This document shows positions 1-64,000 of a stretch of 64,000 nucleotides of DNA, in pieces. The notes beneath the pieces were generated by a model that did no database searches, was not told the DNA's origin, and saw only the letters and a list, made by a program, of their open reading frames with translations. Origin of the DNA: Caulobacter sp. (GTDB lineage Bacteria; Pseudomonadota; Alphaproteobacteria; Caulobacterales; Caulobacteraceae); the NCBI GenBank assembly GCA_017744495.1, contig JAGIBE010000133.1:6998-70997 (forward strand), written 5' to 3'. The position numbers and the translations under genes were made by a program. The stretch's first letter is position 1, and each line of letters starts with the position of its first letter.

Positions 1-511
1 GGTCACGATCGTTGTGCGTCTGGGTGCGCACGGCCCCGCCCACCCATAGGCGCGGCATGACCTCGGGCGGCAGGAATGGACTGGGGTTCTGGCGCACGAA
101 GGCCGGCATGTGGCTGGCCAGGGGCAGCATCTGAATGGCCACGAACGGCGCGGCCGGATCGCCCAGCAGCCGCTCGATGCGGTCCAGGGTCTCGCCGACT
201 CCCGCCTGGCGCTTTGAGAAGGCGAACTCGCGCAGGTCCGCGCCGTAGCCGAACCGGCCGCCGGTGGCGGCGGGGGCTTCCATGACCGGGGCCGCGGCGC
301 CGGTGTCCATCAGCTTCAGATAGACGTTGAGGGCGGCGGGACCCTGGCGGCCGGCGGCCAGGGCCGGCCAGGCGTCCAGCAGGCCCTTGATCACCACCGG
401 CCGCTCGGCGCGGACGATCGCCTCGAACTCGGCGGGCGAGGCGCATGCGGCCACGCCCACGCGCGGCAGGGCGTCGATATCACACGTCTGGATCACGCCG
501 CCGCCGTCCAT
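1..511 (-). CDS. Cupin-like/JmjC-type Fe(II) oxygenase, partial (C-terminus beyond left edge)
   Basis: Not in the ORF track because it runs off the window; I translated it by hand. The ATG at 511 overlaps the TGA of the upstream halogenase paralogue (TGATG), so the two are probably translationally coupled. The visible 170 residues match the N-terminal two thirds of the cupin-like protein at 23998-25029: an RPVVIKGLLDAWP opening (here residues 38-50) and an LWVGGAVRTQTHNDRD segment. H166-N-D168 is the HxD half of a 2-His-1-carboxylate iron site; the distal His would lie outside the window. By family, such proteins are 2-oxoglutarate-dependent hydroxylases or close relatives. The substrate is unknown. 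It is the last visible gene of the TBDR1-halogenase operon. The listed ORF 3..446 is an out-of-frame shadow. Confidence 0.8.
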   Translation of the reverse strand, partial: MDGGGVIQTCDIDALPRVGVAACASPAEFEAIVRAERPVVIKGLLDAWPALAAGRQGPAALNVYLKLMDTGAAAPVMEAPAATGGRFGYGADLREFAFSKRQAGVGETLDRIERLLGDPAAPFVAIQMLPLASHMPAFVRQNPSPFLPPEVMPRLWVGGAVRTQTHNDRD

Positions 512-1989
512 CAGCAGAAGCTTTCCAGATAGAGGTCGTGGGTCGGCTGCCTCAGCGCCTGGTCCTTGATGAAGGACAGGATGCGCTGGAACTCGCCCTT
601 GATGGTCTCGGGCGGAGTGCGGTCGATCATCGGGGCGTAGGTCTCCGGCGTCAGGCCATGACCCGTGAACAGGGCCCGCCAGCTGTCGGCGACGAAGGTC
701 TCGTGCTCGGACGGCGGGATCTCGCCGCGCGCCCGGAAGACGGCGATCTTGTGGGCCAGCACGTCGGAGGCGGTCGCCGCGCGAGCCCGCTCCCAGAACG
801 GCGCCTTGGCGTAACGGTTGGCGACGTAGTGGGCCGACTGGAAGTCGCGCAGGCGCTCATAGGCCTCGCGGACCGTATCGTTGTAGGCCGAGCGCTCGGC
901 GGCGAACTCGGCCGCCACCGGGAACAGTGACAGCAAGTGCACCAGCCCCAGCTGCACCGCCTGCAGGTCGACGCCGTGGACGGGATCGAAGGCGCAGGCC
1001 GCCTCGCCGATGGCGACGCAGTTGCGGCTCCAGGCCTGGACGCGGCGGCCGGGGTCGCTGACCGAGACGACGGCGTCGCCCAGGGCCAGGCCCGACACGC
1101 GAGCGGCCATCTCGAAGGCTTGGTCGTCCGTGCACAGATCGCCCGCATAGACCTGGATCACATGGGTCGCCGCCTGGTTGGGATGCAGCCCTACCCAACC
1201 GCGCGCCCAGGCGCGGATGTCGGCATAGGGCGGCAGCGAGGCGAAGCGCGGCCCCTGGGCCCGCAACACCCGGTCGGCCGGAAAGTGCGCGCGCCAGCTC
1301 TCGCGCGCCACGCCCAGGGCGGTCATCAGCACGGCTTCTACGCCGGTGGCGTCGACGAACAGGTCGCCCGCGACGCTGCGCCCTTCGCCCAGCTCGAGGG
1401 CGGCGATGTCGCCGTCGGCGTCGAGCGTGGGCGCGGCCGACAGGGCCTGGTGCAACGTGACGCCCAACCGCTTGGCCAAGCCCTTCAGCGTCGCGGCATA
1501 GGCCAGGGCCGGCAGGTGATAGCCGTAGTCGGCGCGGCCGAAGACCTCGGTCTCCTCGTCGGGCAGCAGCACCCGCCCCTGGCGGGCGGCGGCGGCGGTC
1601 AGGGAGAACTCGTCCAGCGCCACGTTCAGGCCCAGGCCTCGGGCTTTCAGCCAGAACGGGAAGAAGTCACGGCTGTCGATCGGCGCGCCATAGGCGCCGT
1701 GAGCGTGGAAGAAGGACGGAGTGGCGCCCGAGACGTCGGCGAAGTTCTGGCCCAGCGAGAAAGCGCCGCGCGTGGCGCGCAGCACGTCCGCCTCGTCCAG
1801 GCCCAGCATCCCATGCAGGGCCTCGAGCGGCGGCAGACTGGCGTGGACGTCGGCGGACGTGAGGCGGGTCGGCAGCTCGACCGCCGTGACACTGACCCCG
1901 GCCGGACGCAGGGCCGCGCGCAACACGCAGGCCGACAGCCACAGGGCCGCGTCGCGTCCGACCACGACGATGCTGCTGGGCGCGCTCAT
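511..1989 (-). CDS. Degenerate tryptophan-halogenase-family flavoprotein paralogue
   Basis: About 492 aa. The ATG at 1989 shares a base with the TGA of the upstream halogenase; a GTG at 1992 is an alternative start. Overall length, position and scattered similarity place it in the tryptophan halogenase (PrnA-like) family, but the diagnostic motifs are altered. The N-terminal FAD motif reads VVVGRDAALWLSA instead of GGGTAGW. The segment holding the halogenase lysine reads FSLGQNFADV instead of FKLGIEFRDW. The WxWxIP signature is absent (WARGWVGLHP in about that place). The LEPLEST segment is replaced by FDPVHGVDLQ. The upstream gene keeps all of these. I infer it is not an active halogenase; it could be a partner subunit, a substrate-binding homologue, or a flavoprotein with another activity. 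Confidence 0.75.
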   Translation of the reverse strand: MSAPSSIVVVGRDAALWLSACVLRAALRPAGVSVTAVELPTRLTSADVHASLPPLEALHGMLGLDEADVLRATRGAFSLGQNFADVSGATPSFFHAHGAYGAPIDSRDFFPFWLKARGLGLNVALDEFSLTAAAARQGRVLLPDEETEVFGRADYGYHLPALAYAATLKGLAKRLGVTLHQALSAAPTLDADGDIAALELGEGRSVAGDLFVDATGVEAVLMTALGVARESWRAHFPADRVLRAQGPRFASLPPYADIRAWARGWVGLHPNQAATHVIQVYAGDLCTDDQAFEMAARVSGLALGDAVVSVSDPGRRVQAWSRNCVAIGEAACAFDPVHGVDLQAVQLGLVHLLSLFPVAAEFAAERSAYNDTVREAYERLRDFQSAHYVANRYAKAPFWERARAATASDVLAHKIAVFRARGEIPPSEHETFVADSWRALFTGHGLTPETYAPMIDRTPPETIKGEFQRILSFIKDQALRQPTHDLYLESFC

Positions 1990-3554
1990 CACGACACCGC
2001 CCGGACGGCTTCAGCCGGCCCGCCCAGGTCGCCCGGGGCGTAGCGGGCCAGGAACGCGGCGTGACCGGTCATGGTCGCGACGTTGGCGTCGATCCGCCCC
2101 TTCAGGTCGGCGAGGCGCGCTTCCAGGTCGTCCAGCGTCAGGCTCTCGGCCAGCCGGTCGTGGGCGTGCGGCATGAGCCCCTGCCCTTCCAGCACCGACA
2201 GCCAGCTGTCGCGCGAGAACAGGCCGTACTTGTAGTCCGGCAGGGCGGCCCGACGCTCGAACAGCTCTATCTTGGCCGCGAGGCTGTCGGGGATCGGCAT
2301 GGTCCGCACGTGGTCCCACAGCGGTTCGCCGAACCGGCTGTTGGCGCGGTAGTGCAGGATGAGGAAGTCGCGGATCCGGTCGTACTGAATCTCGAACAGG
2401 CGGTTGAACTCGGCGACCAGCCGAGGGTCCATGCGGTCGCCCTCGCCGGGCGTCGGCATCAGGTTGACGAGGTCGATCACGGCGGCCTGGACCAGGAAGA
2501 TGCTGGTCGACTCCAGAGGCTCCAGGAACCCGCTGGACAGGCCCATGGCCACGACGTTGCGCGCCCAGCCGGTCAGGCGGCGGCCGGCTTGGAAGCGCAG
2601 CAGGCGGGGCTCGTCCAGCGCCGGACCGTCCAGCTTGGCCAGCAGGGTCTCGCGGGCCTGGCCTTCGTCGATGAAGGCGCTGGAGAACACGTAGCCGTTG
2701 CCGGTGCGGTGCTGCAGCGGGATGCGCCAGCGCCAGCCGCCCAGGTCGGCGGTGGCCCGAGTGTAGGGCGTCAGGCCGTCGCCGCCGGTGACGCAGGGCA
2801 CGGCCAGGGCGCGGTCGCAGGGCAGCCACCGGCTCCAGTCCTGCCAGGCCACGCCCATCTGGCCGGCCAGCAACAGCGAGCGGAAGCCGGTGCAGTCGAT
2901 GAAGAGGTCGCCCTGGATCACCGCACCCGACTTCAGGGTCAGGCTCCGCACCTGGCCCGAGGCCGTGTCGAGGGCGATGTCGGCGACCATCCCCTCGATC
3001 CGGGTCACGCCCCGCGCGGTCGCCCAGCGCCGCAGGAACCCCGCATAGAGGCTGGCGTCGAAATGGTAGGCGTAGGCGAAGGTCGAGCGGATCGACTTGT
3101 CGTCCTGGTTCGGAAACTCGAAGGCGTTCGCCCGGCACGCGGCCACGGCGTACGAATAGGCCTGAAGCGGCGCGACCTCGCGCCCGGCCAGCTTGGCCCG
3201 CGTCCAATGGTGCTGGAAGTCGCCCCCGTTCCACGGCTCCCCGAATGTGCCGAACGGGTGGATGTAGCAGTCGCCGGGGCGGTTCCAGTCGCGGAATTCG
3301 ATGCCCAGCTTGAAGGTTCCCTGAGTCTCGCGCAGGAACTGGGCCTCGTCGATCCCCAGCATGTCGTTGAAGGTCTTGATGTGCGGCAGGGTGGCTTCGC
3401 CGACCCCCACCGTGCCGATCTCGTCGGACTCGATCAGGGTCAGGTCATAGGCCTTGGGATCCAGCAGCCGCGTCAGTCCGGCCGCGCACATCCAGCCCGC
3501 CGTGCCGCCGCCGACGATCACGACCTTCAGGGTCGCGCCCTTGTCTGTCTGCAT
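1989..3554 (-). CDS. Flavin-dependent tryptophan halogenase family protein
   Basis: 521 aa. By family, it uses FADH2 from a separate reductase, O2 and halide to make HOX, which a conserved lysine guides to an aromatic substrate. Visible motifs are GGGTAGW at about residues 15-21, the lysine in FKLGIEF (K82), GWRWRIP in the middle and LEPLEST with the conserved Glu in the C-terminal half. Length fits the family (500-540 aa). The ATG is preceded by GGGAGA. It follows the TBDR by 72 bp, with a GC-rich stem-loop between, and overlaps the degenerate paralogue downstream. TBDR-linked halogenases such as BrvH of Brevundimonas act on indoles in vitro, but their physiological substrate is not established. 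No flavin reductase gene is visible nearby. Confidence 0.9.
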   Translation of the reverse strand: MQTDKGATLKVVIVGGGTAGWMCAAGLTRLLDPKAYDLTLIESDEIGTVGVGEATLPHIKTFNDMLGIDEAQFLRETQGTFKLGIEFRDWNRPGDCYIHPFGTFGEPWNGGDFQHHWTRAKLAGREVAPLQAYSYAVAACRANAFEFPNQDDKSIRSTFAYAYHFDASLYAGFLRRWATARGVTRIEGMVADIALDTASGQVRSLTLKSGAVIQGDLFIDCTGFRSLLLAGQMGVAWQDWSRWLPCDRALAVPCVTGGDGLTPYTRATADLGGWRWRIPLQHRTGNGYVFSSAFIDEGQARETLLAKLDGPALDEPRLLRFQAGRRLTGWARNVVAMGLSSGFLEPLESTSIFLVQAAVIDLVNLMPTPGEGDRMDPRLVAEFNRLFEIQYDRIRDFLILHYRANSRFGEPLWDHVRTMPIPDSLAAKIELFERRAALPDYKYGLFSRDSWLSVLEGQGLMPHAHDRLAESLTLDDLEARLADLKGRIDANVATMTGHAAFLARYAPGDLGGPAEAVRAVS

Positions 3555-3585
3555 GATCCCGATCTCCCGTCTACGCCGGAACCGC

Positions 3586-3611
3586 CGCCGCCGCGGAGAG
3601 GCGCGGCGGCG
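3586..3611 (-). other. GC-rich intercistronic stem-loop between TBDR1 and halogenase
   Basis: CGCCGCCGCG (3586-3595) pairs perfectly with CGCGGCGGCG (3602-3611) around a 6-nt loop. It lies between the TBDR stop and the halogenase start with no following T-run, so it looks more like an mRNA-stabilising or expression-tuning hairpin than a full terminator. Confidence 0.5.
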
Positions 3612-3626
3612 TGGCCCGATCGGGGA

Positions 3627-6600
3627 CTAGTACTTGAAGCGGATGCCCAGCTGGACACGCCGGTCGTTGCGGATCCACGACGAGTCGATCTTCACCGGCT
3701 TGGCGCCGGGGGTCAGGGCCGAGTCACCGAAGACCTGCTGCTGGAAGACCGTGGTCGTATCGAGCAGGTTCGAGCCGTCCAGCGACACTTCGATATGATC
3801 GTTGACCTGGTAACGGATCGAGCCGTCCAGGAACCCGGCGCCCTTCTGGTACATCGGCAGGCCGATGCAGCAGTCGAGGTTGTTGGTCAGGAACGACGAG
3901 CGCCAGCTGTAGGCCAGGCGCATGGCGATCGGGCCCTTCTCGTACAGGCCCACGAGGTTGTAGGCGTCGTCCGAGATGCCGGCCAGGCGATGGCTGTCGA
4001 TCACCGCCCCGTTGACCTGCAGGCCGCCGCCGAAGGCGACCGTGCCGCCGGCCGCGTAGCCCGGCTGGGTGGCCAGGTTGGAGTTGTGGATGTCTTCCTG
4101 CTTGGTATGGGTGTAGTTGGCCTGGATTCCGAGGCCGTCCCACGGACTGGGCAGGAAGTCGAAGAAGGTCTGGTAAGCCACTTCGAAGCCGGTCAGCTCG
4201 CCGCCCCCGTTGCCGTTGCGCGGGCCGCGAACCAGGACGTTCTGGGTCGAGCCGTTGTTGGTGAACGAACGCAGGAACTCGCCGTAGGCGATGCTGCCGT
4301 TCAACTTCTTGTAGAAGACGTCGAAGGTGAACGAGCTGCTTTCGGTGAAGTAGTGCTCGAAGGCCAGGTCGAACTGGTCGGCGGTGATCGGCCGCAGCGC
4401 GCCGAAGCCGGAGTCGGCGTTGAACTGGAAGTTGAAGCCCTTGACGTTGGACGCCACGTGCGGAGCGTTCGGGTCCTTCCAGATCACGTACGGCGAGTTC
4501 GGCGAGGTGTCGGTCGATGGCACCTGGACGCCGACGAAGTTGCGCAGCAGGCCGAAGTCCGGCCGCGACATGGCGCGCGAGGCGGCGAAGCGCACGAAGC
4601 TCTTGTCGCTCAGGCCGAAGCGGACGTTCAGGCTGGGCAGCCAGTTGTCGTGCTTGCCGCTGAAGTCGTTGTCCGCGCCGCCGCCGTTGCTGAAGGCCAG
4701 CAGGTCAGGCGTCAGCCAGCACGAGATGTTGGTGACCGAGTTGGGCCCCAGCGGCGCCGAGCACGGCGTGGTGGCGGCCGAGGTGTACCAGGTGCTGGTC
4801 GGGAAGGCGACGCCGCCCGAGCTGGTGGTCTTGGTCTGGACGAAGCGCAGGCCGATGTTGCCCTGGACGGTGACGCCGTTGAAGATCGTCGTGTCGTCGC
4901 CGCCGAAGCGCAACATGCCGTAGGCGGCCATGGTCTCTTCCTCGACATCGACCATTTCCGGATCGATGAAGCAGCCCTCGGTGTTGGTCGTGCGCTCGCA
5001 GAGCGGGGTCCAGGCCATCGGCGAGTTGGTGGTCTTGCCGCTCAGGGCCCGGATCAGGCCGTCGTGGTCCGCCAGGGTGGCCTTGCTCAGGAACACCAAG
5101 TCGTTGTTGGGGAACACCTTGCCGTCATAGAAGTCGCCCAGGCCGGCGACGCTCCAGATGCCGGCGCCATAGCCTTTGAAGTCGCCCGCGTGGCCGCAGG
5201 CGGCCGGATAGGGCTGGGGCGTGGTGTTGTCGATGTTGAAGCCCGGGCCGTTGCAGTTCCACGGGGCGGCCACCGGCGACCAGTTGTAGGTCGAATAGCG
5301 GACCTTCTGCTTGCGGTCGGCGTAGCGCACCCCGACCTTCAGCGAGTTGAGCCAGCCGCCTTCCGCGAACTCGTATTCGCCGTCGGCCCGCAGGGCCAGT
5401 TCGTGGGCGTCGTTGTCCTCGTAGTGGTCCTGGATGAACGGGATCCAGTAGTTGTGCGGGTTCGACAGGAAGCCCGGGGCGTAGTTCACGTTCGAGCCCG
5501 GCTGCAGGGTGATCTGCGGCGTGCCCTTGCCGTTCACCCTGTACTGGGCGTCGGCCATCGTGCGGTTGGCCACCAGGATGTCGTAGTTGTTGGTGTTGGC
5601 GTCGATGTACTGGAGGTCGAACTGGGTGTGCAGCCGGTCGTTGATGTCCCACTGCAGGTTGGCCGACAGGTCGCTGGTGCCTTCGGAGTGGTCGAAGTTG
5701 CGGGCCTGGTTCTCGATGTAGAGGCCTTCGCGCTGGGTGGCGCAAGCCGAGCCGGCGCCGCAGTAGTTGACGAAGGGCAGGCCCGGGACCGCCGAGCCGC
5801 GGTTGATGTTGTCCTGGGTGCTGGAGCCCCAGTCGCCGGTCGGCTGGGTCAGGATGCCGGAGGTCAGCATGCCGTCCGGGCCGAAGGTGAAGGCCGGCGC
5901 GCCCTGGGCCGGAGCGATGAAGGCCGTGGTCTGGGGCGAATAGGCCGGCGCGGCCCACAGGCCGAACATCACGACGTTGGTGCTGCGCTCCAGCCAGGCG
6001 TTCTTGTACTTGGAGTCGTTGTACTGGGCCTTGAAGCGGACGGTGCCGTCGTTGTTCTCGTACTGGACGGCCAGGGCCGTGCCCTTGCGGACGCGGTCAT
6101 ACTCGACCTGCGAGTAGTTGACTTGGTCGGGCATGTAGACCCAGCCCGTTCCGCCGTACGGATTGGCCGTGCAGGGGATCGAGCCGTCGGCGTTGACGAT
6201 CGCCTTGCCGCTGGCGTCGTTCATGCCGGCCGAGCAGAAGGCGCCGATGCGCTGCATCACCACGCCTTCGGTCTGGGTCAGCACGTGCGAATAGGCGTAG
6301 TCGGCCATCACGCCGATGCGGCCGAAGTCGGTGTCCCAGTTCTTGCTGACGATGCCCGAATATTCGTAGGTGACCTTGTCGGAGCGGTTGCCGTAGTTGG
6401 CCTTGCCCGACAGCGAGATCACCTGGTCCTTGGCGTCGAACGGCAGGCGGGTGCGCAGGTTGATCGTGCCGGCGATGCCGCCTTCGATCATCTCGGCCGT
6501 CTGGTTCTTGTAGCTGTCGACGCCGGCCATCAGTTCCGGCGAGATGTCGTTGAAGTTCAGGCCACGCGCGGCGTCGGCCGAAAAGCTGTCGCGGCCGTTG

Positions 6601-7004
6601 AACTCGGTGCGCACCTGGGTCAGGCCGCGGATCAGCACGCCGGCCGGTTCGGCCGAAAAGTGCGAGCTGTCGTCGCTGGACTGCAGGCGGGACACCGTGA
6701 TGCCCGGCACGCGCTGCAGCGCCTCGGCGACCGACTTGTCAGGGAAGGCGCCGATGTCGGTGGCGGTGATGGAGTCGACGACGGTGTCGGCGTTCTTCTT
6801 GATCTGCTGCGAGGTTTCCAGCGACTTGCGCACGCCCACGACGACGACTTCATCGACCGTGGCGGCGTCGCTCGTGGACTTATCCTGCGCGAAGGCCGGC
6901 GCGGCGGCGCCCATGACGCCCCCAAAGGCCCCCAGCGCCGCGATCGCCGCCAGCGACACCCCGCCGCGCAGCAGCGCCTTGCGGCGGACAGTGAACTTGC
7001 TCAT
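3627..7004 (-). CDS. TonB-dependent receptor (TBDR1)
   Basis: 1125 aa using the ATG at 7004 (MSKFTVRRK), which has a GGGAGA ribosome site and a signal peptide ending at AAAPAFAQ. The track start at 7202 adds 66 implausible residues. After the signal come a TonB-box-like VDEVVVVGVRKSLE, a plug domain (AEALQRVPGITVSR), a roughly 900-residue outer-membrane barrel and a terminal aromatic (IRFKY). The size and the DIGAFPDKSVAEALQRVPG plug are typical of the large Caulobacter/Xanthomonas-type receptors used for carbohydrates and other oligomers. It is the first gene of an operon with two halogenase-family proteins and a cupin-like oxygenase, so its ligand may be the substrate they act on. Palindromic sites in the upstream 600 bp imply regulation. 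Confidence 0.93.
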   Translation of the reverse strand: MSKFTVRRKALLRGGVSLAAIAALGAFGGVMGAAAPAFAQDKSTSDAATVDEVVVVGVRKSLETSQQIKKNADTVVDSITATDIGAFPDKSVAEALQRVPGITVSRLQSSDDSSHFSAEPAGVLIRGLTQVRTEFNGRDSFSADAARGLNFNDISPELMAGVDSYKNQTAEMIEGGIAGTINLRTRLPFDAKDQVISLSGKANYGNRSDKVTYEYSGIVSKNWDTDFGRIGVMADYAYSHVLTQTEGVVMQRIGAFCSAGMNDASGKAIVNADGSIPCTANPYGGTGWVYMPDQVNYSQVEYDRVRKGTALAVQYENNDGTVRFKAQYNDSKYKNAWLERSTNVVMFGLWAAPAYSPQTTAFIAPAQGAPAFTFGPDGMLTSGILTQPTGDWGSSTQDNINRGSAVPGLPFVNYCGAGSACATQREGLYIENQARNFDHSEGTSDLSANLQWDINDRLHTQFDLQYIDANTNNYDILVANRTMADAQYRVNGKGTPQITLQPGSNVNYAPGFLSNPHNYWIPFIQDHYEDNDAHELALRADGEYEFAEGGWLNSLKVGVRYADRKQKVRYSTYNWSPVAAPWNCNGPGFNIDNTTPQPYPAACGHAGDFKGYGAGIWSVAGLGDFYDGKVFPNNDLVFLSKATLADHDGLIRALSGKTTNSPMAWTPLCERTTNTEGCFIDPEMVDVEEETMAAYGMLRFGGDDTTIFNGVTVQGNIGLRFVQTKTTSSGGVAFPTSTWYTSAATTPCSAPLGPNSVTNISCWLTPDLLAFSNGGGADNDFSGKHDNWLPSLNVRFGLSDKSFVRFAASRAMSRPDFGLLRNFVGVQVPSTDTSPNSPYVIWKDPNAPHVASNVKGFNFQFNADSGFGALRPITADQFDLAFEHYFTESSSFTFDVFYKKLNGSIAYGEFLRSFTNNGSTQNVLVRGPRNGNGGGELTGFEVAYQTFFDFLPSPWDGLGIQANYTHTKQEDIHNSNLATQPGYAAGGTVAFGGGLQVNGAVIDSHRLAGISDDAYNLVGLYEKGPIAMRLAYSWRSSFLTNNLDCCIGLPMYQKGAGFLDGSIRYQVNDHIEVSLDGSNLLDTTTVFQQQVFGDSALTPGAKPVKIDSSWIRNDRRVQLGIRFKY

Positions 7005-7319
7005 CCCGTTCTCCCTAATTTTTCTGCCCGCGCCCTGATCGCGCGGGTTCTTTTTGATGAAGCCGCGCAGCCCCTCCCGGAGCGGCGCGTAGACCCCTGC
7101 ACCCTCGGTTCGGCCCGCGCCCGCAGGACGCGCCGAACCGTGAATTCCGTTGAAGATGTCGGCCGCACAGGACGCGCCTCGACACGATGAGCGTCCGGTC
7201 ACCCCGACCAGAATCGCTCGCGGGGCGTTCGGCCCCGTAAGTCCCCTCCCCTCCTCTTCGACGCGGCGTTCGCCGTTGTCCGTTCCGCCGCGAGCCCCTC
7301 ACCCCTCGGTTTCGGTTCT

Positions 7320-7559
7320 CGCAAGATTTGCGGCGTCCAGCGGCAGGATTGGGATGCGAAGAAGATTCCGCGCGCCGTCCAATCGCTCGACTTGCGCAAT
7401 CTTGCGTTCTTTTGCGTCAAACGCAAGAGCGTTGTTCTACGAAAAATTTGGCCGATAGCGCTAACTTTCAGGCGAAATCGCGGGTTGTGGCATTTTTGGA
7501 ACGATCAAATGTCCACGAAAGCCTTGCTGTCCAATTCGATTTACGCAATTCTTGCGCAA
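7320..7559. promoter_or_regulatory. Cluster of CGCAA-N(2-3)-TTGCG palindromes
   Basis: Three inverted repeats share one architecture: CGCAA-gat-TTGCG (7320-7332), CGCAA-tc-TTGCG (7395-7406) and CGCAA-ttc-TTGCG (7544-7556). A reversed pair, TTGCG-tcaaa-CGCAA, lies at 7412-7426. TTGCGCAA also occurs at 7392-7399 and 7552-7559. The density in non-coding DNA suggests cooperative binding of a dimeric regulator that controls TBDR1. The regulator is not identified. Confidence 0.6.
7454..7465. promoter_or_regulatory. LacI-type operator candidate GATAGCGCTAAC
   Basis: A near-palindrome with a central CG, typical of LacI-family operators. It matches related 12-mers upstream of TBDR2 (29140-29151) and the deacetylase (32371-32382). 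The LacI protein at 9258-10271 is the nearest candidate ligand-responsive regulator. Confidence 0.5.
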
Positions 7560-7639
7560 GTTCGAAAGACGACGGCATGACCGCAATTTCCTCGGAGCGC
7601 GCGCAAGCCTTGCCCGGCCGGCCCGGCGGGCCCGGCCGG

Positions 7640-9136
7640 CTATCGAATCGGATCGTGACCCGGGTCGCGGACGAAGAGGGCGCTGACCGCCGCCAGGGCG
7701 AAGGCCGCCGCCGCCAGGCCCAGGGCCTGGATCGCCTCGCCCTTGAACAGGCGACCGACCACTGGGCCCAGCACCACGGCGGCGATCAGCTGGGGCAGGA
7801 CCAGGAACAGATTATGGATGCCCATATAGACGCCCATCTTGTGGGGCGGCACGGCGCTGGACAGCATGGCGTAGGGCGCCGACAGGATCGAGGCCCAGGC
7901 CACGCCGATGCCGACGATCGGGATCCACAGCAGGGCCGGGTCGTCGATCACCACGAAGCCCACGAAGCCCAGAGCGCCCAGGGCCAGGCAGAGGGCGTGG
8001 CTGACCCTCAGGCCGATCCTGGCGACCAGGGTCGGCAGCAGCAGGGCGACCAGGGCCGCCACGCCGTTGTAGCCGGCGAACAGCACCCCCACCCAGTCGG
8101 CGCCCTGGTTGTAGGCCGCCGAGGCCGGGTCGGTCGCGCCGTAGTGTCGGGCGGTCACGGCGGGCGTGGTGTAGATCCACATGGCGAACAGGCCGAACCA
8201 GGTGAAGAACTGCGCCACCGCCAGGCGGATCAGCACCTGCGGCATGTGGAGCATATCCTCGACTACCTCGAGCACGCCCAGCGAGGCCTTGCCCTGGCGG
8301 CGCAGCCAGGTGGCGGCCAGCTGGGCGGCGCCGAAGGCGGTGGCGAAGCCGGCCAGGACGTAGATCTCGCGCGCCCAGTCGCTGGCGAAGGCCAGGGCGC
8401 AGGCCAGGAGACCGGCGATGGTCCACAGCGCGCCGCTCTTCAGCATCAACGCCGCGCCCTCGGCGCTGGGCGTACGATGCTCGGGCTGGACCCGCGCACC
8501 GTCGGCCAGGGTCTCGGGCGGGTGCTCGCGCGTGGTGAAGACCGTCCACATCACCGCGACCAGCAGGGTCACGCCGCCGACGTAGAACGCGGTGTGGACC
8601 GACGGCGGCAGCCGCCCCGTCACGGCCTGGCCCGAAACGCCGAACCAGTGGGTCAAAGCCCACGGCAGGGCCGAGGCGAACACCGCGCCCGCGCCGATGA
8701 AGAACACCTGCATGGCGAAGCCGGTGGTGCGCTGCTCTTCCGGCAAGGTGTCGGCGACGAAGGCCCGGAACGGCTCCATGGCCACGTTGATCGAGGCCGA
8801 CAGCACCCACAGCATCAGACTGGCGGTCAGCACGCTGCCGGCGTTGGGCATCAGGAACAGCGACACCGCCGTCAGGATCGCGCCGTAGAACAGATAGGGC
8901 CGCCGCCGCCCCAGCCGTCCCCAGGTGCGGTCGCTCAGATGGCCGATGATCGGCTGGACCAGCAGGCCCGTCGCCGGCGCGGCGATCCACAGGATGGCCA
9001 GCTCGTTGACGTCCGCGCCCAGGGTCTGGAAGATCCGGCTGGTGTTGACGTTCTGCAGGCCCCAGACGATCTGGACCCCGAACAGACCGCAGCACATGTT
9101 CCAGATTTGCGAAAAGGACAGACGCGCCTTGGTCAT
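7640..9136 (-). CDS. MFS sugar symporter, SUT/GPH (SLC45-like) type
   Basis: 498 aa from the ATG at 9136 (MTKARLSFSQIWNM); the track start at 9400 would run through the LacI gene region. The N-terminus carries the sucrose/maltose-transporter pattern: FGVQIVWGLQN, then APATGLLVQPIIG, SDRTWG and LGRRRPY after the second helix. About 12 hydrophobic helices are visible. By family it is a proton-coupled disaccharide importer of the inner membrane; Caulobacter has homologues linked to maltose use. It is divergent from a LacI regulator across 121 bp, which suggests sugar-controlled expression. Given the nearby pectin-type enzymes, the real substrate may be an unsaturated or rhamnose-containing disaccharide; that is inference. 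Confidence 0.88.
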   Translation of the reverse strand: MTKARLSFSQIWNMCCGLFGVQIVWGLQNVNTSRIFQTLGADVNELAILWIAAPATGLLVQPIIGHLSDRTWGRLGRRRPYLFYGAILTAVSLFLMPNAGSVLTASLMLWVLSASINVAMEPFRAFVADTLPEEQRTTGFAMQVFFIGAGAVFASALPWALTHWFGVSGQAVTGRLPPSVHTAFYVGGVTLLVAVMWTVFTTREHPPETLADGARVQPEHRTPSAEGAALMLKSGALWTIAGLLACALAFASDWAREIYVLAGFATAFGAAQLAATWLRRQGKASLGVLEVVEDMLHMPQVLIRLAVAQFFTWFGLFAMWIYTTPAVTARHYGATDPASAAYNQGADWVGVLFAGYNGVAALVALLLPTLVARIGLRVSHALCLALGALGFVGFVVIDDPALLWIPIVGIGVAWASILSAPYAMLSSAVPPHKMGVYMGIHNLFLVLPQLIAAVVLGPVVGRLFKGEAIQALGLAAAAFALAAVSALFVRDPGHDPIR

Positions 9137-9186
9137 GCGGCGTGGGTCTCGCGCCAACCAAACAAGTCTAGGAGGTCCAGGCGCTT

Positions 9187-9199
9187 GCCTTGCAAAGGC
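9187..9199. promoter_or_regulatory. Inverted repeat GCCTT-GCA-AAGGC between MFS and LacI genes
   Basis: A perfect 5-bp inverted repeat in the 121-bp divergent intergenic region, 51 bp upstream of the MFS start and about 60 bp upstream of the LacI start. It is a plausible operator for autoregulation, though the arms are short. Confidence 0.35.
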
Positions 9200-9257
9200 T
9201 TTCCTTCGATGTGCATTAAGGCGAAGAACGTGGTTCTCCTGACAGTATCTGGACGCA

Positions 9258-10271
9258 ATGGGCAGCGGTAGCAACAACAGCACGACGCTGGACGATCTGG
9301 CGAAGCTGTCGGGCGTCTCCGCCTCGACCGTCTCGCGAGCCCTGAACGACCACCCGTCCATCAGCACCCGCACCAAGCAGCGCATCTGGGCGCTGGCCAA
9401 GGAGCATGACTATCCGTTCCGCCGCTACATGCCAGCGGGGCCGATCGGGTCGGAGGGCTCGATCGCCATCGTCACGCCGCGCACCCACGGCCGGCCGCTG
9501 CCGCTGTCGCACCCGTTCTTCCTGGAGCTGCTGGCCAGCATCGGCGAGGCGGCGCGCGACCGGGGCTGCGACTTCACGGTCAGCCACACCGCCCCGGCCA
9601 GCTTCGACGACCTGCAGACCGTCACCACCACCAGCCGCGCCAACGGCGTGATCTTTCTGGGCCAGAGCAACCTGCACGAGGCGTTCAACGCGTTGGCTGG
9701 GACCGACGCCCGGTTCGCCGTCTGGGGCGCCCAGCTGGCGGGCCAGAACTACTGCTCGATCGGCTCGGACAACGTGCTGGGCGGACGGCGGGCGACGCTG
9801 CACCTGGCGCGGCTGGGCCGCAAACGCATCGTCTTCCTGGGCGAGACCGAGCCCGAAGCTCTGCAGCGCAAGGCCGGCTATCTGGAGGCGTTGCGGGAGA
9901 GCGGCCTCGAAGCCGATCCGGCCCTGATCTCTCCCGTCGATTTCGAGCTGGAATCAGCCGAGGCCGCGGTCGGCGCCCTGGTACGCCGCAAGGTGGCCTT
10001 CGACGCCATCTTCGCCTCCAGCGACCTGATCGCCCTGGGCGCCATCCGCGCCCTGCGCCGGGCCGGCATGCGCGTGCCCGAGGACGTCTCGGTGGTCGGC
10101 TATGACGACATGCTGCTGAGCCGCCTGTCGACGCCGGCCCTCAGCACCATCAAGCAGGACACCTACAAGGCCGGCCGCCTGCTGGTGGCCCGCGTCCTGG
10201 ACGCCGACGCCGACCACCGGCCCGAGCGCCTGGCCACCGACCTGATCGTGCGGGAGAGCTGCGGAGGCTAG
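9258..10271 (+). CDS. LacI-family transcriptional regulator
   Basis: 337 aa. The N-terminal helix-turn-helix is clear (TLDDLAKLSGVSASTVSRALN, residues about 10-30), followed by the hinge. A periplasmic-binding-protein-like sensor domain occupies residues about 65-335, with DAIFASSDLIALGAIRALRRAG and EDVSVVGYDD, both typical of the family. By family it is a dimeric repressor released by a sugar or sugar derivative. It is divergently transcribed from the sugar symporter and convergent with the SGNH hydrolase, with only 2 bp between their ends. Likely targets are the symporter, itself, and possibly the TBDR genes carrying GWTARCGSTAAC sites. Confidence 0.92.
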   Translation: MGSGSNNSTTLDDLAKLSGVSASTVSRALNDHPSISTRTKQRIWALAKEHDYPFRRYMPAGPIGSEGSIAIVTPRTHGRPLPLSHPFFLELLASIGEAARDRGCDFTVSHTAPASFDDLQTVTTTSRANGVIFLGQSNLHEAFNALAGTDARFAVWGAQLAGQNYCSIGSDNVLGGRRATLHLARLGRKRIVFLGETEPEALQRKAGYLEALRESGLEADPALISPVDFELESAEAAVGALVRRKVAFDAIFASSDLIALGAIRALRRAGMRVPEDVSVVGYDDMLLSRLSTPALSTIKQDTYKAGRLLVARVLDADADHRPERLATDLIVRESCGG

Positions 10272-10273
10272 GG

Positions 10274-11512
10274 CTACTTCCCCAGCAGCACCCCGATCGG
10301 CACAGCCTCGCCCATGGCCTTGTAGCCGGCCGGCGAGGGGTGCAACTGGTCGCCGGAGTCGTAGGCCGGAAGCAGCCGTTCGGGATGGGCCGGATCGCGG
10401 GTGACGGCGTCGAAGTCGATCACCGCGTCGAAGGCGCCCGAGGTCCGGATCCAGGCGTTGACCGCCTGGCGGTCGGCGTCGGCGTCCGCGTCGGAGCGAT
10501 AGACCTTGGTCCCGCCGCACGGCAGGATCGTCGCGCCGACGACGCGGATGCCCCGCTCGTGCGCCCGGGCGATCACCTGGCGGTAGCCGGCGATCAGGCC
10601 CGAAACCACCGCCGTGCGCTTCTCGGGCGTGACCGGGCCTTCGCGCGACAGGCCGCCGATGTCGTTGATCCCGATCAGCACGATCAGGGTACGCACGCCC
10701 GGCTGGCTCAGCACGTCGCGCTCCAGGCGCGAGAGGGCGTTGGGGCTGGTGTTGTCGGTCAGCAGGCGGTTGCCGCCGATGCCGGCGTTCAGCACCGCGA
10801 CGCCCCGCGTGCGCGGATCGGCCTGCAGGCGCTGAGCCAAGACGTCGGGCCAGCGCTCGTAGACATCCGTCCCCGCGCCCGTGCCGTCGGTGATCGAGTC
10901 GCCCAGGGTGACGATCGCCGCGCCCTTGGCCGTCGCCTCGACATCGACGCCCGCCAGCTGAGCCCACTGCAGCCAGGTGGCCGCGCCGGGCAGGTCCGGA
11001 GCCGACAGCTGGTCGCCGGCGGCGACATAGGCCGTGGTGCGGGCGGCGCGGTGGGCGGTGATCCGGGCGGGCGGCTGGGGCAGGCGCAGGCTGACGGCGA
11101 CGCGGGCCAAGCCCTGGGTCGGCAGGTCCACGGGATCGGACAGCCAAGTCGCGCCCGGCGGCACGGTCACGCCGGCCTGGCCGCCGTCGAAGGTGACCGC
11201 GCGGTCGGTCCCCGCCACGACCGCCGCACTGGCCGGGGTGGCCGAGAGGGCGACGTGGGCGCCGTCGATGCGCAGCGGCGTCGCGCCGAACTGGTTGGAC
11301 ACCCGCAGCCGCAGGCGCGGCCCGCCGGCCGTCAGCCGCGCCACCTGACGCAGGGTGACCTCGCCGGTCGGCGCGCCCGGCAGGGTCGCGCTCGCCTCGG
11401 ACGGCACGGAGGCCGTCGTCCACGAGCCGATCCAGCGCGACGCCGAGGCGGCGGGCCAGGCCGCTCCCACGCACAGCGCCAGAACCAGAAGACCCGAACC
11501 GAACCGACGCAT
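10274..11512 (-). CDS. Secreted SGNH/GDSL hydrolase (carbohydrate-esterase-like)
   Basis: 412 aa with a signal peptide (LLVLALCVGAAWPAASAS). Block I is VTLGDSITDGTG with nucleophile S206, followed by NAGIGGN (Gly block), IGINDIGG (Asn block) and DQLHPSPAGY (Asp/His block), so the SGNH catalytic set is complete. The first roughly 190 residues form an extra N-terminal beta-rich region often seen in larger secreted members. GGGAGG precedes the ATG. By family it could remove acetyl groups from plant polysaccharides such as rhamnogalacturonan or xylan. It is divergent from a PcRGLX-like lyase with 122 bp between, which supports a pectin role. Confidence 0.87.
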   Translation of the reverse strand: MRRFGSGLLVLALCVGAAWPAASASRWIGSWTTASVPSEASATLPGAPTGEVTLRQVARLTAGGPRLRLRVSNQFGATPLRIDGAHVALSATPASAAVVAGTDRAVTFDGGQAGVTVPPGATWLSDPVDLPTQGLARVAVSLRLPQPPARITAHRAARTTAYVAAGDQLSAPDLPGAATWLQWAQLAGVDVEATAKGAAIVTLGDSITDGTGAGTDVYERWPDVLAQRLQADPRTRGVAVLNAGIGGNRLLTDNTSPNALSRLERDVLSQPGVRTLIVLIGINDIGGLSREGPVTPEKRTAVVSGLIAGYRQVIARAHERGIRVVGATILPCGGTKVYRSDADADADRQAVNAWIRTSGAFDAVIDFDAVTRDPAHPERLLPAYDSGDQLHPSPAGYKAMGEAVPIGVLLGK

Positions 11513-11543
11513 CGCGTCCTCCCTGATATCTCATAAAATGGAT

Positions 11544-11551
11544 TGACGTCA
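11544..11551. promoter_or_regulatory. Palindrome TGACGTCA in divergent promoter region
   Basis: A perfect 8-bp palindrome in the 122-bp AT-richer gap between the divergent SGNH hydrolase and lyase genes. A control site for both genes is plausible; the binding protein is unknown. Confidence 0.35.
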
Positions 11552-11634
11552 CAGAATATGGAATTAGCGTCCCTGGCAAGATCGCGCTTTCCGGCCGTCG
11601 GCGCCGAAGATGGCGCGCAAAGAGGAAGCGCGCC

Positions 11635-14340
11635 ATGAACACCCCCACACGACGCGACGTGCTGGTGCAAACCGCCCTGGCCGGAGCCTTGGCGAGCATG
11701 ACGGGCAAGGCCCTGGCCGCCTCGCCCACCCAGGCCAAGAGCGCGCCTCTGCCCGCCACCGACATCCGCTGGATTGACGGTCCGGCGCCGGAGCTGAACG
11801 CCGGTCAGACCTGGGGCGTGCCGTGGCCGCAGGGGGCGTTCAAGCCCAAGCAGACCTTCCGCGCGCGAGACGCCGCCGGCGCCGAAGTGGCCCTGCAGAC
11901 CTGGCCCCTGGCCTACTGGCCCGACGGCTCGCTGAAATGGACCGGCCACGCGGCCCCGGCCGGCGCGCTGGGCCAGCGCCTGACCATCGAGCCCGGCAAG
12001 GCGACCGCGACCACCGGCGTCCGCGTAACCGAGACCCCCGCCGCGATCGAGGTCTCGACCGGCCCGGCGACCTGGCGCTTTCCCCGCGACGGCTCGGCCC
12101 TGATCGCCTGGGCGACGCGCGGCGACCGCGAGGTGCTGCGCAACGTCCGCCTGGTCCTCCAGACCCAGGACGCGCCCGAGATCGAGCAGACCCCGGTGGG
12201 CCGCAAGGCGTTCGAGAGCGTGCTCGACAAGGTCACGGTCGAGCAGTCCGGCCCTGTTCGCGCGGTGATCCGCGTCGAGGGCCGCCACAAGGGCGCGGAC
12301 CGGTCGTGGGCCCCGTTCATCGTCCGCTTCTACGCCTATGCCGGCGCGGACTCGCTGCGGATGCTGCACACCTTCATCTTCGACGGCGACGCCGCCAAGG
12401 ACTTCATCTGCGGCCTGGGCGTCACCGCCGACGTGCCGCTGAGCGACGCGGCCTACGATCGCCATGTCCGCTTCACCGGACAGGACGGCGGGCTATGGGC
12501 CGAGGCGGTCAAACCGCTGACGGGCCTGCGCCGCGATCCCGGCCAGGCGTTCCGCGACGCCCAGATCGCCGGACGCAAGGTCCCGCCGGTTGAGCAGATG
12601 GCCGCCCCGGTCCGCTCGGCCCTGCACCTGATCCCCGACTGGGGCGACTTCCTGCTGTCGCAGCCGACCGCCGACGGCTTCACCATCCGCAAGCGCACCG
12701 CGCCCGGCCATGCCTGGATCCCGTCCGACGGCGGCCCGCGCGCCAGCGGCGTGGCCTATGTGGGCGGCGCGGCCGGCGGGGCGGCGATCGGCCTGAGCAA
12801 CTTCTGGCGCGCCCCGCCCACGGCCCTCGAGATCCAGGGCGCGGCCGGTGAGACCGCCCGCCTGACCGCCTGGCTGTGGTCGCCCGACGCCCCGGTGATG
12901 GACACCCGTTTCTATCACGACGGGATGGGCATGGAGACGCACGCCCAGGAGACCGAAGGCCTCAACATCACCTACGAGGACTACGAAAAGAACTGGGGCT
13001 CGCCGACCGGCGTCGCGCGGACTTCGGAGCTGCGGTTGTGGGCGCTGGAGACCACCCCGGCCCGCGACCAGTTCCCGAAGATGGCCCAGCTGAACGACAA
13101 GCCGCCGCGCCTGATGGCGACGCCTGAGCGCATCCACGCCGCCGGGGTGCTGGGCGCCTGGAGCCTGGTGGACCGCAGCACCCCAGCCAAGGCCAGGATC
13201 GAGGACCGCCAGGACCAGCTGCTGAACTACTATCTGGGCCAGATCGAGCAGCGCCGCTGGTACGGCTTCTGGAACTACGGCGACGTCATGCACAGCTACG
13301 ATGTCGACCGCCACGTCTGGCGCTACGACATCGGCGGCTTCGCCTGGGACAACTCAGAGCTCTCGACCGACCTGTGGCTGTGGCTCAGCTACCTGCGCGG
13401 CGGCCGGGCCGACGTGTTCCGTATGGCCGAGGCCATGACCCGCCACACCGGCGAGGTCGACGTCTATCACCTGGGCCAGTACCGGGGCCTGGGCACGCGG
13501 CACGGGGTGCAGCACTGGGGCGACAGCTCCAAGCAGCCGCGGGTCAGCAACGCCATCTACCGCCGCATCTACTACTACCTGACCGCCGACGAGCGGGTGG
13601 GCGACCTGATGCGGGCCCTGACCGACGGCGACGAGGCCCTGACGCGCGTGAACATCGGCCGCAAGCTGGAGGACGGCGCCTGGCCTAAGGGCGAGATTCG
13701 CGCCTCGTTCGGCACCGACTGGAGCTCGCTGTGCGGCGCCTGGTTCACCGAGTGGGAGCGCACCGGCGACCCGCGCTGGCGCGACCGGATCGTGACCGGC
13801 ATGCGCTCGATCGCGGCCCTCTCCAAGCAGTGGTTCGCCGGCAGCGCCACCTACGACGTCAAGACCGGCAAGTTCTCCGGCGCGGGCGACCGCCTGGCGG
13901 TCTCGCACCTGAACGCCGCCTTCGGCGCGCCGGAGATCCATGTCGAGATGCTGGCCCTGATCCGCGAGCCCGCCTACGACAAGGCCTGGCTCGACTACTG
14001 CCGCTGGTACAACGCCCCGCGTGACGAGCAGATCGCCCACTTCGGCCAGCCGCTTGGCGGCAACGGCCTGCGCCAGGGGCATTCCCGCTTGACCGCCTAC
14101 GCCGCCTGGCGCCTGGGCGACAAGGCCCTGGCCGAGCGGGCCTGGAAGGAGTTCTTCGGCCGCGGCGTGGTCGAGGACCTGAACCTGTCGACCGCCACGA
14201 AACACTTCGCCGGTCCCGACGTGCTCAACCCCATCGACGAGGCCGCGGGGGTGACGACCAACGGCACGGCGCAGTGGGGCCTGGCGGCGATCATGAACCT
14301 GGCTCTGGTGGGGGATGCTCTACCGGCGAGTGCGGGATAG
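11635..14340 (+). CDS. Tat-exported PcRGLX/YetA-like protein (exo-rhamnogalacturonan lyase family)
   Basis: 901 aa. The ATG at 11635 is preceded by GAGGAAG. A twin-arginine signal is visible (TRRDVLVQTALAGALA), so the protein is folded before export to the periplasm. The N-terminal part (WIDGPAPELNAGQTWGVPWPQG, WPLAYWPDGSLKWTGHA) fits the RIFT-barrel domain of PcRGLX/YetA-like proteins. The C-terminal half is rich in Trp and Tyr (YGFWNYGDVMHSYD, FAWDNSELSTDLWLWLSYLRGG) and looks like an alpha/alpha toroid. By family these are linked to exo-cleavage of rhamnogalacturonan I, but few members have been assayed, so the substrate is an inference. The SGNH hydrolase, LacI regulator and sugar symporter next door fit such a pathway. 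Confidence 0.75.
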   Translation: MNTPTRRDVLVQTALAGALASMTGKALAASPTQAKSAPLPATDIRWIDGPAPELNAGQTWGVPWPQGAFKPKQTFRARDAAGAEVALQTWPLAYWPDGSLKWTGHAAPAGALGQRLTIEPGKATATTGVRVTETPAAIEVSTGPATWRFPRDGSALIAWATRGDREVLRNVRLVLQTQDAPEIEQTPVGRKAFESVLDKVTVEQSGPVRAVIRVEGRHKGADRSWAPFIVRFYAYAGADSLRMLHTFIFDGDAAKDFICGLGVTADVPLSDAAYDRHVRFTGQDGGLWAEAVKPLTGLRRDPGQAFRDAQIAGRKVPPVEQMAAPVRSALHLIPDWGDFLLSQPTADGFTIRKRTAPGHAWIPSDGGPRASGVAYVGGAAGGAAIGLSNFWRAPPTALEIQGAAGETARLTAWLWSPDAPVMDTRFYHDGMGMETHAQETEGLNITYEDYEKNWGSPTGVARTSELRLWALETTPARDQFPKMAQLNDKPPRLMATPERIHAAGVLGAWSLVDRSTPAKARIEDRQDQLLNYYLGQIEQRRWYGFWNYGDVMHSYDVDRHVWRYDIGGFAWDNSELSTDLWLWLSYLRGGRADVFRMAEAMTRHTGEVDVYHLGQYRGLGTRHGVQHWGDSSKQPRVSNAIYRRIYYYLTADERVGDLMRALTDGDEALTRVNIGRKLEDGAWPKGEIRASFGTDWSSLCGAWFTEWERTGDPRWRDRIVTGMRSIAALSKQWFAGSATYDVKTGKFSGAGDRLAVSHLNAAFGAPEIHVEMLALIREPAYDKAWLDYCRWYNAPRDEQIAHFGQPLGGNGLRQGHSRLTAYAAWRLGDKALAERAWKEFFGRGVVEDLNLSTATKHFAGPDVLNPIDEAAGVTTNGTAQWGLAAIMNLALVGDALPASAG

Positions 14341-14495
14341 GTATCAGCTGGGGACACGCCCTCGACACAGTTCCGAAACACTTCATCGTTTTCGCACAGC
14401 CCAGCTTATCGACATCGATACCGAGGGGTCATCCAGGAGCCATGGCGGCGCTCTAGCCAGGGACGGCACGCAGCACAGGCCGTCCCTGGAACACG

Positions 14496-17400
14496 ATGTC
14501 CCGCAAACTCCTCGCCTCGGCCGCCTTGGCCCCCCTGCTTCTTTGCGCCGGGAAGGCGGGCGCTGAAACCCAGGTCACCAGCAGTTCGCGCACCACGCCG
14601 ATCGCCACCTCGACCGCCGCCAGCGGGTCGGCGGACGATGTGAAGATCACCAGCGACGGCGCGATCACCCTGTCGAGCTCGGGCGCGATCGCCACGCTGG
14701 ACAGCGACAACACCCTGACCAACGCCGGTTCGTTGAGCAGCGTGGGGGTCGACGACTCGATCGGCATCCTGGTGCTGGGCGGCCATACCGGGACCGCGCT
14801 CAACAGCGCCACGATCAGCCTGACCGAGGACTACGACTACACCGACGACGACGATGACGGCGACTATGACGGCCCGTTCGCGAAGGGCTCGGGCCGCTAC
14901 GGCATCCGCATCACCGGTACCAACCCGTTCGTCGGCGCGATCACCAACGACTCGTCGGGCGCGATCACCATCGAGGGCAACCATTCGGCGGGCATCAGCC
15001 TGGAGACGGCCCTGACCGGCTCCCTGACCCACGCCGGTTCGATCAGCGTCACCGGCGACAACAGCTACGGCATCCACACCACGGGGACGATCAGCGGCAA
15101 TCTGAGCACCACCGGCTCGATCAGCGTGATCGGCGGCGGCAGCGTCGGCCTGGCCGTGGACGCCGACGTCGCCGGCCAGCTCGCGATCCAGGGCTCGATC
15201 TATTCGACCGGCTACCGCGTCACCAGCCGCTATTCCGATCCGGACGACGAGGCCCTGCTCGACGCCGACGACCTGCTGCAGGGCGGCGGGGGCGTGAAGG
15301 TCACCGCCAATGTCGCCGGCGGCGTGCTGCTGGACGTCCCGCCCACCGACACCTCCGACGACGAGGACGGCGACGGGGTCACCGACAGCAGCGAAGGCTC
15401 GGCGGCGATCACAGCCTATGGCTCGGCCCCGGCCCTGCTGATCGGCTCGGACGACCACGCCGTGACCCTGGGCGCGGTCGGGACCGGCGACGACGCCTAC
15501 GGCCTGATCATCCGGGGCTCGGTGACGGCGGCGGGCATCCACGACGGGATCAGCGCTACCGGCGTGCAGCTCGGCGGCGACGCCGGCCAGACGACCCTGA
15601 TCACCGGCGGGGTAAAGGTCAGCGGCTCGATCACGGCCAGCGCCTACGAGGGCGACGCCGTCGGCCTGAAGCTGAACGCCGGCGCCATCGCCGACACCCT
15701 GTGGAACACCGGCGCGATCAGCGCCTCGGTGACCGGCGACACGGCGGTCACGGCCAAGGCCGTCAGCATCGGCGCCGGCTCGTCCATGACCAGCATCACC
15801 AACGGCGGCTCGATCGTGGCCACCGTCGCCGGCGAAGGCGGCTCTTCCTACGCCATCATCGACGAGACCGGCGGGCTGAAGACGATCAACAACACCGGCA
15901 CAATCGCCGCCTATGTCTACGCCACCGACGACGAATACGACACCGACGACGACGACACCGACGCCTCCAACGAGGTGATCCACGGCGTGGCGACGGCCAT
16001 CGACCTGTCGAAGAACACCACCGGCGTGACCATCGTCCAGACCGGGGTCAACGACGGCGACGACGGCGACGATGGCGTGGCCGACACCGACACGGACGGC
16101 GACGGCGTGGACGACGCCGACGAGCCGATGATCCGCGGCCGCGTGATCCTGGGCTCGGGCGCCGACAACCTGTCGATCCTGAACGGCGGCCTGATCGGCG
16201 ACGTCTGGTTCGGCGACGGGGCCGACAAGCTGACCATCGACGGCACCGGCTACATGATCGGCGCCCTGCACGACAGCGACGGCCTGCTGGACATCAAGGT
16301 GGGCAACGGTTCGCTGGGCCTGACCAACACCGAGACGATCAAGGCCACCAGCCTGAGCCTGGGCGCCCAGAGCGTCATGGTCTTCACGGTCGATCCCATC
16401 GCCGGGACCCAGACCAAGCTGGTGGTCGACACCGCCACCCTCGAGACCGGCGCCCAGCTGGGCCTGAACTTCAAGAGCCTGCTGACGACGCCGACCACCT
16501 ATACGGTGATCCAGGCGAACAGCCTGACCGCCGGCACGATCGACCAGGATCTGCTGGGCCACGTGTCCTACATGTACGTCGCCAACGCCTACGCCTCGGG
16601 CAACGACGTCAATATCGACGTACGCCGACGCACTGCGGCCGAGGCGGACATGTCGCGCAGCCAGGCGGCGGCTTATGACGCGGTGTTCGCGGCTCTGTCG
16701 AACGATACCGACATCGCCGGCGCCTTCCTGAACCAGAGCACGCAGGACGGCTTCTACGGCGTTTACGACCAGATGCTGCCCAGCCAGGGCGAGGGCCTGT
16801 TCGCGGCCTTGCAGACCGTGCAGCAGCAGATCTCGGCGGCCACCGCCGTGCGGCCCGACGTCAACGACCGCTATGGACCCGACAGCGTCTGGGTCCACGA
16901 GATCAACGCCCTGGTCCGTCGCGAGGACGGCGACACCCAGGGGTCCGACACTCAGGCCCTGGGCATGGTCGTCGGCTACGAGGCGATGGGCGACGCCGGC
17001 GGGGCGCTGGGCGTCACCCTGGCGGCTGTCAGCCTGGAGGAGCACGACACCGTCGCCAAAGCGGGCGAGAAGACCACCGCCTCGATCCTGCAGGCCGGCC
17101 TCTACTGGCGGCGATCGGTCGGCGGCTGGCGCTTCAATCTCGGCGGGGGGGCGGGCTACAGCCGCTTCAACGGCGATCGAGCCCTGGTCACGGCCGACAT
17201 CGACGGCGACGGCACGGCCGACGTCAGCATCACCAACACCGCCGCCTGGAACGGCATAGTGGCCAACGCCTTCGCCGGCGTGGCCTACGAGGCTCGACTG
17301 GGCGACGTCTATCTGCGTCCCGAGGGCCGGTTGGATTATGTCTGGCTGTGGGAAGGCGAGCGCAAGGAGCACGGCGGGGGCGCCGGCTTCGACCTGACCG

Positions 17401-17726
17401 TCGCCTCGCGCAAGGCCGACAACCTCAGCGGCGACCTCGGCCTGGTGCTGGGCAAGCAGTACGGCAAGGACGTCTGGGTGCGGCCCGAACTGCGTATCGG
17501 CTATCGCAAGACCCTGGCCGGGGCCATGGGCGACACCATCGCCAGCTTCGCGGGCGGCTCGCCGTTCACCCTGGTCGCCTCCGACTACGATGACGGCGCG
17601 GTGACCCTGGGCTTCGCTCTGCGCGCCGGCTCGGCCCTGTCCTATGTCGCCCTCGAAGGCGGCGCGGAGGCCTCGCACAAGCAGACCAAGTACACCATGC
17701 GTCTGACCGGGAGGGCGATGTTCTAG
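14496..17726 (+). CDS. Autotransporter with beta-helix passenger and acidic Asp-rich inserts
   Basis: 1076 aa with a signal peptide (MSRKLLASAALAPLLLCAGKAGA). The passenger (about 25-720) consists of repeating GSI-type turns (GSISVTGDNSYGIHTTG, GSISVIGGGSVGLAV), typical of a right-handed beta-helix. Asp-rich stretches interrupt it (TDDDDDGDYDG, DDEDGDGVTDSSEG, DTDGDGVDDADEP), resembling thrombospondin type-3 calcium repeats. The C-terminal roughly 290 residues form the autotransporter barrel and end in Phe (TGRAMF). By family the barrel carries the passenger to the cell surface. No protease or lipase catalytic triad is obvious, so adhesion is more likely than catalysis. A response regulator starts 3 nt downstream. 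Confidence 0.9.
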   Translation: MSRKLLASAALAPLLLCAGKAGAETQVTSSSRTTPIATSTAASGSADDVKITSDGAITLSSSGAIATLDSDNTLTNAGSLSSVGVDDSIGILVLGGHTGTALNSATISLTEDYDYTDDDDDGDYDGPFAKGSGRYGIRITGTNPFVGAITNDSSGAITIEGNHSAGISLETALTGSLTHAGSISVTGDNSYGIHTTGTISGNLSTTGSISVIGGGSVGLAVDADVAGQLAIQGSIYSTGYRVTSRYSDPDDEALLDADDLLQGGGGVKVTANVAGGVLLDVPPTDTSDDEDGDGVTDSSEGSAAITAYGSAPALLIGSDDHAVTLGAVGTGDDAYGLIIRGSVTAAGIHDGISATGVQLGGDAGQTTLITGGVKVSGSITASAYEGDAVGLKLNAGAIADTLWNTGAISASVTGDTAVTAKAVSIGAGSSMTSITNGGSIVATVAGEGGSSYAIIDETGGLKTINNTGTIAAYVYATDDEYDTDDDDTDASNEVIHGVATAIDLSKNTTGVTIVQTGVNDGDDGDDGVADTDTDGDGVDDADEPMIRGRVILGSGADNLSILNGGLIGDVWFGDGADKLTIDGTGYMIGALHDSDGLLDIKVGNGSLGLTNTETIKATSLSLGAQSVMVFTVDPIAGTQTKLVVDTATLETGAQLGLNFKSLLTTPTTYTVIQANSLTAGTIDQDLLGHVSYMYVANAYASGNDVNIDVRRRTAAEADMSRSQAAAYDAVFAALSNDTDIAGAFLNQSTQDGFYGVYDQMLPSQGEGLFAALQTVQQQISAATAVRPDVNDRYGPDSVWVHEINALVRREDGDTQGSDTQALGMVVGYEAMGDAGGALGVTLAAVSLEEHDTVAKAGEKTTASILQAGLYWRRSVGGWRFNLGGGAGYSRFNGDRALVTADIDGDGTADVSITNTAAWNGIVANAFAGVAYEARLGDVYLRPEGRLDYVWLWEGERKEHGGGAGFDLTVASRKADNLSGDLGLVLGKQYGKDVWVRPELRIGYRKTLAGAMGDTIASFAGGSPFTLVASDYDDGAVTLGFALRAGSALSYVALEGGAEASHKQTKYTMRLTGRAMF

Positions 17727-17729
17727 GCC

Positions 17730-18455
17730 GTGGAAAAGCGCATCCTCATCCTCGACGGCGACCCGGTCGCCCGTCACGACATCGCCGGGCTCCTATCGGG
17801 CTACGGCTTGACGGCCTTGGGGGCCGGCACCGCCCGCGAGATGGAGCAGATCCTGCGCGAGACCCAGGTCAACCTGGTGATGCTGGACATGATGCTGCCC
17901 GACGCCTCGGGCCTGTCGATCTGTTCGCGCCTGCTCAGCCTGCCCTCCCCGCCCGCCATCATGGTGGTCTCCGACTCCGGCGAGGAGTGCGACGTGGTGG
18001 TGGGACTGGAACTGGGGGCCGACGACTATGTGGTCAAACCCTACCGCCCGCGCGAGCTGCTGGCCCGGGTCCGGGCGGTGCTGCGCCGTCACGACGACAG
18101 TCGGCCCGACGAGCCCACGCGCGACACCGCGCCCGTCTACAGCTTCGACGGCTGGCGGCTGAACGTCGCCACCCAGACCCTGCTGGACCCGCGCGGCGGC
18201 GCGGTGGCGCTGGCCACCGCCGAGTTCCTGGTGCTGTGGGCCCTGGTCGATCGGCCGGGCCAGGTGCTGACCCGCGAAGAACTGCGCCACGGCCCGCCCG
18301 ACGCCCATGCCCGTCCCGCCCCGCAGCAGGTCAACGTCGCCATCAGCCGGCTGCGCGGCAAGCTGGACCGGATCGACGGCGGCGCCCACCTGATCCGCAC
18401 GGTGCGCCACGTCGGCTACATCTTCGCGGCGCGGGTGGACCGGATGCAGGAGTAG
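17730..18455 (+). CDS. OmpR/PhoB-type response regulator (orphan)
   Basis: 241 aa with a GTG start 3 nt after the autotransporter stop, so the two are probably co-transcribed. The receiver domain has the acidic pair DGD near the N-terminus, phospho-acceptor D53 in VMLDMMLP, S81 at the Thr/Ser switch and K103 in DDYVVKPY. The C-terminal winged helix ends with QQVNVAISRLRGKLD and HLIRTVRHVGYIF. It resembles the regulator at 19716-20435 (both have LELGADDYVVKP followed by PRELLARV). No histidine kinase adjoins it; the kinase at 20432 is a candidate for cross-talk. Its position suggests feedback control of the autotransporter. Confidence 0.9.
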   Translation: MEKRILILDGDPVARHDIAGLLSGYGLTALGAGTAREMEQILRETQVNLVMLDMMLPDASGLSICSRLLSLPSPPAIMVVSDSGEECDVVVGLELGADDYVVKPYRPRELLARVRAVLRRHDDSRPDEPTRDTAPVYSFDGWRLNVATQTLLDPRGGAVALATAEFLVLWALVDRPGQVLTREELRHGPPDAHARPAPQQVNVAISRLRGKLDRIDGGAHLIRTVRHVGYIFAARVDRMQE

Positions 18456-18481
18456 GTGGGTCTATGGGTGTTCGCGCTCCC

Positions 18482-19414
18482 CTACCCCAAATCCAGCGAC
18501 CAGGTCTGGCTGATCAGATCCTTGCCGAATTGATGGTTCGGCGACTCGTCGACCAGGACGAAGCCGGCGCGCTGGTAGATGCGCCGGGCGGCGGTGAGCA
18601 CGCTGTTGGTCCACAGGTCCAGGCGCCGATAGCCCACCGCACGGGCGCGTTCGATGCAGGCGTCGACCAGCATGGCGCCCACGCCACGCCCCCGGGCATC
18701 GGGCTCGACATAGAGCAGCCGCAGCTTGCCTACCTCGGCCTCGTCGCCGCGCACCAAGAAGATCGAGCCCACCACCCGGCCATCCAGCTCGGCGATCCAC
18801 GCGGCTTCGCGCGCCGGATCGAAGATCTGGACGAAGTCGGCGAGGATGCGGGCGACCAGGGCTTCATAGTCTTGGTTCCAGCCATACTCCTGGGCGTAGA
18901 GCACCATCTGGCGATGGATGATCCAGCCCAGGTCACCGGGCCGTGGGTCACGCAACACGACCTCGGAAACCGGTCCGGCGTCGGGCGGCGCGTCGAACGC
19001 CCGGCGGATGGCGGTCGTGGCCGCCAGCAGGCTTTCGCGTCCGGACGCCGGCAACGACGCCAGCAGGTCGCCGACCGCGTCACGGGTGTTGCGCTCCAGG
19101 GCCGTGAACGTCTCGCGGCCGGTGGCGGTCAGGCGGATCGAGCGGCTGCGCCCGCCCCCGGGATGCGGCGCCGTCTCCACCAGCCCCCGCGCCTCGAAGC
19201 GCTTGAGGGTCCGGCTCAGTTGGGCCGGGTCCAGGTCGAGGGCGCGGGTGATCTCGGCCCCGCTCGGGTCGTCGCGATAGGCCAGCTCATACAGGATCCG
19301 CGCCTCGGTCAGCGAGAACGGGCTGTTGTCCAGGCGCGGGTTCAGCAGGCCCAGCTTGCGCGTGTAGAGCCGGTTGAACGCGCGCAGGGCGTCGATTTCC
19401 GTTTCCGGGATCAT
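18482..19414 (-). CDS. MarR-type regulator fused to GNAT acetyltransferase
   Basis: 310 aa from the ATG at 19414 (MIPETEIDALRAFNR). The track start at 19450 is a TTG lying inside a palindrome that looks like the operator, so it is rejected. Residues about 10-140 form a MarR winged helix (LTEARILYELAYRD, GAEITRALDLDPAQLSRTLKRFEARGLV). Residues about 155-310 form a GNAT domain with the acetyl-CoA loop ARGRGVGAML, followed by ARRIYQRAGFVLVDE. Such fusions are known; the acetyl acceptor is usually unknown. Two identical palindromes upstream suggest autorepression. The gene is convergent with the orphan regulator, with 26 bp between. Confidence 0.9.
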   Translation of the reverse strand: MIPETEIDALRAFNRLYTRKLGLLNPRLDNSPFSLTEARILYELAYRDDPSGAEITRALDLDPAQLSRTLKRFEARGLVETAPHPGGGRSRSIRLTATGRETFTALERNTRDAVGDLLASLPASGRESLLAATTAIRRAFDAPPDAGPVSEVVLRDPRPGDLGWIIHRQMVLYAQEYGWNQDYEALVARILADFVQIFDPAREAAWIAELDGRVVGSIFLVRGDEAEVGKLRLLYVEPDARGRGVGAMLVDACIERARAVGYRRLDLWTNSVLTAARRIYQRAGFVLVDESPNHQFGKDLISQTWSLDLG

Positions 19415-19715
19415 GGGATGGGGCTCCGCGACACGTATTGACTGAGTCAAGTAACCTACATGTTGACTGAGTCAACACCGGAAAGTGCAACGCGCCGCCT
19501 TCGCCGCCCCTTCGGTCGGGACGCCGAAACCTCTGCTATGCGGGCCTTTGTTTTCACGTCCGATACGAACCGATACAATTGGTCGGTCCTCAGGGCGTTT
19601 CACGACATCCGCACGAAACAAACCCGGCTCTCCTAGGGGACGGGACGCACGCCCGCGACCATGGCGGCCATGGCGAAGGTCCAGGCGTGGCCATAATACG
19701 GCTGTATGGAGCCTC
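19415..19715. promoter_or_regulatory. Divergent promoter region of the MarR-GNAT gene and two-component operon
   Basis: A 301-bp gap. It holds the twin TTGACTGAGTCAA palindromes near its left end. I see no gene or other repeat in the remaining roughly 240 bp, which must carry the promoter of the response regulator starting at 19716. Confidence 0.55.
19438..19475. promoter_or_regulatory. Twin operators TTGACTGAGTCAA (x2)
   Basis: Two identical 13-mers at 19438-19450 and 19463-19475. Each has perfect 6-bp arms (TTGACT/AGTCAA) around a central base, with centres 25 bp apart. They start 24 bp upstream of the MarR-GNAT ATG. The size and symmetry suit a dimeric MarR protein, so autoregulation is the likeliest reading. 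Confidence 0.7.
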
Positions 19716-20435
19716 ATGACCTCGCGCGCGCTTCCCGAAACCGCCACCGTCCTGCTGGTCGAGGACGACGACGTCCTGCGTCAGGAGATGGCCGGCTATC
19801 TGGACGCCCAGGGCTACACCGTCCGTGAGGCCGCCACCGTCACCGCCGCGCGGGAGGTGATGGAGACCCGTCCGGTCGACGTGATGGTGCTGGACGTCAA
19901 CCTGCCCGGCGAGAACGGCCTGTCGCTGTGCCGCCAGGTGGCGGGGACCGACGGTCCGGCCATCCTGCTGCTCAGCGCCCTGGGCGATCCGGTCGATCGC
20001 ATCGTCGGGCTGGAACTGGGCGCCGACGATTACGTGGTCAAGCCGATCCCCCCGCGCGAGCTGCTGGCCCGGGTCAAGGCCCTGATGCGCCGCCGGGCCG
20101 GGGGCAAGGGTCCGCGCAGCGACATCCGCCTGTTCGCCGGCTTCCGGCTGGACGTCGGCGCCCGCCAGTTGACCGCGCCCAACGGCGTGCTGCTGCTGCT
20201 GACGCCCGGCGAGTTCACGATCCTGTCGACCCTGGTCGACCACGCCCGCTCGGTGGTGTCGCGCGACGAGCTGCTGACCATCATCGCCGGCGAGACGGTC
20301 GAGAACCTGGGCCGCCGGGTCGACCTGCACATCAGCCGCCTGCGCCGCAAGATCGAGGCCCAGAGCGACGCGCCGCTGATCCGCACCTATCGCGGCATGG
20401 GCTACATGCTGGACGCCAGGGTGACGCTGGAATGA
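19716..20435 (+). CDS. OmpR-family response regulator
   Basis: 239 aa from the ATG at 19716, which has GGAG 6 nt upstream; the 77 extra N-terminal residues in the track are unlikely. The receiver has EDDD near the N-terminus, phospho-acceptor D60 (VMVLDVNLPG) and K109 (DDYVVKPI). The C-terminal winged helix includes NLGRRVDLHISRLRRKIE and LIRTYRGMGYML. Its TGA overlaps the ATG of the histidine kinase, so the pair is translationally coupled. The signal and targets cannot be read from the sequence. Confidence 0.92.
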   Translation: MTSRALPETATVLLVEDDDVLRQEMAGYLDAQGYTVREAATVTAAREVMETRPVDVMVLDVNLPGENGLSLCRQVAGTDGPAILLLSALGDPVDRIVGLELGADDYVVKPIPPRELLARVKALMRRRAGGKGPRSDIRLFAGFRLDVGARQLTAPNGVLLLLTPGEFTILSTLVDHARSVVSRDELLTIIAGETVENLGRRVDLHISRLRRKIEAQSDAPLIRTYRGMGYMLDARVTLE

Positions 20436-22393
20436 CCGCCCCGGGGGGAACAGCTCGGCGCGCTTTTCTGGCTCGCCTGGCCCAGCGATGGCCCAGCCCG
20501 CCGATCGCCGTGCAGATCCTGGCCCTGCTGCTGGCCGCCGTGGTGGTGGCCCAGACGGTGACCCTGGGCCTGACGGTGCTGTTGCCTCCCGCCCCGCCCA
20601 TGCACCACAGTCTGGCCGACATCGCCGCCGGCCTGCGCGGCGCCATGCCGGACAGCGACAGCGACCGCCCCCTGGTCCGCACGATCGAGACCCAGCCGCC
20701 CAGCCTGCAGAGCCCCGGCTGGGTGGCCTCCGAACAGACCAGCGCCGACCTCGCCCGGCTGCTGAAGGTCCCGCGTGAGAATGTCCGGCTATTGTTCTAC
20801 GCGCCCCCGCCGTTCGCCGGCGCCGAGACCCGCCGTCCTGGCCCGTCGCCCCTGGCCCTGTTGTTCACCACCTATGCCGAGGCCCAGACCCTCCCGGCCG
20901 GGCCGGGACCAGGCGGGGTCGGCATGGGGCCCAATGGAATAGGGGGCGGGATGACGGGCGTCATGATCGGCGGCCCGCAAGGCTTTCCCGGACCGGCCGG
21001 CGGCGGTCAGCAGGTCTATCGCGCCACCTTCGGACCGGCCGGGGCGACCGACCAGCGCATCTTCAGCTACCAGGCGCCTGGCCGTGCGGATCGGGGGAGC
21101 GATCCGCTGTTCACCGCGCCGTTCCGCTCGCGCCAGATGACCCTGCCCGACTCCCTGCGCGGCGTGGCCCCGCCCGCCCCGCCGCTGGACCCGGTGGCCG
21201 ATGCGGTCGCCCGCGAGCCGCCCCGGCGTCCGCCCCCGCAGCCCCAGCCGCTGGCTCGGACCGTGCCGGTCACCGAGCCGGTCCAGGCCGCCCCGGCGGT
21301 CGTCCTGGTCACGCCCAAGGCCGCCGCGCCCGCCCCCGTATCCGAGGTTCCCGTCGGCCGCCCTCTGGCCGCGCCCGAGACGCGCAGCCTGTTCGGCCTG
21401 GCCCCTCCGCCGTTCATCGAGGGCGACTTCGTGGCCGCCCTGCGGGTCGGCCCGAACCAATGGGTGACCCTGCGCCCCCAGCCCGAGGCCTTCCCCAACA
21501 GCTGGCAGCGCCGGGTGCTGATGTGGTTCGCCCTGTCGCTGGCCGTGGTGGCGCCGCTGGGCTGGATCTTCGCCCGCCGCCTGGCCGCGCCCCTGGCCGG
21601 TTTCGCCGCCGCCGCCGAGCGGCTGGGTCGCGACCCGGCCCAACCGGTGATCGTCTCCGACGGTCCCGCCGAGGTCGGCCGCGCCGTTCGGGCCTTCAAC
21701 GTCATGCAGAGCCGGCTCAGCCGCTACATCACCGACCGCACGGCGATGATCGGCGCCATCTCGCACGACCTGCGCACGCCCCTGGCCCGCCTGCGCTTCC
21801 GCCTGGAGCGCGCCTCGCCCGCCCTGCGCCGCGAGATCAGCCAGGATCTGGACCAGATGGAGGCGATGATCACCTCGGTGCTGGCCTTCATGCGCGAGGA
21901 CGCCGAGGCCGGCGCCCGCCAGCGGGTGGACCTTCGCTCATTGCTGGAATGCGTGATCGACGAGGCCGAGGTCACCGGCGCCGACGTGGCCCTGGAACCC
22001 GGCGAACCGGCCGAGGTCGAGGTCTCGGTTCTGGGCCTGCAGCGGGTGTTCGCCAACCTGGTCGAGAACGCGGTCAAGTATGGCGACAGCGCCCGCGTGA
22101 CCCTGCACGTCGAGGGCGACGAGACGGTGGTCGAAATCCGCGACCGGGGTCCTGGCGTGGAACCCGAGGAGCTGGAGCGGGTGTTCACCCCGTTCTATCG
22201 CGGCGTCGAGGCCCGCACCTCCAGCAAGCAGGGCGTGGGGCTGGGCCTCAGCTCGGCGCGGTCGGTGGTCCGCGCCCACGGCGGCGACATCCGCCTGAGC
22301 CTGCCGGGCGAAGGCCTGCTGGTCCAGGTGCGCCTGCCGCTGGTGGGCGCGGCGGTCTCGGCGAAGCCGGTGCGGTTGCAGGCGGCGGAATAG
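20432..22393 (+). CDS. EnvZ-type sensor histidine kinase with long Pro/Gly-rich periplasmic region
   Basis: 653 aa from the ATG at 20432, overlapping the regulator stop by 4 nt; the track start at 19928 is a shadow of the regulator gene. TM1 is about residues 26-50 (VQILALLLAAVVVAQTV) and TM2 about 362-382 (VLMWFALSLAVVAPLGW). A HAMP linker follows, then an H-box with H445 (ISHDLRTPLARLRFRLE), N-box VFANLVENAVKYGD, G1 DRGPGVE and G2 GVGLGLSSARSVV. The roughly 310 periplasmic residues are unusually rich in Pro, Gly and Ala (for example PRRPPPQPQPLA) and show no recognisable sensor fold. By family it controls its partner regulator by phosphorylation and dephosphorylation. Confidence 0.92.
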   Translation: MTAPGGTARRAFLARLAQRWPSPPIAVQILALLLAAVVVAQTVTLGLTVLLPPAPPMHHSLADIAAGLRGAMPDSDSDRPLVRTIETQPPSLQSPGWVASEQTSADLARLLKVPRENVRLLFYAPPPFAGAETRRPGPSPLALLFTTYAEAQTLPAGPGPGGVGMGPNGIGGGMTGVMIGGPQGFPGPAGGGQQVYRATFGPAGATDQRIFSYQAPGRADRGSDPLFTAPFRSRQMTLPDSLRGVAPPAPPLDPVADAVAREPPRRPPPQPQPLARTVPVTEPVQAAPAVVLVTPKAAAPAPVSEVPVGRPLAAPETRSLFGLAPPPFIEGDFVAALRVGPNQWVTLRPQPEAFPNSWQRRVLMWFALSLAVVAPLGWIFARRLAAPLAGFAAAAERLGRDPAQPVIVSDGPAEVGRAVRAFNVMQSRLSRYITDRTAMIGAISHDLRTPLARLRFRLERASPALRREISQDLDQMEAMITSVLAFMREDAEAGARQRVDLRSLLECVIDEAEVTGADVALEPGEPAEVEVSVLGLQRVFANLVENAVKYGDSARVTLHVEGDETVVEIRDRGPGVEPEELERVFTPFYRGVEARTSSKQGVGLGLSSARSVVRAHGGDIRLSLPGEGLLVQVRLPLVGAAVSAKPVRLQAAE

Positions 22394-22406
22394 GGGGCGG
22401 TAGCAA

Positions 22407-22486
22407 CGGCTGGGGACACACACTCATCCCGCGGCCTCGCCAGGGTTAGCCGCCGCCTTTGAATGAGTGTGTGTCCCCGTCAGCCG
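22407..22486. repeat. Long hairpin element, copy A (16-bp perfect arms)
   Basis: GGGGACACACACTCAT (22412-22427) pairs perfectly with ATGAGTGTGTGTCCCC (22463-22478) around a 35-nt loop. Outer CGGCT (22407-22411) and AGCCG (22482-22486) extend the symmetry past a short bulge. It lies between the convergent kinase and halogenase genes, so it may act as a bidirectional terminator. A related copy is at 29565-29624, so it is a dispersed repeat family rather than a chance hairpin. Confidence 0.75.
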
Positions 22487-22489
22487 CGG

Positions 22490-23980
22490 TCAGGACGCCG
22501 GAATCCCGCAATACCGCTCGAGGAAGGCCTGGTGTCCGGGCAGGCCGCCGACGGCCCGGGCGATGTTGGCGCCGAGGTCCGACAGCGCCCCGCGCAGCTG
22601 GTCGGGCGGCATCAGGCGGCCCATCTGGTGATAGCCGGTCGGCTCCAACCGCTGCCCCAGCATAACCTGCAGCCACGAGTCCACCTGGAACAGCTCGCCC
22701 GGCGCCTGGAAAGCCTGAGCGCTTTCGCGGAACAGCTCGATGCGGTGGGCCAGGCTGTCGGGGACGTCCATGGTCCGGCAGCGATCCCAGAACGGGCTGT
22801 CGGTTCGCTCGGTCAGCTTGTAGTGCAGGATGATGAAGTCGCGGATCTTCTCCAGCTCGTCGACGGCCTGCTGGTTGTAGCGGGCGATCACCGCCTCGCT
22901 GAATCCGGTGAACGGGAACAGCTGCATCAGCCGCGTCACGCCGATCATGATCAGGTGGATCGAGGTCGATTCCAGCGGCTCGACGAAGCCGCTGGCCAGG
23001 CCCAGGGCGACGCAGTTCTTGGACCAGGTCTTCAGCCGCCGGCCGGTGCGGTAGCGGATGACGCGCGGCTCGATCAGGCGCTCGCCGTCCAGGGCCTCCA
23101 GCAGGGTGGCCCGCGCCTCGTCGTCCGACATGTACTCGTTGCTGTAGACCAGGCCGTTGCCGACGCGATGCTGCAGCGGAATCTTCCAGCGCCAACCGGC
23201 CTTATGGGCGATCGCGCGCGTGTAGGGCACGGCGGAACCGGTGGACTTGGTCTGGACCGCCAGGGCGCTGTTGGTCGGCAGCCAGTGGCTCCAGTCCTCG
23301 TAGCCGGCCTTCAGGGTCTGCTCGATCAGGAGCCCTCGGAAGCCCGTGCAGTCGATGAAGAGATCGCCTTCGACGAGATCGCCGTTCTCCATGGCCAGGG
23401 CCTGGATGAAGCCGCTCTCGGCGTCCTGTCGGACGCCGGCGATCTTGCCCTCGACCCGCTTGACGCCCAGGGCCTCGCTCATCCTGCGCAGGAAGGCGCC
23501 GTAGAGCGTGGCGTCCAGGTGATAGGCGTAGTTCAGCTCGGGGCCCTCGCCCACCGAGAACTTCTCCGCCTCGGCCGCCTTCAGCTCGAAGCAGTAGTCG
23601 CCCAGTTCGCCGCCGAACCCGGCCGCCTTGGCCTGCAGCCAGAAGTGATGGAAGCCGCCCATCCAGTTCGACTTCCCGACCTGGCCGAACGAGTGGATGT
23701 AGCGGTCGCCGATCCGGGCCCAGTTCTCGAACGAGATGCCCAGCTTGAACGTCGCCTGGGTGGCGCGCATGAAGGCCGGCTCGTCGACGCCCAGCAGGGC
23801 GTTGAAGGTGCGAGCCGTGGGGATGGTGGACTCGCCCACCCCGACCGTGCCGATCTCGTCGGATTCCACGAGGGTGATGTCGAGCAGCGGGCCCAGCTGC
23901 TTGGCCAGGGCCGCGGCCGCCATCCATCCCGCGGTGCCGCCGCCGGCGACCACCACCCTCTTCACGACCTGTTCCTGCAC
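22490..23980 (-). CDS. Flavin-dependent tryptophan halogenase family protein
   Basis: 496 aa using the GTG at 23980, which has AGGAGA in front; the track start at 24298 extends through the upstream cupin gene in the wrong frame. GGGTAGW sits at residues 13-19, the catalytic lysine in FKLGISF is K79 (the PrnA number), GWRWKIP is present and VEPLESTSIHLI carries the conserved Glu. All halogenase signatures are intact. It is the last gene of SapC -> cupin-like -> halogenase, 17 bp after the cupin stop. By family it needs FADH2 supplied by a reductase, none of which is seen here. The substrate may be an indole-bearing molecule taken up through TBDR2; that is inference. Confidence 0.92.
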   Translation of the reverse strand: MQEQVVKRVVVAGGGTAGWMAAAALAKQLGPLLDITLVESDEIGTVGVGESTIPTARTFNALLGVDEPAFMRATQATFKLGISFENWARIGDRYIHSFGQVGKSNWMGGFHHFWLQAKAAGFGGELGDYCFELKAAEAEKFSVGEGPELNYAYHLDATLYGAFLRRMSEALGVKRVEGKIAGVRQDAESGFIQALAMENGDLVEGDLFIDCTGFRGLLIEQTLKAGYEDWSHWLPTNSALAVQTKSTGSAVPYTRAIAHKAGWRWKIPLQHRVGNGLVYSNEYMSDDEARATLLEALDGERLIEPRVIRYRTGRRLKTWSKNCVALGLASGFVEPLESTSIHLIMIGVTRLMQLFPFTGFSEAVIARYNQQAVDELEKIRDFIILHYKLTERTDSPFWDRCRTMDVPDSLAHRIELFRESAQAFQAPGELFQVDSWLQVMLGQRLEPTGYHQMGRLMPPDQLRGALSDLGANIARAVGGLPGHQAFLERYCGIPAS

Positions 23981-23997
23981 GGGCGTTCTCCTGGTCG

Positions 23998-25029
23998 TCA
24001 GCGGTTGAGGCGATTGAGCAGATAGGCCCGCAGCCGCCGGGCCTTGCGGTCGTCCATGGGGCCAAGGTCGCCGCGCGCGCCCTCGGGCAGGTGCGCGGCC
24101 GGCCGGTCGGCCGGGCCGAAGACGTAGTAGTCGAACAGGCGCTTCCAGGCCTGCTTCTCGAAGTCGGGTCGGTCGCGCAGGCTGAGCAGGCCGTGCAGCA
24201 GGGTGTTCATGGGCGAGTCCATGAAGCCGGGCGCGGCGTTCCACCAGTAGTTCACCAGCACGTTGAACGGGGCCAGGGCCTCGACCTGGTGCCACCACAG
24301 CGCCGGATAGACCAGCACGTCTCCCGGTTCGAGCTCGGCCACCTGAGCGGCGGCCAGGGCGTCCTTGAAGCGCGGATGGCGCTGGAAGTCCGGGGCGTCG
24401 AAGTCGACCATGCTGACCGCCTGGCCGCCCGGGGTCATGTCCAGCGGACCGGGATAGAGGTTCTCGACCTGCTCGGGCGGGAACAGGGTGAAGCGCCGCC
24501 GGCCCACCGCGCAGACGGCGATGTTGTTGGACATGTCGTAGTGGGCCGCCGCGACCGTGCGGTTGCCGATCCAGATGCTGGCCAGGGGCGTGGGGTCGCC
24601 CAGGCCGGTCAGGTCCAGGCCCAGGTCGTTCTCGGCCCGCAGGCCCGGCAGATAGGCGTCGATGTCGCTGGAGCCGATGTAGAGCGACGGCGCGCCGGAC
24701 TCGTCCAGGGTCTGCTCGATGCGCTCCAGGAAGGCCGGCAGCGGGGTGCGCTCGGTCTGGAAGTTCAGGCGGGTGACGGCCTCGTCATAGCCGAACCGGC
24801 CCTTGATCTCGGGCGCGCCAGTATAGCCGACGAAACGCTCGCCGCGATCGTGCGACAGCAGCTCGTCCATGGCCGCGCGAGGCGAGACCAGGCCGGCGCG
24901 CACCAGCGGCCAGTCGCGGGCCATGCCGCGGAAAATGGTCGGCGACTGCCGGGTCAGGATATCGTCGAACGGGATCTGGTCGGGCCTCAGCCCCTCGACG
25001 ACCGGCGTCCTGCGGGCGATGTCGATCAT
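23998..25029 (-). CDS. Cupin-like/JmjC-type Fe(II) oxygenase
   Basis: 343 aa. The iron site looks complete: H163-Y-D165 (the HxD motif, in VAAAHYDMSNN) and distal H247 (LWWHQVE), with a nearby ELEPGDVLVYPALWW strand typical of this cupin/JmjC branch. By family these are 2-oxoglutarate-dependent hydroxylases acting on proteins or small molecules, but the TBDR-linked members have no known substrate. It lies 13 bp after SapC and 17 bp before the halogenase, so all three are one transcription unit. It is homologous to the partial gene at 1-511, which makes the two operons parallel modules. Confidence 0.88.
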   Translation of the reverse strand: MIDIARRTPVVEGLRPDQIPFDDILTRQSPTIFRGMARDWPLVRAGLVSPRAAMDELLSHDRGERFVGYTGAPEIKGRFGYDEAVTRLNFQTERTPLPAFLERIEQTLDESGAPSLYIGSSDIDAYLPGLRAENDLGLDLTGLGDPTPLASIWIGNRTVAAAHYDMSNNIAVCAVGRRRFTLFPPEQVENLYPGPLDMTPGGQAVSMVDFDAPDFQRHPRFKDALAAAQVAELEPGDVLVYPALWWHQVEALAPFNVLVNYWWNAAPGFMDSPMNTLLHGLLSLRDRPDFEKQAWKRLFDYYVFGPADRPAAHLPEGARGDLGPMDDRKARRLRAYLLNRLNR

Positions 25030-25042
25030 CGGATCCCCCCGC

Positions 25043-25759
25043 TCAAATCCCGACGCGCTTGCGGTTCTTCAGTTCGACCAGCGTCGCGACATTGCCCAGA
25101 GACGACAGCACCCATTGGGCCGCCGCCAGGAACCCGGAGCGATGCAGCGCCTGCAGGGCCTCACCGTCCAGCGCCGCAAACCGGTCCTGCGAGATCGTGT
25201 AGAGCTCGGGCAGGTCGTACTGGGTGTGCTCGTCCAGCTTGATCTCGACGTCGACCGGCTCGATCAGGTTCGCGGCCTCAAAGGCGGCGAACATCGCCTT
25301 GCTGAACTCGAGCCCGTCATAGATCACGCCCAGCAGGCGCGCGACGTGCTGGAGATAGGGCGAGTTGCCGCCGGCCGGCAGGAAGACCGGCTCGCCCTCG
25401 CTCGCTCCGGCGACCACGCGGGGATGGTCCAGATCGACATGGATCATCGGCTCGGCGCCGCGCTCGCGCAGGGCGATCGAGAACGGTCCGCGCTGCTGGA
25501 TGGCCGGCACGTAGCGGGCGTTCCAGCCGCCGCCGTCCAGGAACAGGTTCTCGTCCCGATCCAGGCCCAGCAGGGCCACCGACTGGAACGCGCCGTCGGC
25601 GTCCTTGCGGAAGAAGATCGGATATTCGCGCTGAACCGCCTCGAACTCGGTGGGGAAGATCAGCACCTGGTTGATGTTGTCGCCGAACGCGGGACCGTGC
25701 CCCGTGGCGACGCGCAGGTCGCCGTGGTCGACGTTGTTGAGCAGGACTCTGTTCGTCAT
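25043..25759 (-). CDS. SapC family protein
   Basis: 238 aa, no signal peptide. It matches the SapC family by VLIFPTEFEAVQREYPIFFRKD near residues 32-53, LGLDRDENLFLDGGGWNARYVPAIQQRGPF at about 65-95, and an LFDGLEFS-like segment (VIYDGLEFSKAMF). The name comes from a Campylobacter S-layer locus, but the alphaproteobacterial proteins are usually found beside TBDRs, halogenases and cupin-like proteins and their role is unknown. It starts 145 bp after TBDR2; a strong hairpin in that gap probably lowers its transcription relative to the receptor. Confidence 0.88.
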   Translation of the reverse strand: MTNRVLLNNVDHGDLRVATGHGPAFGDNINQVLIFPTEFEAVQREYPIFFRKDADGAFQSVALLGLDRDENLFLDGGGWNARYVPAIQQRGPFSIALRERGAEPMIHVDLDHPRVVAGASEGEPVFLPAGGNSPYLQHVARLLGVIYDGLEFSKAMFAAFEAANLIEPVDVEIKLDEHTQYDLPELYTISQDRFAALDGEALQALHRSGFLAAAQWVLSSLGNVATLVELKNRKRVGI

Positions 25760-25813
25760 GTACGCCTTTCGGCCCCGGCTACGCTGTTGCGATGTCGGGC
25801 TACTGTAGAGAAG

Positions 25814-25841
25814 AAAGGGCCGCTGCGAACAGCGGCCCTTT
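25814..25841 (-). terminator. Strong hairpin between TBDR2 and sapC
   Basis: AAAGGGCCGCTG (25814-25825) and CAGCGGCCCTTT (25830-25841) form a perfect 12-bp stem with a 4-nt loop. On the minus strand it is followed by CTTCTCT, a weak T-rich tail. It fits a partial rho-independent terminator that sets a high receptor-to-enzyme ratio. A second perfect palindrome, CCGACCTAGGTCGG, lies at 25845-25858. Confidence 0.75.
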
Positions 25842-25903
25842 CCCCCGACCTAGGTCGGCCCCCTTGGACAAGACGCCTTGGGACCCGACCATCGCTCGCC
25901 CCC

Positions 25904-28900
25904 TTAGAACTTGTAGCGCGCTCCGAGCAGGAAGCGCCGGTCCAGTTCCTGGGCGTTCCATAGCTCGTGCTTGTCGCGAGCGTAGGTGCGCAGGCTCTCG
26001 TTCGTCAGGTTGACGCCTTCCAGCGAGATCGCCAGCTTGGGCGTCACGTCGTAGCTGACGTTGAAGTCCACCTCGCCGAACGGGGCGACGAACACCGGGT
26101 TGCGAGAGCCGCCGCGGTTGGTCGCTTGCAGGAACTTCTGACGCCAGTTGTAGGTCACCCGGGCCGAGACGCCGTACTTCTCGTAGATGAAGGTGGCGTT
26201 GGCCGTGTCGCTCAGACCCAGCAGGGCGAACTGGTCCTGGTTGGGGTTCGCGCCGATGTCGAAGTCCACGTCGCCGCTCACCTTCGTGTAGGCCCCGCCG
26301 AGACCGAAGCCAGTGTCGCCGAAGAAGTGCTGGGCGGCGATTTCGAAGCCGTGGATCTTGCCGGTCTTGTTGTTGATCGGCTGAGCCACCTGGAAGACGA
26401 ACAGGGGATCGGCGGCGTTGGGCGAGACGTCCGTCGCGGCCAGAACCTGGTCGACAAAGGCCTGGTTGAGATCCCCATTCGGACCGCGGTTGGCCTGGAA
26501 CACGGCCGTGGCGGCCGCGACCGAACCCGTCGTGTTGATCAGCGAGGTCATCGTGAACAGATTGACGTCGCTCTGGTCGGCGCCGATCGTGGCCAGCGAC
26601 GCCTTGGCGTCGCCCGACCGGGTGCCGGGAGCGCCCGAGCTGGCGTCACGCAGGCCGAAGAGGTTCTGGTTGAACGTCCCGGTGCCCACGAAGTTGTTCA
26701 CGCGCTTCTCGAAGAAGCCGACCGAAATATAGCTGCTGGGCTTGTAGTACCACTCGATCGAGGTGTCGAAGTTGTCCGAGATCAGCGGTTCCAGTTCCGG
26801 GTTGCCGCGCGTGCCCAGAGGAATGGCGCCGTTGGCGACCGGGCGGTTGGGCGCGCCGGGCGTGACCGAGGCGAACAGGTTGCCGTAGTCCGGCCGCGCG
26901 ATCGTGCGGCTGAACGAGAAGCGCCCGATCAGGTCCTTGACCAGCTCGATCTGGAAATCCAGGGCGGGCAGCAGGTTGCTGTAGCTGTTCTTGCCGGAGA
27001 TCGGCGAATAGGTCGCCGCGGTGTCGATACGGAAGTCGTTGTCGGCGGTCCAGACGATGGCCTGCGGCGTACGGATCAGCGACACCGATTCGGAGTCGGT
27101 CTGTTCGTAGCGCACGCCGGCGACCATGCTGGCGTCACGATCCGCCAGTTGGCCCTTCCAGGTCAGCTGACCGTAGACGGACCAGATCTTTTCATTGACG
27201 CGGTTGTCGTCCTGGGCGGTGACGCCGACGGCGTTGCCCTTGGCCACATAAGGCGGCGACAGGGCGTTGTAGAGGGCGATGGCGTCGGCGCGGAAGGCGA
27301 CCAGGCCGGTGCCGCTCTGATGCGCGTCGAAGGTGTCGAAGCGACAGGCCAGGCAGAACTGCTTGACCAGGTTGCCGGCGTATTGCTGCACGTCGCGCGG
27401 GTTGGAAATGCCCCAGCTGCCCAGGTCCTGCTGGGTGTTGAGGGTGGTCTGCTTCATCTTCGAGTCGCGGTAGTCGAAACCGAAGTCGAACTTGCTGCCG
27501 GCGTCGTCCAGCTCATAGGAGCCGTCGGCGCGGAATTCCTTGATCTTCTGGTCTTGGCTCTGGGCCGAGGTGCGGGCCACCTGGCTGCCCAGGTCGCCGA
27601 TGTCCAGCACGCCGTTGCCGTTGCCGCGCGGCAGGGCGTCGTTGATCGTCACGGCTTGGACCGGGATGTCGCCGTTGAAGTCCACCGAGTGCGACGAGAT
27701 GATCGGCGCGCCGATGCTGACCGAGGTCATGCTGGTGCCGTTCGGGGCGTCGGGGTTGCTCTCCGCCTTCGAGATGTGGCCGTCGACCGTGACCTTGAAG
27801 CGGTCGGTGACGTCCCAGGCGCCGTTCAGGCCGAACGACTTCAGCTTGTCCTCGTTGGCGCGGTACTGCTGCTCGAAGCCCGTGTCCTTGGTGCCGCTGA
27901 GGGTTTCCTGCAGGAAGACCGCGGTGGCGACCGTCGGGTTCTTGTCGAAGGTCACCTTGTCGAACGGACGGTTGAACCAGTTGGTCTGGTCGTTGCGGCG
28001 TTCGAACGACTTGTTGTCGGCGTACAGGCCGTCGGCGGTGATCAGGATGTTTTCCGTCGGACGCCACTGCACCGCGGCCTGAGCGTTGATGCGCTCCCGG
28101 CTGCCTTGCGAGAAGTGGTAGCGGCTGTCGTTGGGGATCGCCACGTAGGTGTTGCCGTTGGCCGGCGCGTTGGTGATTTGGGTGGCGCCGCCGTTACGCA
28201 CGAAGCCGTTCGCCGGGTTGATGAAGTCCGAATAGGTGCGGATGTTCCAGTCGTTCGACGTAGCGCTGGTGCTCGTGAAGTTGCGCTTCTGATAGCTGCC
28301 GAACAGCGTGACGCCGAACTTTTCGTCCGCGTCGGTCCAGTTCAGCAGGCCCGAGACTTCCGGGGTCACCTTGGACGTGTCTTCCAGCTTGTTGTCCATG
28401 CTGGTGTCGTAGACGGCCTTGGCGCCGATGCTGCCCGAAAGGCCGCTCTGGTGCGCGTCGAACGGACGGCGGGTCTTGACGTTGATGGTCGCGCCGATGC
28501 CGCCCGACGGGATGCCCGCGCGGCCGGTCTTGTAGACTTCCAGGGTCGAGACGCCTTCCGAAGCCAGGTTCGAGAAGTCGAACGAGCGGCTGGTGCCGCT
28601 GGCGAAGTCGGCCGAGTCATCGCCGCCGACGGTGGCGACGTTGGCGGAAGGCATGGTGCGGCCGTTCAGGGTCACCAGGTTGAAGCCGCCGCCGAAGCCG
28701 CGGACGGTGACCTGCGAGCCTTCGCCGTTGGTCCGGTCGATCGACACGCCGGTGATCCGCTGCAGCGACTCGGCGAGGTTGGTGTCCGGGAACTTGCCGA
28801 TGTCTTCGGCCGAGATGGCGTCGACGACGCCGCTGTTGCTGCGCTTGATCTCGATCGAGCGCTCCAGCGAAGCCCGAATGCCGGTGACGATGATCTCGTC

Positions 28901-29017
28901 GACCGTGCTGCTGTCGTTGTTGCTCTGGCTCTGGGCCTGCGCCTGACCGCCGGCGAAGATCGCCACGGACAGCGCCAGCAAGGACGCAGAGGTGTTCAGG
29001 CGACGGTGTCGCTTCAT
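25904..29017 (-). CDS. TonB-dependent receptor (TBDR2)
   Basis: 1037 aa from the ATG at 29017 (MKRHRRLNTSASLL), preceded by GGGGAAA. The signal peptide ends near GGQAQAQ. A TonB-box-like VDEIIVTGIRASLE is followed by a plug (DIGKFPDTNLAESLQRITGVSIDR) and a long barrel ending LGARYKF. This plug signature is characteristic of the large carbohydrate-type receptors of Caulobacter and Xanthomonas. It heads the SapC/cupin/halogenase module. A LacI-like operator GTTAGCGGTAAC lies about 120 bp upstream. The huge plus-strand ORF opposite (25967..29194) is an antisense shadow. Confidence 0.93.
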   Translation of the reverse strand: MKRHRRLNTSASLLALSVAIFAGGQAQAQSQSNNDSSTVDEIIVTGIRASLERSIEIKRSNSGVVDAISAEDIGKFPDTNLAESLQRITGVSIDRTNGEGSQVTVRGFGGGFNLVTLNGRTMPSANVATVGGDDSADFASGTSRSFDFSNLASEGVSTLEVYKTGRAGIPSGGIGATINVKTRRPFDAHQSGLSGSIGAKAVYDTSMDNKLEDTSKVTPEVSGLLNWTDADEKFGVTLFGSYQKRNFTSTSATSNDWNIRTYSDFINPANGFVRNGGATQITNAPANGNTYVAIPNDSRYHFSQGSRERINAQAAVQWRPTENILITADGLYADNKSFERRNDQTNWFNRPFDKVTFDKNPTVATAVFLQETLSGTKDTGFEQQYRANEDKLKSFGLNGAWDVTDRFKVTVDGHISKAESNPDAPNGTSMTSVSIGAPIISSHSVDFNGDIPVQAVTINDALPRGNGNGVLDIGDLGSQVARTSAQSQDQKIKEFRADGSYELDDAGSKFDFGFDYRDSKMKQTTLNTQQDLGSWGISNPRDVQQYAGNLVKQFCLACRFDTFDAHQSGTGLVAFRADAIALYNALSPPYVAKGNAVGVTAQDDNRVNEKIWSVYGQLTWKGQLADRDASMVAGVRYEQTDSESVSLIRTPQAIVWTADNDFRIDTAATYSPISGKNSYSNLLPALDFQIELVKDLIGRFSFSRTIARPDYGNLFASVTPGAPNRPVANGAIPLGTRGNPELEPLISDNFDTSIEWYYKPSSYISVGFFEKRVNNFVGTGTFNQNLFGLRDASSGAPGTRSGDAKASLATIGADQSDVNLFTMTSLINTTGSVAAATAVFQANRGPNGDLNQAFVDQVLAATDVSPNAADPLFVFQVAQPINNKTGKIHGFEIAAQHFFGDTGFGLGGAYTKVSGDVDFDIGANPNQDQFALLGLSDTANATFIYEKYGVSARVTYNWRQKFLQATNRGGSRNPVFVAPFGEVDFNVSYDVTPKLAISLEGVNLTNESLRTYARDKHELWNAQELDRRFLLGARYKF

Positions 29018-29139
29018 AGCCGTTTCCCCGCACAAGTCGCCCCCCGCGAGGGGCTTCGGTTATTCTTGTTTCAACGCCGATACGATTCCCCGCCTGCTTT
29101 TGCGACTTTCGTCAAAAACAGCGGAATACCGGCGAATGA

Positions 29140-29151
29140 GTTAGCGGTAAC
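29140..29151. promoter_or_regulatory. LacI-type operator candidate GTTAGCGGTAAC
   Basis: GTTA and TAAC arms flank a central GCGG, 123 bp upstream of the TBDR2 start. It differs from the site upstream of TBDR1 at two positions and from the deacetylase site at two. Confidence 0.55.
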
Positions 29152-29206
29152 ATCAGTATACAAAAGCGGTCAAGCGAACCAAAAGCGATTTTGACAGCGC
29201 TGTATC

Positions 29207-29231
29207 TGCCCATTTCTAATACAAATGGGCA
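29207..29231. repeat. Perfect 9-bp inverted repeat TGCCCATTT/AAATGGGCA
   Basis: Arms at 29207-29215 and 29223-29231 with a 7-nt spacer, about 190-215 bp upstream of TBDR2. It could be an operator or a structural hairpin; there is no T-run. Confidence 0.45.
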
Positions 29232-29564
29232 TAAACCTAGGCAAATAAGCGGGTTGCCGCTTTTTTGACGCAAAGGCCTTTTTCACAAGGCGGACAGGCT
29301 GTTGCAGTCCTGACACAGAACGGGGCGCCGCATTCCCGCGCCTCATCCGACCACGGCCGCTCACGCTGCCGTTGCGGAAACCACCTTACAGGCGAGATCG
29401 AACTCTTCCCAGGAAGCTCTACAAGAAAGCCCGTTGACGGGACCCGGAACGATGTTACCGGTATCGTGGGCTTTTCAGGCTAGCGGTCATTCGCTTGCCC
29501 GTCCGCCCGTGGACACCTCACGGGGCCGGCATCCTGCGATGGCGGCCCCGCTTTTCGTACGAGG

Positions 29565-29624
29565 GCTGGGGGCACACACTCATCCCGCGGCCTTCGCGAG
29601 GCGATGGGATGAGCGTGTGTCCCC
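29565..29624. repeat. Long hairpin element, copy B
   Basis: GGGGGCACACACTCATCCC (29568-29586) pairs with GGGATGAGCGTGTGTCCCC (29606-29624) at 17 of 19 positions. The left arm and loop (CACTCATCCCGCGGCCT) match copy A at 22421 almost exactly. It sits directly after the esterase stop, so it may terminate that gene. Confidence 0.72.
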
Positions 29625-29629
29625 GATCG

Positions 29630-31285
29630 TTATCCCGCCGGATCCAGCTTCGACCACAACGCCCGCTCCGCCCCGAACCGATCGGGCACGACCGTGCACG
29701 CCACGTCCAACACCATGGTCTGGCGGCTCTTCAGGTCGTAGGCCGGCCACGCGGGCTGTCCCGGCGCCGAGGGCCGTCCGGACCGCGCGAAATTGGCCCA
29801 CATGGCGCTGATGTTCTTGGCCGCCGCGAAGCGGTCGGCGCGGTCGCCGGCCAGGGTGGTGGGCGAGGCCACGGTGTTGAACACCAGCGGGATGTCGCTG
29901 GCGTGCATGGCTCCCAACTCGATGTCGGTCCCCTCCATCTTGCGGTTGGAGCGGTAGGCGATGTTGTAGACATAGACCGGCGCGCGGCCCTGGACCGCCT
30001 TGCGCTCGGCGGTGACCACCGAGCCCGCACCCATGGCGTAGTAGCTGAGAGCCGCCAGGTAGAGGTCGCTCGGCGTCGCGCCCGGGCGGTCGGAGCGCAG
30101 GGTGTCGATCACCGCTTGCGTTTTGTCGCCCAGCCGGGGCGCCAGCCGCGCCTTCAGCCCCGCCTCGTCCAGTCGGAAGGCCTCGACGTCCTTGCTGGTC
30201 CAGGCGAAGAACGCCGCCTCACTGTCCAGCCAGCCGATCATCAGCGGCTTGTCGGCGGCGCTGGCCGGAGCGGTCGGGTCGAACGGATGATGGGGCAAGA
30301 GGTCGCCATCGACGATGGGACCGTAAGAGCCCGGATTGAGCGACTGGATGCCCTTCCATCCGCCGCTGTCGCCCGGATGCTTGGCCTGAAGCGCCTTCTG
30401 GGCGGCCAGGATCTGGGGCGCGGGGACGTCGAGCACCTTGCGCCAGTCGGCCGGAGCGATGCCCAGTTCCTGCAGGTAGAACCGCGTCGTCTGGGCGGCG
30501 ACATCGGGCGTGCCGATCCGCACCACCGGCCCGCTCTGGATGATCGCCTTGGAGAACAACGGCGCGGTCGAGGGCATGGCGTACAGGCACGAGGTCTTGG
30601 CCCCGCCCCCGCTCTCGCCGAAGATCGTGACGTTCTTCGGATCGCCGCCGAAGGCCTCGATGTTGCGGGCGACCCACTTCAGGGCCAGCACGATGTCGGA
30701 CAGGCCCTGGTTGCCGGATCCTGCGTATTCGGCCCCGCCCAGCTCGCCCAGGTACAGATAGCCCAGGACGCCCAGGCGATGGTTGTGGGCCACCACCACC
30801 ACATCGTGCTCACGCGCCAGGTTCGAGCCGTCCTGGGCCGTGCTGCCGCCCGAGCCGGTCGTGTAGCCGCCGCCGTGGCTGTAGAACATCACCGGCTTGC
30901 CCTTCCCCCCGCCGGCGGGCGTCCAGACGTTCAGCACCAGGCAGTCCTCGCCCGGGGCCGGCTCGTTCAGGCCGTAGACCGTGGTCGGGTCTTGCAGGGT
31001 AGGCGTGCCCAGCCGCGTGGCGTCCCGCACCCCGGTCCACGGAGCGACCGGCTTAGCCGGCTTGAAGCGGTCGGCGCCCGACACGCTCGCGCCGTAGGGC
31101 ACGCCCTTGTAGGCGTCGACGCCGCCGGCGCGCACGCCGCGCAGACGGCCCTCGGCGACCTCGATCTCGACCGTCTCCGACGGCGTGTCGGCGACAGCGA
31201 CCAGCGGCAGGATCAGGCTCCCGGCGACCGCCGCGCCGCCGGCCAGCAGGCGACGGCGGTCGATGTCGTTTTCGAAGGGCTTCAT
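29630..31285 (-). CDS. Tat-exported type-B carboxylesterase
   Basis: 551 aa. GGGGAAG precedes the ATG. A twin-arginine signal (DRRRLLAGGAAVAGSLILPL) directs it out of the cytoplasm. Type-B features are EDCLVLNVWTP, the oxyanion-hole HGGGY, a long NHRLGVLGYL strand and the nucleophile elbow FGESGGGAKTS (Gly where most members have GESAG). A Glu and a His in the C-terminal half would complete the triad. Length is normal for the family. By family it hydrolyses carboxylic esters; the substrate is unknown. It lies 100 bp after the deacetylase gene on the same strand, so co-transcription is possible. Confidence 0.9.
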   Translation of the reverse strand: MKPFENDIDRRRLLAGGAAVAGSLILPLVAVADTPSETVEIEVAEGRLRGVRAGGVDAYKGVPYGASVSGADRFKPAKPVAPWTGVRDATRLGTPTLQDPTTVYGLNEPAPGEDCLVLNVWTPAGGGKGKPVMFYSHGGGYTTGSGGSTAQDGSNLAREHDVVVVAHNHRLGVLGYLYLGELGGAEYAGSGNQGLSDIVLALKWVARNIEAFGGDPKNVTIFGESGGGAKTSCLYAMPSTAPLFSKAIIQSGPVVRIGTPDVAAQTTRFYLQELGIAPADWRKVLDVPAPQILAAQKALQAKHPGDSGGWKGIQSLNPGSYGPIVDGDLLPHHPFDPTAPASAADKPLMIGWLDSEAAFFAWTSKDVEAFRLDEAGLKARLAPRLGDKTQAVIDTLRSDRPGATPSDLYLAALSYYAMGAGSVVTAERKAVQGRAPVYVYNIAYRSNRKMEGTDIELGAMHASDIPLVFNTVASPTTLAGDRADRFAAAKNISAMWANFARSGRPSAPGQPAWPAYDLKSRQTMVLDVACTVVPDRFGAERALWSKLDPAG

Positions 31286-31385
31286 GAACGCTTCCCCGTT
31301 CTCAAGCGGTCTTCGGCGGGCCGAAGTCCCGGTTCATCCTGCGTGACTGCGGGATCCGGCAGGACCCCGACCTTGGTCGAAGACC

Positions 31386-32342
31386 CTAGCGGCACATCTT
31401 GTCGAGTTCCGCTCCGCCCCAGGGCGGAGCCTGCGCCGGCAGCGCGACGCCCTTGACCTTGGCGGCCTCCTCCAGCGTCGTGGGGACGGCGGTCGCTTCC
31501 GTCTTGAAGTCGGCCGCGTAGAACCTGTCGCGCTCGGCTTCCCGGAGGCCGACGAAGCTGACGCCGTTGTCCTGGTACAGCTTCAGCAGCCTGGGCATCA
31601 TTCGCGCGTCGAAGGCGCCGGCGTGCATCAGCAGCACATAGGGGATGTCGCGGCCGTAGAGCTTGGCCGACAGGGCGCGCTCGAAGTCCAGGCTGTCCTT
31701 GGCGGCCTTCAAGTAGCTGGCCTCCAGAACCGTCACGGCCGCCATGTCGCCCTTGGCCATGCAGCGGGCGTAGGGCTCGTTCCAGGCGTAGTCGCCGAAG
31801 CTCATGGTCACGCTGGCGATGCGATAGCCGCGGGCCTTCAGCGCCTTGCGGGCGGCGGCGTGCTTCTCCGGGGTCTCGCCCTCGCTGAGGAACGGATAGC
31901 GCACCCACCGCCAGTCCTGGCCGGCCATGTGCTGCTCCAGCAGCGGCTCGTTGCGGACGAGGTCGGCTTCCCAGTCGGCAAGGCTGTTGGTGTTGAGATT
32001 GATGTGGGTCCAGGTGTGGTTGCCCAGCGGATGGCCGGCCGCGCGCCACAGCGACAGCACGCCGATCGAGTCCGGCTCGCGCTCCTCCTGCACGCCGTTG
32101 ATGAACCCGTAGACCGGACCCGTCTTGGCGTCGTGGAAGGCGGCCAGAAGCCGACCCGCCACTTCGATGCGGGTGACGCCGGGCGGCAGGGGCGCGTGGG
32201 CGGGCAGGTCGTCGAAGGTCAGGGCCATCTTCACCGGCGCGGCCGCTTGGGCGGCGCCCGCCACGGCCAGGACAGCCAGCGACGCCGTCCATCCAGCGAC
32301 CAGCCCTGCCCGCGCGCGTCGCGCGACGTCCCCGAGTCCCAT
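31386..32342 (-). CDS. Secreted polysaccharide deacetylase (NodB-type)
   Basis: 318 aa with a signal peptide (ASLAVLAVAGAAQA). NodB motif 1 is LTFDDLPA with D44 and D45; motif 2 is GNHTWTH with H109 and H113, the metal-binding histidines. These are the expected catalytic base and metal ligands of carbohydrate-esterase family 4. By family it removes N- or O-acetyl groups from a polysaccharide. GGGAGG precedes the ATG. A LacI-type 12-mer lies 29 bp upstream of the start, which suggests regulation by carbohydrate together with TBDR2. Confidence 0.88.
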   Translation of the reverse strand: MGLGDVARRARAGLVAGWTASLAVLAVAGAAQAAAPVKMALTFDDLPAHAPLPPGVTRIEVAGRLLAAFHDAKTGPVYGFINGVQEEREPDSIGVLSLWRAAGHPLGNHTWTHINLNTNSLADWEADLVRNEPLLEQHMAGQDWRWVRYPFLSEGETPEKHAAARKALKARGYRIASVTMSFGDYAWNEPYARCMAKGDMAAVTVLEASYLKAAKDSLDFERALSAKLYGRDIPYVLLMHAGAFDARMMPRLLKLYQDNGVSFVGLREAERDRFYAADFKTEATAVPTTLEEAAKVKGVALPAQAPPWGGAELDKMCR

Positions 32343-32370
32343 GCGTCCTCCCGTTTCATTCCTGGCGAAT

Positions 32371-32382
32371 GATAACGGTAAC
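32371..32382. promoter_or_regulatory. LacI-type operator candidate GATAACGGTAAC
   Basis: Lies 29 bp upstream of the deacetylase start and is embedded in ATAAC-N7-GTTAT symmetry (32372-32388). It shares the GWTARCGSTAAC pattern with sites upstream of TBDR1 and TBDR2. The preceding GGCGAATGA is also shared with the TBDR2 region. Confidence 0.55.
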
Positions 32383-32460
32383 AGTTATGCCGCCCTTGGC
32401 CGCGACCGCAAGGCCGTTCCGTCGGTTCGGCGCACCGCGACCGTCGCCGCGGCAAAGCGA

Positions 32461-32509
32461 AAGGGCCCCCGCGAGGGAGCCCTTCCTTCAGCGCCGCCTT
32501 GCAGGCGGC
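32461..32509 (-). terminator. Tandem hairpins after the beta-barrel protein gene
   Basis: Reading leftward from the stop at 32516: first a hairpin GCCGCC/GGCGGC (32493-32509), then AAGGGC/GCCCTT arms (32461-32484) enclosing a further GC-rich pairing, followed by TTTCGCTTTG. This is a likely rho-independent terminator. Confidence 0.65.
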
Positions 32510-32515
32510 CTGTCG

Positions 32516-33280
32516 TCAGAACCGGTAGTCCAGGCCGACGCGGATCAGGTTGCCCCGCGTGTCGGCTTCGGAGCTGAGGGTGGCGTAGTTGCTGCCCACC
32601 GTGGTCTGGGACTTGACCGTGCCCAGGTTGGTGTAGAGCCACTCGCCCCGGATCGAGGTGTTGGGATTCAGCGCATAGGCGCCGCCCAGGCCGGCGGTCC
32701 AGCCGGTCTTGGTGTCGGACTCGCTGTTGGAGGCCGTGATCGGCGTGGCGCGTGTGTCGCTGTAGCTGGTGCTCAGCTTGATCTCCGACACGGCGACGCC
32801 CGCCGTCCCGTAGATCATGAAGCTGTCGGTGGCGTAGCCGATGCGCGGACGCAGGGTCCAGATCCAGTCGGTCTTGATCTTCTGCTGGATCGTGAAGGTG
32901 ATCGGCGGGGTGATCAACAGCGGCGACTGGAAGCTTTTCGAGCGGCTCTGCCCCATGTCGTAGAAGCCGACGTCGGTCTCCAGGCCGAACACCCAGGAAT
33001 CGACCTGGTAGTTGTAGCCGCCCTGGAGGCCGCCGCTGAAGCCGGTGTCGTTGTCCTTGGTCGATCCGATCGAATTGATCAGGGCCGCGTCGCCGGGCGG
33101 CATGATCACCGTGCCGTTGCCCGAAGCCGCCTTGATCTTCATGTGGGTGTCGGCCTTCGACCCACCGACGTTCGCGCCGATATAGAACCCGTTCCACGGA
33201 TTGTCCTGGGCGGCGGCGGCGCCGGCGGTGAGGACGGCGAAACCGAAAATCCCTACCACGGCAAGCTGCGTCTTGCTCAT
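32516..33280 (-). CDS. Small outer-membrane beta-barrel protein
   Basis: 254 aa with a signal peptide ending AGAAAAQ. NPWNGFYIGANVGG at the mature N-terminus, alternating strands (GGLQGGYNYQVDSWVFGLETDVGF) and a terminal aromatic (VGLDYRF) place it among the 8-strand Omp/opacity-type barrels common in alphaproteobacteria. Such proteins are mostly structural or of unknown function. GGAGAA precedes the ATG. It follows the OmpA-type lipoprotein by 142 bp, and a TCAGGY-N4-ACCYGA site lies 67 bp upstream of its start, so it has its own promoter. Confidence 0.87.
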   Translation of the reverse strand: MSKTQLAVVGIFGFAVLTAGAAAAQDNPWNGFYIGANVGGSKADTHMKIKAASGNGTVIMPPGDAALINSIGSTKDNDTGFSGGLQGGYNYQVDSWVFGLETDVGFYDMGQSRSKSFQSPLLITPPITFTIQQKIKTDWIWTLRPRIGYATDSFMIYGTAGVAVSEIKLSTSYSDTRATPITASNSESDTKTGWTAGLGGAYALNPNTSIRGEWLYTNLGTVKSQTTVGSNYATLSSEADTRGNLIRVGLDYRF

Positions 33281-33346
33281 GCTGTTCTCCAGAAAAGCGA
33301 GGGAGCCCCCTCGGGGCTATGCTTTCCCGGAACCTCGAATCGCCGG

Positions 33347-33365
33347 TATCGGGTGGACGCCTGAT
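33347..33365. promoter_or_regulatory. Palindromic motif, copy 1 (upstream of beta-barrel gene)
   Basis: On the minus strand ATCAGGCGTCCACCCGATA: TCAGGC-gtcc-ACCCGA. It matches the motif at 34073, 39296 and 47047 and lies 67 bp upstream of the gene start at 33280. Confidence 0.6.
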
Positions 33366-33422
33366 CGGCCGGGGGCATGAGACCGGAGGCGGCGCGCGGA
33401 AAGGACCGCGCGCCATGGGGCG

Positions 33423-34010
33423 TCATTCGACGATACGCAGCACCACGCGGCGGTTGGCCGCCAGATCCTCCGCCGTATTGCCGGTGGCGACCGGCTGCTC
33501 TTCGCCCCAGGACACCGTCTCCATGGCGACCAGGGGGATGCCCTGGCTGAACAGGAAACGGCGCACTTCCAGGGCGCGCTTTTCGCCCAGGACACGGTTC
33601 TTGTCGTTCTCGCCGCGCGGATCGGCGTGGCCGACGATCTCGATGAAGACCTTCTTGTTGTCGCCCTTCAGACGCTCGGCGAAGGCGGTCAGGGTGGCCT
33701 TGGCCTCGTCCGACAGCTCCCACTTGTTGGTGTCGAAGTTCACGAAATCGGTCTCGCTGACCACCGTGCGGGACATTTTGCCCTTGGCCAGGGCGTAGGC
33801 GTCATCGGCCCGCGTCTGAGCCGCCTGGGCAGCGCCGGCGACCTGGTCGACGCGCCCCGACAGGGCGGTGACCTTCGAGTCGACGGCGTCGACCCGGGTG
33901 TTCACGGCGGCCACGTGTTCGTCGACATACTGCTCGGTGGCGCAGCCGCTAAGGGCCAGCCCGCCGGCGATCACGGCGGCAGCCGCGACGCCCGATAGAA
34001 TATGACCCAT
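33423..34010 (-). CDS. OmpA-family peptidoglycan-associated lipoprotein
   Basis: 195 aa from the ATG at 34010 (MGHILSGV), with GGGAGA upstream; the track start adds 8 residues. A lipobox (LALSGC) gives a lipidated Cys at about residue 22. A heptad-like stretch (VDEHVAAVNTRVDAVDSKVTALSGRVDQVAG) looks like an Lpp-type coiled coil. The C-terminal OmpA domain binds peptidoglycan (VNFDTNKWELSDEA, IVGHADPRGENDKN, NRRVVLRIVE). It is smaller than classical Pal and has an added coiled-coil spacer. By family it tethers the outer membrane to the cell wall. A palindromic motif lies 63 bp upstream. Confidence 0.9.
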   Translation of the reverse strand: MGHILSGVAAAAVIAGGLALSGCATEQYVDEHVAAVNTRVDAVDSKVTALSGRVDQVAGAAQAAQTRADDAYALAKGKMSRTVVSETDFVNFDTNKWELSDEAKATLTAFAERLKGDNKKVFIEIVGHADPRGENDKNRVLGEKRALEVRRFLFSQGIPLVAMETVSWGEEQPVATGNTAEDLAANRRVVLRIVE

Positions 34011-34072
34011 CTTGGATCTCCCAGCTCTTTGCAAAACTCGATGAGGAGTTTGGCGCCGGGGCGGACAAGACC

Positions 34073-34091
34073 TATCAGGTGTAGACCTGAG
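34073..34091. promoter_or_regulatory. Palindromic motif, copy 2 (upstream of OmpA lipoprotein)
   Basis: On the minus strand CTCAGGTCTACACCTGATA. TCAGGT-ctac-ACCTGA is a perfect 6-bp inverted repeat with 4-bp spacing, 63 bp upstream of the gene start at 34010. It is the most symmetric copy in the window. Confidence 0.65.
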
Positions 34092-34130
34092 CCTAGATCT
34101 CAGTTCACCCGAAACTGGACCTCTGGATTC

Positions 34131-35219
34131 CTATGGCCGCGCGTTCGCCTGTTCCCAGGCCCGCACCTTGACCCGGGCAGCGTCGAAAAGACGCTGATAA
34201 TTGCCGTTCAGAACCTTCTCGCGCGCCTCGGGCGTCAGCTTGGCCCACAGCGGCTTGTAGGTCTCGTAGACGGCGAAATATTGCTCGGGGGAGCGGGGCG
34301 CGACCACGTCGCTGCCGAACAGGAAACGGTCCGGGTATTTGTTGATCAGGGCCGCCGCCAGGGTCGAGGTCTCGTCGGTCGCCACCAGGTACTTGGCCAC
34401 CTCGTCCCACGAGATGTCGAAGTTGACGTTCTTCATGGCCGGGTTGGCGAGGATCTCCTCCAGATAGGTCGCTTCGGACTTCACCGGCTGGACGATCCGC
34501 CCCATGCCCGCATGGGCCCAGATGATCGTCGTATTGGGATGGCGGGCGTAAAGCGCCGTCAGCTGGTCGAAATAGCCCCGGACCTTGGCGTCCTTGGTGA
34601 AGGGCCGGACCATGTCGTTGTGCAGGATGACCACCAGCCCCGCCTGTCCGGCGAAGTCCAGCAGGCGGTCCAGCGACGGGTCGGTCAGGCTGGCCCCGCC
34701 GCCGGCGATCTTGGGCGAGACGAACTCCTTGTGCACCGAGAACTCGCCGATCCCGGTGAACACCCCGGGGAACAGGGTCAGCACCCGACGCACGTGATCG
34801 GCGGCGTACATGTCGGCCGGGTTGAAGCCGGTGATCATCGGATCGACCCGCCTCTGCTGCTCCGGCGTCAGCGCGCGGTATTGCAGGGCGATCTGGGCGT
34901 CGGTGAACGAGTAGTAGTAGAGCGGCGCGTCGGCCTCGAGATAGTAGCTGGGCGCGATATTCCCGCTCTCGCGGTACGACCACTCTTGCTGCAGCGGAAT
35001 GCCGAACAGGGTGGTGCGGCACACCCGGTCGCCCATCAGCTTCAGCACCTCGCCGGCCGAGGGCCCCTCCTGGATGTAGTTGGTCAGGTGGAAGTGGCTG
35101 TCGCTGAACTGGCAGCTTTTCGGGGTCTGCACGGTCTGAGCCGAGGCGTAGCCGGCGACCAGCGCCCAAACCGCGAAAAGGGACGCCAGGCCCGAGGCGG
35201 CGAAGAGTCGGCGAGGCAT
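34131..35219 (-). CDS. Exported amidohydrolase (amidohydrolase-2 type TIM barrel)
   Basis: 362 aa with a signal peptide (LASLFAVWALVAGYASAQ). The metal-site pattern of this group is visible: DSHFHL with H42 and H44 after strand 1, VILHND in the middle, IIWAHAGMGR, and FGSDVV with the late Asp. By family it hydrolyses C-N or C-O bonds or decarboxylates; the substrate is unknown. AGGAGG precedes the ATG, which is 15 bp after the porin stop. It is the last gene of porin -> glutaminase -> porin -> amidohydrolase, so it probably processes a compound that enters through those porins. Confidence 0.85.
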   Translation of the reverse strand: MPRRLFAASGLASLFAVWALVAGYASAQTVQTPKSCQFSDSHFHLTNYIQEGPSAGEVLKLMGDRVCRTTLFGIPLQQEWSYRESGNIAPSYYLEADAPLYYYSFTDAQIALQYRALTPEQQRRVDPMITGFNPADMYAADHVRRVLTLFPGVFTGIGEFSVHKEFVSPKIAGGGASLTDPSLDRLLDFAGQAGLVVILHNDMVRPFTKDAKVRGYFDQLTALYARHPNTTIIWAHAGMGRIVQPVKSEATYLEEILANPAMKNVNFDISWDEVAKYLVATDETSTLAAALINKYPDRFLFGSDVVAPRSPEQYFAVYETYKPLWAKLTPEAREKVLNGNYQRLFDAARVKVRAWEQANARP

Positions 35220-35234
35220 CGAGACCTCCTGGTC

Positions 35235-36848
35235 CTAGAAGGCGAGGGAGAAGTCCGTGACGAAGGTGAAGCCGTTGCCGCCCACCGGGACGGGGTAGGC
35301 CGTGTAGCCGACCGGCGAGTTCTTGACCCAAAGGGCCATGGCGTTCACCCGAAGATCCCGCCGCTGGAGGGGGAAGTAGTTGATGCCCAGGGCCAGGTCG
35401 TTGGGATTGCCATACTGGCCCCAGATCTGGGAGCCCGAAGCGTAGACCTGCAGCGTCTTGGGGATGACCATGGCCGAGGCCTGCAGCGAGTAGCCGTGGT
35501 CGTACAGGCTGGTCCAGGGCATGGTCCCCTCGACCTTGAAGTTGTCGAGCCAGCGCGCGTAGTACTCCGCCTCGACCGCATAGCCCTTGTATTTGAAGGC
35601 CGCGTCGAAGGCCGCCATCTGGTAGCGCGCCTCCAGGATCCGATTGCAACCGACGCTCTTCTGCTCGCACGCATTGGACTGGCCGCCCGTGTTGAAGGCC
35701 GTGGAGCTGAACAGCAGTGTGCCGTCGGACAAGCGGATCTGGGTATTCTCGATCGAGTCCGTGCCGGGCTGCGACTGCGGGTCTTCCGTGCTGCGCGTGT
35801 AGTGAGCGCTGAACAGGGTGGCGAGCTTCTGGTGCTGCTCGAAGTCGCCGTAGCCGTTGGCCGGACCGAACTCGCCGGTGGTCGGCATCCAGGTCAGGGC
35901 GGCGGACCAGGTGTTGGGCTTGGCGTCCAGCTGGCGGGCCTGCACGCCCAGGGCGCTCAGGTTGTTGGCCACCATCACGCGGTATTCCAGGCCCTTGGCG
36001 ATCTTGCCCTCAGCCCAGATGCCCTGGGTGTAGGAGCCCCGGAAGAACTCGTCGGCGATCGGCCGGTTGTCGTTGCGCAGCCAGTACGGGAAGGTCCGGT
36101 TGGTCGAGCGGGTCGACGGCACCGAGTGGATGCCGAAATAGACCTTCAGCCAGTCGGCGAACGTCCAGTTGATGTTGCCGGCGACCACGACCTGGGCGCC
36201 CAGGCCCTGGCTGGCCTGCGAGGTCCAGACATAGGCGTTGTAGCCGAAGCGCGGATCGAACAGCCAGCCGCGCAGGGTGATCTGCACCTTGGCCAGCTGG
36301 AAGTCCTCGCGCGGGGTGACGTCGAAATTCTGGCCGAACGCGCTGGTGTAGGTCTTGTCCATCCCGTGCTGGTTCAGGTAGCGCAGGTAGCTGACCAGGC
36401 CGAGATCGACTTCGCCGGCGTCGGACCGCATCACGATCACGCCCTTGCCGGGCTCGAAGCCGCCCCAGCGGGCGCCGGGCTCGGGCCCCTCGGGCGAGCG
36501 CGCGGGCAGACGCACGATGTCTTCGCCGCCCGACGAGGTCGGGCTCGGCGGAGGGGGCGCCTGGCCGGCGGCCCACGAGAGCTGAGCGTCCAGGGCGTCG
36601 ATGCGCTTGGCCCGCGCGGCCTCGGCCGCCTTGGCCGCCTCGTTCTCGGCCTTGAGGGCCTGGAGCTCGCGGCGCATGGCCGCCAGGTCCTCGGGGCTGG
36701 CGGCGGGCGGCGGCGGGATCGCCGTGGACATCGCCTCCTGCGCCAGGACCGGGCTCGCCGCGCCCGCCAGCATCAAGCCGGCGGCGGCGCAGGCGAAGGC
36801 GGTCGCGGCGCCGGACCAGCCCCGGCGCCGATACGCTGAGCGTCGCAT
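35235..36848 (-). CDS. Outer-membrane porin with N-terminal coiled coil (OprO/P-like)
   Basis: 537 aa from the ATG at 36848, which has GAGG 8 nt upstream; the GTG at 36857 is the track start. A signal peptide ends at SPVLAQ. A Pro-rich stretch and a short heptad coiled coil follow (EDLAAMRRELQALKAENEAAKAAEAARAKRIDALDAQL), as in trimeric porins. A long barrel ends TFVTDFSLAF. The layout resembles phosphate-selective porin O/P and related proteins of proteobacteria, but substrate selectivity cannot be read from the sequence. It sits 19 bp after the glutaminase stop and 15 bp before the amidohydrolase. Confidence 0.85.
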   Translation of the reverse strand: MRRSAYRRRGWSGAATAFACAAAGLMLAGAASPVLAQEAMSTAIPPPPAASPEDLAAMRRELQALKAENEAAKAAEAARAKRIDALDAQLSWAAGQAPPPPSPTSSGGEDIVRLPARSPEGPEPGARWGGFEPGKGVIVMRSDAGEVDLGLVSYLRYLNQHGMDKTYTSAFGQNFDVTPREDFQLAKVQITLRGWLFDPRFGYNAYVWTSQASQGLGAQVVVAGNINWTFADWLKVYFGIHSVPSTRSTNRTFPYWLRNDNRPIADEFFRGSYTQGIWAEGKIAKGLEYRVMVANNLSALGVQARQLDAKPNTWSAALTWMPTTGEFGPANGYGDFEQHQKLATLFSAHYTRSTEDPQSQPGTDSIENTQIRLSDGTLLFSSTAFNTGGQSNACEQKSVGCNRILEARYQMAAFDAAFKYKGYAVEAEYYARWLDNFKVEGTMPWTSLYDHGYSLQASAMVIPKTLQVYASGSQIWGQYGNPNDLALGINYFPLQRRDLRVNAMALWVKNSPVGYTAYPVPVGGNGFTFVTDFSLAF

Positions 36849-36867
36849 GGACTTCACCTCGTCCCGG

Positions 36868-37914
36868 TCAGACCGGCTTGGCGTCGTAAGGATTGCCGCC
36901 GAGGGCGTTGGAGATGTCGATGATCGCCTTCTGGCCGCGCACGCTGTTGCCGGCCGCGTCCAGCGGCGGCGCGAAGGTGCCGATCCCGAACTTGCCCGGC
37001 GACACCGCGATCAGCCCGCCGCCGACACCGCTCTTGGCGGGCAGACCGGTGTGGAACAGCCACTTGCCGCTGTCGTCATAGAGGCCGGCGGTGGCCATCA
37101 CCGCCAGCAGGCGAGAGACGTGCTTGGGGTCGATCACCTGCTTCTTGGTCAGCGGGTTCTTGCCGCCGTTGGCCAGGGTGGCGGCCATGTTGCCCAGGTC
37201 CTTGGCGTTGACGGCGATGGCGCACTGGCGCGTGTAGATGTCGGTGGCCACCAGCGGGTCGCTCTTGAACCGCTCATAGGCCCACATCAGGGCGCCGATG
37301 GCCCGGTTGCGCTGGTTGGTGGCGGCCTCGGACTTGTAGACCTCCTCGTCGACCGTCAGCTGGCGGCCGGCGAAATCGGAGTGCAGGGCCAGGATCTTCT
37401 TCCAGACCTCGTCGGGCGTGCCCTTGACCAGGCCCGTGGTGGCGATGGCGCCCGGATTGACCAGGGGGTTCATCTCCTTGCCGCGGTACTGCTCGATCGC
37501 GGTGATCGAGTTGAACACCTGGCCGGTGGCGTCGACGCCGATGTCGTCCTCGACGTAGTCTTCGCCCAGTTCCTGGAACACCAGGGCCAGGGTGAAGACC
37601 TTGGAGATCGACTGGATCGAGAACTTCGGCTCGATGTCGCCGGCGGTGGCCAGCTCGCCCTTCGGCGTGGCCAGGGCGATGCCGAAATAGTTCGACGGCA
37701 CATTGGCCAGGGCCGGGATGTAGTCGGCGTTCTTGCCTTCTTGCAGACCCTTGTACTTGTCGTAGGCGGCCTTGACGGCGGCCGTCGCGGCGCCGGCGGC
37801 TTGGGCCTGGGCGAACGGCGGGGCCGCGGCCAGGCCGGCGCCAGCTGTCAGGCCGAAGCCCAGAGCGGCCAGGCCGCGGGCTAGGTCGCGGCGGGAAGCG
37901 TTGGCTTGCATCAT
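36868..37914 (-). CDS. glsA: Glutaminase A with Tat signal peptide
   Basis: 348 aa from the ATG at 37914, which has GGGAG 8 nt upstream. It converts L-glutamine to glutamate and ammonia. The serine-dependent core is clear: FSIQSISKVF with S102 and K105 of the SxxK motif, NPLVNPGAIATTGLV, ATNQRNRAIG and AKSGVGGGLIAV. Unlike the usual cytosolic enzyme (about 310 aa), it begins with a twin-arginine signal (SRRDLARGLAALGFGLTAG), implying periplasmic action. It lies between two porin genes in one operon, 22 bp after the DcaP-like porin, so it probably deamidates glutamine or a related amide in the periplasm. Confidence 0.92.
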   Translation of the reverse strand: MMQANASRRDLARGLAALGFGLTAGAGLAAAPPFAQAQAAGAATAAVKAAYDKYKGLQEGKNADYIPALANVPSNYFGIALATPKGELATAGDIEPKFSIQSISKVFTLALVFQELGEDYVEDDIGVDATGQVFNSITAIEQYRGKEMNPLVNPGAIATTGLVKGTPDEVWKKILALHSDFAGRQLTVDEEVYKSEAATNQRNRAIGALMWAYERFKSDPLVATDIYTRQCAIAVNAKDLGNMAATLANGGKNPLTKKQVIDPKHVSRLLAVMATAGLYDDSGKWLFHTGLPAKSGVGGGLIAVSPGKFGIGTFAPPLDAAGNSVRGQKAIIDISNALGGNPYDAKPV

Positions 37915-37936
37915 CGGATCGTCTCCCATCCGCCGC

Positions 37937-39184
37937 TTAGCGGAAATCCTTGCTGGAGAAGCTGTACTTGAACGACACCTGCACCCGCAGGTCGTCGCCC
38001 TTGTTGTCGTTGAAGTCCTCGCGCTGGCCCCACAGCAGTTCCCCGCCGATCAGGATGCGGGGGTCGGGCGTGTAGAGCAGATTGGCCGAGGCGTACTGGC
38101 CGGCCTTGTAGGCCGTCGGCTCCTGGAAGTCGGTGTTGTCGACCTTGGTCAGGCTGTAGCCGATCGAACTGGACCACTGGTCGTTCCAGTAGTGGTCGTA
38201 ATAGGCGGTCAGGCCCAGCAGCGGCAGCACGTCGCCACGCAATGATCCGGGCGGCGGCGGGGTGGGAACCGGCGGGGTCACCCCCTTGGCCAGTTCCGGC
38301 CCCAGGTCGGTGCCGCCGTCGTTCATGTAGCTGGCGATGCCTTCGCCATAGACGACGCCCAGGTGGACGACATCCTTGGCCCCGACCTTGACGTTGGACG
38401 TGGCGTTCACGCCCCAACCCAGCTTGGTGTTCTTGGGCTTATTGTCGGGCGTGCCAGCGGTGTCGTAGCCGACGCGCCGCAGGATGCCGGCCAGTTGCAC
38501 GTGGCCCCAGTCGCCTTGATAGCGGTAGTGACCTGTCAGGTCGGGCAGGCTTTCGTCGCCCCGGATATTGGCGCCGAGCTCCGGCGAGACCGTGCGGATA
38601 TTGCCGGTGTCGATATCGTTGCTGGGCTTCTCGACCGCGATCGCGAACTGGCTGGCGCCGGAGGTGAAGGTGTAGCGGATCTGCGGGTTGCGCAGGAACA
38701 CCATCCCCGTGGGCCCCCAGTATTCGATGGTGTTGGGGAAGATGTCGCCGTCCATGAACACGCTGTTGGTCTGGCCCGCCAGCACTGGACCCCACGACCC
38801 GTAGGCGTGGCGCAGGCGGAACGTGGTCTGGCCGGCGTCACCGCCGACCCCGAACAGGTCGAATTCGAACTTCACGAACAGCGGCTTGCCGGCGATGTCC
38901 TGCTGGGCCTTCACGCCGAACCGGCTCTGCTTGACGCTGATCGAGGTCTGGCCGTTGTCGCCGAAGGTTCCCTGGGTCGTCGGGATCTTCGACGGCCTCA
39001 GGGCGTCGTCCCAGTTCGGATCCACACGATTGAAGTCCTGGGTGAAGTCGACCTGGGCGAAGCCGTAGACCTCGAAGCTCGGAGCATCCTGGGCTCGCGC
39101 CACCCCGGCGACGCCGGCCAGAACACCCGTCAGCGCGGTCGCGGCCAGCAGATGCGGCCCAAGGCGCCCATAGGGAGTCTTCAT
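37937..39184 (-). CDS. DcaP-like outer-membrane porin
   Basis: 415 aa from the ATG at 39184 (MKTPYGRLG), preceded by GAAGGGG; the 163 extra residues in the track are Arg/Pro-rich out-of-gene sequence. The signal peptide ends GVARAQ. FEVYGFAQVDFTQDFNRVDPNW, then SRFGVKAQQD and WGPVLAGQTNSVFMD, are typical of DcaP-type trimeric porins, which lead small anionic or dicarboxylate-type compounds and some sugars through the outer membrane. The barrel ends VSFKYSFSSKDFR. It heads the operon with glutaminase, a second porin and the amidohydrolase. A palindromic motif lies 112 bp upstream. Confidence 0.88.
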   Translation of the reverse strand: MKTPYGRLGPHLLAATALTGVLAGVAGVARAQDAPSFEVYGFAQVDFTQDFNRVDPNWDDALRPSKIPTTQGTFGDNGQTSISVKQSRFGVKAQQDIAGKPLFVKFEFDLFGVGGDAGQTTFRLRHAYGSWGPVLAGQTNSVFMDGDIFPNTIEYWGPTGMVFLRNPQIRYTFTSGASQFAIAVEKPSNDIDTGNIRTVSPELGANIRGDESLPDLTGHYRYQGDWGHVQLAGILRRVGYDTAGTPDNKPKNTKLGWGVNATSNVKVGAKDVVHLGVVYGEGIASYMNDGGTDLGPELAKGVTPPVPTPPPPGSLRGDVLPLLGLTAYYDHYWNDQWSSSIGYSLTKVDNTDFQEPTAYKAGQYASANLLYTPDPRILIGGELLWGQREDFNDNKGDDLRVQVSFKYSFSSKDFR

Positions 39185-39481
39185 CTGTAATCCCCTTCTC
39201 ACCCTACCCGTTTCCGGTCCCTCGTCTTTCGCGACGACCGGCGCGCGTGATCCACGCGTGATCTGGGCAGTTAGGAGCCAACCTGAACTTGGGAGTATCA
39301 GGTGGGCGCCTGAGACCACCCCAGGTGGATGCCCCGGGACTTGCCTCGCGCCGACGGGGCCTTGGTGCGGGCCGGCGCGGCTCGGGCGTCGGCTCCCCAG
39401 GCGCTCGGGAAAACGCCCGATGGCCCGCGCGCGCGTGCCGTCCGACCGTGATCTCGAAGCGGGACGAACCCGGAGATTTCC
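39185..39481. promoter_or_regulatory. Divergent promoter region between two porin genes
   Basis: About 297 bp separating the minus-strand DcaP-like porin and the plus-strand OprO/P-like porin. It holds motif copy 3 at 39296-39314. The remainder shows no gene with a believable start; ORF 39258..39485 and the opposing ORFs are shadows. Confidence 0.5.
39296..39314. promoter_or_regulatory. Palindromic motif, copy 3 (between divergent porins)
   Basis: On the minus strand CTCAGGCGCCCACCTGATA: TCAGG-cgccca-CCTGA. It shares 15 of 19 positions with copy 2 and lies between two outer-membrane channel genes that read away from each other. Confidence 0.62.
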
Positions 39482-41031
39482 ATGACCGACGCCCGGACCT
39501 TCGTCGCGGCCCGTCCAGCGGCTCCGCCCCCCGGCGCGCGCCCAGGCCTGGTCGGAGGCTTCGCCTGAGCCTGGCCCTGCTCGTCGCGGCGGCGCTCGCC
39601 GTGGAAGCGCCGATGGATCCGGCTGCTCCGGCTCCCGCGACGACGCCCCCCGCCCAACAACAGCCGCAGACATCCACGACCGAGGACCAGGGCGAGACGC
39701 CCCACGCCCTACTGGTCGTGCCCCTGAAACTGCTGTCGGTGCTGGACCAGGACTTCAGCCTGGGGCCTTGGACCTTTCGGGGTTACATCCAGTACGACGC
39801 CGCCGATTACAGCCAGGACCCCGCCGGCCCGCCGGAGACCGACTTCCGGCGCGGCGCGATCGGCAGCGGCGACACCCTGAACGCCCGCGCCCTGGCCGAC
39901 GGCTCGTACCTGCGCAAGGCTCGCCTGGGCGGCGAAGGCCAGTGGGGCGAAGACCTCTCCTACCGCGCCATGTTCGACGTCGGCGGCCGCGACGAGCAGG
40001 GCGAGGCCCGCATCGCCGAGGTCTGGGCCCGCTACAGCCGTTTCGCGCCCTGGGTGATCATCGCGGGCGCCTACCCCCAGCTGGCCAACATGGAAGACGC
40101 CACCAGCACGGACGCCAACCCGTTCCTGGAGCGGGCGACGGCGGCGAACCTGGCGCGCGGCCTGGGCGGGGGCGACGGCCGGCTGGGCGTGACCGTCAGG
40201 CGCGCCACCCGCCGCTGGATGACCGCCGTCAGCCTGACCGGCCCCGTCCTGCACGAGGACGACGAGACCTCGCCGAAATCGGCCGTCGTGGTGCGGACCT
40301 CGCGGGCCTTCTATCCGTCGAAGGACTCCAGCTGGCACCTGGGCGGTTCGCTGATCTACGTGCTGTCGCCCGGAGATCCCCAGGACGGCAAAACCCCGGG
40401 GTTCGCCATGCGGCTGCAGGCCACGCCCGAGGTGCGGGTCGACGACACGCCCCTGCTCGACACCGGCGACATCGTCGCCCATCACGTCCGGGTGCTGGGC
40501 CTTGAGTTCGCCGCCCGCCGCCGCAACCTGTTCCTCCAGGCCGAGGCCTTCCACTTCGCGGTCGAGCGCTCGTCCCGCGACCTGCCGCGCGACCCGCGCT
40601 TCTTCGGCTTCTACGTCGAGGGCAGTTGGATGCTGACGGGCGAGGCGCGGCGGTTCGACTCGACCCGCGCGGTGTTCGGCCGTCCCCTGACCAAGCGGCC
40701 GTTACGGGAAGGCGGCTGGGGCGCCTGGGAGCTGGCCGCCCGCTACAGCCGGATGGACGCCAATTCCCACGCCGGCGATCCCGGCGCCCCGCCGCCGCCC
40801 GGCGGGGTGCGCGGCGGCGACCAGTCCATCCTGAGCCTGGCGCTCAATTGGTACCCGTCCAACCGCATCCGCCTGATGCTGAACGCCATGCATGTGCGGG
40901 TGGACCGCCTGAACCCAGCAAGCCCCGCCGATCCCGAGCCTTTCGGCCCCGCGCCGACAACACCCCCGGTGGGGGTTCAGATCGGGCAAACCCTGGACGT
41001 GGTGGCCATGCGCCTGCGCTACGCCTTCTGA
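39482..41031 (+). CDS. OprO/P-like outer-membrane porin with possible N-terminal frameshift
   Basis: The barrel (GPWTFRGYIQYDAADYSQDP onward, ending VVAMRLRYAF) is in the frame of ORF 39289..41031. The best start is the ATG at 39482 with GGAG 8 nt upstream, which lies in the next frame and runs to a stop after about 28 codons. Adding one C to the C6 run at 39527-39532 would join MTDARTFVAARPAAPPP to RRLRLSLALLVAAALA, giving a normal signal peptide of a roughly 517-residue porin. Without that change, translation would need an unusual GTG at about 39448 with no ribosome site. Either a sequencing indel or a real frameshift is possible. The mature barrel is intact. Confidence 0.75.
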
Positions 41032-41150
41032 TAGCGGGACTGGCCTGATGCGCCTCCTCGGTGTGTACGGCGCCGCCCCGAGGGTTTTCCCCGATGGCGA
41101 TCCTCCCTGGCATGGCGATGCTTGGCTTAAGCAGATCGAGGCCGAAAGAC

Positions 41151-41861
41151 ATGGATGGTCGACAGCTCATCCCCGCGGCGTTCCTGGCGTTCGCCCTCGC
41201 CGTCGGCGCCCCCGCCCTCGCCGCCAAGCCGCCCAAGACCTGGGACGGTCTGGTCCAGGTGAAGACCAAGCGCTTCGACCTGGTCTACCTGGCCCCTGGC
41301 GCGAGCTTCGCGGGCTACACCAAGGTCAAGCTGGACCCGACCGAGGTCAGCTTCGAGAAGAACTGGCGGCGCGACTACAACAATCAGAGCATGAGCATCT
41401 CACGGGACGTCTCCGAGAAGGACGTCCAGAAGGCCGTCACCGCGGGCGTCGCCGCCGCCAGCGACATCTTCACCGAAGAATTCAACAAAGGCGGCTACCC
41501 GGTGGTCACCGAGGCCGGACCGGACGTCCTGTGGCTGCGGACCGGGGTGCTCAACATCCGCGTCTCGGCCCCGGACACCATGGATGCGGGCCGCACCTAC
41601 AGCTTCGCCAACGAGGCCGGCGAGGCGACCTATTTCGTCGAGGTGCGGGACTCCCAGACCGGCGCCCTGCTGGGCCGCGCCGTGGATCGCCGCCTGGCCG
41701 GCGACAACACCTACGGCCAGCGCAACCGCGTCACCAACCGCACGGACTTCCGGCGGCTGGTCAAGCAGTGGGCCGAGCTGAGCATTCGGGGCCTCAACGC
41801 GCTGAAGGCGCAGGCGCCGGTCAACGACGAGGGGCTGCCGACCGGCGCCCCGCCCAAGTAA
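41151..41861 (+). CDS. DUF3313-type secreted protein
   Basis: 236 aa from the ATG at 41151 (MDGRQLIPAAF), which leads directly into a signal peptide (FLAFALAVGAPALAA); the 30 upstream residues in the track look non-coding. KPPKTWDGLVQVKTKRFDLVYLAPGASFAGYTKVKLDPTEVSFEKNW is characteristic of the DUF3313 family, normally described as lipoproteins, yet no lipobox Cys is visible here. TYFVEVRDSQTGALLGRAVDRR is the second conserved block. The function is unknown. It lies 119 bp after a porin and 84 bp before a histidine kinase, all plus strand. Confidence 0.8.
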   Translation: MDGRQLIPAAFLAFALAVGAPALAAKPPKTWDGLVQVKTKRFDLVYLAPGASFAGYTKVKLDPTEVSFEKNWRRDYNNQSMSISRDVSEKDVQKAVTAGVAAASDIFTEEFNKGGYPVVTEAGPDVLWLRTGVLNIRVSAPDTMDAGRTYSFANEAGEATYFVEVRDSQTGALLGRAVDRRLAGDNTYGQRNRVTNRTDFRRLVKQWAELSIRGLNALKAQAPVNDEGLPTGAPPK

Positions 41862-41945
41862 CCCGCTTTCCAGTGGAACGGCCCGCGCGGAGGCGGGTCT
41901 TGGATTTTCTCTTCTGTCGGGAGAGGCCAGCGAAGGACGCTTGAG

Positions 41946-42833
41946 ATGCCCCAACGGCTCGACCAGACGCTCGTGGCCCCGCCCGTGTGGCCCCCGTCGA
42001 TCTTCGGCGGCCATGGCGGCCTGGCCCCGTCCGCCCCGCCGCTCGGCATGGGCCTGAAGGCGCCCAAGGCGCGGCCATCGACCGCGCGGGCCCGCGACCT
42101 GCTGGCCGCCCAGGAGGAGGAGCGCGTACGCATCGCTCTGGAACTGCACGACTCCACCTGCCAGCACCTGGCGGCGCTGAGCCTGTCACTGGGGCGCCTG
42201 CGGCCGCTGGTCTCGGGCGACAAGGCCGCCGGCGTGCTGGACGACATGTTCCTGTCGGTCGGCGAGGTGGTGAAGGAGATCCGCGTCCTCTCCTACCTGA
42301 TCAAGCCGGCTGGCCTGGAGCAGAACGGACTGACGCGAGCGGTGCGCGACTTCGTCAACGGCTTTGGCGCCCGCACGGGCCTGACCGCCGGCGTCCTGAT
42401 CCGGGGACCGGTCGACGCCTCGCCGCCGGACGTGCAGCACGCGGCCTACCGTATCGTCCAGGAGGCGCTCTCGAACGTCTATCGCCACGCCCAAGCCCGG
42501 CACGCCGACGTCGAGCTGGTCAGCGAGGACCGCGTCCTGACCGTGCGGGTCAGCGACGACGGCCAGGGCGTCGCGGCCCTGCTCCGTGGCGAGCCGACCT
42601 GCCTGGAATCCGGCGTCGGCTTGGCGGGCATGCGCACCCGTGCGGCCCAGCTGAAGGGAAGGGTCGAGATCTCTTGTCCCGGGGTCGGCACGGTGGTCCT
42701 GGCCACCTTGCCGGTCGGCTGCTCGCCGTCGCCCCGGCGCGCGCGCGTCAGACGCACCCTCAACCCCGCGTCACGCGCCTCGCCGGGCGCGATCCTGGAC
42801 CGTCCGCCTCCCCTCCCCCAGACGGCGGACTAG
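41946..42833 (+). CDS. NarX/DegS-type soluble histidine kinase
   Basis: 295 aa, with no transmembrane segment and no recognisable sensor domain. The HisKA_3 box is EEERVRIALELHDSTCQHLAAL with H68. The ATPase part has AAYRIVQEALSNVYRHAQARH (N-box), VSDDGQGV (G1) and GVGLAGMRTRAAQLKGRVE (G2). This kinase class pairs with NarL/FixJ regulators; the only one in the window is at 46121-46756, 3.3 kb away on the opposite strand, and the genes between them encode envelope proteins. With no sensor domain, it probably needs a partner protein to receive its signal. Confidence 0.9.
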   Translation: MPQRLDQTLVAPPVWPPSIFGGHGGLAPSAPPLGMGLKAPKARPSTARARDLLAAQEEERVRIALELHDSTCQHLAALSLSLGRLRPLVSGDKAAGVLDDMFLSVGEVVKEIRVLSYLIKPAGLEQNGLTRAVRDFVNGFGARTGLTAGVLIRGPVDASPPDVQHAAYRIVQEALSNVYRHAQARHADVELVSEDRVLTVRVSDDGQGVAALLRGEPTCLESGVGLAGMRTRAAQLKGRVEISCPGVGTVVLATLPVGCSPSPRRARVRRTLNPASRASPGAILDRPPPLPQTAD

Positions 42834-42853
42834 GGGGTCTCGAGCCTCCTCAC

Positions 42854-42882
42854 TGGCCCCGCCTCGCGCGGGGCCATTTCTT
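42854..42882 (+). terminator. Rho-independent terminator after the histidine kinase
   Basis: TGGCCCCG (42854-42861) and CGGGGCCA (42869-42876) form an 8-bp stem followed by TTTCTTT. It lies between the convergent kinase and Gly/Arg-rich protein genes. Confidence 0.8.
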
Positions 42883-42939
42883 TGGGGGCGATCCGAAAAG
42901 GGCAGTAGAGCGCGCGTTTCCGACGCGCCAGCCGCCCTG

Positions 42940-43839
42940 CTAGTTCTGAGGCGGGGTGGTCGGCGTCGGGACGGGCGCGGACGAGGTCGTCTTGCCTTGC
43001 GTGGCGGCCTTGCCTTCCGGCGAGGCGGGATCGGGCACGTTGACGTAGACGATCGTGTCGCCCTCGTAGCGGGGTTCCAGATAGTAGCCGTCGCAGCGGT
43101 AGTACGAGTGTCCATAGTACGGATACCCGCCGCATCCCGCCGGCAGCGAATAGTAGGCCGCGCCATAGTAGGGATAGGGCGTCAGGGCGGCTGCCGTCAC
43201 GGCCGCCGTCGCGCCGATCACCATCCCGGCCGCGATCGGGTGATAGAAGCCGTCGTCCCAACCACCCCAGCCGTCATCGATGTTGATGTTGGTGTTGTTG
43301 TTGATGTTGGTGTTGCGGTCGCCGCCGCCGATCGTGTTGTCGCCGCGATCGGGACGGTCCGCGCGCCGATCGTCGCGGCCGGCCTGCCGATCTCCCCGGC
43401 TGTCCGTCCGGCCGTCCTGGCGATCCGTCCGGCTGTCCTGGCGGCCGGACTGGCGATCGCCGCGCGCGCCGGCGTCGCCCCGGCCGCCGTCGGGTCGCGT
43501 GCCCGCCGAGGGCCTTGACCCCGCCCCGGCGCCGCCACTGGGCCGTTGCGCGGTCGAGCCGCCGCCCAGACCTCCGCCCGCGCCGGTGCTGGGACGACCG
43601 GCGGAGGGCCGGCTGAAGCTGCTGCTTCCGCCCGACGGACCCCGGTTGTAGCTGGATCGGCTGCTGCCGCCGAACGAGGAGCCGCCGCCTCCTCGGCTCA
43701 TGCTGCTCATGCCGCCGCCGCGCGCGCCGCCGCCTCGGCCGCCGCCGCCTCGACCCGCGTCGGCGGCGTCGACATAGATGATCATCGACGCGGCGACGCC
43801 GGCCGTGATCGCGATCACATGGGGGATGCGGACTTTCAT
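42940..43839 (-). CDS. Gly/Ser/Arg-rich exported protein of unknown function
   Basis: 299 aa from the ATG at 43839, overlapping the DUF2092 stop (ATGA). An N-terminal signal or anchor segment (IPHVIAITAGVAASMIIYVDAADA) leads into about 65 residues of Gly/Ser/Arg repeats (RGGGGRGGGARGGGMSSMSRGGGG), then an Arg/Asp-rich region (GDRQSGRQDSRTDRQDGRTD) and an Asn repeat (NTNINNNTNINI). A Tyr-rich C-terminal domain with a hydrophobic stretch (YYSLPAGCGGYPYYGHSYYRCDGYYL; GDTIVYVNV) follows. Low-complexity charged regions suggest a flexible cell-wall or membrane-associated protein. I do not recognise a function. It is the last gene of the DUF1254 -> DUF2092 operon. Confidence 0.8.
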   Translation of the reverse strand: MKVRIPHVIAITAGVAASMIIYVDAADAGRGGGGRGGGARGGGMSSMSRGGGGSSFGGSSRSSYNRGPSGGSSSFSRPSAGRPSTGAGGGLGGGSTAQRPSGGAGAGSRPSAGTRPDGGRGDAGARGDRQSGRQDSRTDRQDGRTDSRGDRQAGRDDRRADRPDRGDNTIGGGDRNTNINNNTNINIDDGWGGWDDGFYHPIAAGMVIGATAAVTAAALTPYPYYGAAYYSLPAGCGGYPYYGHSYYRCDGYYLEPRYEGDTIVYVNVPDPASPEGKAATQGKTTSSAPVPTPTTPPQN

Positions 43840-44675
43840 GGCTTGCTCCCGGTCTCGGTGTTGGTCTCGAGCGTACTCATCCGGATGGACTTGGCGTTCG
43901 GCCCGGGTTTGAAGGTGAAGGTGTCGGCCGGGAACGTGGGGTTCAGGGTCCAGGCCAGGCGCGCCATGTAGGCGGGCTGCTCGGTCTGGGACCGGTCGAT
44001 GATCAGCAGCTTGCGCGGCAGCGGGCGGTCGCCCTGCTCGATCCACACCGACCAGTCCACGTCGCCCTGACGGAAGGCGTACTGGTTCGTCAGGACCCCG
44101 TCGATCGTGGCCGGCCCAACCAGGAAGCCGCTGCTCAGGTCCTCGGACCGCCGGCTCTTGGTGTCGTTCCAGCGGAACAGGTCTTCCAACGGCAGGGCCA
44201 GGCCGAACTGATCCCACAGGACGTCCAGCGTCTTCAGGATGGTCTCGGGCGCGTCGACCTTGGCGTAGAAGTCATGCTTGGGCGAGAACACCGTGAAGCT
44301 CTTGCCGTCGTAGTAGAAGCTTCGCGTCTTCATGTCGGTGACGACGTCGATGACGAAGCCGTTCGGACGGCGGACCTTGTAGTGGGCCGAACCGTCGATC
44401 TGCACGCGCTGGCCGATCTCGGTGACGATGTCGAGCGTGGTCTGGGTCTTGATCTCGAAGGTCGTCAGCGTGCCGAGATAGGCGCTCATCCGCTCCAGCG
44501 CCTGGCGGGCGGCGGGATCTACCGTCGGCGTCGGCGGGCCCGTGTCCGGGGTCGTCGCCGGAGCCGTCGCGGGCGCGGCCGTGGGTTTCGACGCCGTCTG
44601 CGCTGTGCTCAGAGAGGGAAGAGCCGCCGCCGCGACGCTCAGGACGCAGCAGGCGACGAGGGGCAGTGGTCTCAC
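43836..44675 (-). CDS. DUF2092 family periplasmic protein
   Basis: 279 aa with a GTG start overlapping the DUF1254 stop by 4 nt. A signal peptide (VACCVLSVAAAALPSLSTAQ) and a Pro/Ala-rich linker lead to the DUF2092 core: ALERMSAYLGTLTTFEIKTQTTLDIV, RRPNGFVIDVVTD, FYYDGKSFTVFSPKHDFYAKVDAP and DVDWSVWIEQGDRPLPRKLLI. The fold is LolA/LppX-like by family, which suggests binding of a lipid or other hydrophobic ligand; no function has been shown. It is tightly coupled to both neighbours, so the three products probably act together in the envelope. Confidence 0.85.
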   Translation of the reverse strand: MRPLPLVACCVLSVAAAALPSLSTAQTASKPTAAPATAPATTPDTGPPTPTVDPAARQALERMSAYLGTLTTFEIKTQTTLDIVTEIGQRVQIDGSAHYKVRRPNGFVIDVVTDMKTRSFYYDGKSFTVFSPKHDFYAKVDAPETILKTLDVLWDQFGLALPLEDLFRWNDTKSRRSEDLSSGFLVGPATIDGVLTNQYAFRQGDVDWSVWIEQGDRPLPRKLLIIDRSQTEQPAYMARLAWTLNPTFPADTFTFKPGPNAKSIRMSTLETNTETGSKP

Positions 44676-46036
44676 GGCGGAGTCCTCCTGTTGGACTTAT
44701 GACTTTCGGACGACGGCAAGCCCGCTCCGGGCTCTTCCATGTCCAGGTCCACGACCTCGATCGGCGGCATGCGCCAGTCGCCCGACAGGGCCTCGGGCCG
44801 GGCGGCGTAGAGCCGCATGACCAGGCACATCTCGCCGCTGGGCGCGGGCAGCCAGTTGCCCAGGTCGTCGGAGGGCGGCGGGCGGTCGTGGATGATCAAG
44901 CTCAGCGCGCCGTCGTCGTCGGGGCTCAGGTCGTCGCGGTCGCCGATCCCGTGTCGCCTGTCCCCCGAGGCGGTCGGCCGAGTGTAGAGACGCCAGAAGC
45001 CCCGCACCGGCGGCAGGCCGTCCAGCGGGAAGCGCAGGCGCGAGCCGCGACCGCCGCGCAGCGGACGACCGTGGCCGTCGTGCTCGCAGATCAGGGTCAG
45101 CAGCTCGTCGCGCGCGGGGGCGCCGAGGCTGGAATAGGCGCGGCCGGCCTGGGCCAGCGACGCGCCGGAGTCGTCGTGCTGCGGCACGGCCACCGCGTGC
45201 CACCCGACGCCCCGGCCTTCCGAGATCGCGGCGGTGGCCGCCCGGATCGCCGCGAGGCCGTCGGCGAAGCCCAGCTCCATCGCCTCGGCCAGGTCCGGCG
45301 ACCAGGCGGCGGCGGGCGGCGGCCCGTCCAGGTCGCGGCGGAACTGGTCGATCAGCGGCCGCACCGACCGCTCGAAACCGGTCGGCGCGCGGTCGAGCAC
45401 GGAGTCCAGGCGATGGAAGAACACGGCCGGTCCCAGCTCGATCACCTGACGCAGGCTGGACACCGCCGGCGGCTCGAGGTTGGTGACGTGGTCGGTGCGG
45501 TGGTCGAGCCGCCGCCCCAGCGAGCTGATGTGCTGGTTGCGGGCGATGGTCTCGGCCTCGGGGCGGTCCAGAAGCGAGTGGGCATGGATGCGGCTGATCG
45601 CCCAGCAGGCGTCGCTGGGGGCGCGGCGGGCCAGGTGGCTATGCGGGACCTCGCCGTTCCAGCGCGGACCGACCACGCAGACGTCCACACCGTCGTCGTT
45701 GTCGGTGCGGGTCCCCAGGCTGGCGAACGGCTCGCCGGCGGTGTCGATCAGGGTGAGGTCGAAATGGCGGCCGTGGGTGTGCGGCAGGTGCAGCACCACG
45801 GGCCCGTCGGTCAGGTCGATCCAGGCGCTGGCGATGACCACGCAGGCATCGTCCTCCAGCAGCCCCGGCGCCAGGTCCGCGCCGTCCGGCGGCAGCAGGT
45901 GGAATTGCTGCAGCGCCACGGGATGGACCCTGCGCACCGCGTCGACCAGGAACAGAGGGAAGCACAGCGAAAACACGTTGGCCGCGATGGCGCGGGTCGT
46001 GTTCTGGCCTCGTGGCTTGAAGATCTGTTTGGTCAC
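44672..46036 (-). CDS. DUF1254/DUF1214 domain protein
   Basis: 454 aa with a GTG start preceded by GGAGG. The N-terminal DUF1254 region shows SAWIDLTDGPVVLHLPHTHGRHFDLTLIDTAGEPFASLGTRT. The C-terminal DUF1214 region shows RGFWRLYTRP, HGIGDRDDL, DGALSLIIHD and GNWLPAPSGEMCLVMRLY. Both are well conserved, and the pairing in one chain is usual. The biochemical function is not established. Most homologues carry a signal peptide; here none is obvious, so the protein may be cytosolic or the start may lie further upstream. It is the first gene of a three-gene operon and lies 84 bp after the NarL-type regulator gene, also minus strand. Confidence 0.85.
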   Translation of the reverse strand: MTKQIFKPRGQNTTRAIAANVFSLCFPLFLVDAVRRVHPVALQQFHLLPPDGADLAPGLLEDDACVVIASAWIDLTDGPVVLHLPHTHGRHFDLTLIDTAGEPFASLGTRTDNDDGVDVCVVGPRWNGEVPHSHLARRAPSDACWAISRIHAHSLLDRPEAETIARNQHISSLGRRLDHRTDHVTNLEPPAVSSLRQVIELGPAVFFHRLDSVLDRAPTGFERSVRPLIDQFRRDLDGPPPAAAWSPDLAEAMELGFADGLAAIRAATAAISEGRGVGWHAVAVPQHDDSGASLAQAGRAYSSLGAPARDELLTLICEHDGHGRPLRGGRGSRLRFPLDGLPPVRGFWRLYTRPTASGDRRHGIGDRDDLSPDDDGALSLIIHDRPPPSDDLGNWLPAPSGEMCLVMRLYAARPEALSGDWRMPPIEVVDLDMEEPGAGLPSSESHKSNRRTPP

Positions 46037-46084
46037 CGATCGCCTCCGGACACACGGAGTGTTTCGGGATCACGGCGAGGGCGA

Positions 46085-46120
46085 TATCAGGCCGAACCCG
46101 GAGGCGACGGAGGCGGCCAC
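46085..46120. promoter_or_regulatory. Weak half-matches to the palindromic motif upstream of the DUF1254 gene
   Basis: TATCAGG (46085-46091) and AGGCGGCCACC (46110-46120, continuing into TAG) match parts of the TCAGGY-N4-ACCTGA motif 50-85 bp upstream of the DUF1254 start. Neither is a full site. Confidence 0.3.
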
Positions 46121-46756
46121 CTAGGCTTGGATCATCTTGTGCTTTATCGCGAAGCGCACGAAAGCCGCCGCGGTTCGCACCCCCGCCTTGCGCATCCCCG
46201 CCGCCCGATGGCTCTCCACGGTCTTGATGGAGATCTTCAGCTGGCGGGCGATCTCCTTGTTGACCTTGCCCTCGGCGATCAGCTGAGCAACCTCCAGCTC
46301 GCGGGTGGTGAAGCTTTCCAGTCTCGATTTCTTGCGTTCGTTCAGCGCGGCGTAGAGCAAGAGCTCCGAAACCGGCGACGAGAAGTACAGCCGGTTGACG
46401 TGCAGGGCCGAGATCGCGCCCTCCAGGTTCGTCCCGGTGTCGGACTTCAGCACATAGCCTCGGGCGCCCGCCGCCAGGGCGCTGCTGACGGTCTCGTCGT
46501 CGTCGTGCATCGTGAACAGCAGGACCCGGATCTTGGGACATTCCTTCCGCAGGAGCCGGGTCAGGGCCACGCCGTTCAGGATCGGCAGCGAGACGTCCAG
46601 AATGGCGACGTCGGGCTTTTCCTGAAGCGCCAGGTCGTAGGCCTGCTGTCCGTCGGACGCCTCGGCGCAGACCATCCAGCCCGGATGGTCCTCGATGACG
46701 TTTCGAACCCCTCGACGGACCAGCTCGTGGTCGTCGGCGATCAAGATACGCAGCAT
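46121..46756 (-). CDS. NarL/FixJ-type response regulator
   Basis: 211 aa, GGGAGG before the ATG. The receiver has ADDH, phospho-acceptor D54 (VAILDVSLP), the Thr switch in LLFTMHDD, and the Lys in GYVLKSDTG. The C-terminal LuxR-type HTH is FTTRELEVAQLIAEGKVNKEIARQLKISIKTVESHR. The expected partner is the HisKA_3 kinase at 41946-42833. A recurring TCAGGY-N4-ACCTGA palindrome upstream of porin, lipoprotein and small secreted protein genes around it is a candidate binding site; NarL-type regulators do bind short inverted repeats. Confidence 0.92.
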   Translation of the reverse strand: MLRILIADDHELVRRGVRNVIEDHPGWMVCAEASDGQQAYDLALQEKPDVAILDVSLPILNGVALTRLLRKECPKIRVLLFTMHDDDETVSSALAAGARGYVLKSDTGTNLEGAISALHVNRLYFSSPVSELLLYAALNERKKSRLESFTTRELEVAQLIAEGKVNKEIARQLKISIKTVESHRAAGMRKAGVRTAAAFVRFAIKHKMIQA

Positions 46757-47087
46757 TCACGCCCCTCCCTGTGGACACACGCCGCGCTCGGCCGGAGCCT
46801 TGCGCGACTGTCGGCAGGCCACGAGGCAGGATGGGGGCAGGCCCGCTCACGCGACCGCCTTCGCGAAACCTCGCCCCTCAACGCCCCTCAACGCCAACTC
46901 GGACTAGGACGAGGGTTTCACCTGGATCGATCATCCCTTCGCTCAAGGGACAGCCCCCGCCCGAACAGCGCCCGACTGTTCGTTTCAACACGAGGAACAG
47001 ACACCCGAAGGCCACGAAGCGCCATCCGCATAAACCTCCAGTGTATCTCAGGCATTCACCTAGGAGGCTTGGGGGTCCGAGCGGCGC
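46757..47087. promoter_or_regulatory. 331-bp divergent promoter region
   Basis: Between the NarL-type regulator (minus) and a small secreted protein (plus). It holds motif copy 4 (47047-47065) and a weaker match AGGGTTTCACCTG at 46912-46924. ORFs here (46771..47091, 46878..47099) have no protein-like features. Confidence 0.5.
47047..47065. promoter_or_regulatory. Palindromic motif, copy 4 (upstream of small secreted protein)
   Basis: CTCAGGCATTCACCTAGGA on the plus strand, 23 bp upstream of the start at 47088. The left arm and ACCT match the motif; the final GA is changed to AG. Confidence 0.5.
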
Positions 47088-47498
47088 ATGATGCGTCAAA
47101 CCCGGAGGTTCTCGATGCTGTCGGCCGCCCTGCTTCTCGCCCTTGCGGCGTCCGGTTTCGCGGCCCCCGCGCCCGCCGGTGACGCCTGGATCCTGCGTTG
47201 CCGGACGGACAGCGCGACCCAGGCCACGCGGACCTTCCGCGTCGCGCCCAAGGTGCTGCAGGAGCAGCGGGCGACCGACAAGACGTTCGGGCCAAACCTA
47301 TGTGAGACCTTCGCCTGCAAGGTCGATCGCGACAAGCTGGAGGGCCAGATCTCGTCAGCGTCGCTGATCCTGACCCTGCGGATCGACCGGGCCACCGGCC
47401 AGGGCTCGTGGAGCACGGTCGGCGCCTCGGGCCTGAAGCAGACCAGCGGCCCCTGCGACGCCAAACGCGAACCGCCGGCCCCGAAGAAGTCGGGGTGA
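47088..47498 (+). CDS. Small secreted protein of unknown function
   Basis: 136 aa with a clear signal peptide (MLSAALLLALAASGFAAPAPA). The mature part is about 105 residues with four Cys (WILRCRT, NLCETFACKV, GPCDAK), which could form two disulfides in the periplasm, and a charged Pro-rich tail (REPPAPKKSG). No family recognised. It is divergent from the NarL-type regulator and has a copy of the palindromic motif just upstream, so it may belong to the same regulon. Confidence 0.75.
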   Translation: MMRQTRRFSMLSAALLLALAASGFAAPAPAGDAWILRCRTDSATQATRTFRVAPKVLQEQRATDKTFGPNLCETFACKVDRDKLEGQISSASLILTLRIDRATGQGSWSTVGASGLKQTSGPCDAKREPPAPKKSG

Positions 47499-47550
47499 GG
47501 CCCCTTAGGTATCGAGGCCCGCCGCCCGGAAGATCCCCAGCGGCGCCGGG

Positions 47551-49185
47551 CTAGCTAAAGGCCCGGCGTCCACGCTCGACCGACATGCGGTGGCTGTCGG
47601 CCACCGTCAGGTCGCGGGCCTTGATCGTCCGCATGAACAGCCACTCGCCCGTCACCCGCCGGGGCGTGATGTCGATCATCATATAGCCGCGCCGGCTGGT
47701 GTCGGCCCATTTCAGCTCGGGATTGGCGGCGACGAATCCTTGAGCCACCACCTTGGGGTCCGCCCCGAAGTCGCCCTCGGCGCCGCCCGAGGTGACGCTG
47801 TGGCCGGCGAACTCGACGCCGGCGGGACGGCCGTCCTGGCTGAGCGCATAGGCCCAGGCGTTGTGGCTGTCGCCCGAGAGCATCACCAGGTCGGCGTCGG
47901 CCGCCTGGGCGGAGTTCAGCAAGCGCGTGCGGGCGGCGGGATAACCGTCCCAGCGGTCCATCCACATCGGCAGGCCCAGCGCCGCGGCGCGGATGTTGTT
48001 GCGATAGCCAGCGACCTTCTTCTCCGAGACCTCGGGGCGCAGCCAGCTCACGGCGTCCTTGGGCATCACCGTGCGGCCCAGGATGGTGCCCATCCCGACC
48101 AGCTGCCAGGCGGTGGAGCGGGCGTTGGCCTTCAACTCGTGCGCCAACCAGCTTTCCTGGGTCGAGCCCAGCATGGTCGCCGAAGGGTCCTGCCAAGGCC
48201 CGTCGCGGAAGGCCTTCAGGGCGGCGTCGGGGTCCGAGGCGCGGAAGGCGGCGCCGATGTCGGCCTGCTTCGTGCGGCCCAGCAGGCGCGACTCCGTGCG
48301 GTAGAGGGTGGCCAGGGCGCCGATCGGATAGGCTTTCCACGGCTCGTCCGACACCGGCATCCACTCGCGATAGACCTGCACGGCGGCGGCGCGGCGGATG
48401 TTCCAGTCGCCTTCGGCGGCCGGTTGGTGGTTCTGCGCCCCGCCCTCCCAGCTGTCGTTGGCCGACTCGTGGTCGTCCCAGAAGGCCACCATCGGCGCTG
48501 TCTGGTGCAGGCGCCGCAGGTCGGGATCGGCGCGATAGCAGGCGTAGCGCAGGCGATAGTCCTGGATCGTCAGGATCTCGTTGGCCGGCTGCAACTGCTC
48601 GGCGCGCCCGGGCGCCCAGTCCTCGGCATGGATCGAGGCCGGACCGTATTCGTAGATGTAGTCGCCGGTGTGCAGCCACAGGTCCAGGTCGGGGCGGGCG
48701 GCGGCGTGGCCATAGGCGTTGAACAGGCCGGTTGGCAGGTTCGAGCACGAGAATACCGCCAGCTTGAACCGCGGGACCTCGCCCATCGGCAGGGTCTTGG
48801 TGCGGCCGACCGGCGACTTGCTCCCATCCGGCGCGACGAAGCGGTACCAGTAGACGGTCCCCGGCTTGAGCCCATCGACCGTGATCTTGGCGGTCCAGTC
48901 GCGATAGGCCCCGGTGCGCACGACGCCTCCGGCCACGACCTTGGCGAAGTCGGGATCGAGCGCCAGTTCGACATCCAGCCGGACGGTGCTGTCGCCGCTC
49001 GTCGGCACGTAACGCGTCCACAGCAGCATGACGTCCGGCCCCGGCTCGCCGCTCGCTACGCTGTGGGTGAAGCCCGTCGCGCCCAGCATCTCGGCGGCCA
49101 GGCTCCGGCCGGCCGAAAGGCTCAGCGCGCCCAGCCCCAGACCAGCGCCCAGGACGAAGCTGCGACGATCGATGTTCAGGACCAC
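47551..49185 (-). CDS. phoD: PhoD-family alkaline phosphatase (Tat-exported)
   Basis: 544 aa with a GTG start preceded by GGAGG. A twin-arginine signal (DRRSFVLGAGLGLGALSLSAG) is followed by the PhoD N-terminal domain (GFTHSVASGEPGPDVMLLWTRY) and metallophosphatase core (FSCSNLPTGLFNAYGHAA, LHTGDYIYEYG, FWDDHESANDSWEGG, LSGDSHNAWAY). These carry the Fe/Ca ligands of the family. It cleaves phosphate from mono- and diesters in the periplasm. The gene lies 118 bp after TBDR3, which has its own FecI/FecR pair. This suggests a joint system in which the receptor imports or senses an organophosphate, though no Pho box is visible. Confidence 0.92.
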   Translation of the reverse strand: MVLNIDRRSFVLGAGLGLGALSLSAGRSLAAEMLGATGFTHSVASGEPGPDVMLLWTRYVPTSGDSTVRLDVELALDPDFAKVVAGGVVRTGAYRDWTAKITVDGLKPGTVYWYRFVAPDGSKSPVGRTKTLPMGEVPRFKLAVFSCSNLPTGLFNAYGHAAARPDLDLWLHTGDYIYEYGPASIHAEDWAPGRAEQLQPANEILTIQDYRLRYACYRADPDLRRLHQTAPMVAFWDDHESANDSWEGGAQNHQPAAEGDWNIRRAAAVQVYREWMPVSDEPWKAYPIGALATLYRTESRLLGRTKQADIGAAFRASDPDAALKAFRDGPWQDPSATMLGSTQESWLAHELKANARSTAWQLVGMGTILGRTVMPKDAVSWLRPEVSEKKVAGYRNNIRAAALGLPMWMDRWDGYPAARTRLLNSAQAADADLVMLSGDSHNAWAYALSQDGRPAGVEFAGHSVTSGGAEGDFGADPKVVAQGFVAANPELKWADTSRRGYMMIDITPRRVTGEWLFMRTIKARDLTVADSHRMSVERGRRAFS

Positions 49186-49223
49186 GACGGGCCTCCGGGG
49201 CTGACTTTTGGGGAGAAGAAGGC

Positions 49224-49254
49224 GGCCGCGCGCACCGCTCTCGGGCGCGCGGCC
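49224..49254 (-). terminator. GC hairpin between TBDR3 and phoD
   Basis: GGCCGCGCGC (49224-49233) pairs perfectly with GCGCGCGGCC (49245-49254). On the minus strand it is followed by GCCTTCTTCTCC, only partly T-rich. It is either a weak terminator, which would lower phoD relative to the receptor, or an mRNA stabiliser. Confidence 0.55.
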
Positions 49255-49303
49255 AGTCTGGGTCGGCGGCAGGGGAACACCGCCGATCCAGGGCGCGGGA
49301 GGG

Positions 49304-52300
49304 CTAGAAAACGCCCTTGATCCCGACGTTCCACATCGAGCCGTAGATGCTGTACTGCTGCACCCGGTCGCGAATGTTGGAGTAGATGACGTCCGGCGCG
49401 TTGAAGATGTTGCGGCCGGCCAGCATCACCTCGAAGCGGCTGTCGATCTTGTAGCTGGCGCTGATGTTCCAGAGCTGGCGGGCGTCATGGTACAGGACGC
49501 CGTTCGGCGAGGTCGTGGGCGTGGCGCTGAGGGCGCTGGTGCGATACTTGCCCTGGGCGTTGCCGGTCAGCTGGAAGTCGAACTTGCCGTAGCTGTAGCG
49601 CAGCCCCCAGTTGGCGGCCGTCTTGGGCATGTTCACCCGGATACCGTCAGGGTCGATCAGGGTGACCGAGCCACGTAGGCCAAGACCCCGCAGCGCGCCC
49701 GGCAGGAAGGTCATCTGCTGGTCGTATTCCAGCGTCACGCCCCGGTTGATGCTCACGCCCGGCAGGTTCGTGGCGCTGCGATAGCGGTAGCCGGGGTAGT
49801 CGTCGGGGCTGTAGCCGACCTGGGTCGGGTCGGAGAACTCGTAGCCGGTCACCTGCATGTCCTTGACCTCCAGCTGGTAGGCCGACACGCCGACGACGCC
49901 CGACGGTTCGAGGTAGTACTGCAAGCTGGCGAAGTACTTGGTCGAGTGCTCGGGCTTCAGCAGCGGGTTGGGGACGGTGACGATCTGGTTGGTGTCGTCG
50001 ACCGCGACCACGCCGCCGAGATTGCCGTAGTCGGGACGCAGGATCGACTGGCTGAAGGCCAGTTGGCCGACCAGCTTCTTGGTGAAGTCGTACTTCGCGC
50101 CCCCGCTCCAGAACCAGTCGTCGTACTCGCCGTGGCGGGTCGTGTAGGTTCCGTTGCGATACTGGTAGAGCAGGCCTTCGACGGTGCTGGTCGACAGGCC
50201 GGCGGCCGTGACGTCCTTGGCCGGACGGATGTCGGCGATGCGGGCGTCGGTCTTGGTCTTTTCATAGCGCAGACCCAGGTCGAACTGCGCCTTGCCGACA
50301 CGCGGCTGCATCTCGAAATAGGCGGCGTTGACCTCCTCGCCCACCTTCTTGTTGTTGTCGAGCCGGCGCTTCAGATTGCCCACGGTGTCCGGCACGAAGT
50401 AGTCCGGATGCTCCCTGTAGATGTCGTAGACGGCGTAGTTGCTGTCGGCGCGCCAATCCTGGGCGTTCAGGTTGCCCGCATCGAAGCCCTGGATGTGGAA
50501 GTTGTAGTTCCGGGTCCAGGGGATGACGGCCTCGGGGGCCTTCTGGGTCAGGTCGTGGGTCGGGCCGACGTACTGGAACTGCTGGTACGAGCCCTCGTTG
50601 GTCTTCCAGACGTTGGTCCGGTATGTGGCGCCGGCCAGGACCTTCAGCTGCACCGCGCCGAGATCCAGCTTCTTCTTCAAGTCGAAGTTCAGGCCGTACA
50701 TCTGGTTCTGGGCGTCGGACTCGGCGGTGCGGATGTTGTTGCCGATGTCGTCGTCGCGGTTGAAATTGGTCGGGTCGCTCCACGACCGGCCGGCGGTCTG
50801 CTGCAGCAGCCATTCGTTGGAGTCCATGGACGCACGATCCAGCGTGAAGCCGATGCGGGTCAGATAGCTGTCCGTGCGCTGGAAGAAGCCCTTGGAATTG
50901 TCGCGGAAATTGAACTGCGAGCTGGAATAGCTGCCGCGCAGCAGGGCCTCCCAGGTGTCGCCGCGATATTCCAGCTTGGGCGCGAACAGCCACGACGGCG
51001 TGCCGGCGTAGCGGTGCGAATACTGGGTGTGCAGGCGGGTGTTCGTCCCGTTCGGATTGACCACGATGTGGGTCGGCGTCGAGTCCGCCGTCGCCTGGGT
51101 GGCGGTGGCCGTGCCGAAGATCAGGTAGGTGTACTGGTTGAAGTACTCGACGTCGTAGAACGAGTAGGTGCTGCGCAAGGACAGCGCCCATTGGTCGTTG
51201 ATCTTGAAGTCGACGCTGAGGTTGGCGGCCTGCCGGTGGGTCAGCTTCGGACCCGGACGCCACATCACCTGGTAGGGCAGCACCCGGCCGTTGGCGAGGT
51301 AGGACCAGTCGGTCTGGATGCGGTCCTGCTCGACATAGTTGGCGTTGTAGCTGGCGTTGAACGCCACGCCGAGGCGGCCTTCCAGGAAGACGTCGGCATA
51401 GCCAACCTGGGCCGACGGATAGATGGTCGCGTGCTTCTCGTCGTCCGGCAGGTACTTGCGCGCCAGGCTGGAGTCCGAAGTGGCCACGCCGCCCAGCTGG
51501 AAGCGCAGCAGCCGGCTGCTGCGCTGGAAGGCGTACTTGCTGCGCATGTTGATGGAGCCGCCGGGGGCGTCGGCGTCCATGCTGGCCTGCAGGGTGTTGT
51601 TCAGCTCGATGGAGTCGATGCCGGTGATCGACATCTGCTCGAACGAGTTCTGGCGGCCGTTATTGTTGTTCGAGGTCGCCGTCGCCATGCGGGCGCCGTC
51701 GGTGGTGAAGGTCGAGTACTTGGGGTCCAGGCCGCCGATCCGGACGGCGGTGGCGTCGACCTCGGTGTAGTCCAGCGACAGGCCGGGCATGTTCTTCATG
51801 AACTCGCCGACGTCGCCCATGGTCAGGGCGCCGAAGTTGTCGGCGGCGACGACGTTCTTGGCGTTGGTCGAGGCGCGGCGTTCCATGATCGCGGCGGCCT
51901 GGCCTTCGCGCTTGGCCGCGACGGTGATCGCCTCCACCTCGCTGTCCCGCGCGGCGTAGGACTGCGGACGCAGCTCGAAAGCCACCGTGGCCGTCTGACC
52001 CGCGGCGACGCTGGCCACGGCCCGGGTCTCTTCCAGGCCCGTGTACTTGACCACGATGGTGACGTCGCCCGCCGGCACGTTGGTCAGCCGAAAGTCGCCG
52101 CCGTCCTCGGAGAAGGCGACGATGTTCGTGCCCTCGACCCGGATCTCGGCGTTGCGGACATATTCGCCGGTCGCGGTGTTGAGGATGCGGCCGCGCACGC
52201 CGCCGACGCCCTGGGCCGGGTTGTCGGACGCGCCCTGGAGCGTCGACTTCAGGGTGATGATCTGGCCGTCGTCGGAGTCGATGCGCAGCGGCGTGCCGGC

Positions 52301-52543
52301 GATCAGGCGGCTCAGCGCCGTGCGGACGTCCATGCGGCCCTTCACGGCCGGCGTCATAATGCCGTCCAGGTGACGGGCCGGGGCCACGATCTGGACCTGC
52401 CCCTGGCGCGCCAGTTCGGGAATGGCGCGCACCGCCGACTGAGCCGGGATGTCGAAGATGCGGTCCTGCGCGACGGCCGGCGCGGCGATCGCCAGCGCGA
52501 TCACGGCGGCCCCACAGCTGAGGACGGAGTAACGGGAATTCAT
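49304..52543 (-). CDS. TonB-dependent transducer with STN domain (TBDR3)
   Basis: 1079 aa from the ATG at 52543 (MNSRYSVLSCG); the track adds 28 non-coding residues. Signal peptide ends APAVAQ. Residues about 22-100 are an STN domain (FDIPAQSAVRAIPELARQGQVQIVAP), the periplasmic part that talks to FecR. A carboxypeptidase-regulatory-like domain follows (GVRGRILNTATGEYVRNAEIRVEG), then the plug (MGDVGEFMKNMPGLSLDYTEVDA) and a barrel ending WNVGIKGVF. With FecI and FecR directly upstream, it should signal ligand arrival to the sigma factor as well as import the ligand. The ligand is unknown; phoD downstream hints at a phosphorylated compound. Confidence 0.93.
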   Translation of the reverse strand: MNSRYSVLSCGAAVIALAIAAPAVAQDRIFDIPAQSAVRAIPELARQGQVQIVAPARHLDGIMTPAVKGRMDVRTALSRLIAGTPLRIDSDDGQIITLKSTLQGASDNPAQGVGGVRGRILNTATGEYVRNAEIRVEGTNIVAFSEDGGDFRLTNVPAGDVTIVVKYTGLEETRAVASVAAGQTATVAFELRPQSYAARDSEVEAITVAAKREGQAAAIMERRASTNAKNVVAADNFGALTMGDVGEFMKNMPGLSLDYTEVDATAVRIGGLDPKYSTFTTDGARMATATSNNNNGRQNSFEQMSITGIDSIELNNTLQASMDADAPGGSINMRSKYAFQRSSRLLRFQLGGVATSDSSLARKYLPDDEKHATIYPSAQVGYADVFLEGRLGVAFNASYNANYVEQDRIQTDWSYLANGRVLPYQVMWRPGPKLTHRQAANLSVDFKINDQWALSLRSTYSFYDVEYFNQYTYLIFGTATATQATADSTPTHIVVNPNGTNTRLHTQYSHRYAGTPSWLFAPKLEYRGDTWEALLRGSYSSSQFNFRDNSKGFFQRTDSYLTRIGFTLDRASMDSNEWLLQQTAGRSWSDPTNFNRDDDIGNNIRTAESDAQNQMYGLNFDLKKKLDLGAVQLKVLAGATYRTNVWKTNEGSYQQFQYVGPTHDLTQKAPEAVIPWTRNYNFHIQGFDAGNLNAQDWRADSNYAVYDIYREHPDYFVPDTVGNLKRRLDNNKKVGEEVNAAYFEMQPRVGKAQFDLGLRYEKTKTDARIADIRPAKDVTAAGLSTSTVEGLLYQYRNGTYTTRHGEYDDWFWSGGAKYDFTKKLVGQLAFSQSILRPDYGNLGGVVAVDDTNQIVTVPNPLLKPEHSTKYFASLQYYLEPSGVVGVSAYQLEVKDMQVTGYEFSDPTQVGYSPDDYPGYRYRSATNLPGVSINRGVTLEYDQQMTFLPGALRGLGLRGSVTLIDPDGIRVNMPKTAANWGLRYSYGKFDFQLTGNAQGKYRTSALSATPTTSPNGVLYHDARQLWNISASYKIDSRFEVMLAGRNIFNAPDVIYSNIRDRVQQYSIYGSMWNVGIKGVF

Positions 52544-52646
52544 CGGCGGTAGCCCCCAATCGCCGCGTTGGTCGCGACGTTCGCGGTTGAGAGCCGTCAG
52601 CCGATGGCTTCCGCTATTTTGTAACAAAAACTTCTTGGAGCAGCGC
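52544..52646. promoter_or_regulatory. Gap between fecR and TBDR3
   Basis: 103 bp. An AT-rich TTTTGTAACAAAA inverted repeat (52616-52628) stands out in otherwise GC-rich sequence. A FecI-dependent promoter for TBDR3 would be expected here; I cannot assign its boxes. Confidence 0.4.
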
Positions 52647-53675
52647 CTAATGCGAGCCGCTGGCGCGGGTCCGATCGCGGGTCAGGATGACCTCGTCGCC
52701 CTTTTGCTCCAGCCGGGCGTCGAAGACGCGGGCGACGGCGCGGCCGAAGCCGGCGGGGTCGTTGGCGGCGAACAAGCCCGTCACCGGCTCGCGCGCCAGG
52801 TCGGGGTCGGGGACCTGGATGCGGGTGTCGCTGTAGCGGGCGAAGGCGTCGGCCGCCTGCTTCAAGGTCTCGCCCTCGAAGGCCAGCTTGCCCTCGCGCC
52901 AGGCCAGCTCGCGGGTGACTGCCTCCGGCGCGATCGGCTGCGGACGCTCGGCGACGGCGGGTCGGCCCACGCCGGGCGCGGACAGGGTCAGGCGGGTGTT
53001 GGCGGTCAGAGCCATGGTCTCGACCGTCGCCCGTCTGGGCGCGGCAAGGTCGACCTCGCCCTGGTTGACCAAAACATCGACGGGATCAGCATCCAGCTTG
53101 CGGACCCGAAACCCGGCCTGGACCGTGCTGAGACGGCGGCCGTCGACCTCGACGACGAAGGGTCGCGTCTCGTCGCGCGCCACTGAGAAATAGGCCTCGC
53201 CCTTCAGCAGGGTGACCCGACGCTCGCCGGCGCTGTACTTCACGCGGATCCGGGTCTCGGTGTTCAGCAGCACCGTCGAGCCGTCCTTGAGCGGCGCCAG
53301 GCGGATCTCGCCGCGATCGGTGCTGATCAGCGTCCCGGCGGCGGCCGGCAGGCCCACGCCCAGGGCGACCAGCGAGGCCGCGGCGGCCGCTCCGCCGCCC
53401 CAGGCCAAGGCCTGGCGGCGCGACAGGCCCGCCCAGCGCGGCGGCGGGGGCTCCTCGAAGTCGGCCGGATCGAAGTCGGGCCCCAGGGCCTGGGCGGACT
53501 CGCTGAACATCGACAAGGCGCGGGCGCGCAGCAGGGCGCCCCGGCTGCGGGGATCGCCGTCCAGCCAAGCCTGCAACGCCTCCTCCCCCTCCGGGGTCAG
53601 CGGGCCGCGATCCAGCCTCGCCGTCCAGTCGGACGCCGCCTGATCAATGTCTCGACTGGTGTCTCGCTCGGCCAT
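52647..53675 (-). CDS. FecR-family anti-sigma/sigma regulator
   Basis: 342 aa. The N-terminal cytoplasmic part (AASDWTARLDRGPLTPEGEEALQAWLDGDP) is the standard FecR N-terminal domain. One transmembrane segment follows a twin-arginine-like stretch (RRQALAWGGGAAAAASLVALGVGL, about residues 85-110). The periplasmic FecR domain shows IRLAPLKDGSTVLLNTETRIRVKY, RRVTLLKGEAYFSVARDETRPFVVE and VNQGEVDL. By family it holds the FecI sigma factor inactive until the STN domain of its TBDR signals. Its start overlaps the end of fecI by 32 bp. Confidence 0.92.
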   Translation of the reverse strand: MAERDTSRDIDQAASDWTARLDRGPLTPEGEEALQAWLDGDPRSRGALLRARALSMFSESAQALGPDFDPADFEEPPPPRWAGLSRRQALAWGGGAAAAASLVALGVGLPAAAGTLISTDRGEIRLAPLKDGSTVLLNTETRIRVKYSAGERRVTLLKGEAYFSVARDETRPFVVEVDGRRLSTVQAGFRVRKLDADPVDVLVNQGEVDLAAPRRATVETMALTANTRLTLSAPGVGRPAVAERPQPIAPEAVTRELAWREGKLAFEGETLKQAADAFARYSDTRIQVPDPDLAREPVTGLFAANDPAGFGRAVARVFDARLEQKGDEVILTRDRTRASGSH

Positions 53676-54246
53676 CTAGCGCGGCAATCTCCGGTTCCGT
53701 GTTCCTAGAGGTTTGGGAGCGTCTGTTTCCGCTACGCCCGAACCAATCAATCAAGAATGAGACGCCGCGTGAGATGTGAGTCTCGACCGTATTCTCGGAG
53801 ATGCGCATTCGGGCGGCGATTTCGCGCTGTGACAAGCCCTTCACCCGCCGTAGCACGAACGCCTCGCGGGTCTTGTGCGGCATGGCGGCGATCGCATGGG
53901 CCAGCCGCCTGAGTTCGTCCCGGTCGATGGTGTGCTGCTCGGGGGAGGCGGCGTCGTCCGGATGCTCCAGCCGCTCCAGGTCGTCGACCGTGTGGATCGG
54001 CACGATCCGCGCCCGGCGGACATGGCGGACGATCACCGAGCGGGCCACCTGGAACAGGTAGGCGCGGGGATGGATGATCCCGTCCACGCTCTCCAGCTCG
54101 GCCAGGATCGTATAGGCCTCCTGGATGACATCGCCCGGATCGACGCCCGGCGGCGCGCTCCGCGAGAGCCATCCCCGAAGCGCGGGTTCGTGCGGCAGGA
54201 TGTTCCGCAGGAACCACCGCGTCCTTTGCCTGTCGGCGTCGCTCAT
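53644..54246 (-). CDS. FecI-type ECF sigma factor
   Basis: 200 aa. Region 2 is visible in GVDPGDVIQEAYTILAELESVDGIIHPRAYLFQVARSVIVRHVRR and region 4 in MPHKTREAFVLRRVKGLSQREIAARMRISENTVETHISRGVSFL. By family it directs RNA polymerase to its receptor operon when released by FecR. It overlaps fecR and is followed by the STN-domain TBDR3 and phoD, so its main target is probably the TBDR3 promoter. The gap to the next upstream gene is 90 bp and should contain its promoter. Confidence 0.93.
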   Translation of the reverse strand: MSDADRQRTRWFLRNILPHEPALRGWLSRSAPPGVDPGDVIQEAYTILAELESVDGIIHPRAYLFQVARSVIVRHVRRARIVPIHTVDDLERLEHPDDAASPEQHTIDRDELRRLAHAIAAMPHKTREAFVLRRVKGLSQREIAARMRISENTVETHISRGVSFLIDWFGRSGNRRSQTSRNTEPEIAALDGRARHQSRH

Positions 54247-54336
54247 TCCCGATCCGCTGACTGGAGACTGTCCTGGCGCGTACGGCGCCGCTCGAAATCG
54301 TCGCCCTGCCTAGCCGCCAATTGTGACACTCCGCCC

Positions 54337-55563
54337 TCATTGCACGCGGATGGACGAGGACGGGGTCGCTCCAACCTTCGGTGGCGCGGAGGCCAGGGTG
54401 TCGCGCTCATCCGCCGTCACCGGGACGAACGGCTTTTGCGCGTCGCCGGTCCAGCGCATCAGGGTGAGGTCGGCGGTCTGCCTGCCGTCGACCTTGGCGT
54501 TCACGGCCAGATAGAACAGCCCGTGGCCCACCGGCTGGAGGCCGACATCGGCCTTCTGGTTCCAGCCCCGCACGCCGGTCGCGGCGTCCTTCAGCCCGTC
54601 GTCGGCCAGGGGCAGAAGAGGCCCCTGCTCCCGGCCCTTGCCGCCCGGTCCGGGCACGCCCACCAGGTCGCCGGGCACCGGCTTGGCGCGGGCCTCGAAC
54701 GCGTACAGCAGATAGTTCGGGAAGCCCGGCTTCTGGCCCTGGTAGACGCCCATGAACCAGCGCTGGGACGCCTCGTCATAGGCCAGGTTCTGCACGCCGT
54801 AGCGGGTGTTGCCGGTGCGGACGAAGACCTTGGCCTTGACCGCCTCGGGGCCGTTGCGATGCGGCGCGGCCTCGGTCAGCGGGCTGGCGTAGCGGGCCCA
54901 GTCCGTGACGTCGTACTGAAGTAGCACTTGGTGGTCGTTGTCGGCGCGGCTGGTGTTTCCGTAGATCCCGTAGGCTATGGTCAGGTAGCGCTTGCCGCCC
55001 GTATGGCCGAACGCCGGGCCGAAGCTGACCCCGTCGATGCCCGAACAGTCGTAGCGGTGATCGGGCGAGGCGGTGACGTCGCCCTTGAACTTGCCGTCGT
55101 CGCCGTCGAACCGGCCGTCGCCGTTCAGGTCGGCGGCGTAGTCCTTGACCACCTCGGGCAGATAGACGGTACGGAAGATCTCGCTGCTGCCGGCCTCGAC
55201 GCCCACCCGGTCCAGCCGGGCCACGTCGATCACGGCGACATAGAAGGCCTTGTCTTCCTTGTACTCCAGCGAGCCGTAGACCTTGCCGTCGGCCGGATTG
55301 AAATCCAGGTCGCCCAGATGGCCGGTCCAGCCCACCAGCGTGCCGATCAGCTTGCCGTCGAAGTCGTACTTCGCCAGCAGGTTCGTGAACGAGTAGTAGA
55401 CGTAGCCGCCACGCACATCGACTGCGACGCCCTGGACGTGGCCGGACGGCCAGGGGCCGCTGGCCTGATGCAGCGGCAAGGGCGCCGGCGCGGCCTGGGC
55501 CCCACAGGCCAGAGCCAGGGCCAAGCCCGACGCGGCGGCGGCCAGACGAAGACGGTCGAACAT
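54337..55563 (-). CDS. Secreted propeller-like protein with EF-hand-like loop, unknown function
   Basis: 408 aa from the ATG at 55563 (MFDRLRLAAA), which leads into a signal peptide (ALALACGAQAAP). Repeated strand patterns (HVQGVAVDVRGGYVYYSFTN; GHLGDLDFNPADGKVYGSLEY; GVQNLAYDEASQRWFMGVYQG) suggest a beta-propeller of the NHL/SMP-30-like kind. DLNGDGRFDGDDG looks like an EF-hand or dockerin-type calcium loop. I do not recognise a catalytic signature. The gene stands alone between the fecI operon and a repeat element, all on the minus strand. Confidence 0.75.
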   Translation of the reverse strand: MFDRLRLAAAASGLALALACGAQAAPAPLPLHQASGPWPSGHVQGVAVDVRGGYVYYSFTNLLAKYDFDGKLIGTLVGWTGHLGDLDFNPADGKVYGSLEYKEDKAFYVAVIDVARLDRVGVEAGSSEIFRTVYLPEVVKDYAADLNGDGRFDGDDGKFKGDVTASPDHRYDCSGIDGVSFGPAFGHTGGKRYLTIAYGIYGNTSRADNDHQVLLQYDVTDWARYASPLTEAAPHRNGPEAVKAKVFVRTGNTRYGVQNLAYDEASQRWFMGVYQGQKPGFPNYLLYAFEARAKPVPGDLVGVPGPGGKGREQGPLLPLADDGLKDAATGVRGWNQKADVGLQPVGHGLFYLAVNAKVDGRQTADLTLMRWTGDAQKPFVPVTADERDTLASAPPKVGATPSSSIRVQ

Positions 55564-55869
55564 GATTCCAGGCCCCGCTTTTTCGTTCGGCGGGGCTAAA
55601 GGCCGGTCGTGACAGACGCGCGACAACTTCGTGACCGTTCGGCGCGGGCGCTTACATCGACAGCCAACAAGTTCCCCAAATGTCCGTCATCCCGGGCCTT
55701 GTGCCCGGGATCCCTCTGTCCACCGCAGGGGCAGTAGGGTGGCGCGCTGGCGCGCCAATGCACTTCACTTGCGAGCTGAACCAGGGGTTCCGGGCACAAG
55801 GCCCGGAATGACGGCTAAAGGGGGCTTTGGAGATGTTCGGCAGCCTAAAAGGGTGAATGTCGATAGGCT
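55564..55869. other. 306-bp intergenic stretch with inverted-repeat element
   Basis: Holds the promoter of the propeller-like gene at its left end and the repeat element at 55684-55814. I see no gene; ORFs 55596..55799 and 55631..55873 run through the repeat. Confidence 0.55.
55684..55814. repeat. Inverted pair of roughly 31-bp palindromic repeats
   Basis: Left copy CCGTCATCCCGGGCCTTG continues to GTGCCCGGGATCCC (55684-55714). The right copy (55784-55814) is its inverted near-match and ends GGCCCGGAATGACGG. Each copy is itself a hairpin (CCCGGGC...GCCCGGG). About 70 bp lie between, including GGCGCGC-TGGC-GCGCC. Such elements are common dispersed repeats in alphaproteobacterial intergenic DNA and could serve as a terminator for the DUF3089 gene. 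Confidence 0.75.
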
Positions 55870-57072
55870 CTAGCCCTTCGCCTGCCCCGCCCGCCAGGTC
55901 TCGCCCTGCTTGCCGACCACCCGGATCAGCGTGCCGATCGAGTGGTCGACGTCCATCAGGTGCAGTCCCCAGGACAGGTCCACGCCCGTGTGGCGGATGA
56001 TCTGGCCGCCCAGCTCGTCGGTGCGGGGATCGCTGGGGACGGCGTTGACGTGCAGGGCCAGATAGTCGAAGTCGCCGTTGCGCACGCACTCGGTGGTGAC
56101 CAGGCCCGGCGTCTTGACGAAGAAGGTCGGGATCGGCCGCGCGGGCCGCACCCACGCGGGCGGGATGTCGCCGCCCGAGCCGTTCAGGAAGCCCTTGGTG
56201 ATGAAGTACGACTCCGGCTGGCCCCTGCCGCCGGCCAGGGCGGCGGGGTTCACGCAGGCGGCCCGCAGGCCGTCATGCGCCTTGCCGAACCGCGAGGTCG
56301 GCGGCGGCGGCAGGCGGTCGCGGAAAGTGACATAGGTGATCACGCAGCCGACCTGCGTGTCGCTGTGGCAGAGCGGCGTGGACTTGAACGAGCCGCCGAC
56401 GTCCTTGTCTGGCGGCACGCTTACCAACCCGCCCATCAGCAGGGCCGAGACCAGCTGCTTCTGGATCGGCTTGCCCTCGATCTCCTCGGCGATCAGCCGG
56501 GTGAGCATGACCGTCCCCTGACTGTGGCCGATGAGCACGACACCGCGTCCGTGGTTCTCGTGGGCCAGGTACCAGTTCCAGGCGTCGACCACGTCGGCAT
56601 AGCCGCCCAGGCCGGGCGGCGGCGGGTCGCCCACCGGCTTGGGGCCGCCGGCCGGATAGCGCAGGCGGCGCAGCGTGCCCTGGCGGTACAGCGGCGCGAA
56701 CTGACGGCAGACCGAGCCGAACCGGGCGAACTGCACCTTGATGTCGTCCCACTCGGCCGCATCGGGCGAGAAGTCCGAGATCCAGCCGGGATCGTTAGAG
56801 ACGGTGGGATAGACGAAGAAGCAATCGATCTTGGGGTCATTGGCCGGGACGTAGCGCTCCAGGGTCAGCTTGCCGCTGGGCGCGACGACGGTGGCGTCCA
56901 GGTCGACCTTGCAGCGGTTGTCCGCGAGGTCCGGACGGCACAGCCACAGGGCAGGGTCCGCGTAGTCCGGATGCCGGACGGTCGGGTCCGGCGCCCCGGC
57001 CAGGGCGGCGCCGCGGGCCGCGATGGTGACGAGGGCCGCCAGGCCCAGCAGCAGTTTCGACAAAGCCTTCAT
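55870..57072 (-). CDS. DUF3089 alpha/beta-hydrolase-like secreted protein
   Basis: 400 aa, GGGAGG before the ATG. A signal peptide (LLLGLAALVTIAARGAALAG) is followed by the DUF3089 pattern: PDYADPALWLCRPD, DCFFVYPTVS, ADVVDAWNWYLAHENHGRGVVLIGHSQGTVML and VSALLMGG. GHSQG is the nucleophile elbow of an alpha/beta hydrolase. By family it is a presumed lipase or esterase, with little experimental support. It lies 74 bp after the thiolase gene and a terminator, so it probably has its own promoter. Confidence 0.88.
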   Translation of the reverse strand: MKALSKLLLGLAALVTIAARGAALAGAPDPTVRHPDYADPALWLCRPDLADNRCKVDLDATVVAPSGKLTLERYVPANDPKIDCFFVYPTVSNDPGWISDFSPDAAEWDDIKVQFARFGSVCRQFAPLYRQGTLRRLRYPAGGPKPVGDPPPPGLGGYADVVDAWNWYLAHENHGRGVVLIGHSQGTVMLTRLIAEEIEGKPIQKQLVSALLMGGLVSVPPDKDVGGSFKSTPLCHSDTQVGCVITYVTFRDRLPPPPTSRFGKAHDGLRAACVNPAALAGGRGQPESYFITKGFLNGSGGDIPPAWVRPARPIPTFFVKTPGLVTTECVRNGDFDYLALHVNAVPSDPRTDELGGQIIRHTGVDLSWGLHLMDVDHSIGTLIRVVGKQGETWRAGQAKG

Positions 57073-57111
57073 CGCTCATCCTCCCGGAGCGAGCGTCGTA
57101 TCGCGCTCTTG

Positions 57112-57140
57112 CCCAAAAAGAACGGGCGCCGAAGCGCCCC
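57112..57140 (-). terminator. Rho-independent terminator after the thiolase gene
   Basis: GGGCGC-CGAA-GCGCCC (57124-57139) forms a perfect 6-bp stem with a 4-nt loop. On the minus strand it is followed by GTTCTTTTTG, a proper T-run. Confidence 0.8.
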
Positions 57141-57146
57141 CTCACA

Positions 57147-58322
57147 TCACAGAACCTCGAACAGCCCGGCGGCTCCCATGCCGCCGCCGACGCACATGGT
57201 GACGACGACGTGACGCGCGCCCCGGCGCTTGCCCTCCAGCAGGGCGTGGCCGACCATCCGGGCGCCCGACATGCCGTAGGGGTGGCCCATGGCGATAGCG
57301 CCGCCGTTGACGTTCAGCAGCTCGTCCGGGATGCCCAGACGATCGCGGCAGTACAGCACCTGGCAGGCGAAGGCCTCGTTCAGTTCCCACAGGCCGATGT
57401 CGTCGATCGAAAGGTCGAAGCGCTCCAGCAGGCGCGGGATGGCGAAGACCGGGCCGATGCCCATCTCGTCGGGCTTCGTGCCGGCCACCGCCATGCCGAC
57501 ATAGCGGCCCAGCGGGGCCAGGCCGCGCTTGGCCGCCAGACCGGCTTCCATGACCACGCAAGCCGAGGCGCCGTCCGACAGCTGGCTGGCGTTGCCGGCC
57601 GTGACCACGCCGTTCTCGCGCACGGCCTTCAGGGCGGTCAGGCCCTCGAGCGTGGTCTCGGGACGCACGCCCTCGTCGCGGTCCAGGGTCACCTCGCGGT
57701 GCGAGACGGCCCCCGTGGCCTTGTCGACGACCTTCATCGTCGCCGTCATCGGCACGATCTCGGCCCCGAAGCGGCCGGCCGCGTGGGCGGCGGCGGCGCG
57801 CTGCTGCGAGGCCAGCGAATAGACGTCGCAGGCCTCACGCGTGACGCCGTAGCGGGCGGCGACCACCTCGGCGGTGTCCAGCATCGGCATGTAGGCGTCC
57901 GGATGCAGGGCCACGACGCCGGGATCGACATCGACCCGCATCTGCGGCGTCTGAACCATCGAGATCGACTCGACCCCGCCGGCCACGATCACGTCCATGC
58001 GGTCGACGATGACCTGCTTGGCGGCCGTGGCGATGGTCATCAGGCCCGAGGAGCACTGGCGGTCCATGGTCATGCCCGGCACGGTGACCGGGAAGCCAGC
58101 GCGCAAGGCCGCCATGCGACCAATTGTGGCCTGCACGCCCTGCGGCAGGGAGCAGCCGAGGATGCAGTCCTCGATTTCGTCCGGCGCGACGCCGGCCCGC
58201 AGAACGGCGGCGGTCAGGGCGTGGGCGGCCAGGGTCGGTGACGGGGTGTCGTTGAACGCCCCGCGATAGGCGCGGCCGATCGGCGTACGCGCCGTGGAGA
58301 CGATGACGGCGTCGCGCGTCAC
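57147..58322 (-). CDS. Acetyl-CoA acyltransferase (thiolase)
   Basis: 391 aa from the GTG at 58322, overlapping the SDR stop (GTGA); the 758-aa ORF in the track fuses it to shadow sequence. The nucleophilic Cys lies in [13 protein letters not shown], with NEAFACQ, the active-site His in [13 protein letters not shown], and the second Cys in [11 protein letters not shown]. It cleaves 3-ketoacyl-CoA to acetyl-CoA and a shortened acyl-CoA, the last step of beta-oxidation. It is translationally coupled to the SDR and follows an acyl-CoA synthetase, which makes a fatty-acid or side-chain degradation operon likely. Confidence 0.93.
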
Positions 58323-59212
58323 GAGCGGGCTCCCACGGCCTTGGCCATCAGGCCGGCGCTGGCGACTTCCCGTTCGGCCTGGGTGAAGCCGTACGCCGGG
58401 ACGATCTCGCCGGCGCGGTCGGAAATGGCGTCCCACTGGCGGATCACCTGCTCGCCCGCGTCGGCCGAACCGCCGATGTAGCGGCCATCGGTCAGGGTGA
58501 CGTTGGCGGTGGCGAAGTGGCCGGCGCCGGCGCACAGGATGGCGCGGGTCGGGGCGTCGTCGTGGACCAGGGCCAGCAGGCCGGGGCTGACCAGGGCCGG
58601 ATCTAGGCGCCGCAGGCTCTCCTCCGACAGCACGCCCTCGGTCATGCCGGTGGCGGCGGTCGGGGCCAGGCAGTTGGCGCGGATGTTGTACTTCTCGCCC
58701 TCGATGGCCAGGGTCTGCATCAGGCCGACCAGCGCCATCTTGGCCGCCCCGTAATTGGCCTGGCCGAAGTTGCCGTAGAGGCCCGACGACGAGGTGGTCA
58801 TGACGATGCGGCCGTAGCCCTGCTCGCGCATGGTGTCCCAGACGGCCTTGGCGCAGACCGCCGCGCCCATCAGGTGGACGTCGACCACCAGGCGGAAGTC
58901 GGCCAGGTCCATCTTGGCGAAGCTCTTGTCGCGCAGGATGCCGGCGTTGCTGATCAGGATGTCGATCCGGCCCCACTGGTCCTTGACCCGGGCGACCATC
59001 GCGCCGACGGCGGCTTCGTCGGTCACCGAAGCGGCGACGGCCAGCGCATCGCCTCCGGCGGCGGCGATCTCGGCGGCCACGCGGTCCGCAGCGTCCTGGG
59101 TCAGATCGTTGACCACCACCTTGGCGCCCTGGCTGGCCAAGTACAGCGCGTGGGCGCGGCCCAGACCCCCGCCCGCTCCGGTGACGATCGCGACGCGTCC
59201 TTGCAATAACAT
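58319..59212 (-). CDS. SDR-family oxidoreductase (3-hydroxyacyl-CoA dehydrogenase type)
   Basis: 297 aa from the ATG at 59212 with GGAGAG upstream. [13 protein letters not shown] binds the nucleotide, NDLT (Asp after beta-2) suggests NAD preference, LISNAGIL is the NAG motif, and the catalytic pair is ANYGAAK with Tyr and Lys. The C-terminal roughly 50 residues, the [14 protein letters not shown]-like part included, resemble the dehydrogenase domain of peroxisomal multifunctional enzyme 2. With the coupled thiolase, it probably oxidises a 3-hydroxyacyl-CoA. A CTAACGTTAG palindrome lies about 50 bp upstream. Confidence 0.92.
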
Positions 59213-59260
59213 TGGATCTCTCCTCACCCCGACTTGGCGAACCCCGCGTCCGCATTATTA

Positions 59261-59278
59261 ATTCTAACGTTAGTGAAT
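59261..59278. promoter_or_regulatory. Operator candidate around CTAACGTTAG
   Basis: A perfect 10-bp palindrome (59264-59273) within the wider ATTCTAACGTTAGTGAAT symmetry, in an AT-rich patch about 50 bp upstream of the SDR start. The size suits a TetR-type regulator of fatty-acid genes. No TetR gene is in the window. Confidence 0.55.
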
Positions 59279-59320
59279 ATCTTTTGCGGTGCAGCTTCGC
59301 AAGTGCGAAAGGAACCAGGG

Positions 59321-60910
<1,590 letters not shown>

Positions 60911-60931
60911 ACTGGCTGTCGGCGGGGCGGG

Positions 60932-62581
60932 CTATCGGCACTGGGCGGAGGCGGCGGGAAGGGGCGGCGCCAGGACGCCGACGTTCCAGTTCCACGGCGT
61001 GTCGCCCTGGGCCCGACGGCGGCACATGACTGTCTCGTTCAGCTCGTACATGCCCGGCCGGAGGTGAACCCCCGGCTGGGGTCCGTCGGTGAAGGCCATG
61101 TAGGCGCGCTCGGTCCCGTACGGCTTCCAGGCGGGCTCGCCGGCCGCCTTGGGGACGCCGTCGCGGGCGAACGAGGCCCAGTACTGGGTCATGGCCGCCG
61201 ACAGCTTGGCCTCGGCCGGGGTGTCGGGGTTTTTCGGCCAGGCCGGCGGCGTGGTCTTCATCGAGCCGAAGACGTAGGGGATTTCGCTGGCGTGGAAGCC
61301 GTGCAACCCCGCCGCGTCGGCCGCCGGATAGCCGTGGTCGAAGTAGTAGAGGTATCCAGGCCGGCCGATGGCCGTCTGCTTCGCCGCCAGCCGCTCGGCG
61401 GTCCAGCCGTAGAGGGCGTCGCGCGGGATCAGCAGCATGGCCTCGGCGAGGTCGGCGGATGGATAAAGCCGCAGGAATTCGTCGGCCTTGTCGCCGTAGC
61501 GCTTGCGGATCTCGGCCTCGTAGGTCGCCGCGTCGGCGGGCGGCGGCGGGGCGAGGAAGCGCAGCGAGCGGATCTCGCCGCTGTTGAATCCGGCCAGGAC
61601 CGGCACATGGGCCTGCTCGCCGCGGTCGAAGGCGTCGACCAGCTGGCTGGGCAGCACCTTGCCGTCGATCGCGCCGAAGGTCTGGAAGCCGACCGCCAGG
61701 GACTGGGTGGTCAGGGCCTCGGGGTCCATGGCCCGCAGATCGGCCAGGCTTTTGGCGCCCAGCTTCTGCGCCGTCAGCGCGCCCATGGTCTCGGCGGGGA
61801 CGTGGCCGTATTTCGGCTCGCGCAGCGGCGGGGTCGAGACCATGTAGGCGCTCTGGGCGATGGCCTTGTGGAACAGCCCCCGGGCCGGCGGCGAGGCCAG
61901 CAGGTACATGACGCTGAGACCGCCCGCCGACTCCCCGGCGATGGTCACATTCGACGGATCGCCCCCGAAGGCGGCGATATTGGTCTTCACCCACTTCAGG
62001 GCGGCGATCTGGTCCAGCAGGCCGTAGTTGCCCGAGACGTGGTCGGGCGACTCCGCGCTGAGCTCGGGGTGGGCCATGTAGCCCAGGACGCCCAGGCGGT
62101 AATTGATCGAGACGACCACCAGACCCTGCTTGGCCAGGGCGGTCCCGTCGTACATGCTTTCGCTGCTGGCGCCGCCGATCAGCGAGCCGCCGTGGATCCA
62201 GACCAGCACCGGGGCCTTCTTGGCCGCGTCGGGGGCCCAGACGTTCAGCGACAGGCAGTCCTCGCTCATCGCCTTCAGGGTCGAGCTGTAGATGCCGCCC
62301 GGGCGGGGCTTGGGCTGGTAACAGACGGGGCCGAAGTCCGAGGCGTCGCGCACCCCGCTCCAGGCCGGGGCGGCGACCGGCGGCTTCCAGCGCAGCGTCC
62401 CGACCGGGGCGGCGGCATAGGGCACGCCCTTGAACACCCGCAGGCCGTCCTGCTCGACCCCGCGCAGCGCGCCGGCGGGCGTCTTGATCACGGGAGATTG
62501 CGCCAGGGCGGGCGCCGCCGTCAGGGCCGCGAGCGCCAGGGCCGAAAGGGCCGGCGCCAAGGATGTCTTCCAAGCCCGCAT
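60932..62581 (-). CDS. Secreted type-B carboxylesterase
   Basis: 549 aa with GGGGAGA before the ATG and a signal peptide (SALALAALTAAPALAQ). Type-B motifs are EDCLSLNVWAPD, WIHGGS, the elbow IAGESAGGLSVMYLL (Ser nucleophile), SINYRLGVLGYM, and a C-terminal GFHASEIPYVFGS His region. It shares the layout of the Tat-exported esterase at 29630-31285 but uses the Sec pathway and has the usual GESAG. It probably releases an acyl or alcohol group for the acyl-CoA operon that starts 21 bp downstream on the same strand; co-transcription is likely. Confidence 0.92.
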   Translation of the reverse strand: MRAWKTSLAPALSALALAALTAAPALAQSPVIKTPAGALRGVEQDGLRVFKGVPYAAAPVGTLRWKPPVAAPAWSGVRDASDFGPVCYQPKPRPGGIYSSTLKAMSEDCLSLNVWAPDAAKKAPVLVWIHGGSLIGGASSESMYDGTALAKQGLVVVSINYRLGVLGYMAHPELSAESPDHVSGNYGLLDQIAALKWVKTNIAAFGGDPSNVTIAGESAGGLSVMYLLASPPARGLFHKAIAQSAYMVSTPPLREPKYGHVPAETMGALTAQKLGAKSLADLRAMDPEALTTQSLAVGFQTFGAIDGKVLPSQLVDAFDRGEQAHVPVLAGFNSGEIRSLRFLAPPPPADAATYEAEIRKRYGDKADEFLRLYPSADLAEAMLLIPRDALYGWTAERLAAKQTAIGRPGYLYYFDHGYPAADAAGLHGFHASEIPYVFGSMKTTPPAWPKNPDTPAEAKLSAAMTQYWASFARDGVPKAAGEPAWKPYGTERAYMAFTDGPQPGVHLRPGMYELNETVMCRRRAQGDTPWNWNVGVLAPPLPAASAQCR

Positions 62582-62664
62582 GATGTGTCTCCCCGCTTGT
62601 GGCGTCGATCGTTAGCGCCGACGTTGCGCCCACAGCGTGCCCGAGAAATCCGCCCCATGTCAAT

Positions 62665-62686
62665 GTTCACTCTCATGCGTGTGAAC
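62665..62686. promoter_or_regulatory. Operator candidate GTTCAC-N10-GTGAAC
   Basis: A perfect 6-bp inverted repeat with 10-bp spacing between the divergent carboxylesterase and MFS genes. The 22-bp span with dyad symmetry suits a TetR- or GntR-type dimer that controls both. Confidence 0.55.
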
Positions 62687-62820
62687 TTGATCTTTGCTCC
62701 GATTTCAGCGCATGCTCATGGAAAGCCAAGCTGGAAAACGGCGGCCGGAGGAAACCTTTTGAAGATCATCAGTGCAACGCGCGACGACTCCGTCCGCGCG
62801 ACCCTAGTCCAGGCGGGCCG

Positions 62821-64000
62821 ATGACCGCTTCGCCCTCCCCCCGCCCGATCGACGAACCCGCGCCTTCGACCGCCGTCGGCGGCCGCGCCTGGATCGTCCT
62901 GGCCATGCTGTGGTTCGTCTATGTCCTGAACTTCCTGGACCGACAGCTGATGTCGATCCTGGCCAAGCCGATCCAGGACAGCCTGCACGTCACCGACGGC
63001 CAGTTGGGCCTGATCGGCGGCCTCTATTTCGCGATGTTCTATTGCTTCATCGCCATTCCGGTCGGCTGGCTGGCCGACCGCACCAACCGCGTCGCGGTGC
63101 TGTCCGTGGCGTGCGGTATCTGGAGCGCGGCGACCGCGGCCTGCGGGTTCTCGGCCAATTACGCGCAGTTCGCCGTGTCGCGGATGACGGTGGGCTTCGG
63201 CGAGGCCGGCGGCGTGCCGCCCTCCTACGCCATCATCTCCGACTATTTCCCGCCCGGCAGGCGCGGCACGGCGCTGGGCATCTATAACCTGGGACCGCCG
63301 ATCGGGGCGGCGCTGGGCATCGCCTTCGGCGCGGCGATCGCGGCGGCCTTCGACTGGCGCCACGCCTTCATCTTCCTCGGCGCGGTCGGGGTCCTGACGG
63401 CGGTTGTCCTGCCGTTCATCGTCAAGGAACCGCCGCGCGGCGGTCTCGACGGCCTGGGGGGGGCGGCGCCCGTGAAGGCGGGCTTCTGGTCGACGCTGAA
63501 GATGTTCTTCTCGCGCCCGACCCTGGTGCTGGCGGCCCTCGGCAGCGGGGCGACCCAGTTCGTCACCTATGGCCTAGGCAACTTCACCACCCTGTTCCTG
63601 ATGCGCGAGAAGGGCATGGCCCTGCACGAGGTCGCCCTGTGGTACGCCCTGGTGGTGGGGATCGGCATGAGCGCCGGCATCTATGTCTCCGGCCGGGTGA
63701 TCGACCGCTTCACCCAGACGTCCAAGGTCGCCTACGCCATGGCGCCGGTGATCTCGCTGGTCCTGTCGATCCCGTTCTATATCGGCTTCGTCTGGGCCCC
63801 CACTTGGCCGGTAGCCCTGGCCTTCCTGTGCGGCCCGACCTTCCTGAACTACTTCTACCTGTCCTCGGCCGTGACCCTGGTGCAGCAGGAGGTGCGGCCC
63901 GAGCAGCGGGTCATGTCCGGCGCCCTGCTGCTGCTGGTCATGAACTTCATCGGCCTGGGCCTCGGGCCCACCTATGTCGGCGCTGCCAGCGACTTCTTCC
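62821..64000 (+). CDS. MFS transporter (spinster-like), partial at right edge
   Basis: 393 codons are visible; the gene is missing from the ORF track because it has no stop in the window. MFS signatures: VLNFLDRQLMSILAKPIQ in helix 1, IPVGWLADRTNRVAVL in the loop 2-3 motif, and VGFGEAGGVPPSYAIISDYFPPGRRG with the spinster-type GEA pattern. Ten hydrophobic segments can be counted before the edge. By family it moves small organic compounds; the substrate is not predictable. It is divergent from the carboxylesterase, so it may import the ester or its products. Confidence 0.9.
   Translation, partial: MTASPSPRPIDEPAPSTAVGGRAWIVLAMLWFVYVLNFLDRQLMSILAKPIQDSLHVTDGQLGLIGGLYFAMFYCFIAIPVGWLADRTNRVAVLSVACGIWSAATAACGFSANYAQFAVSRMTVGFGEAGGVPPSYAIISDYFPPGRRGTALGIYNLGPPIGAALGIAFGAAIAAAFDWRHAFIFLGAVGVLTAVVLPFIVKEPPRGGLDGLGGAAPVKAGFWSTLKMFFSRPTLVLAALGSGATQFVTYGLGNFTTLFLMREKGMALHEVALWYALVVGIGMSAGIYVSGRVIDRFTQTSKVAYAMAPVISLVLSIPFYIGFVWAPTWPVALAFLCGPTFLNYFYLSSAVTLVQQEVRPEQRVMSGALLLLVMNFIGLGLGPTYVGAASDFF

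Follow-up and report, generated by a model that had tools for sequence, protein, structure and literature searches.

The product of the gene at positions 511–1989 is probably a true pseudoenzyme of the halogenase family, kept as the non-catalytic partner of the flavin-dependent halogenase (FDH) encoded just upstream of it. The gene lies in a 64,000-nucleotide stretch of Caulobacter sp. DNA, referred to here as the window. Every catalytic residue of the family has been lost from this protein, yet its conservation is about that of the enzyme, and a role as a helper subunit is therefore probable. The definition of a pseudoenzyme as a family member from which the catalytic motifs are absent (PMC10211241) fits the protein: the motifs are lost across the orthologs, the predicted fold is retained and the gene is under selection.

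The locus and the altered halogenase motifs

The host is a Caulobacter-like genome (85% complete, 290 contigs, 4.3 Mb), probably metagenome-assembled in view of its contig number and completeness. Its nearest named relative in the scan was Caulobacter sp. UNC358MFTsu5.1. The order of transcription is TBDR (7004–3627), FDH (3554–1989), 511–1989, cupin_8 and DUF6445, with GH97 and others further on. The genes and the altered sites are listed below.

3627–7004, minus strand: TonB-dependent receptor (TBDR), which opens the operon (mechanical ORF 3627–7202)
1989–3554, minus strand: intact FDH of 521 aa, every motif present; conserved as the upstream partner
511–1989, minus strand: pseudo-halogenase (putatively non-catalytic, halogenase fold), 492 aa, ATG 1989–1987, stop 511–513
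2–511, minus strand: cupin_8 (PF13621) protein, ATG at 511, continuing past the window edge
1939–1959, minus strand: former FAD-binding GxGxxG turn of the pseudo-halogenase, residues 11–17, GRDAALW (GGGTAGW in active FDHs; second Gly replaced by Asp13, third by Leu16)
1756–1758, minus strand: codon 78, Ser replacing the catalytic Lys (AFSLG versus TFKLG, by sequence comparison)
976–978, minus strand: codon 338, His replacing the catalytic Glu (PVHG versus PLES, by sequence comparison)

The start of the receptor (MSKFTV) was put at ~7004 because the N-terminus there was judged to be signal-peptide-like. The reading frames of the FDH and the pseudo-halogenase overlap by one base at the junction TGATG, and the stop of the pseudo-halogenase overlaps the cupin_8 start by one base. 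The cupin_8 gene (window 2–511; contig C133 near 7000) is broken by a stretch of Ns in the assembly.

Pfam assigns the 511–1989 product to PF04820 (Trp_halogenase) alone, with a full-length match (residues 7–459, 292 bits), and no NCBIfam model scores above its cut-off. The protein is 32% identical to the neighboring FDH. The host genome (G000) contains 17 matches to the Trp_halogenase family, including tandem arrays of up to four genes on contig C227; only the 511–1989 product and a second protein, L004, have a damaged active site, and one match, L017, is cut by a contig end.

In BrvH, which binds FAD and brominates indole, a lysine and a glutamate form the catalytic pair, the GxGxxG motif binds FAD, and the K83A substitution inactivates the enzyme (PMC5945002). 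The study of Xcc4156 describes a glutamate flanking the FAD loop as the sensor of FAD, and Fx.Px.Sx.G as the mark of the halide loop (PMC7336383); by our own assignment, made from the sequence, the FAD-sensing residue would be the glutamate of GVGE. Besides the sites listed above, WRWRIP (the WxWxIP motif) is changed to WVGLHP and GVGEAT to DVHAS in the pseudo-halogenase. An earlier note on this DNA had described the gene as lying directly behind an intact halogenase with a one-base overlap, its frame open over 492 codons, and as lacking GGGTAGW, the lysine segment, WxWxIP and the glutamate region, all four of which it saw in the two other halogenases of the window. These descriptions are confirmed; both other enzymes (1989–3554 and one within 22490–24298, minus strand) keep all motifs, and the loss of GVGE is added to the list.

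The same losses recur in the relatives, of which 62 distinct loci were left once identical proteins had been removed. These are mostly from Caulobacteraceae, and also from Sphingomonadaceae, Niveispirillum and gammaproteobacterial MAGs. The catalytic lysine (K79 of PrnA, K83 of BrvH), the catalytic glutamate (E346 of PrnA), the GVGE glutamate and the second tryptophan of WxWxIP are each present in 0/62 relatives versus 71/71 active paralogs. The catalytic glutamate is replaced by Asp in 38 relatives, His in 16 and Gly in 6, and the isoleucine of WxWxIP persists in one of the 62. In the 60 relatives with letters at the FAD turn, the second glycine is Asp in 51 and the third is never found (Leu or Ala in 58), versus 71/71 active paralogs that keep the third. 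The F, S and T of the halide loop are mostly gone among the 62. When the 125 columns conserved in active FDHs are followed into the pseudo clade, 41 are kept, 12 now conserve a different residue and 72 are lost or variable. As judged from these alignments, the losses in the 511–1989 product are far from chance. None of the 62 relatives has a lysine within three columns of the catalytic site, and across the whole protein no lysine is conserved in at least 59 of them, which argues against a migrated catalytic lysine; that possibility was rejected.

The AlphaFold2 model of the 511–1989 product has a pLDDT of 95.4 and a pTM of 0.93, although its 65-sequence alignment includes active FDHs and the model may therefore lean to the FDH fold. 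Comparison with solved structures by Foldseek gave BrvH, Xcc4156 and the Pseudoalteromonas L11 halogenase (PDB accession number 9luq) as the best matches (TM 0.92–0.94), with BrvH (TM 0.92–0.93) at the top. The model indicates with high confidence that the FDH fold is retained.

Distribution, selection and pairing with the upstream FDH

Eight other genomes of the genus carry orthologs of the pseudo-halogenase at 63–89% identity, and four more carry relatives at ~40%. A profile scan of 84,980 species genomes found the same lesion at 24 loci, partly in the same genomes as the genus set, in Caulobacter, Asticcacaulis, Sphingomonas, Niveispirillum, a Cellvibrionaceae MAG, an Oceanospirillales MAG and one unclassified proteobacterial MAG. 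Six Brevundimonas/Caulobacterales loci from the scan (L053–L055, L058–L060) were rejected as members of the pseudo clade, being ordinary intact FDHs. A family search gave matches in 51/299 Caulobacteraceae genomes; four of the 51 (G583, G605, G619 and G671, near 420 bits) were set aside because only ordinary FDHs were found there. When 385 genomes sampled evenly across the class were searched, with the four best candidates scored per genome, a single genome passed besides the window's own, and the gene is therefore rare outside the named groups; its occurrence outside Caulobacteraceae is based mainly on this sample and the 84,980-genome scan. Among the matches listed from plasmid records, nothing exceeded 34% identity to the pseudo-halogenase. 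Two genomes of the Asticcacaulis group (G567 and G579) carry three FDH/pseudo-FDH pairs each (L104–L106, L123, L127, L129).

The pseudo-halogenase is under purifying selection similar to that on its partner FDH. A codon model of eight Caulobacter sequences yielded an omega of 0.105 for the pseudo-halogenase versus 0.097 for the partner, and fixing omega at 1 worsened the fit by more than 500 log units for both genes. The frame is intact at all 62 loci. The pseudo-halogenase evolves faster than the FDH, with a mean pairwise identity of 42% versus 59%.

The gene immediately upstream is an intact FDH in 62/62 loci. The two reading frames overlap in 59 of these (by 4 nt in 41, by 8 in 12 and by 1 in 6), and in the remaining three they are at most 8 nt apart. 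Two operon layouts were seen, TBDR-FDH-pseudo-cupin_8-DUF6445 and TBDR-FDH-pseudo-FDH2, and the FDH/pseudo pair is constant across both while the surrounding genes vary. DUF6445 also recurs near FDH/pseudo/FDH2 operons (L099–L103, L106, L108, L119, L124, L126, L127, L135); together with cupin_8, it seems to be a regular accessory of the TonB-receptor operons. In the trees, the pseudo proteins are monophyletic, the upstream FDHs are monophyletic and their main groups match, and the pairwise identities of the two proteins correlate at 0.92. Orthologs of the partner FDH (at least 54% identity, a line drawn by judgement with which the tree agrees) occur in 22 genomes of the genus, and the pseudo gene is present in 21/21 that could be assessed. 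G029 was rejected as a case of a partner FDH without the pseudo gene, since its FDH stops 8 bases short of the contig end. In G050 the FDH and the pseudo gene sit on two different contig ends. The genetic partnership of the two genes is well supported. The close linkage and the matching trees show that the two genes are inherited together; these features, and the correlated rates, would be expected also of operon neighbors whose products never touch.

The second damaged protein of the host genome, L004, belongs to a related lineage in which shortened forms occur:

G000:C227:2271–3758: second non-catalytic FDH of the host genome (L004, also L131), between intact FDHs
L180:3009–4103, L181:2994–4118 and L183:3009–4190, with equivalents in L184–L191: shortened halogenase-fold proteins directly downstream of L005-type FDHs

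L004 is encoded behind the intact FDH L005, which is sister to the partner-FDH clade. It keeps GGG and the lysine, and has PLNG versus PLES and ALSTLP versus GVGEATLP. L004-like proteins were found in 12 genomes of the genus (the host and 11 others); the GGG turn and the lysine are mostly kept, GVGE and the catalytic glutamate are missing, and the WxWx(I/V)P motif persists in four. In other genomes, the slot behind the L005 orthologs is filled by proteins of 364–393 aa from which the lysine region and central strands are gone, with more than 100 residues lost. The model of a short form has a pLDDT of 92.4, and its best FDH matches reach TM 0.86–0.88 by query length. All non-catalytic forms fall on one side of a single tree branch. 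The most economical history has catalysis lost once in an ancestral FDH pair, which was then duplicated whole and eroded to differing degrees; long branches may group degraded sequences, and two independent losses are therefore still conceivable.

Role of the pseudo-halogenase

The reading that we favor is that of a pseudoenzyme retained as the partner of its FDH. In a common ancestor, an FDH paralog would have ceased to bind flavin and to halogenate, presumably no longer carrying FAD, and would then have been kept in an obligate, non-catalytic partnership with the FDH encoded immediately upstream. The overlapping stop and start may couple translation and so supply the two chains in about equal amounts. 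The chains would associate through the surface that ordinary FDHs use for the homodimer, and the resulting catalytic/non-catalytic heteromer would probably replace the usual homodimer. The dead chain could then stabilize or allosterically tune the active one, or help to hold a bulky substrate at the open pocket. Given the overlapping frames and the common fold, such a heteromer is the simplest use of the pair. BrvH elutes as a dimer in gel filtration (PMC5945002), FDH dimers recur in a similar arrangement across crystals (PMC7336383), and inactive paralogs that activate their partners through heterodimerization are known elsewhere (PMC10211241). The earlier note had likewise proposed a pseudoenzyme or partner chain with a kept fold, probably under selection, and had named a lysine and glutamate restored from elsewhere and loss of the gene in close relatives as findings that would count against it. 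Its proposal is the best supported one after fold prediction, estimation of omega across relatives and inspection of the 62 loci; no restored lysine was found in the relatives, and every assessable genome of the genus with the partner FDH has the pseudo gene.

A wider proposal, which we offer tentatively though it may well prove correct, is that these pairs are obligate two-chain halogenases. Duplication of an ancestral FDH would have produced one catalytic and one non-catalytic subunit, the pair would have spread and been copied whole inside TonB-receptor operons, and the enzyme would be the heteromer.

The strongest rival, unlikely in our estimate, is a free-standing, non-catalytic ligand binder, in which part of the FDH pocket would be kept to carry, sequester or sense a pathway substrate or halogenated product with no stable FDH complex. 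The histidine of the HPFG motif is retained in 50/62 relatives (the Phe is mostly Tyr), the clade-specific E430 and H444 adjoin the segment that lines the BrvH pocket, and pockets of the BrvH type are open and may accept large substrates (PMC5945002). Ligand binding alone, however, leaves unexplained the invariable adjacency to one FDH clade, the overlapping frames, and the existence of two pseudo lineages, each bound to its own FDH clade.

More doubtful still is a flavin-independent enzyme that acts on the substrate or product of the FDH, with a new active site built into the FDH scaffold. Six polar positions, H59, Q81, E365, Q384, E430 and H444, are specific to the pseudo clade and 90–97% conserved; they may belong to a new site for ligand binding or catalysis and in that respect speak against the partner model. 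Yet among the polar residues found in 59 or more of the 62 relatives, all but E365 and Q384 (60/62 each) are mostly present in active FDHs as well, and the set includes no His or Lys. Moreover, the degraded relative behind the sister FDH was kept after losing whole strands.

A flavoprotein of unusual chemistry, such as an oxidase or monooxygenase with essential residues supplied from other positions, is very improbable. Migrated residues do serve some pseudoenzymes (PMC10211241), and some nucleotide binding is conceivable in view of G11 and of E38, at the second strand's end, both of which are retained; this is a further point against the partner model. Parts of the chain weakly resemble LodB, GoxB and QhpG at the profile level (E 1e-6 to 1e-5). 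These are catalytic flavoproteins, however, and membership was rejected because the pseudo-halogenase scores far under their family cut-offs (25–27 bits versus NCBIfam cut-offs of 240–400); the intact neighboring FDH has a like weak similarity to QhpG and LodB. The replacement of the second and third glycines of the FAD turn, the loss of the GVGE glutamate and the halide loop, and the absence of a conserved lysine throughout all weigh against flavin chemistry. A decaying duplicate or sequencing artefact, although the paralog has lost catalytic residues and its sequence changes faster than that of the partner, was rejected as having next to no probability, given 62 intact frames, an omega of ~0.1, one ancient origin and a conserved obligate neighbor.

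If the partner reading is correct and the pair forms a heteromer, an active chain assayed alone may miss its native substrate, and if these are two-chain halogenases, any member studied singly would be only half of the enzyme in the assay. We know of no natural substrate for FDHs of the BrvH/Xcc4156 type, and co-expression of a natural pair would open that question to test. Because Pfam files these proteins under tryptophan halogenases, genome mining may choose a chain that does not halogenate. The series from near-complete to 364-aa proteins in a similar operon slot would be a natural record of an enzyme becoming a subunit.

Comparison with known halogenases and pseudoenzymes

The closest known protein is BrvH (PDB accession number 6frl), an indole FDH from Brevundimonas sp. 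BAL3, which is the top PDB sequence match of the 511–1989 product (227.7 bits) and whose gene also adjoins a second FDH gene (PMC5945002). BrvH has GxGxxG, K83, WxWxIP and E349, whereas the 511–1989 product lacks them all. Xcc4156 (PDB accession number 6y1w) and the Pseudoalteromonas L11 halogenase are the next-best matches and share the fold; both are described as halogenases, and Xcc4156 has the glutamate of the FAD loop and the catalytic lysine (PMC7336383). The tryptophan halogenases PrnA, RebH, PyrH and Thal also share the fold (TM ~0.9) at about 21–24% identity, but differ in their complete catalytic set and longer substrate-closing loops (PMC7336383).

Open-access papers were searched for halogenases that are inactive, heterodimeric or pseudoenzymes; within the limits of that literature, none described a non-catalytic FDH partner, and a review of pseudoenzymes names no halogenase (PMC10211241). 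The proposed working mode resembles that of the inactive AdoMet decarboxylase homolog, TbPRMT1-PRO and FAM20A, each an inactive paralog kept with an active partner (PMC10211241). Those proteins belong to other enzyme families and their complexes were shown experimentally, whereas the complex of the 511–1989 product is inferred. Pseudoenzyme partners are already known, and one for halogenases appears to be new.
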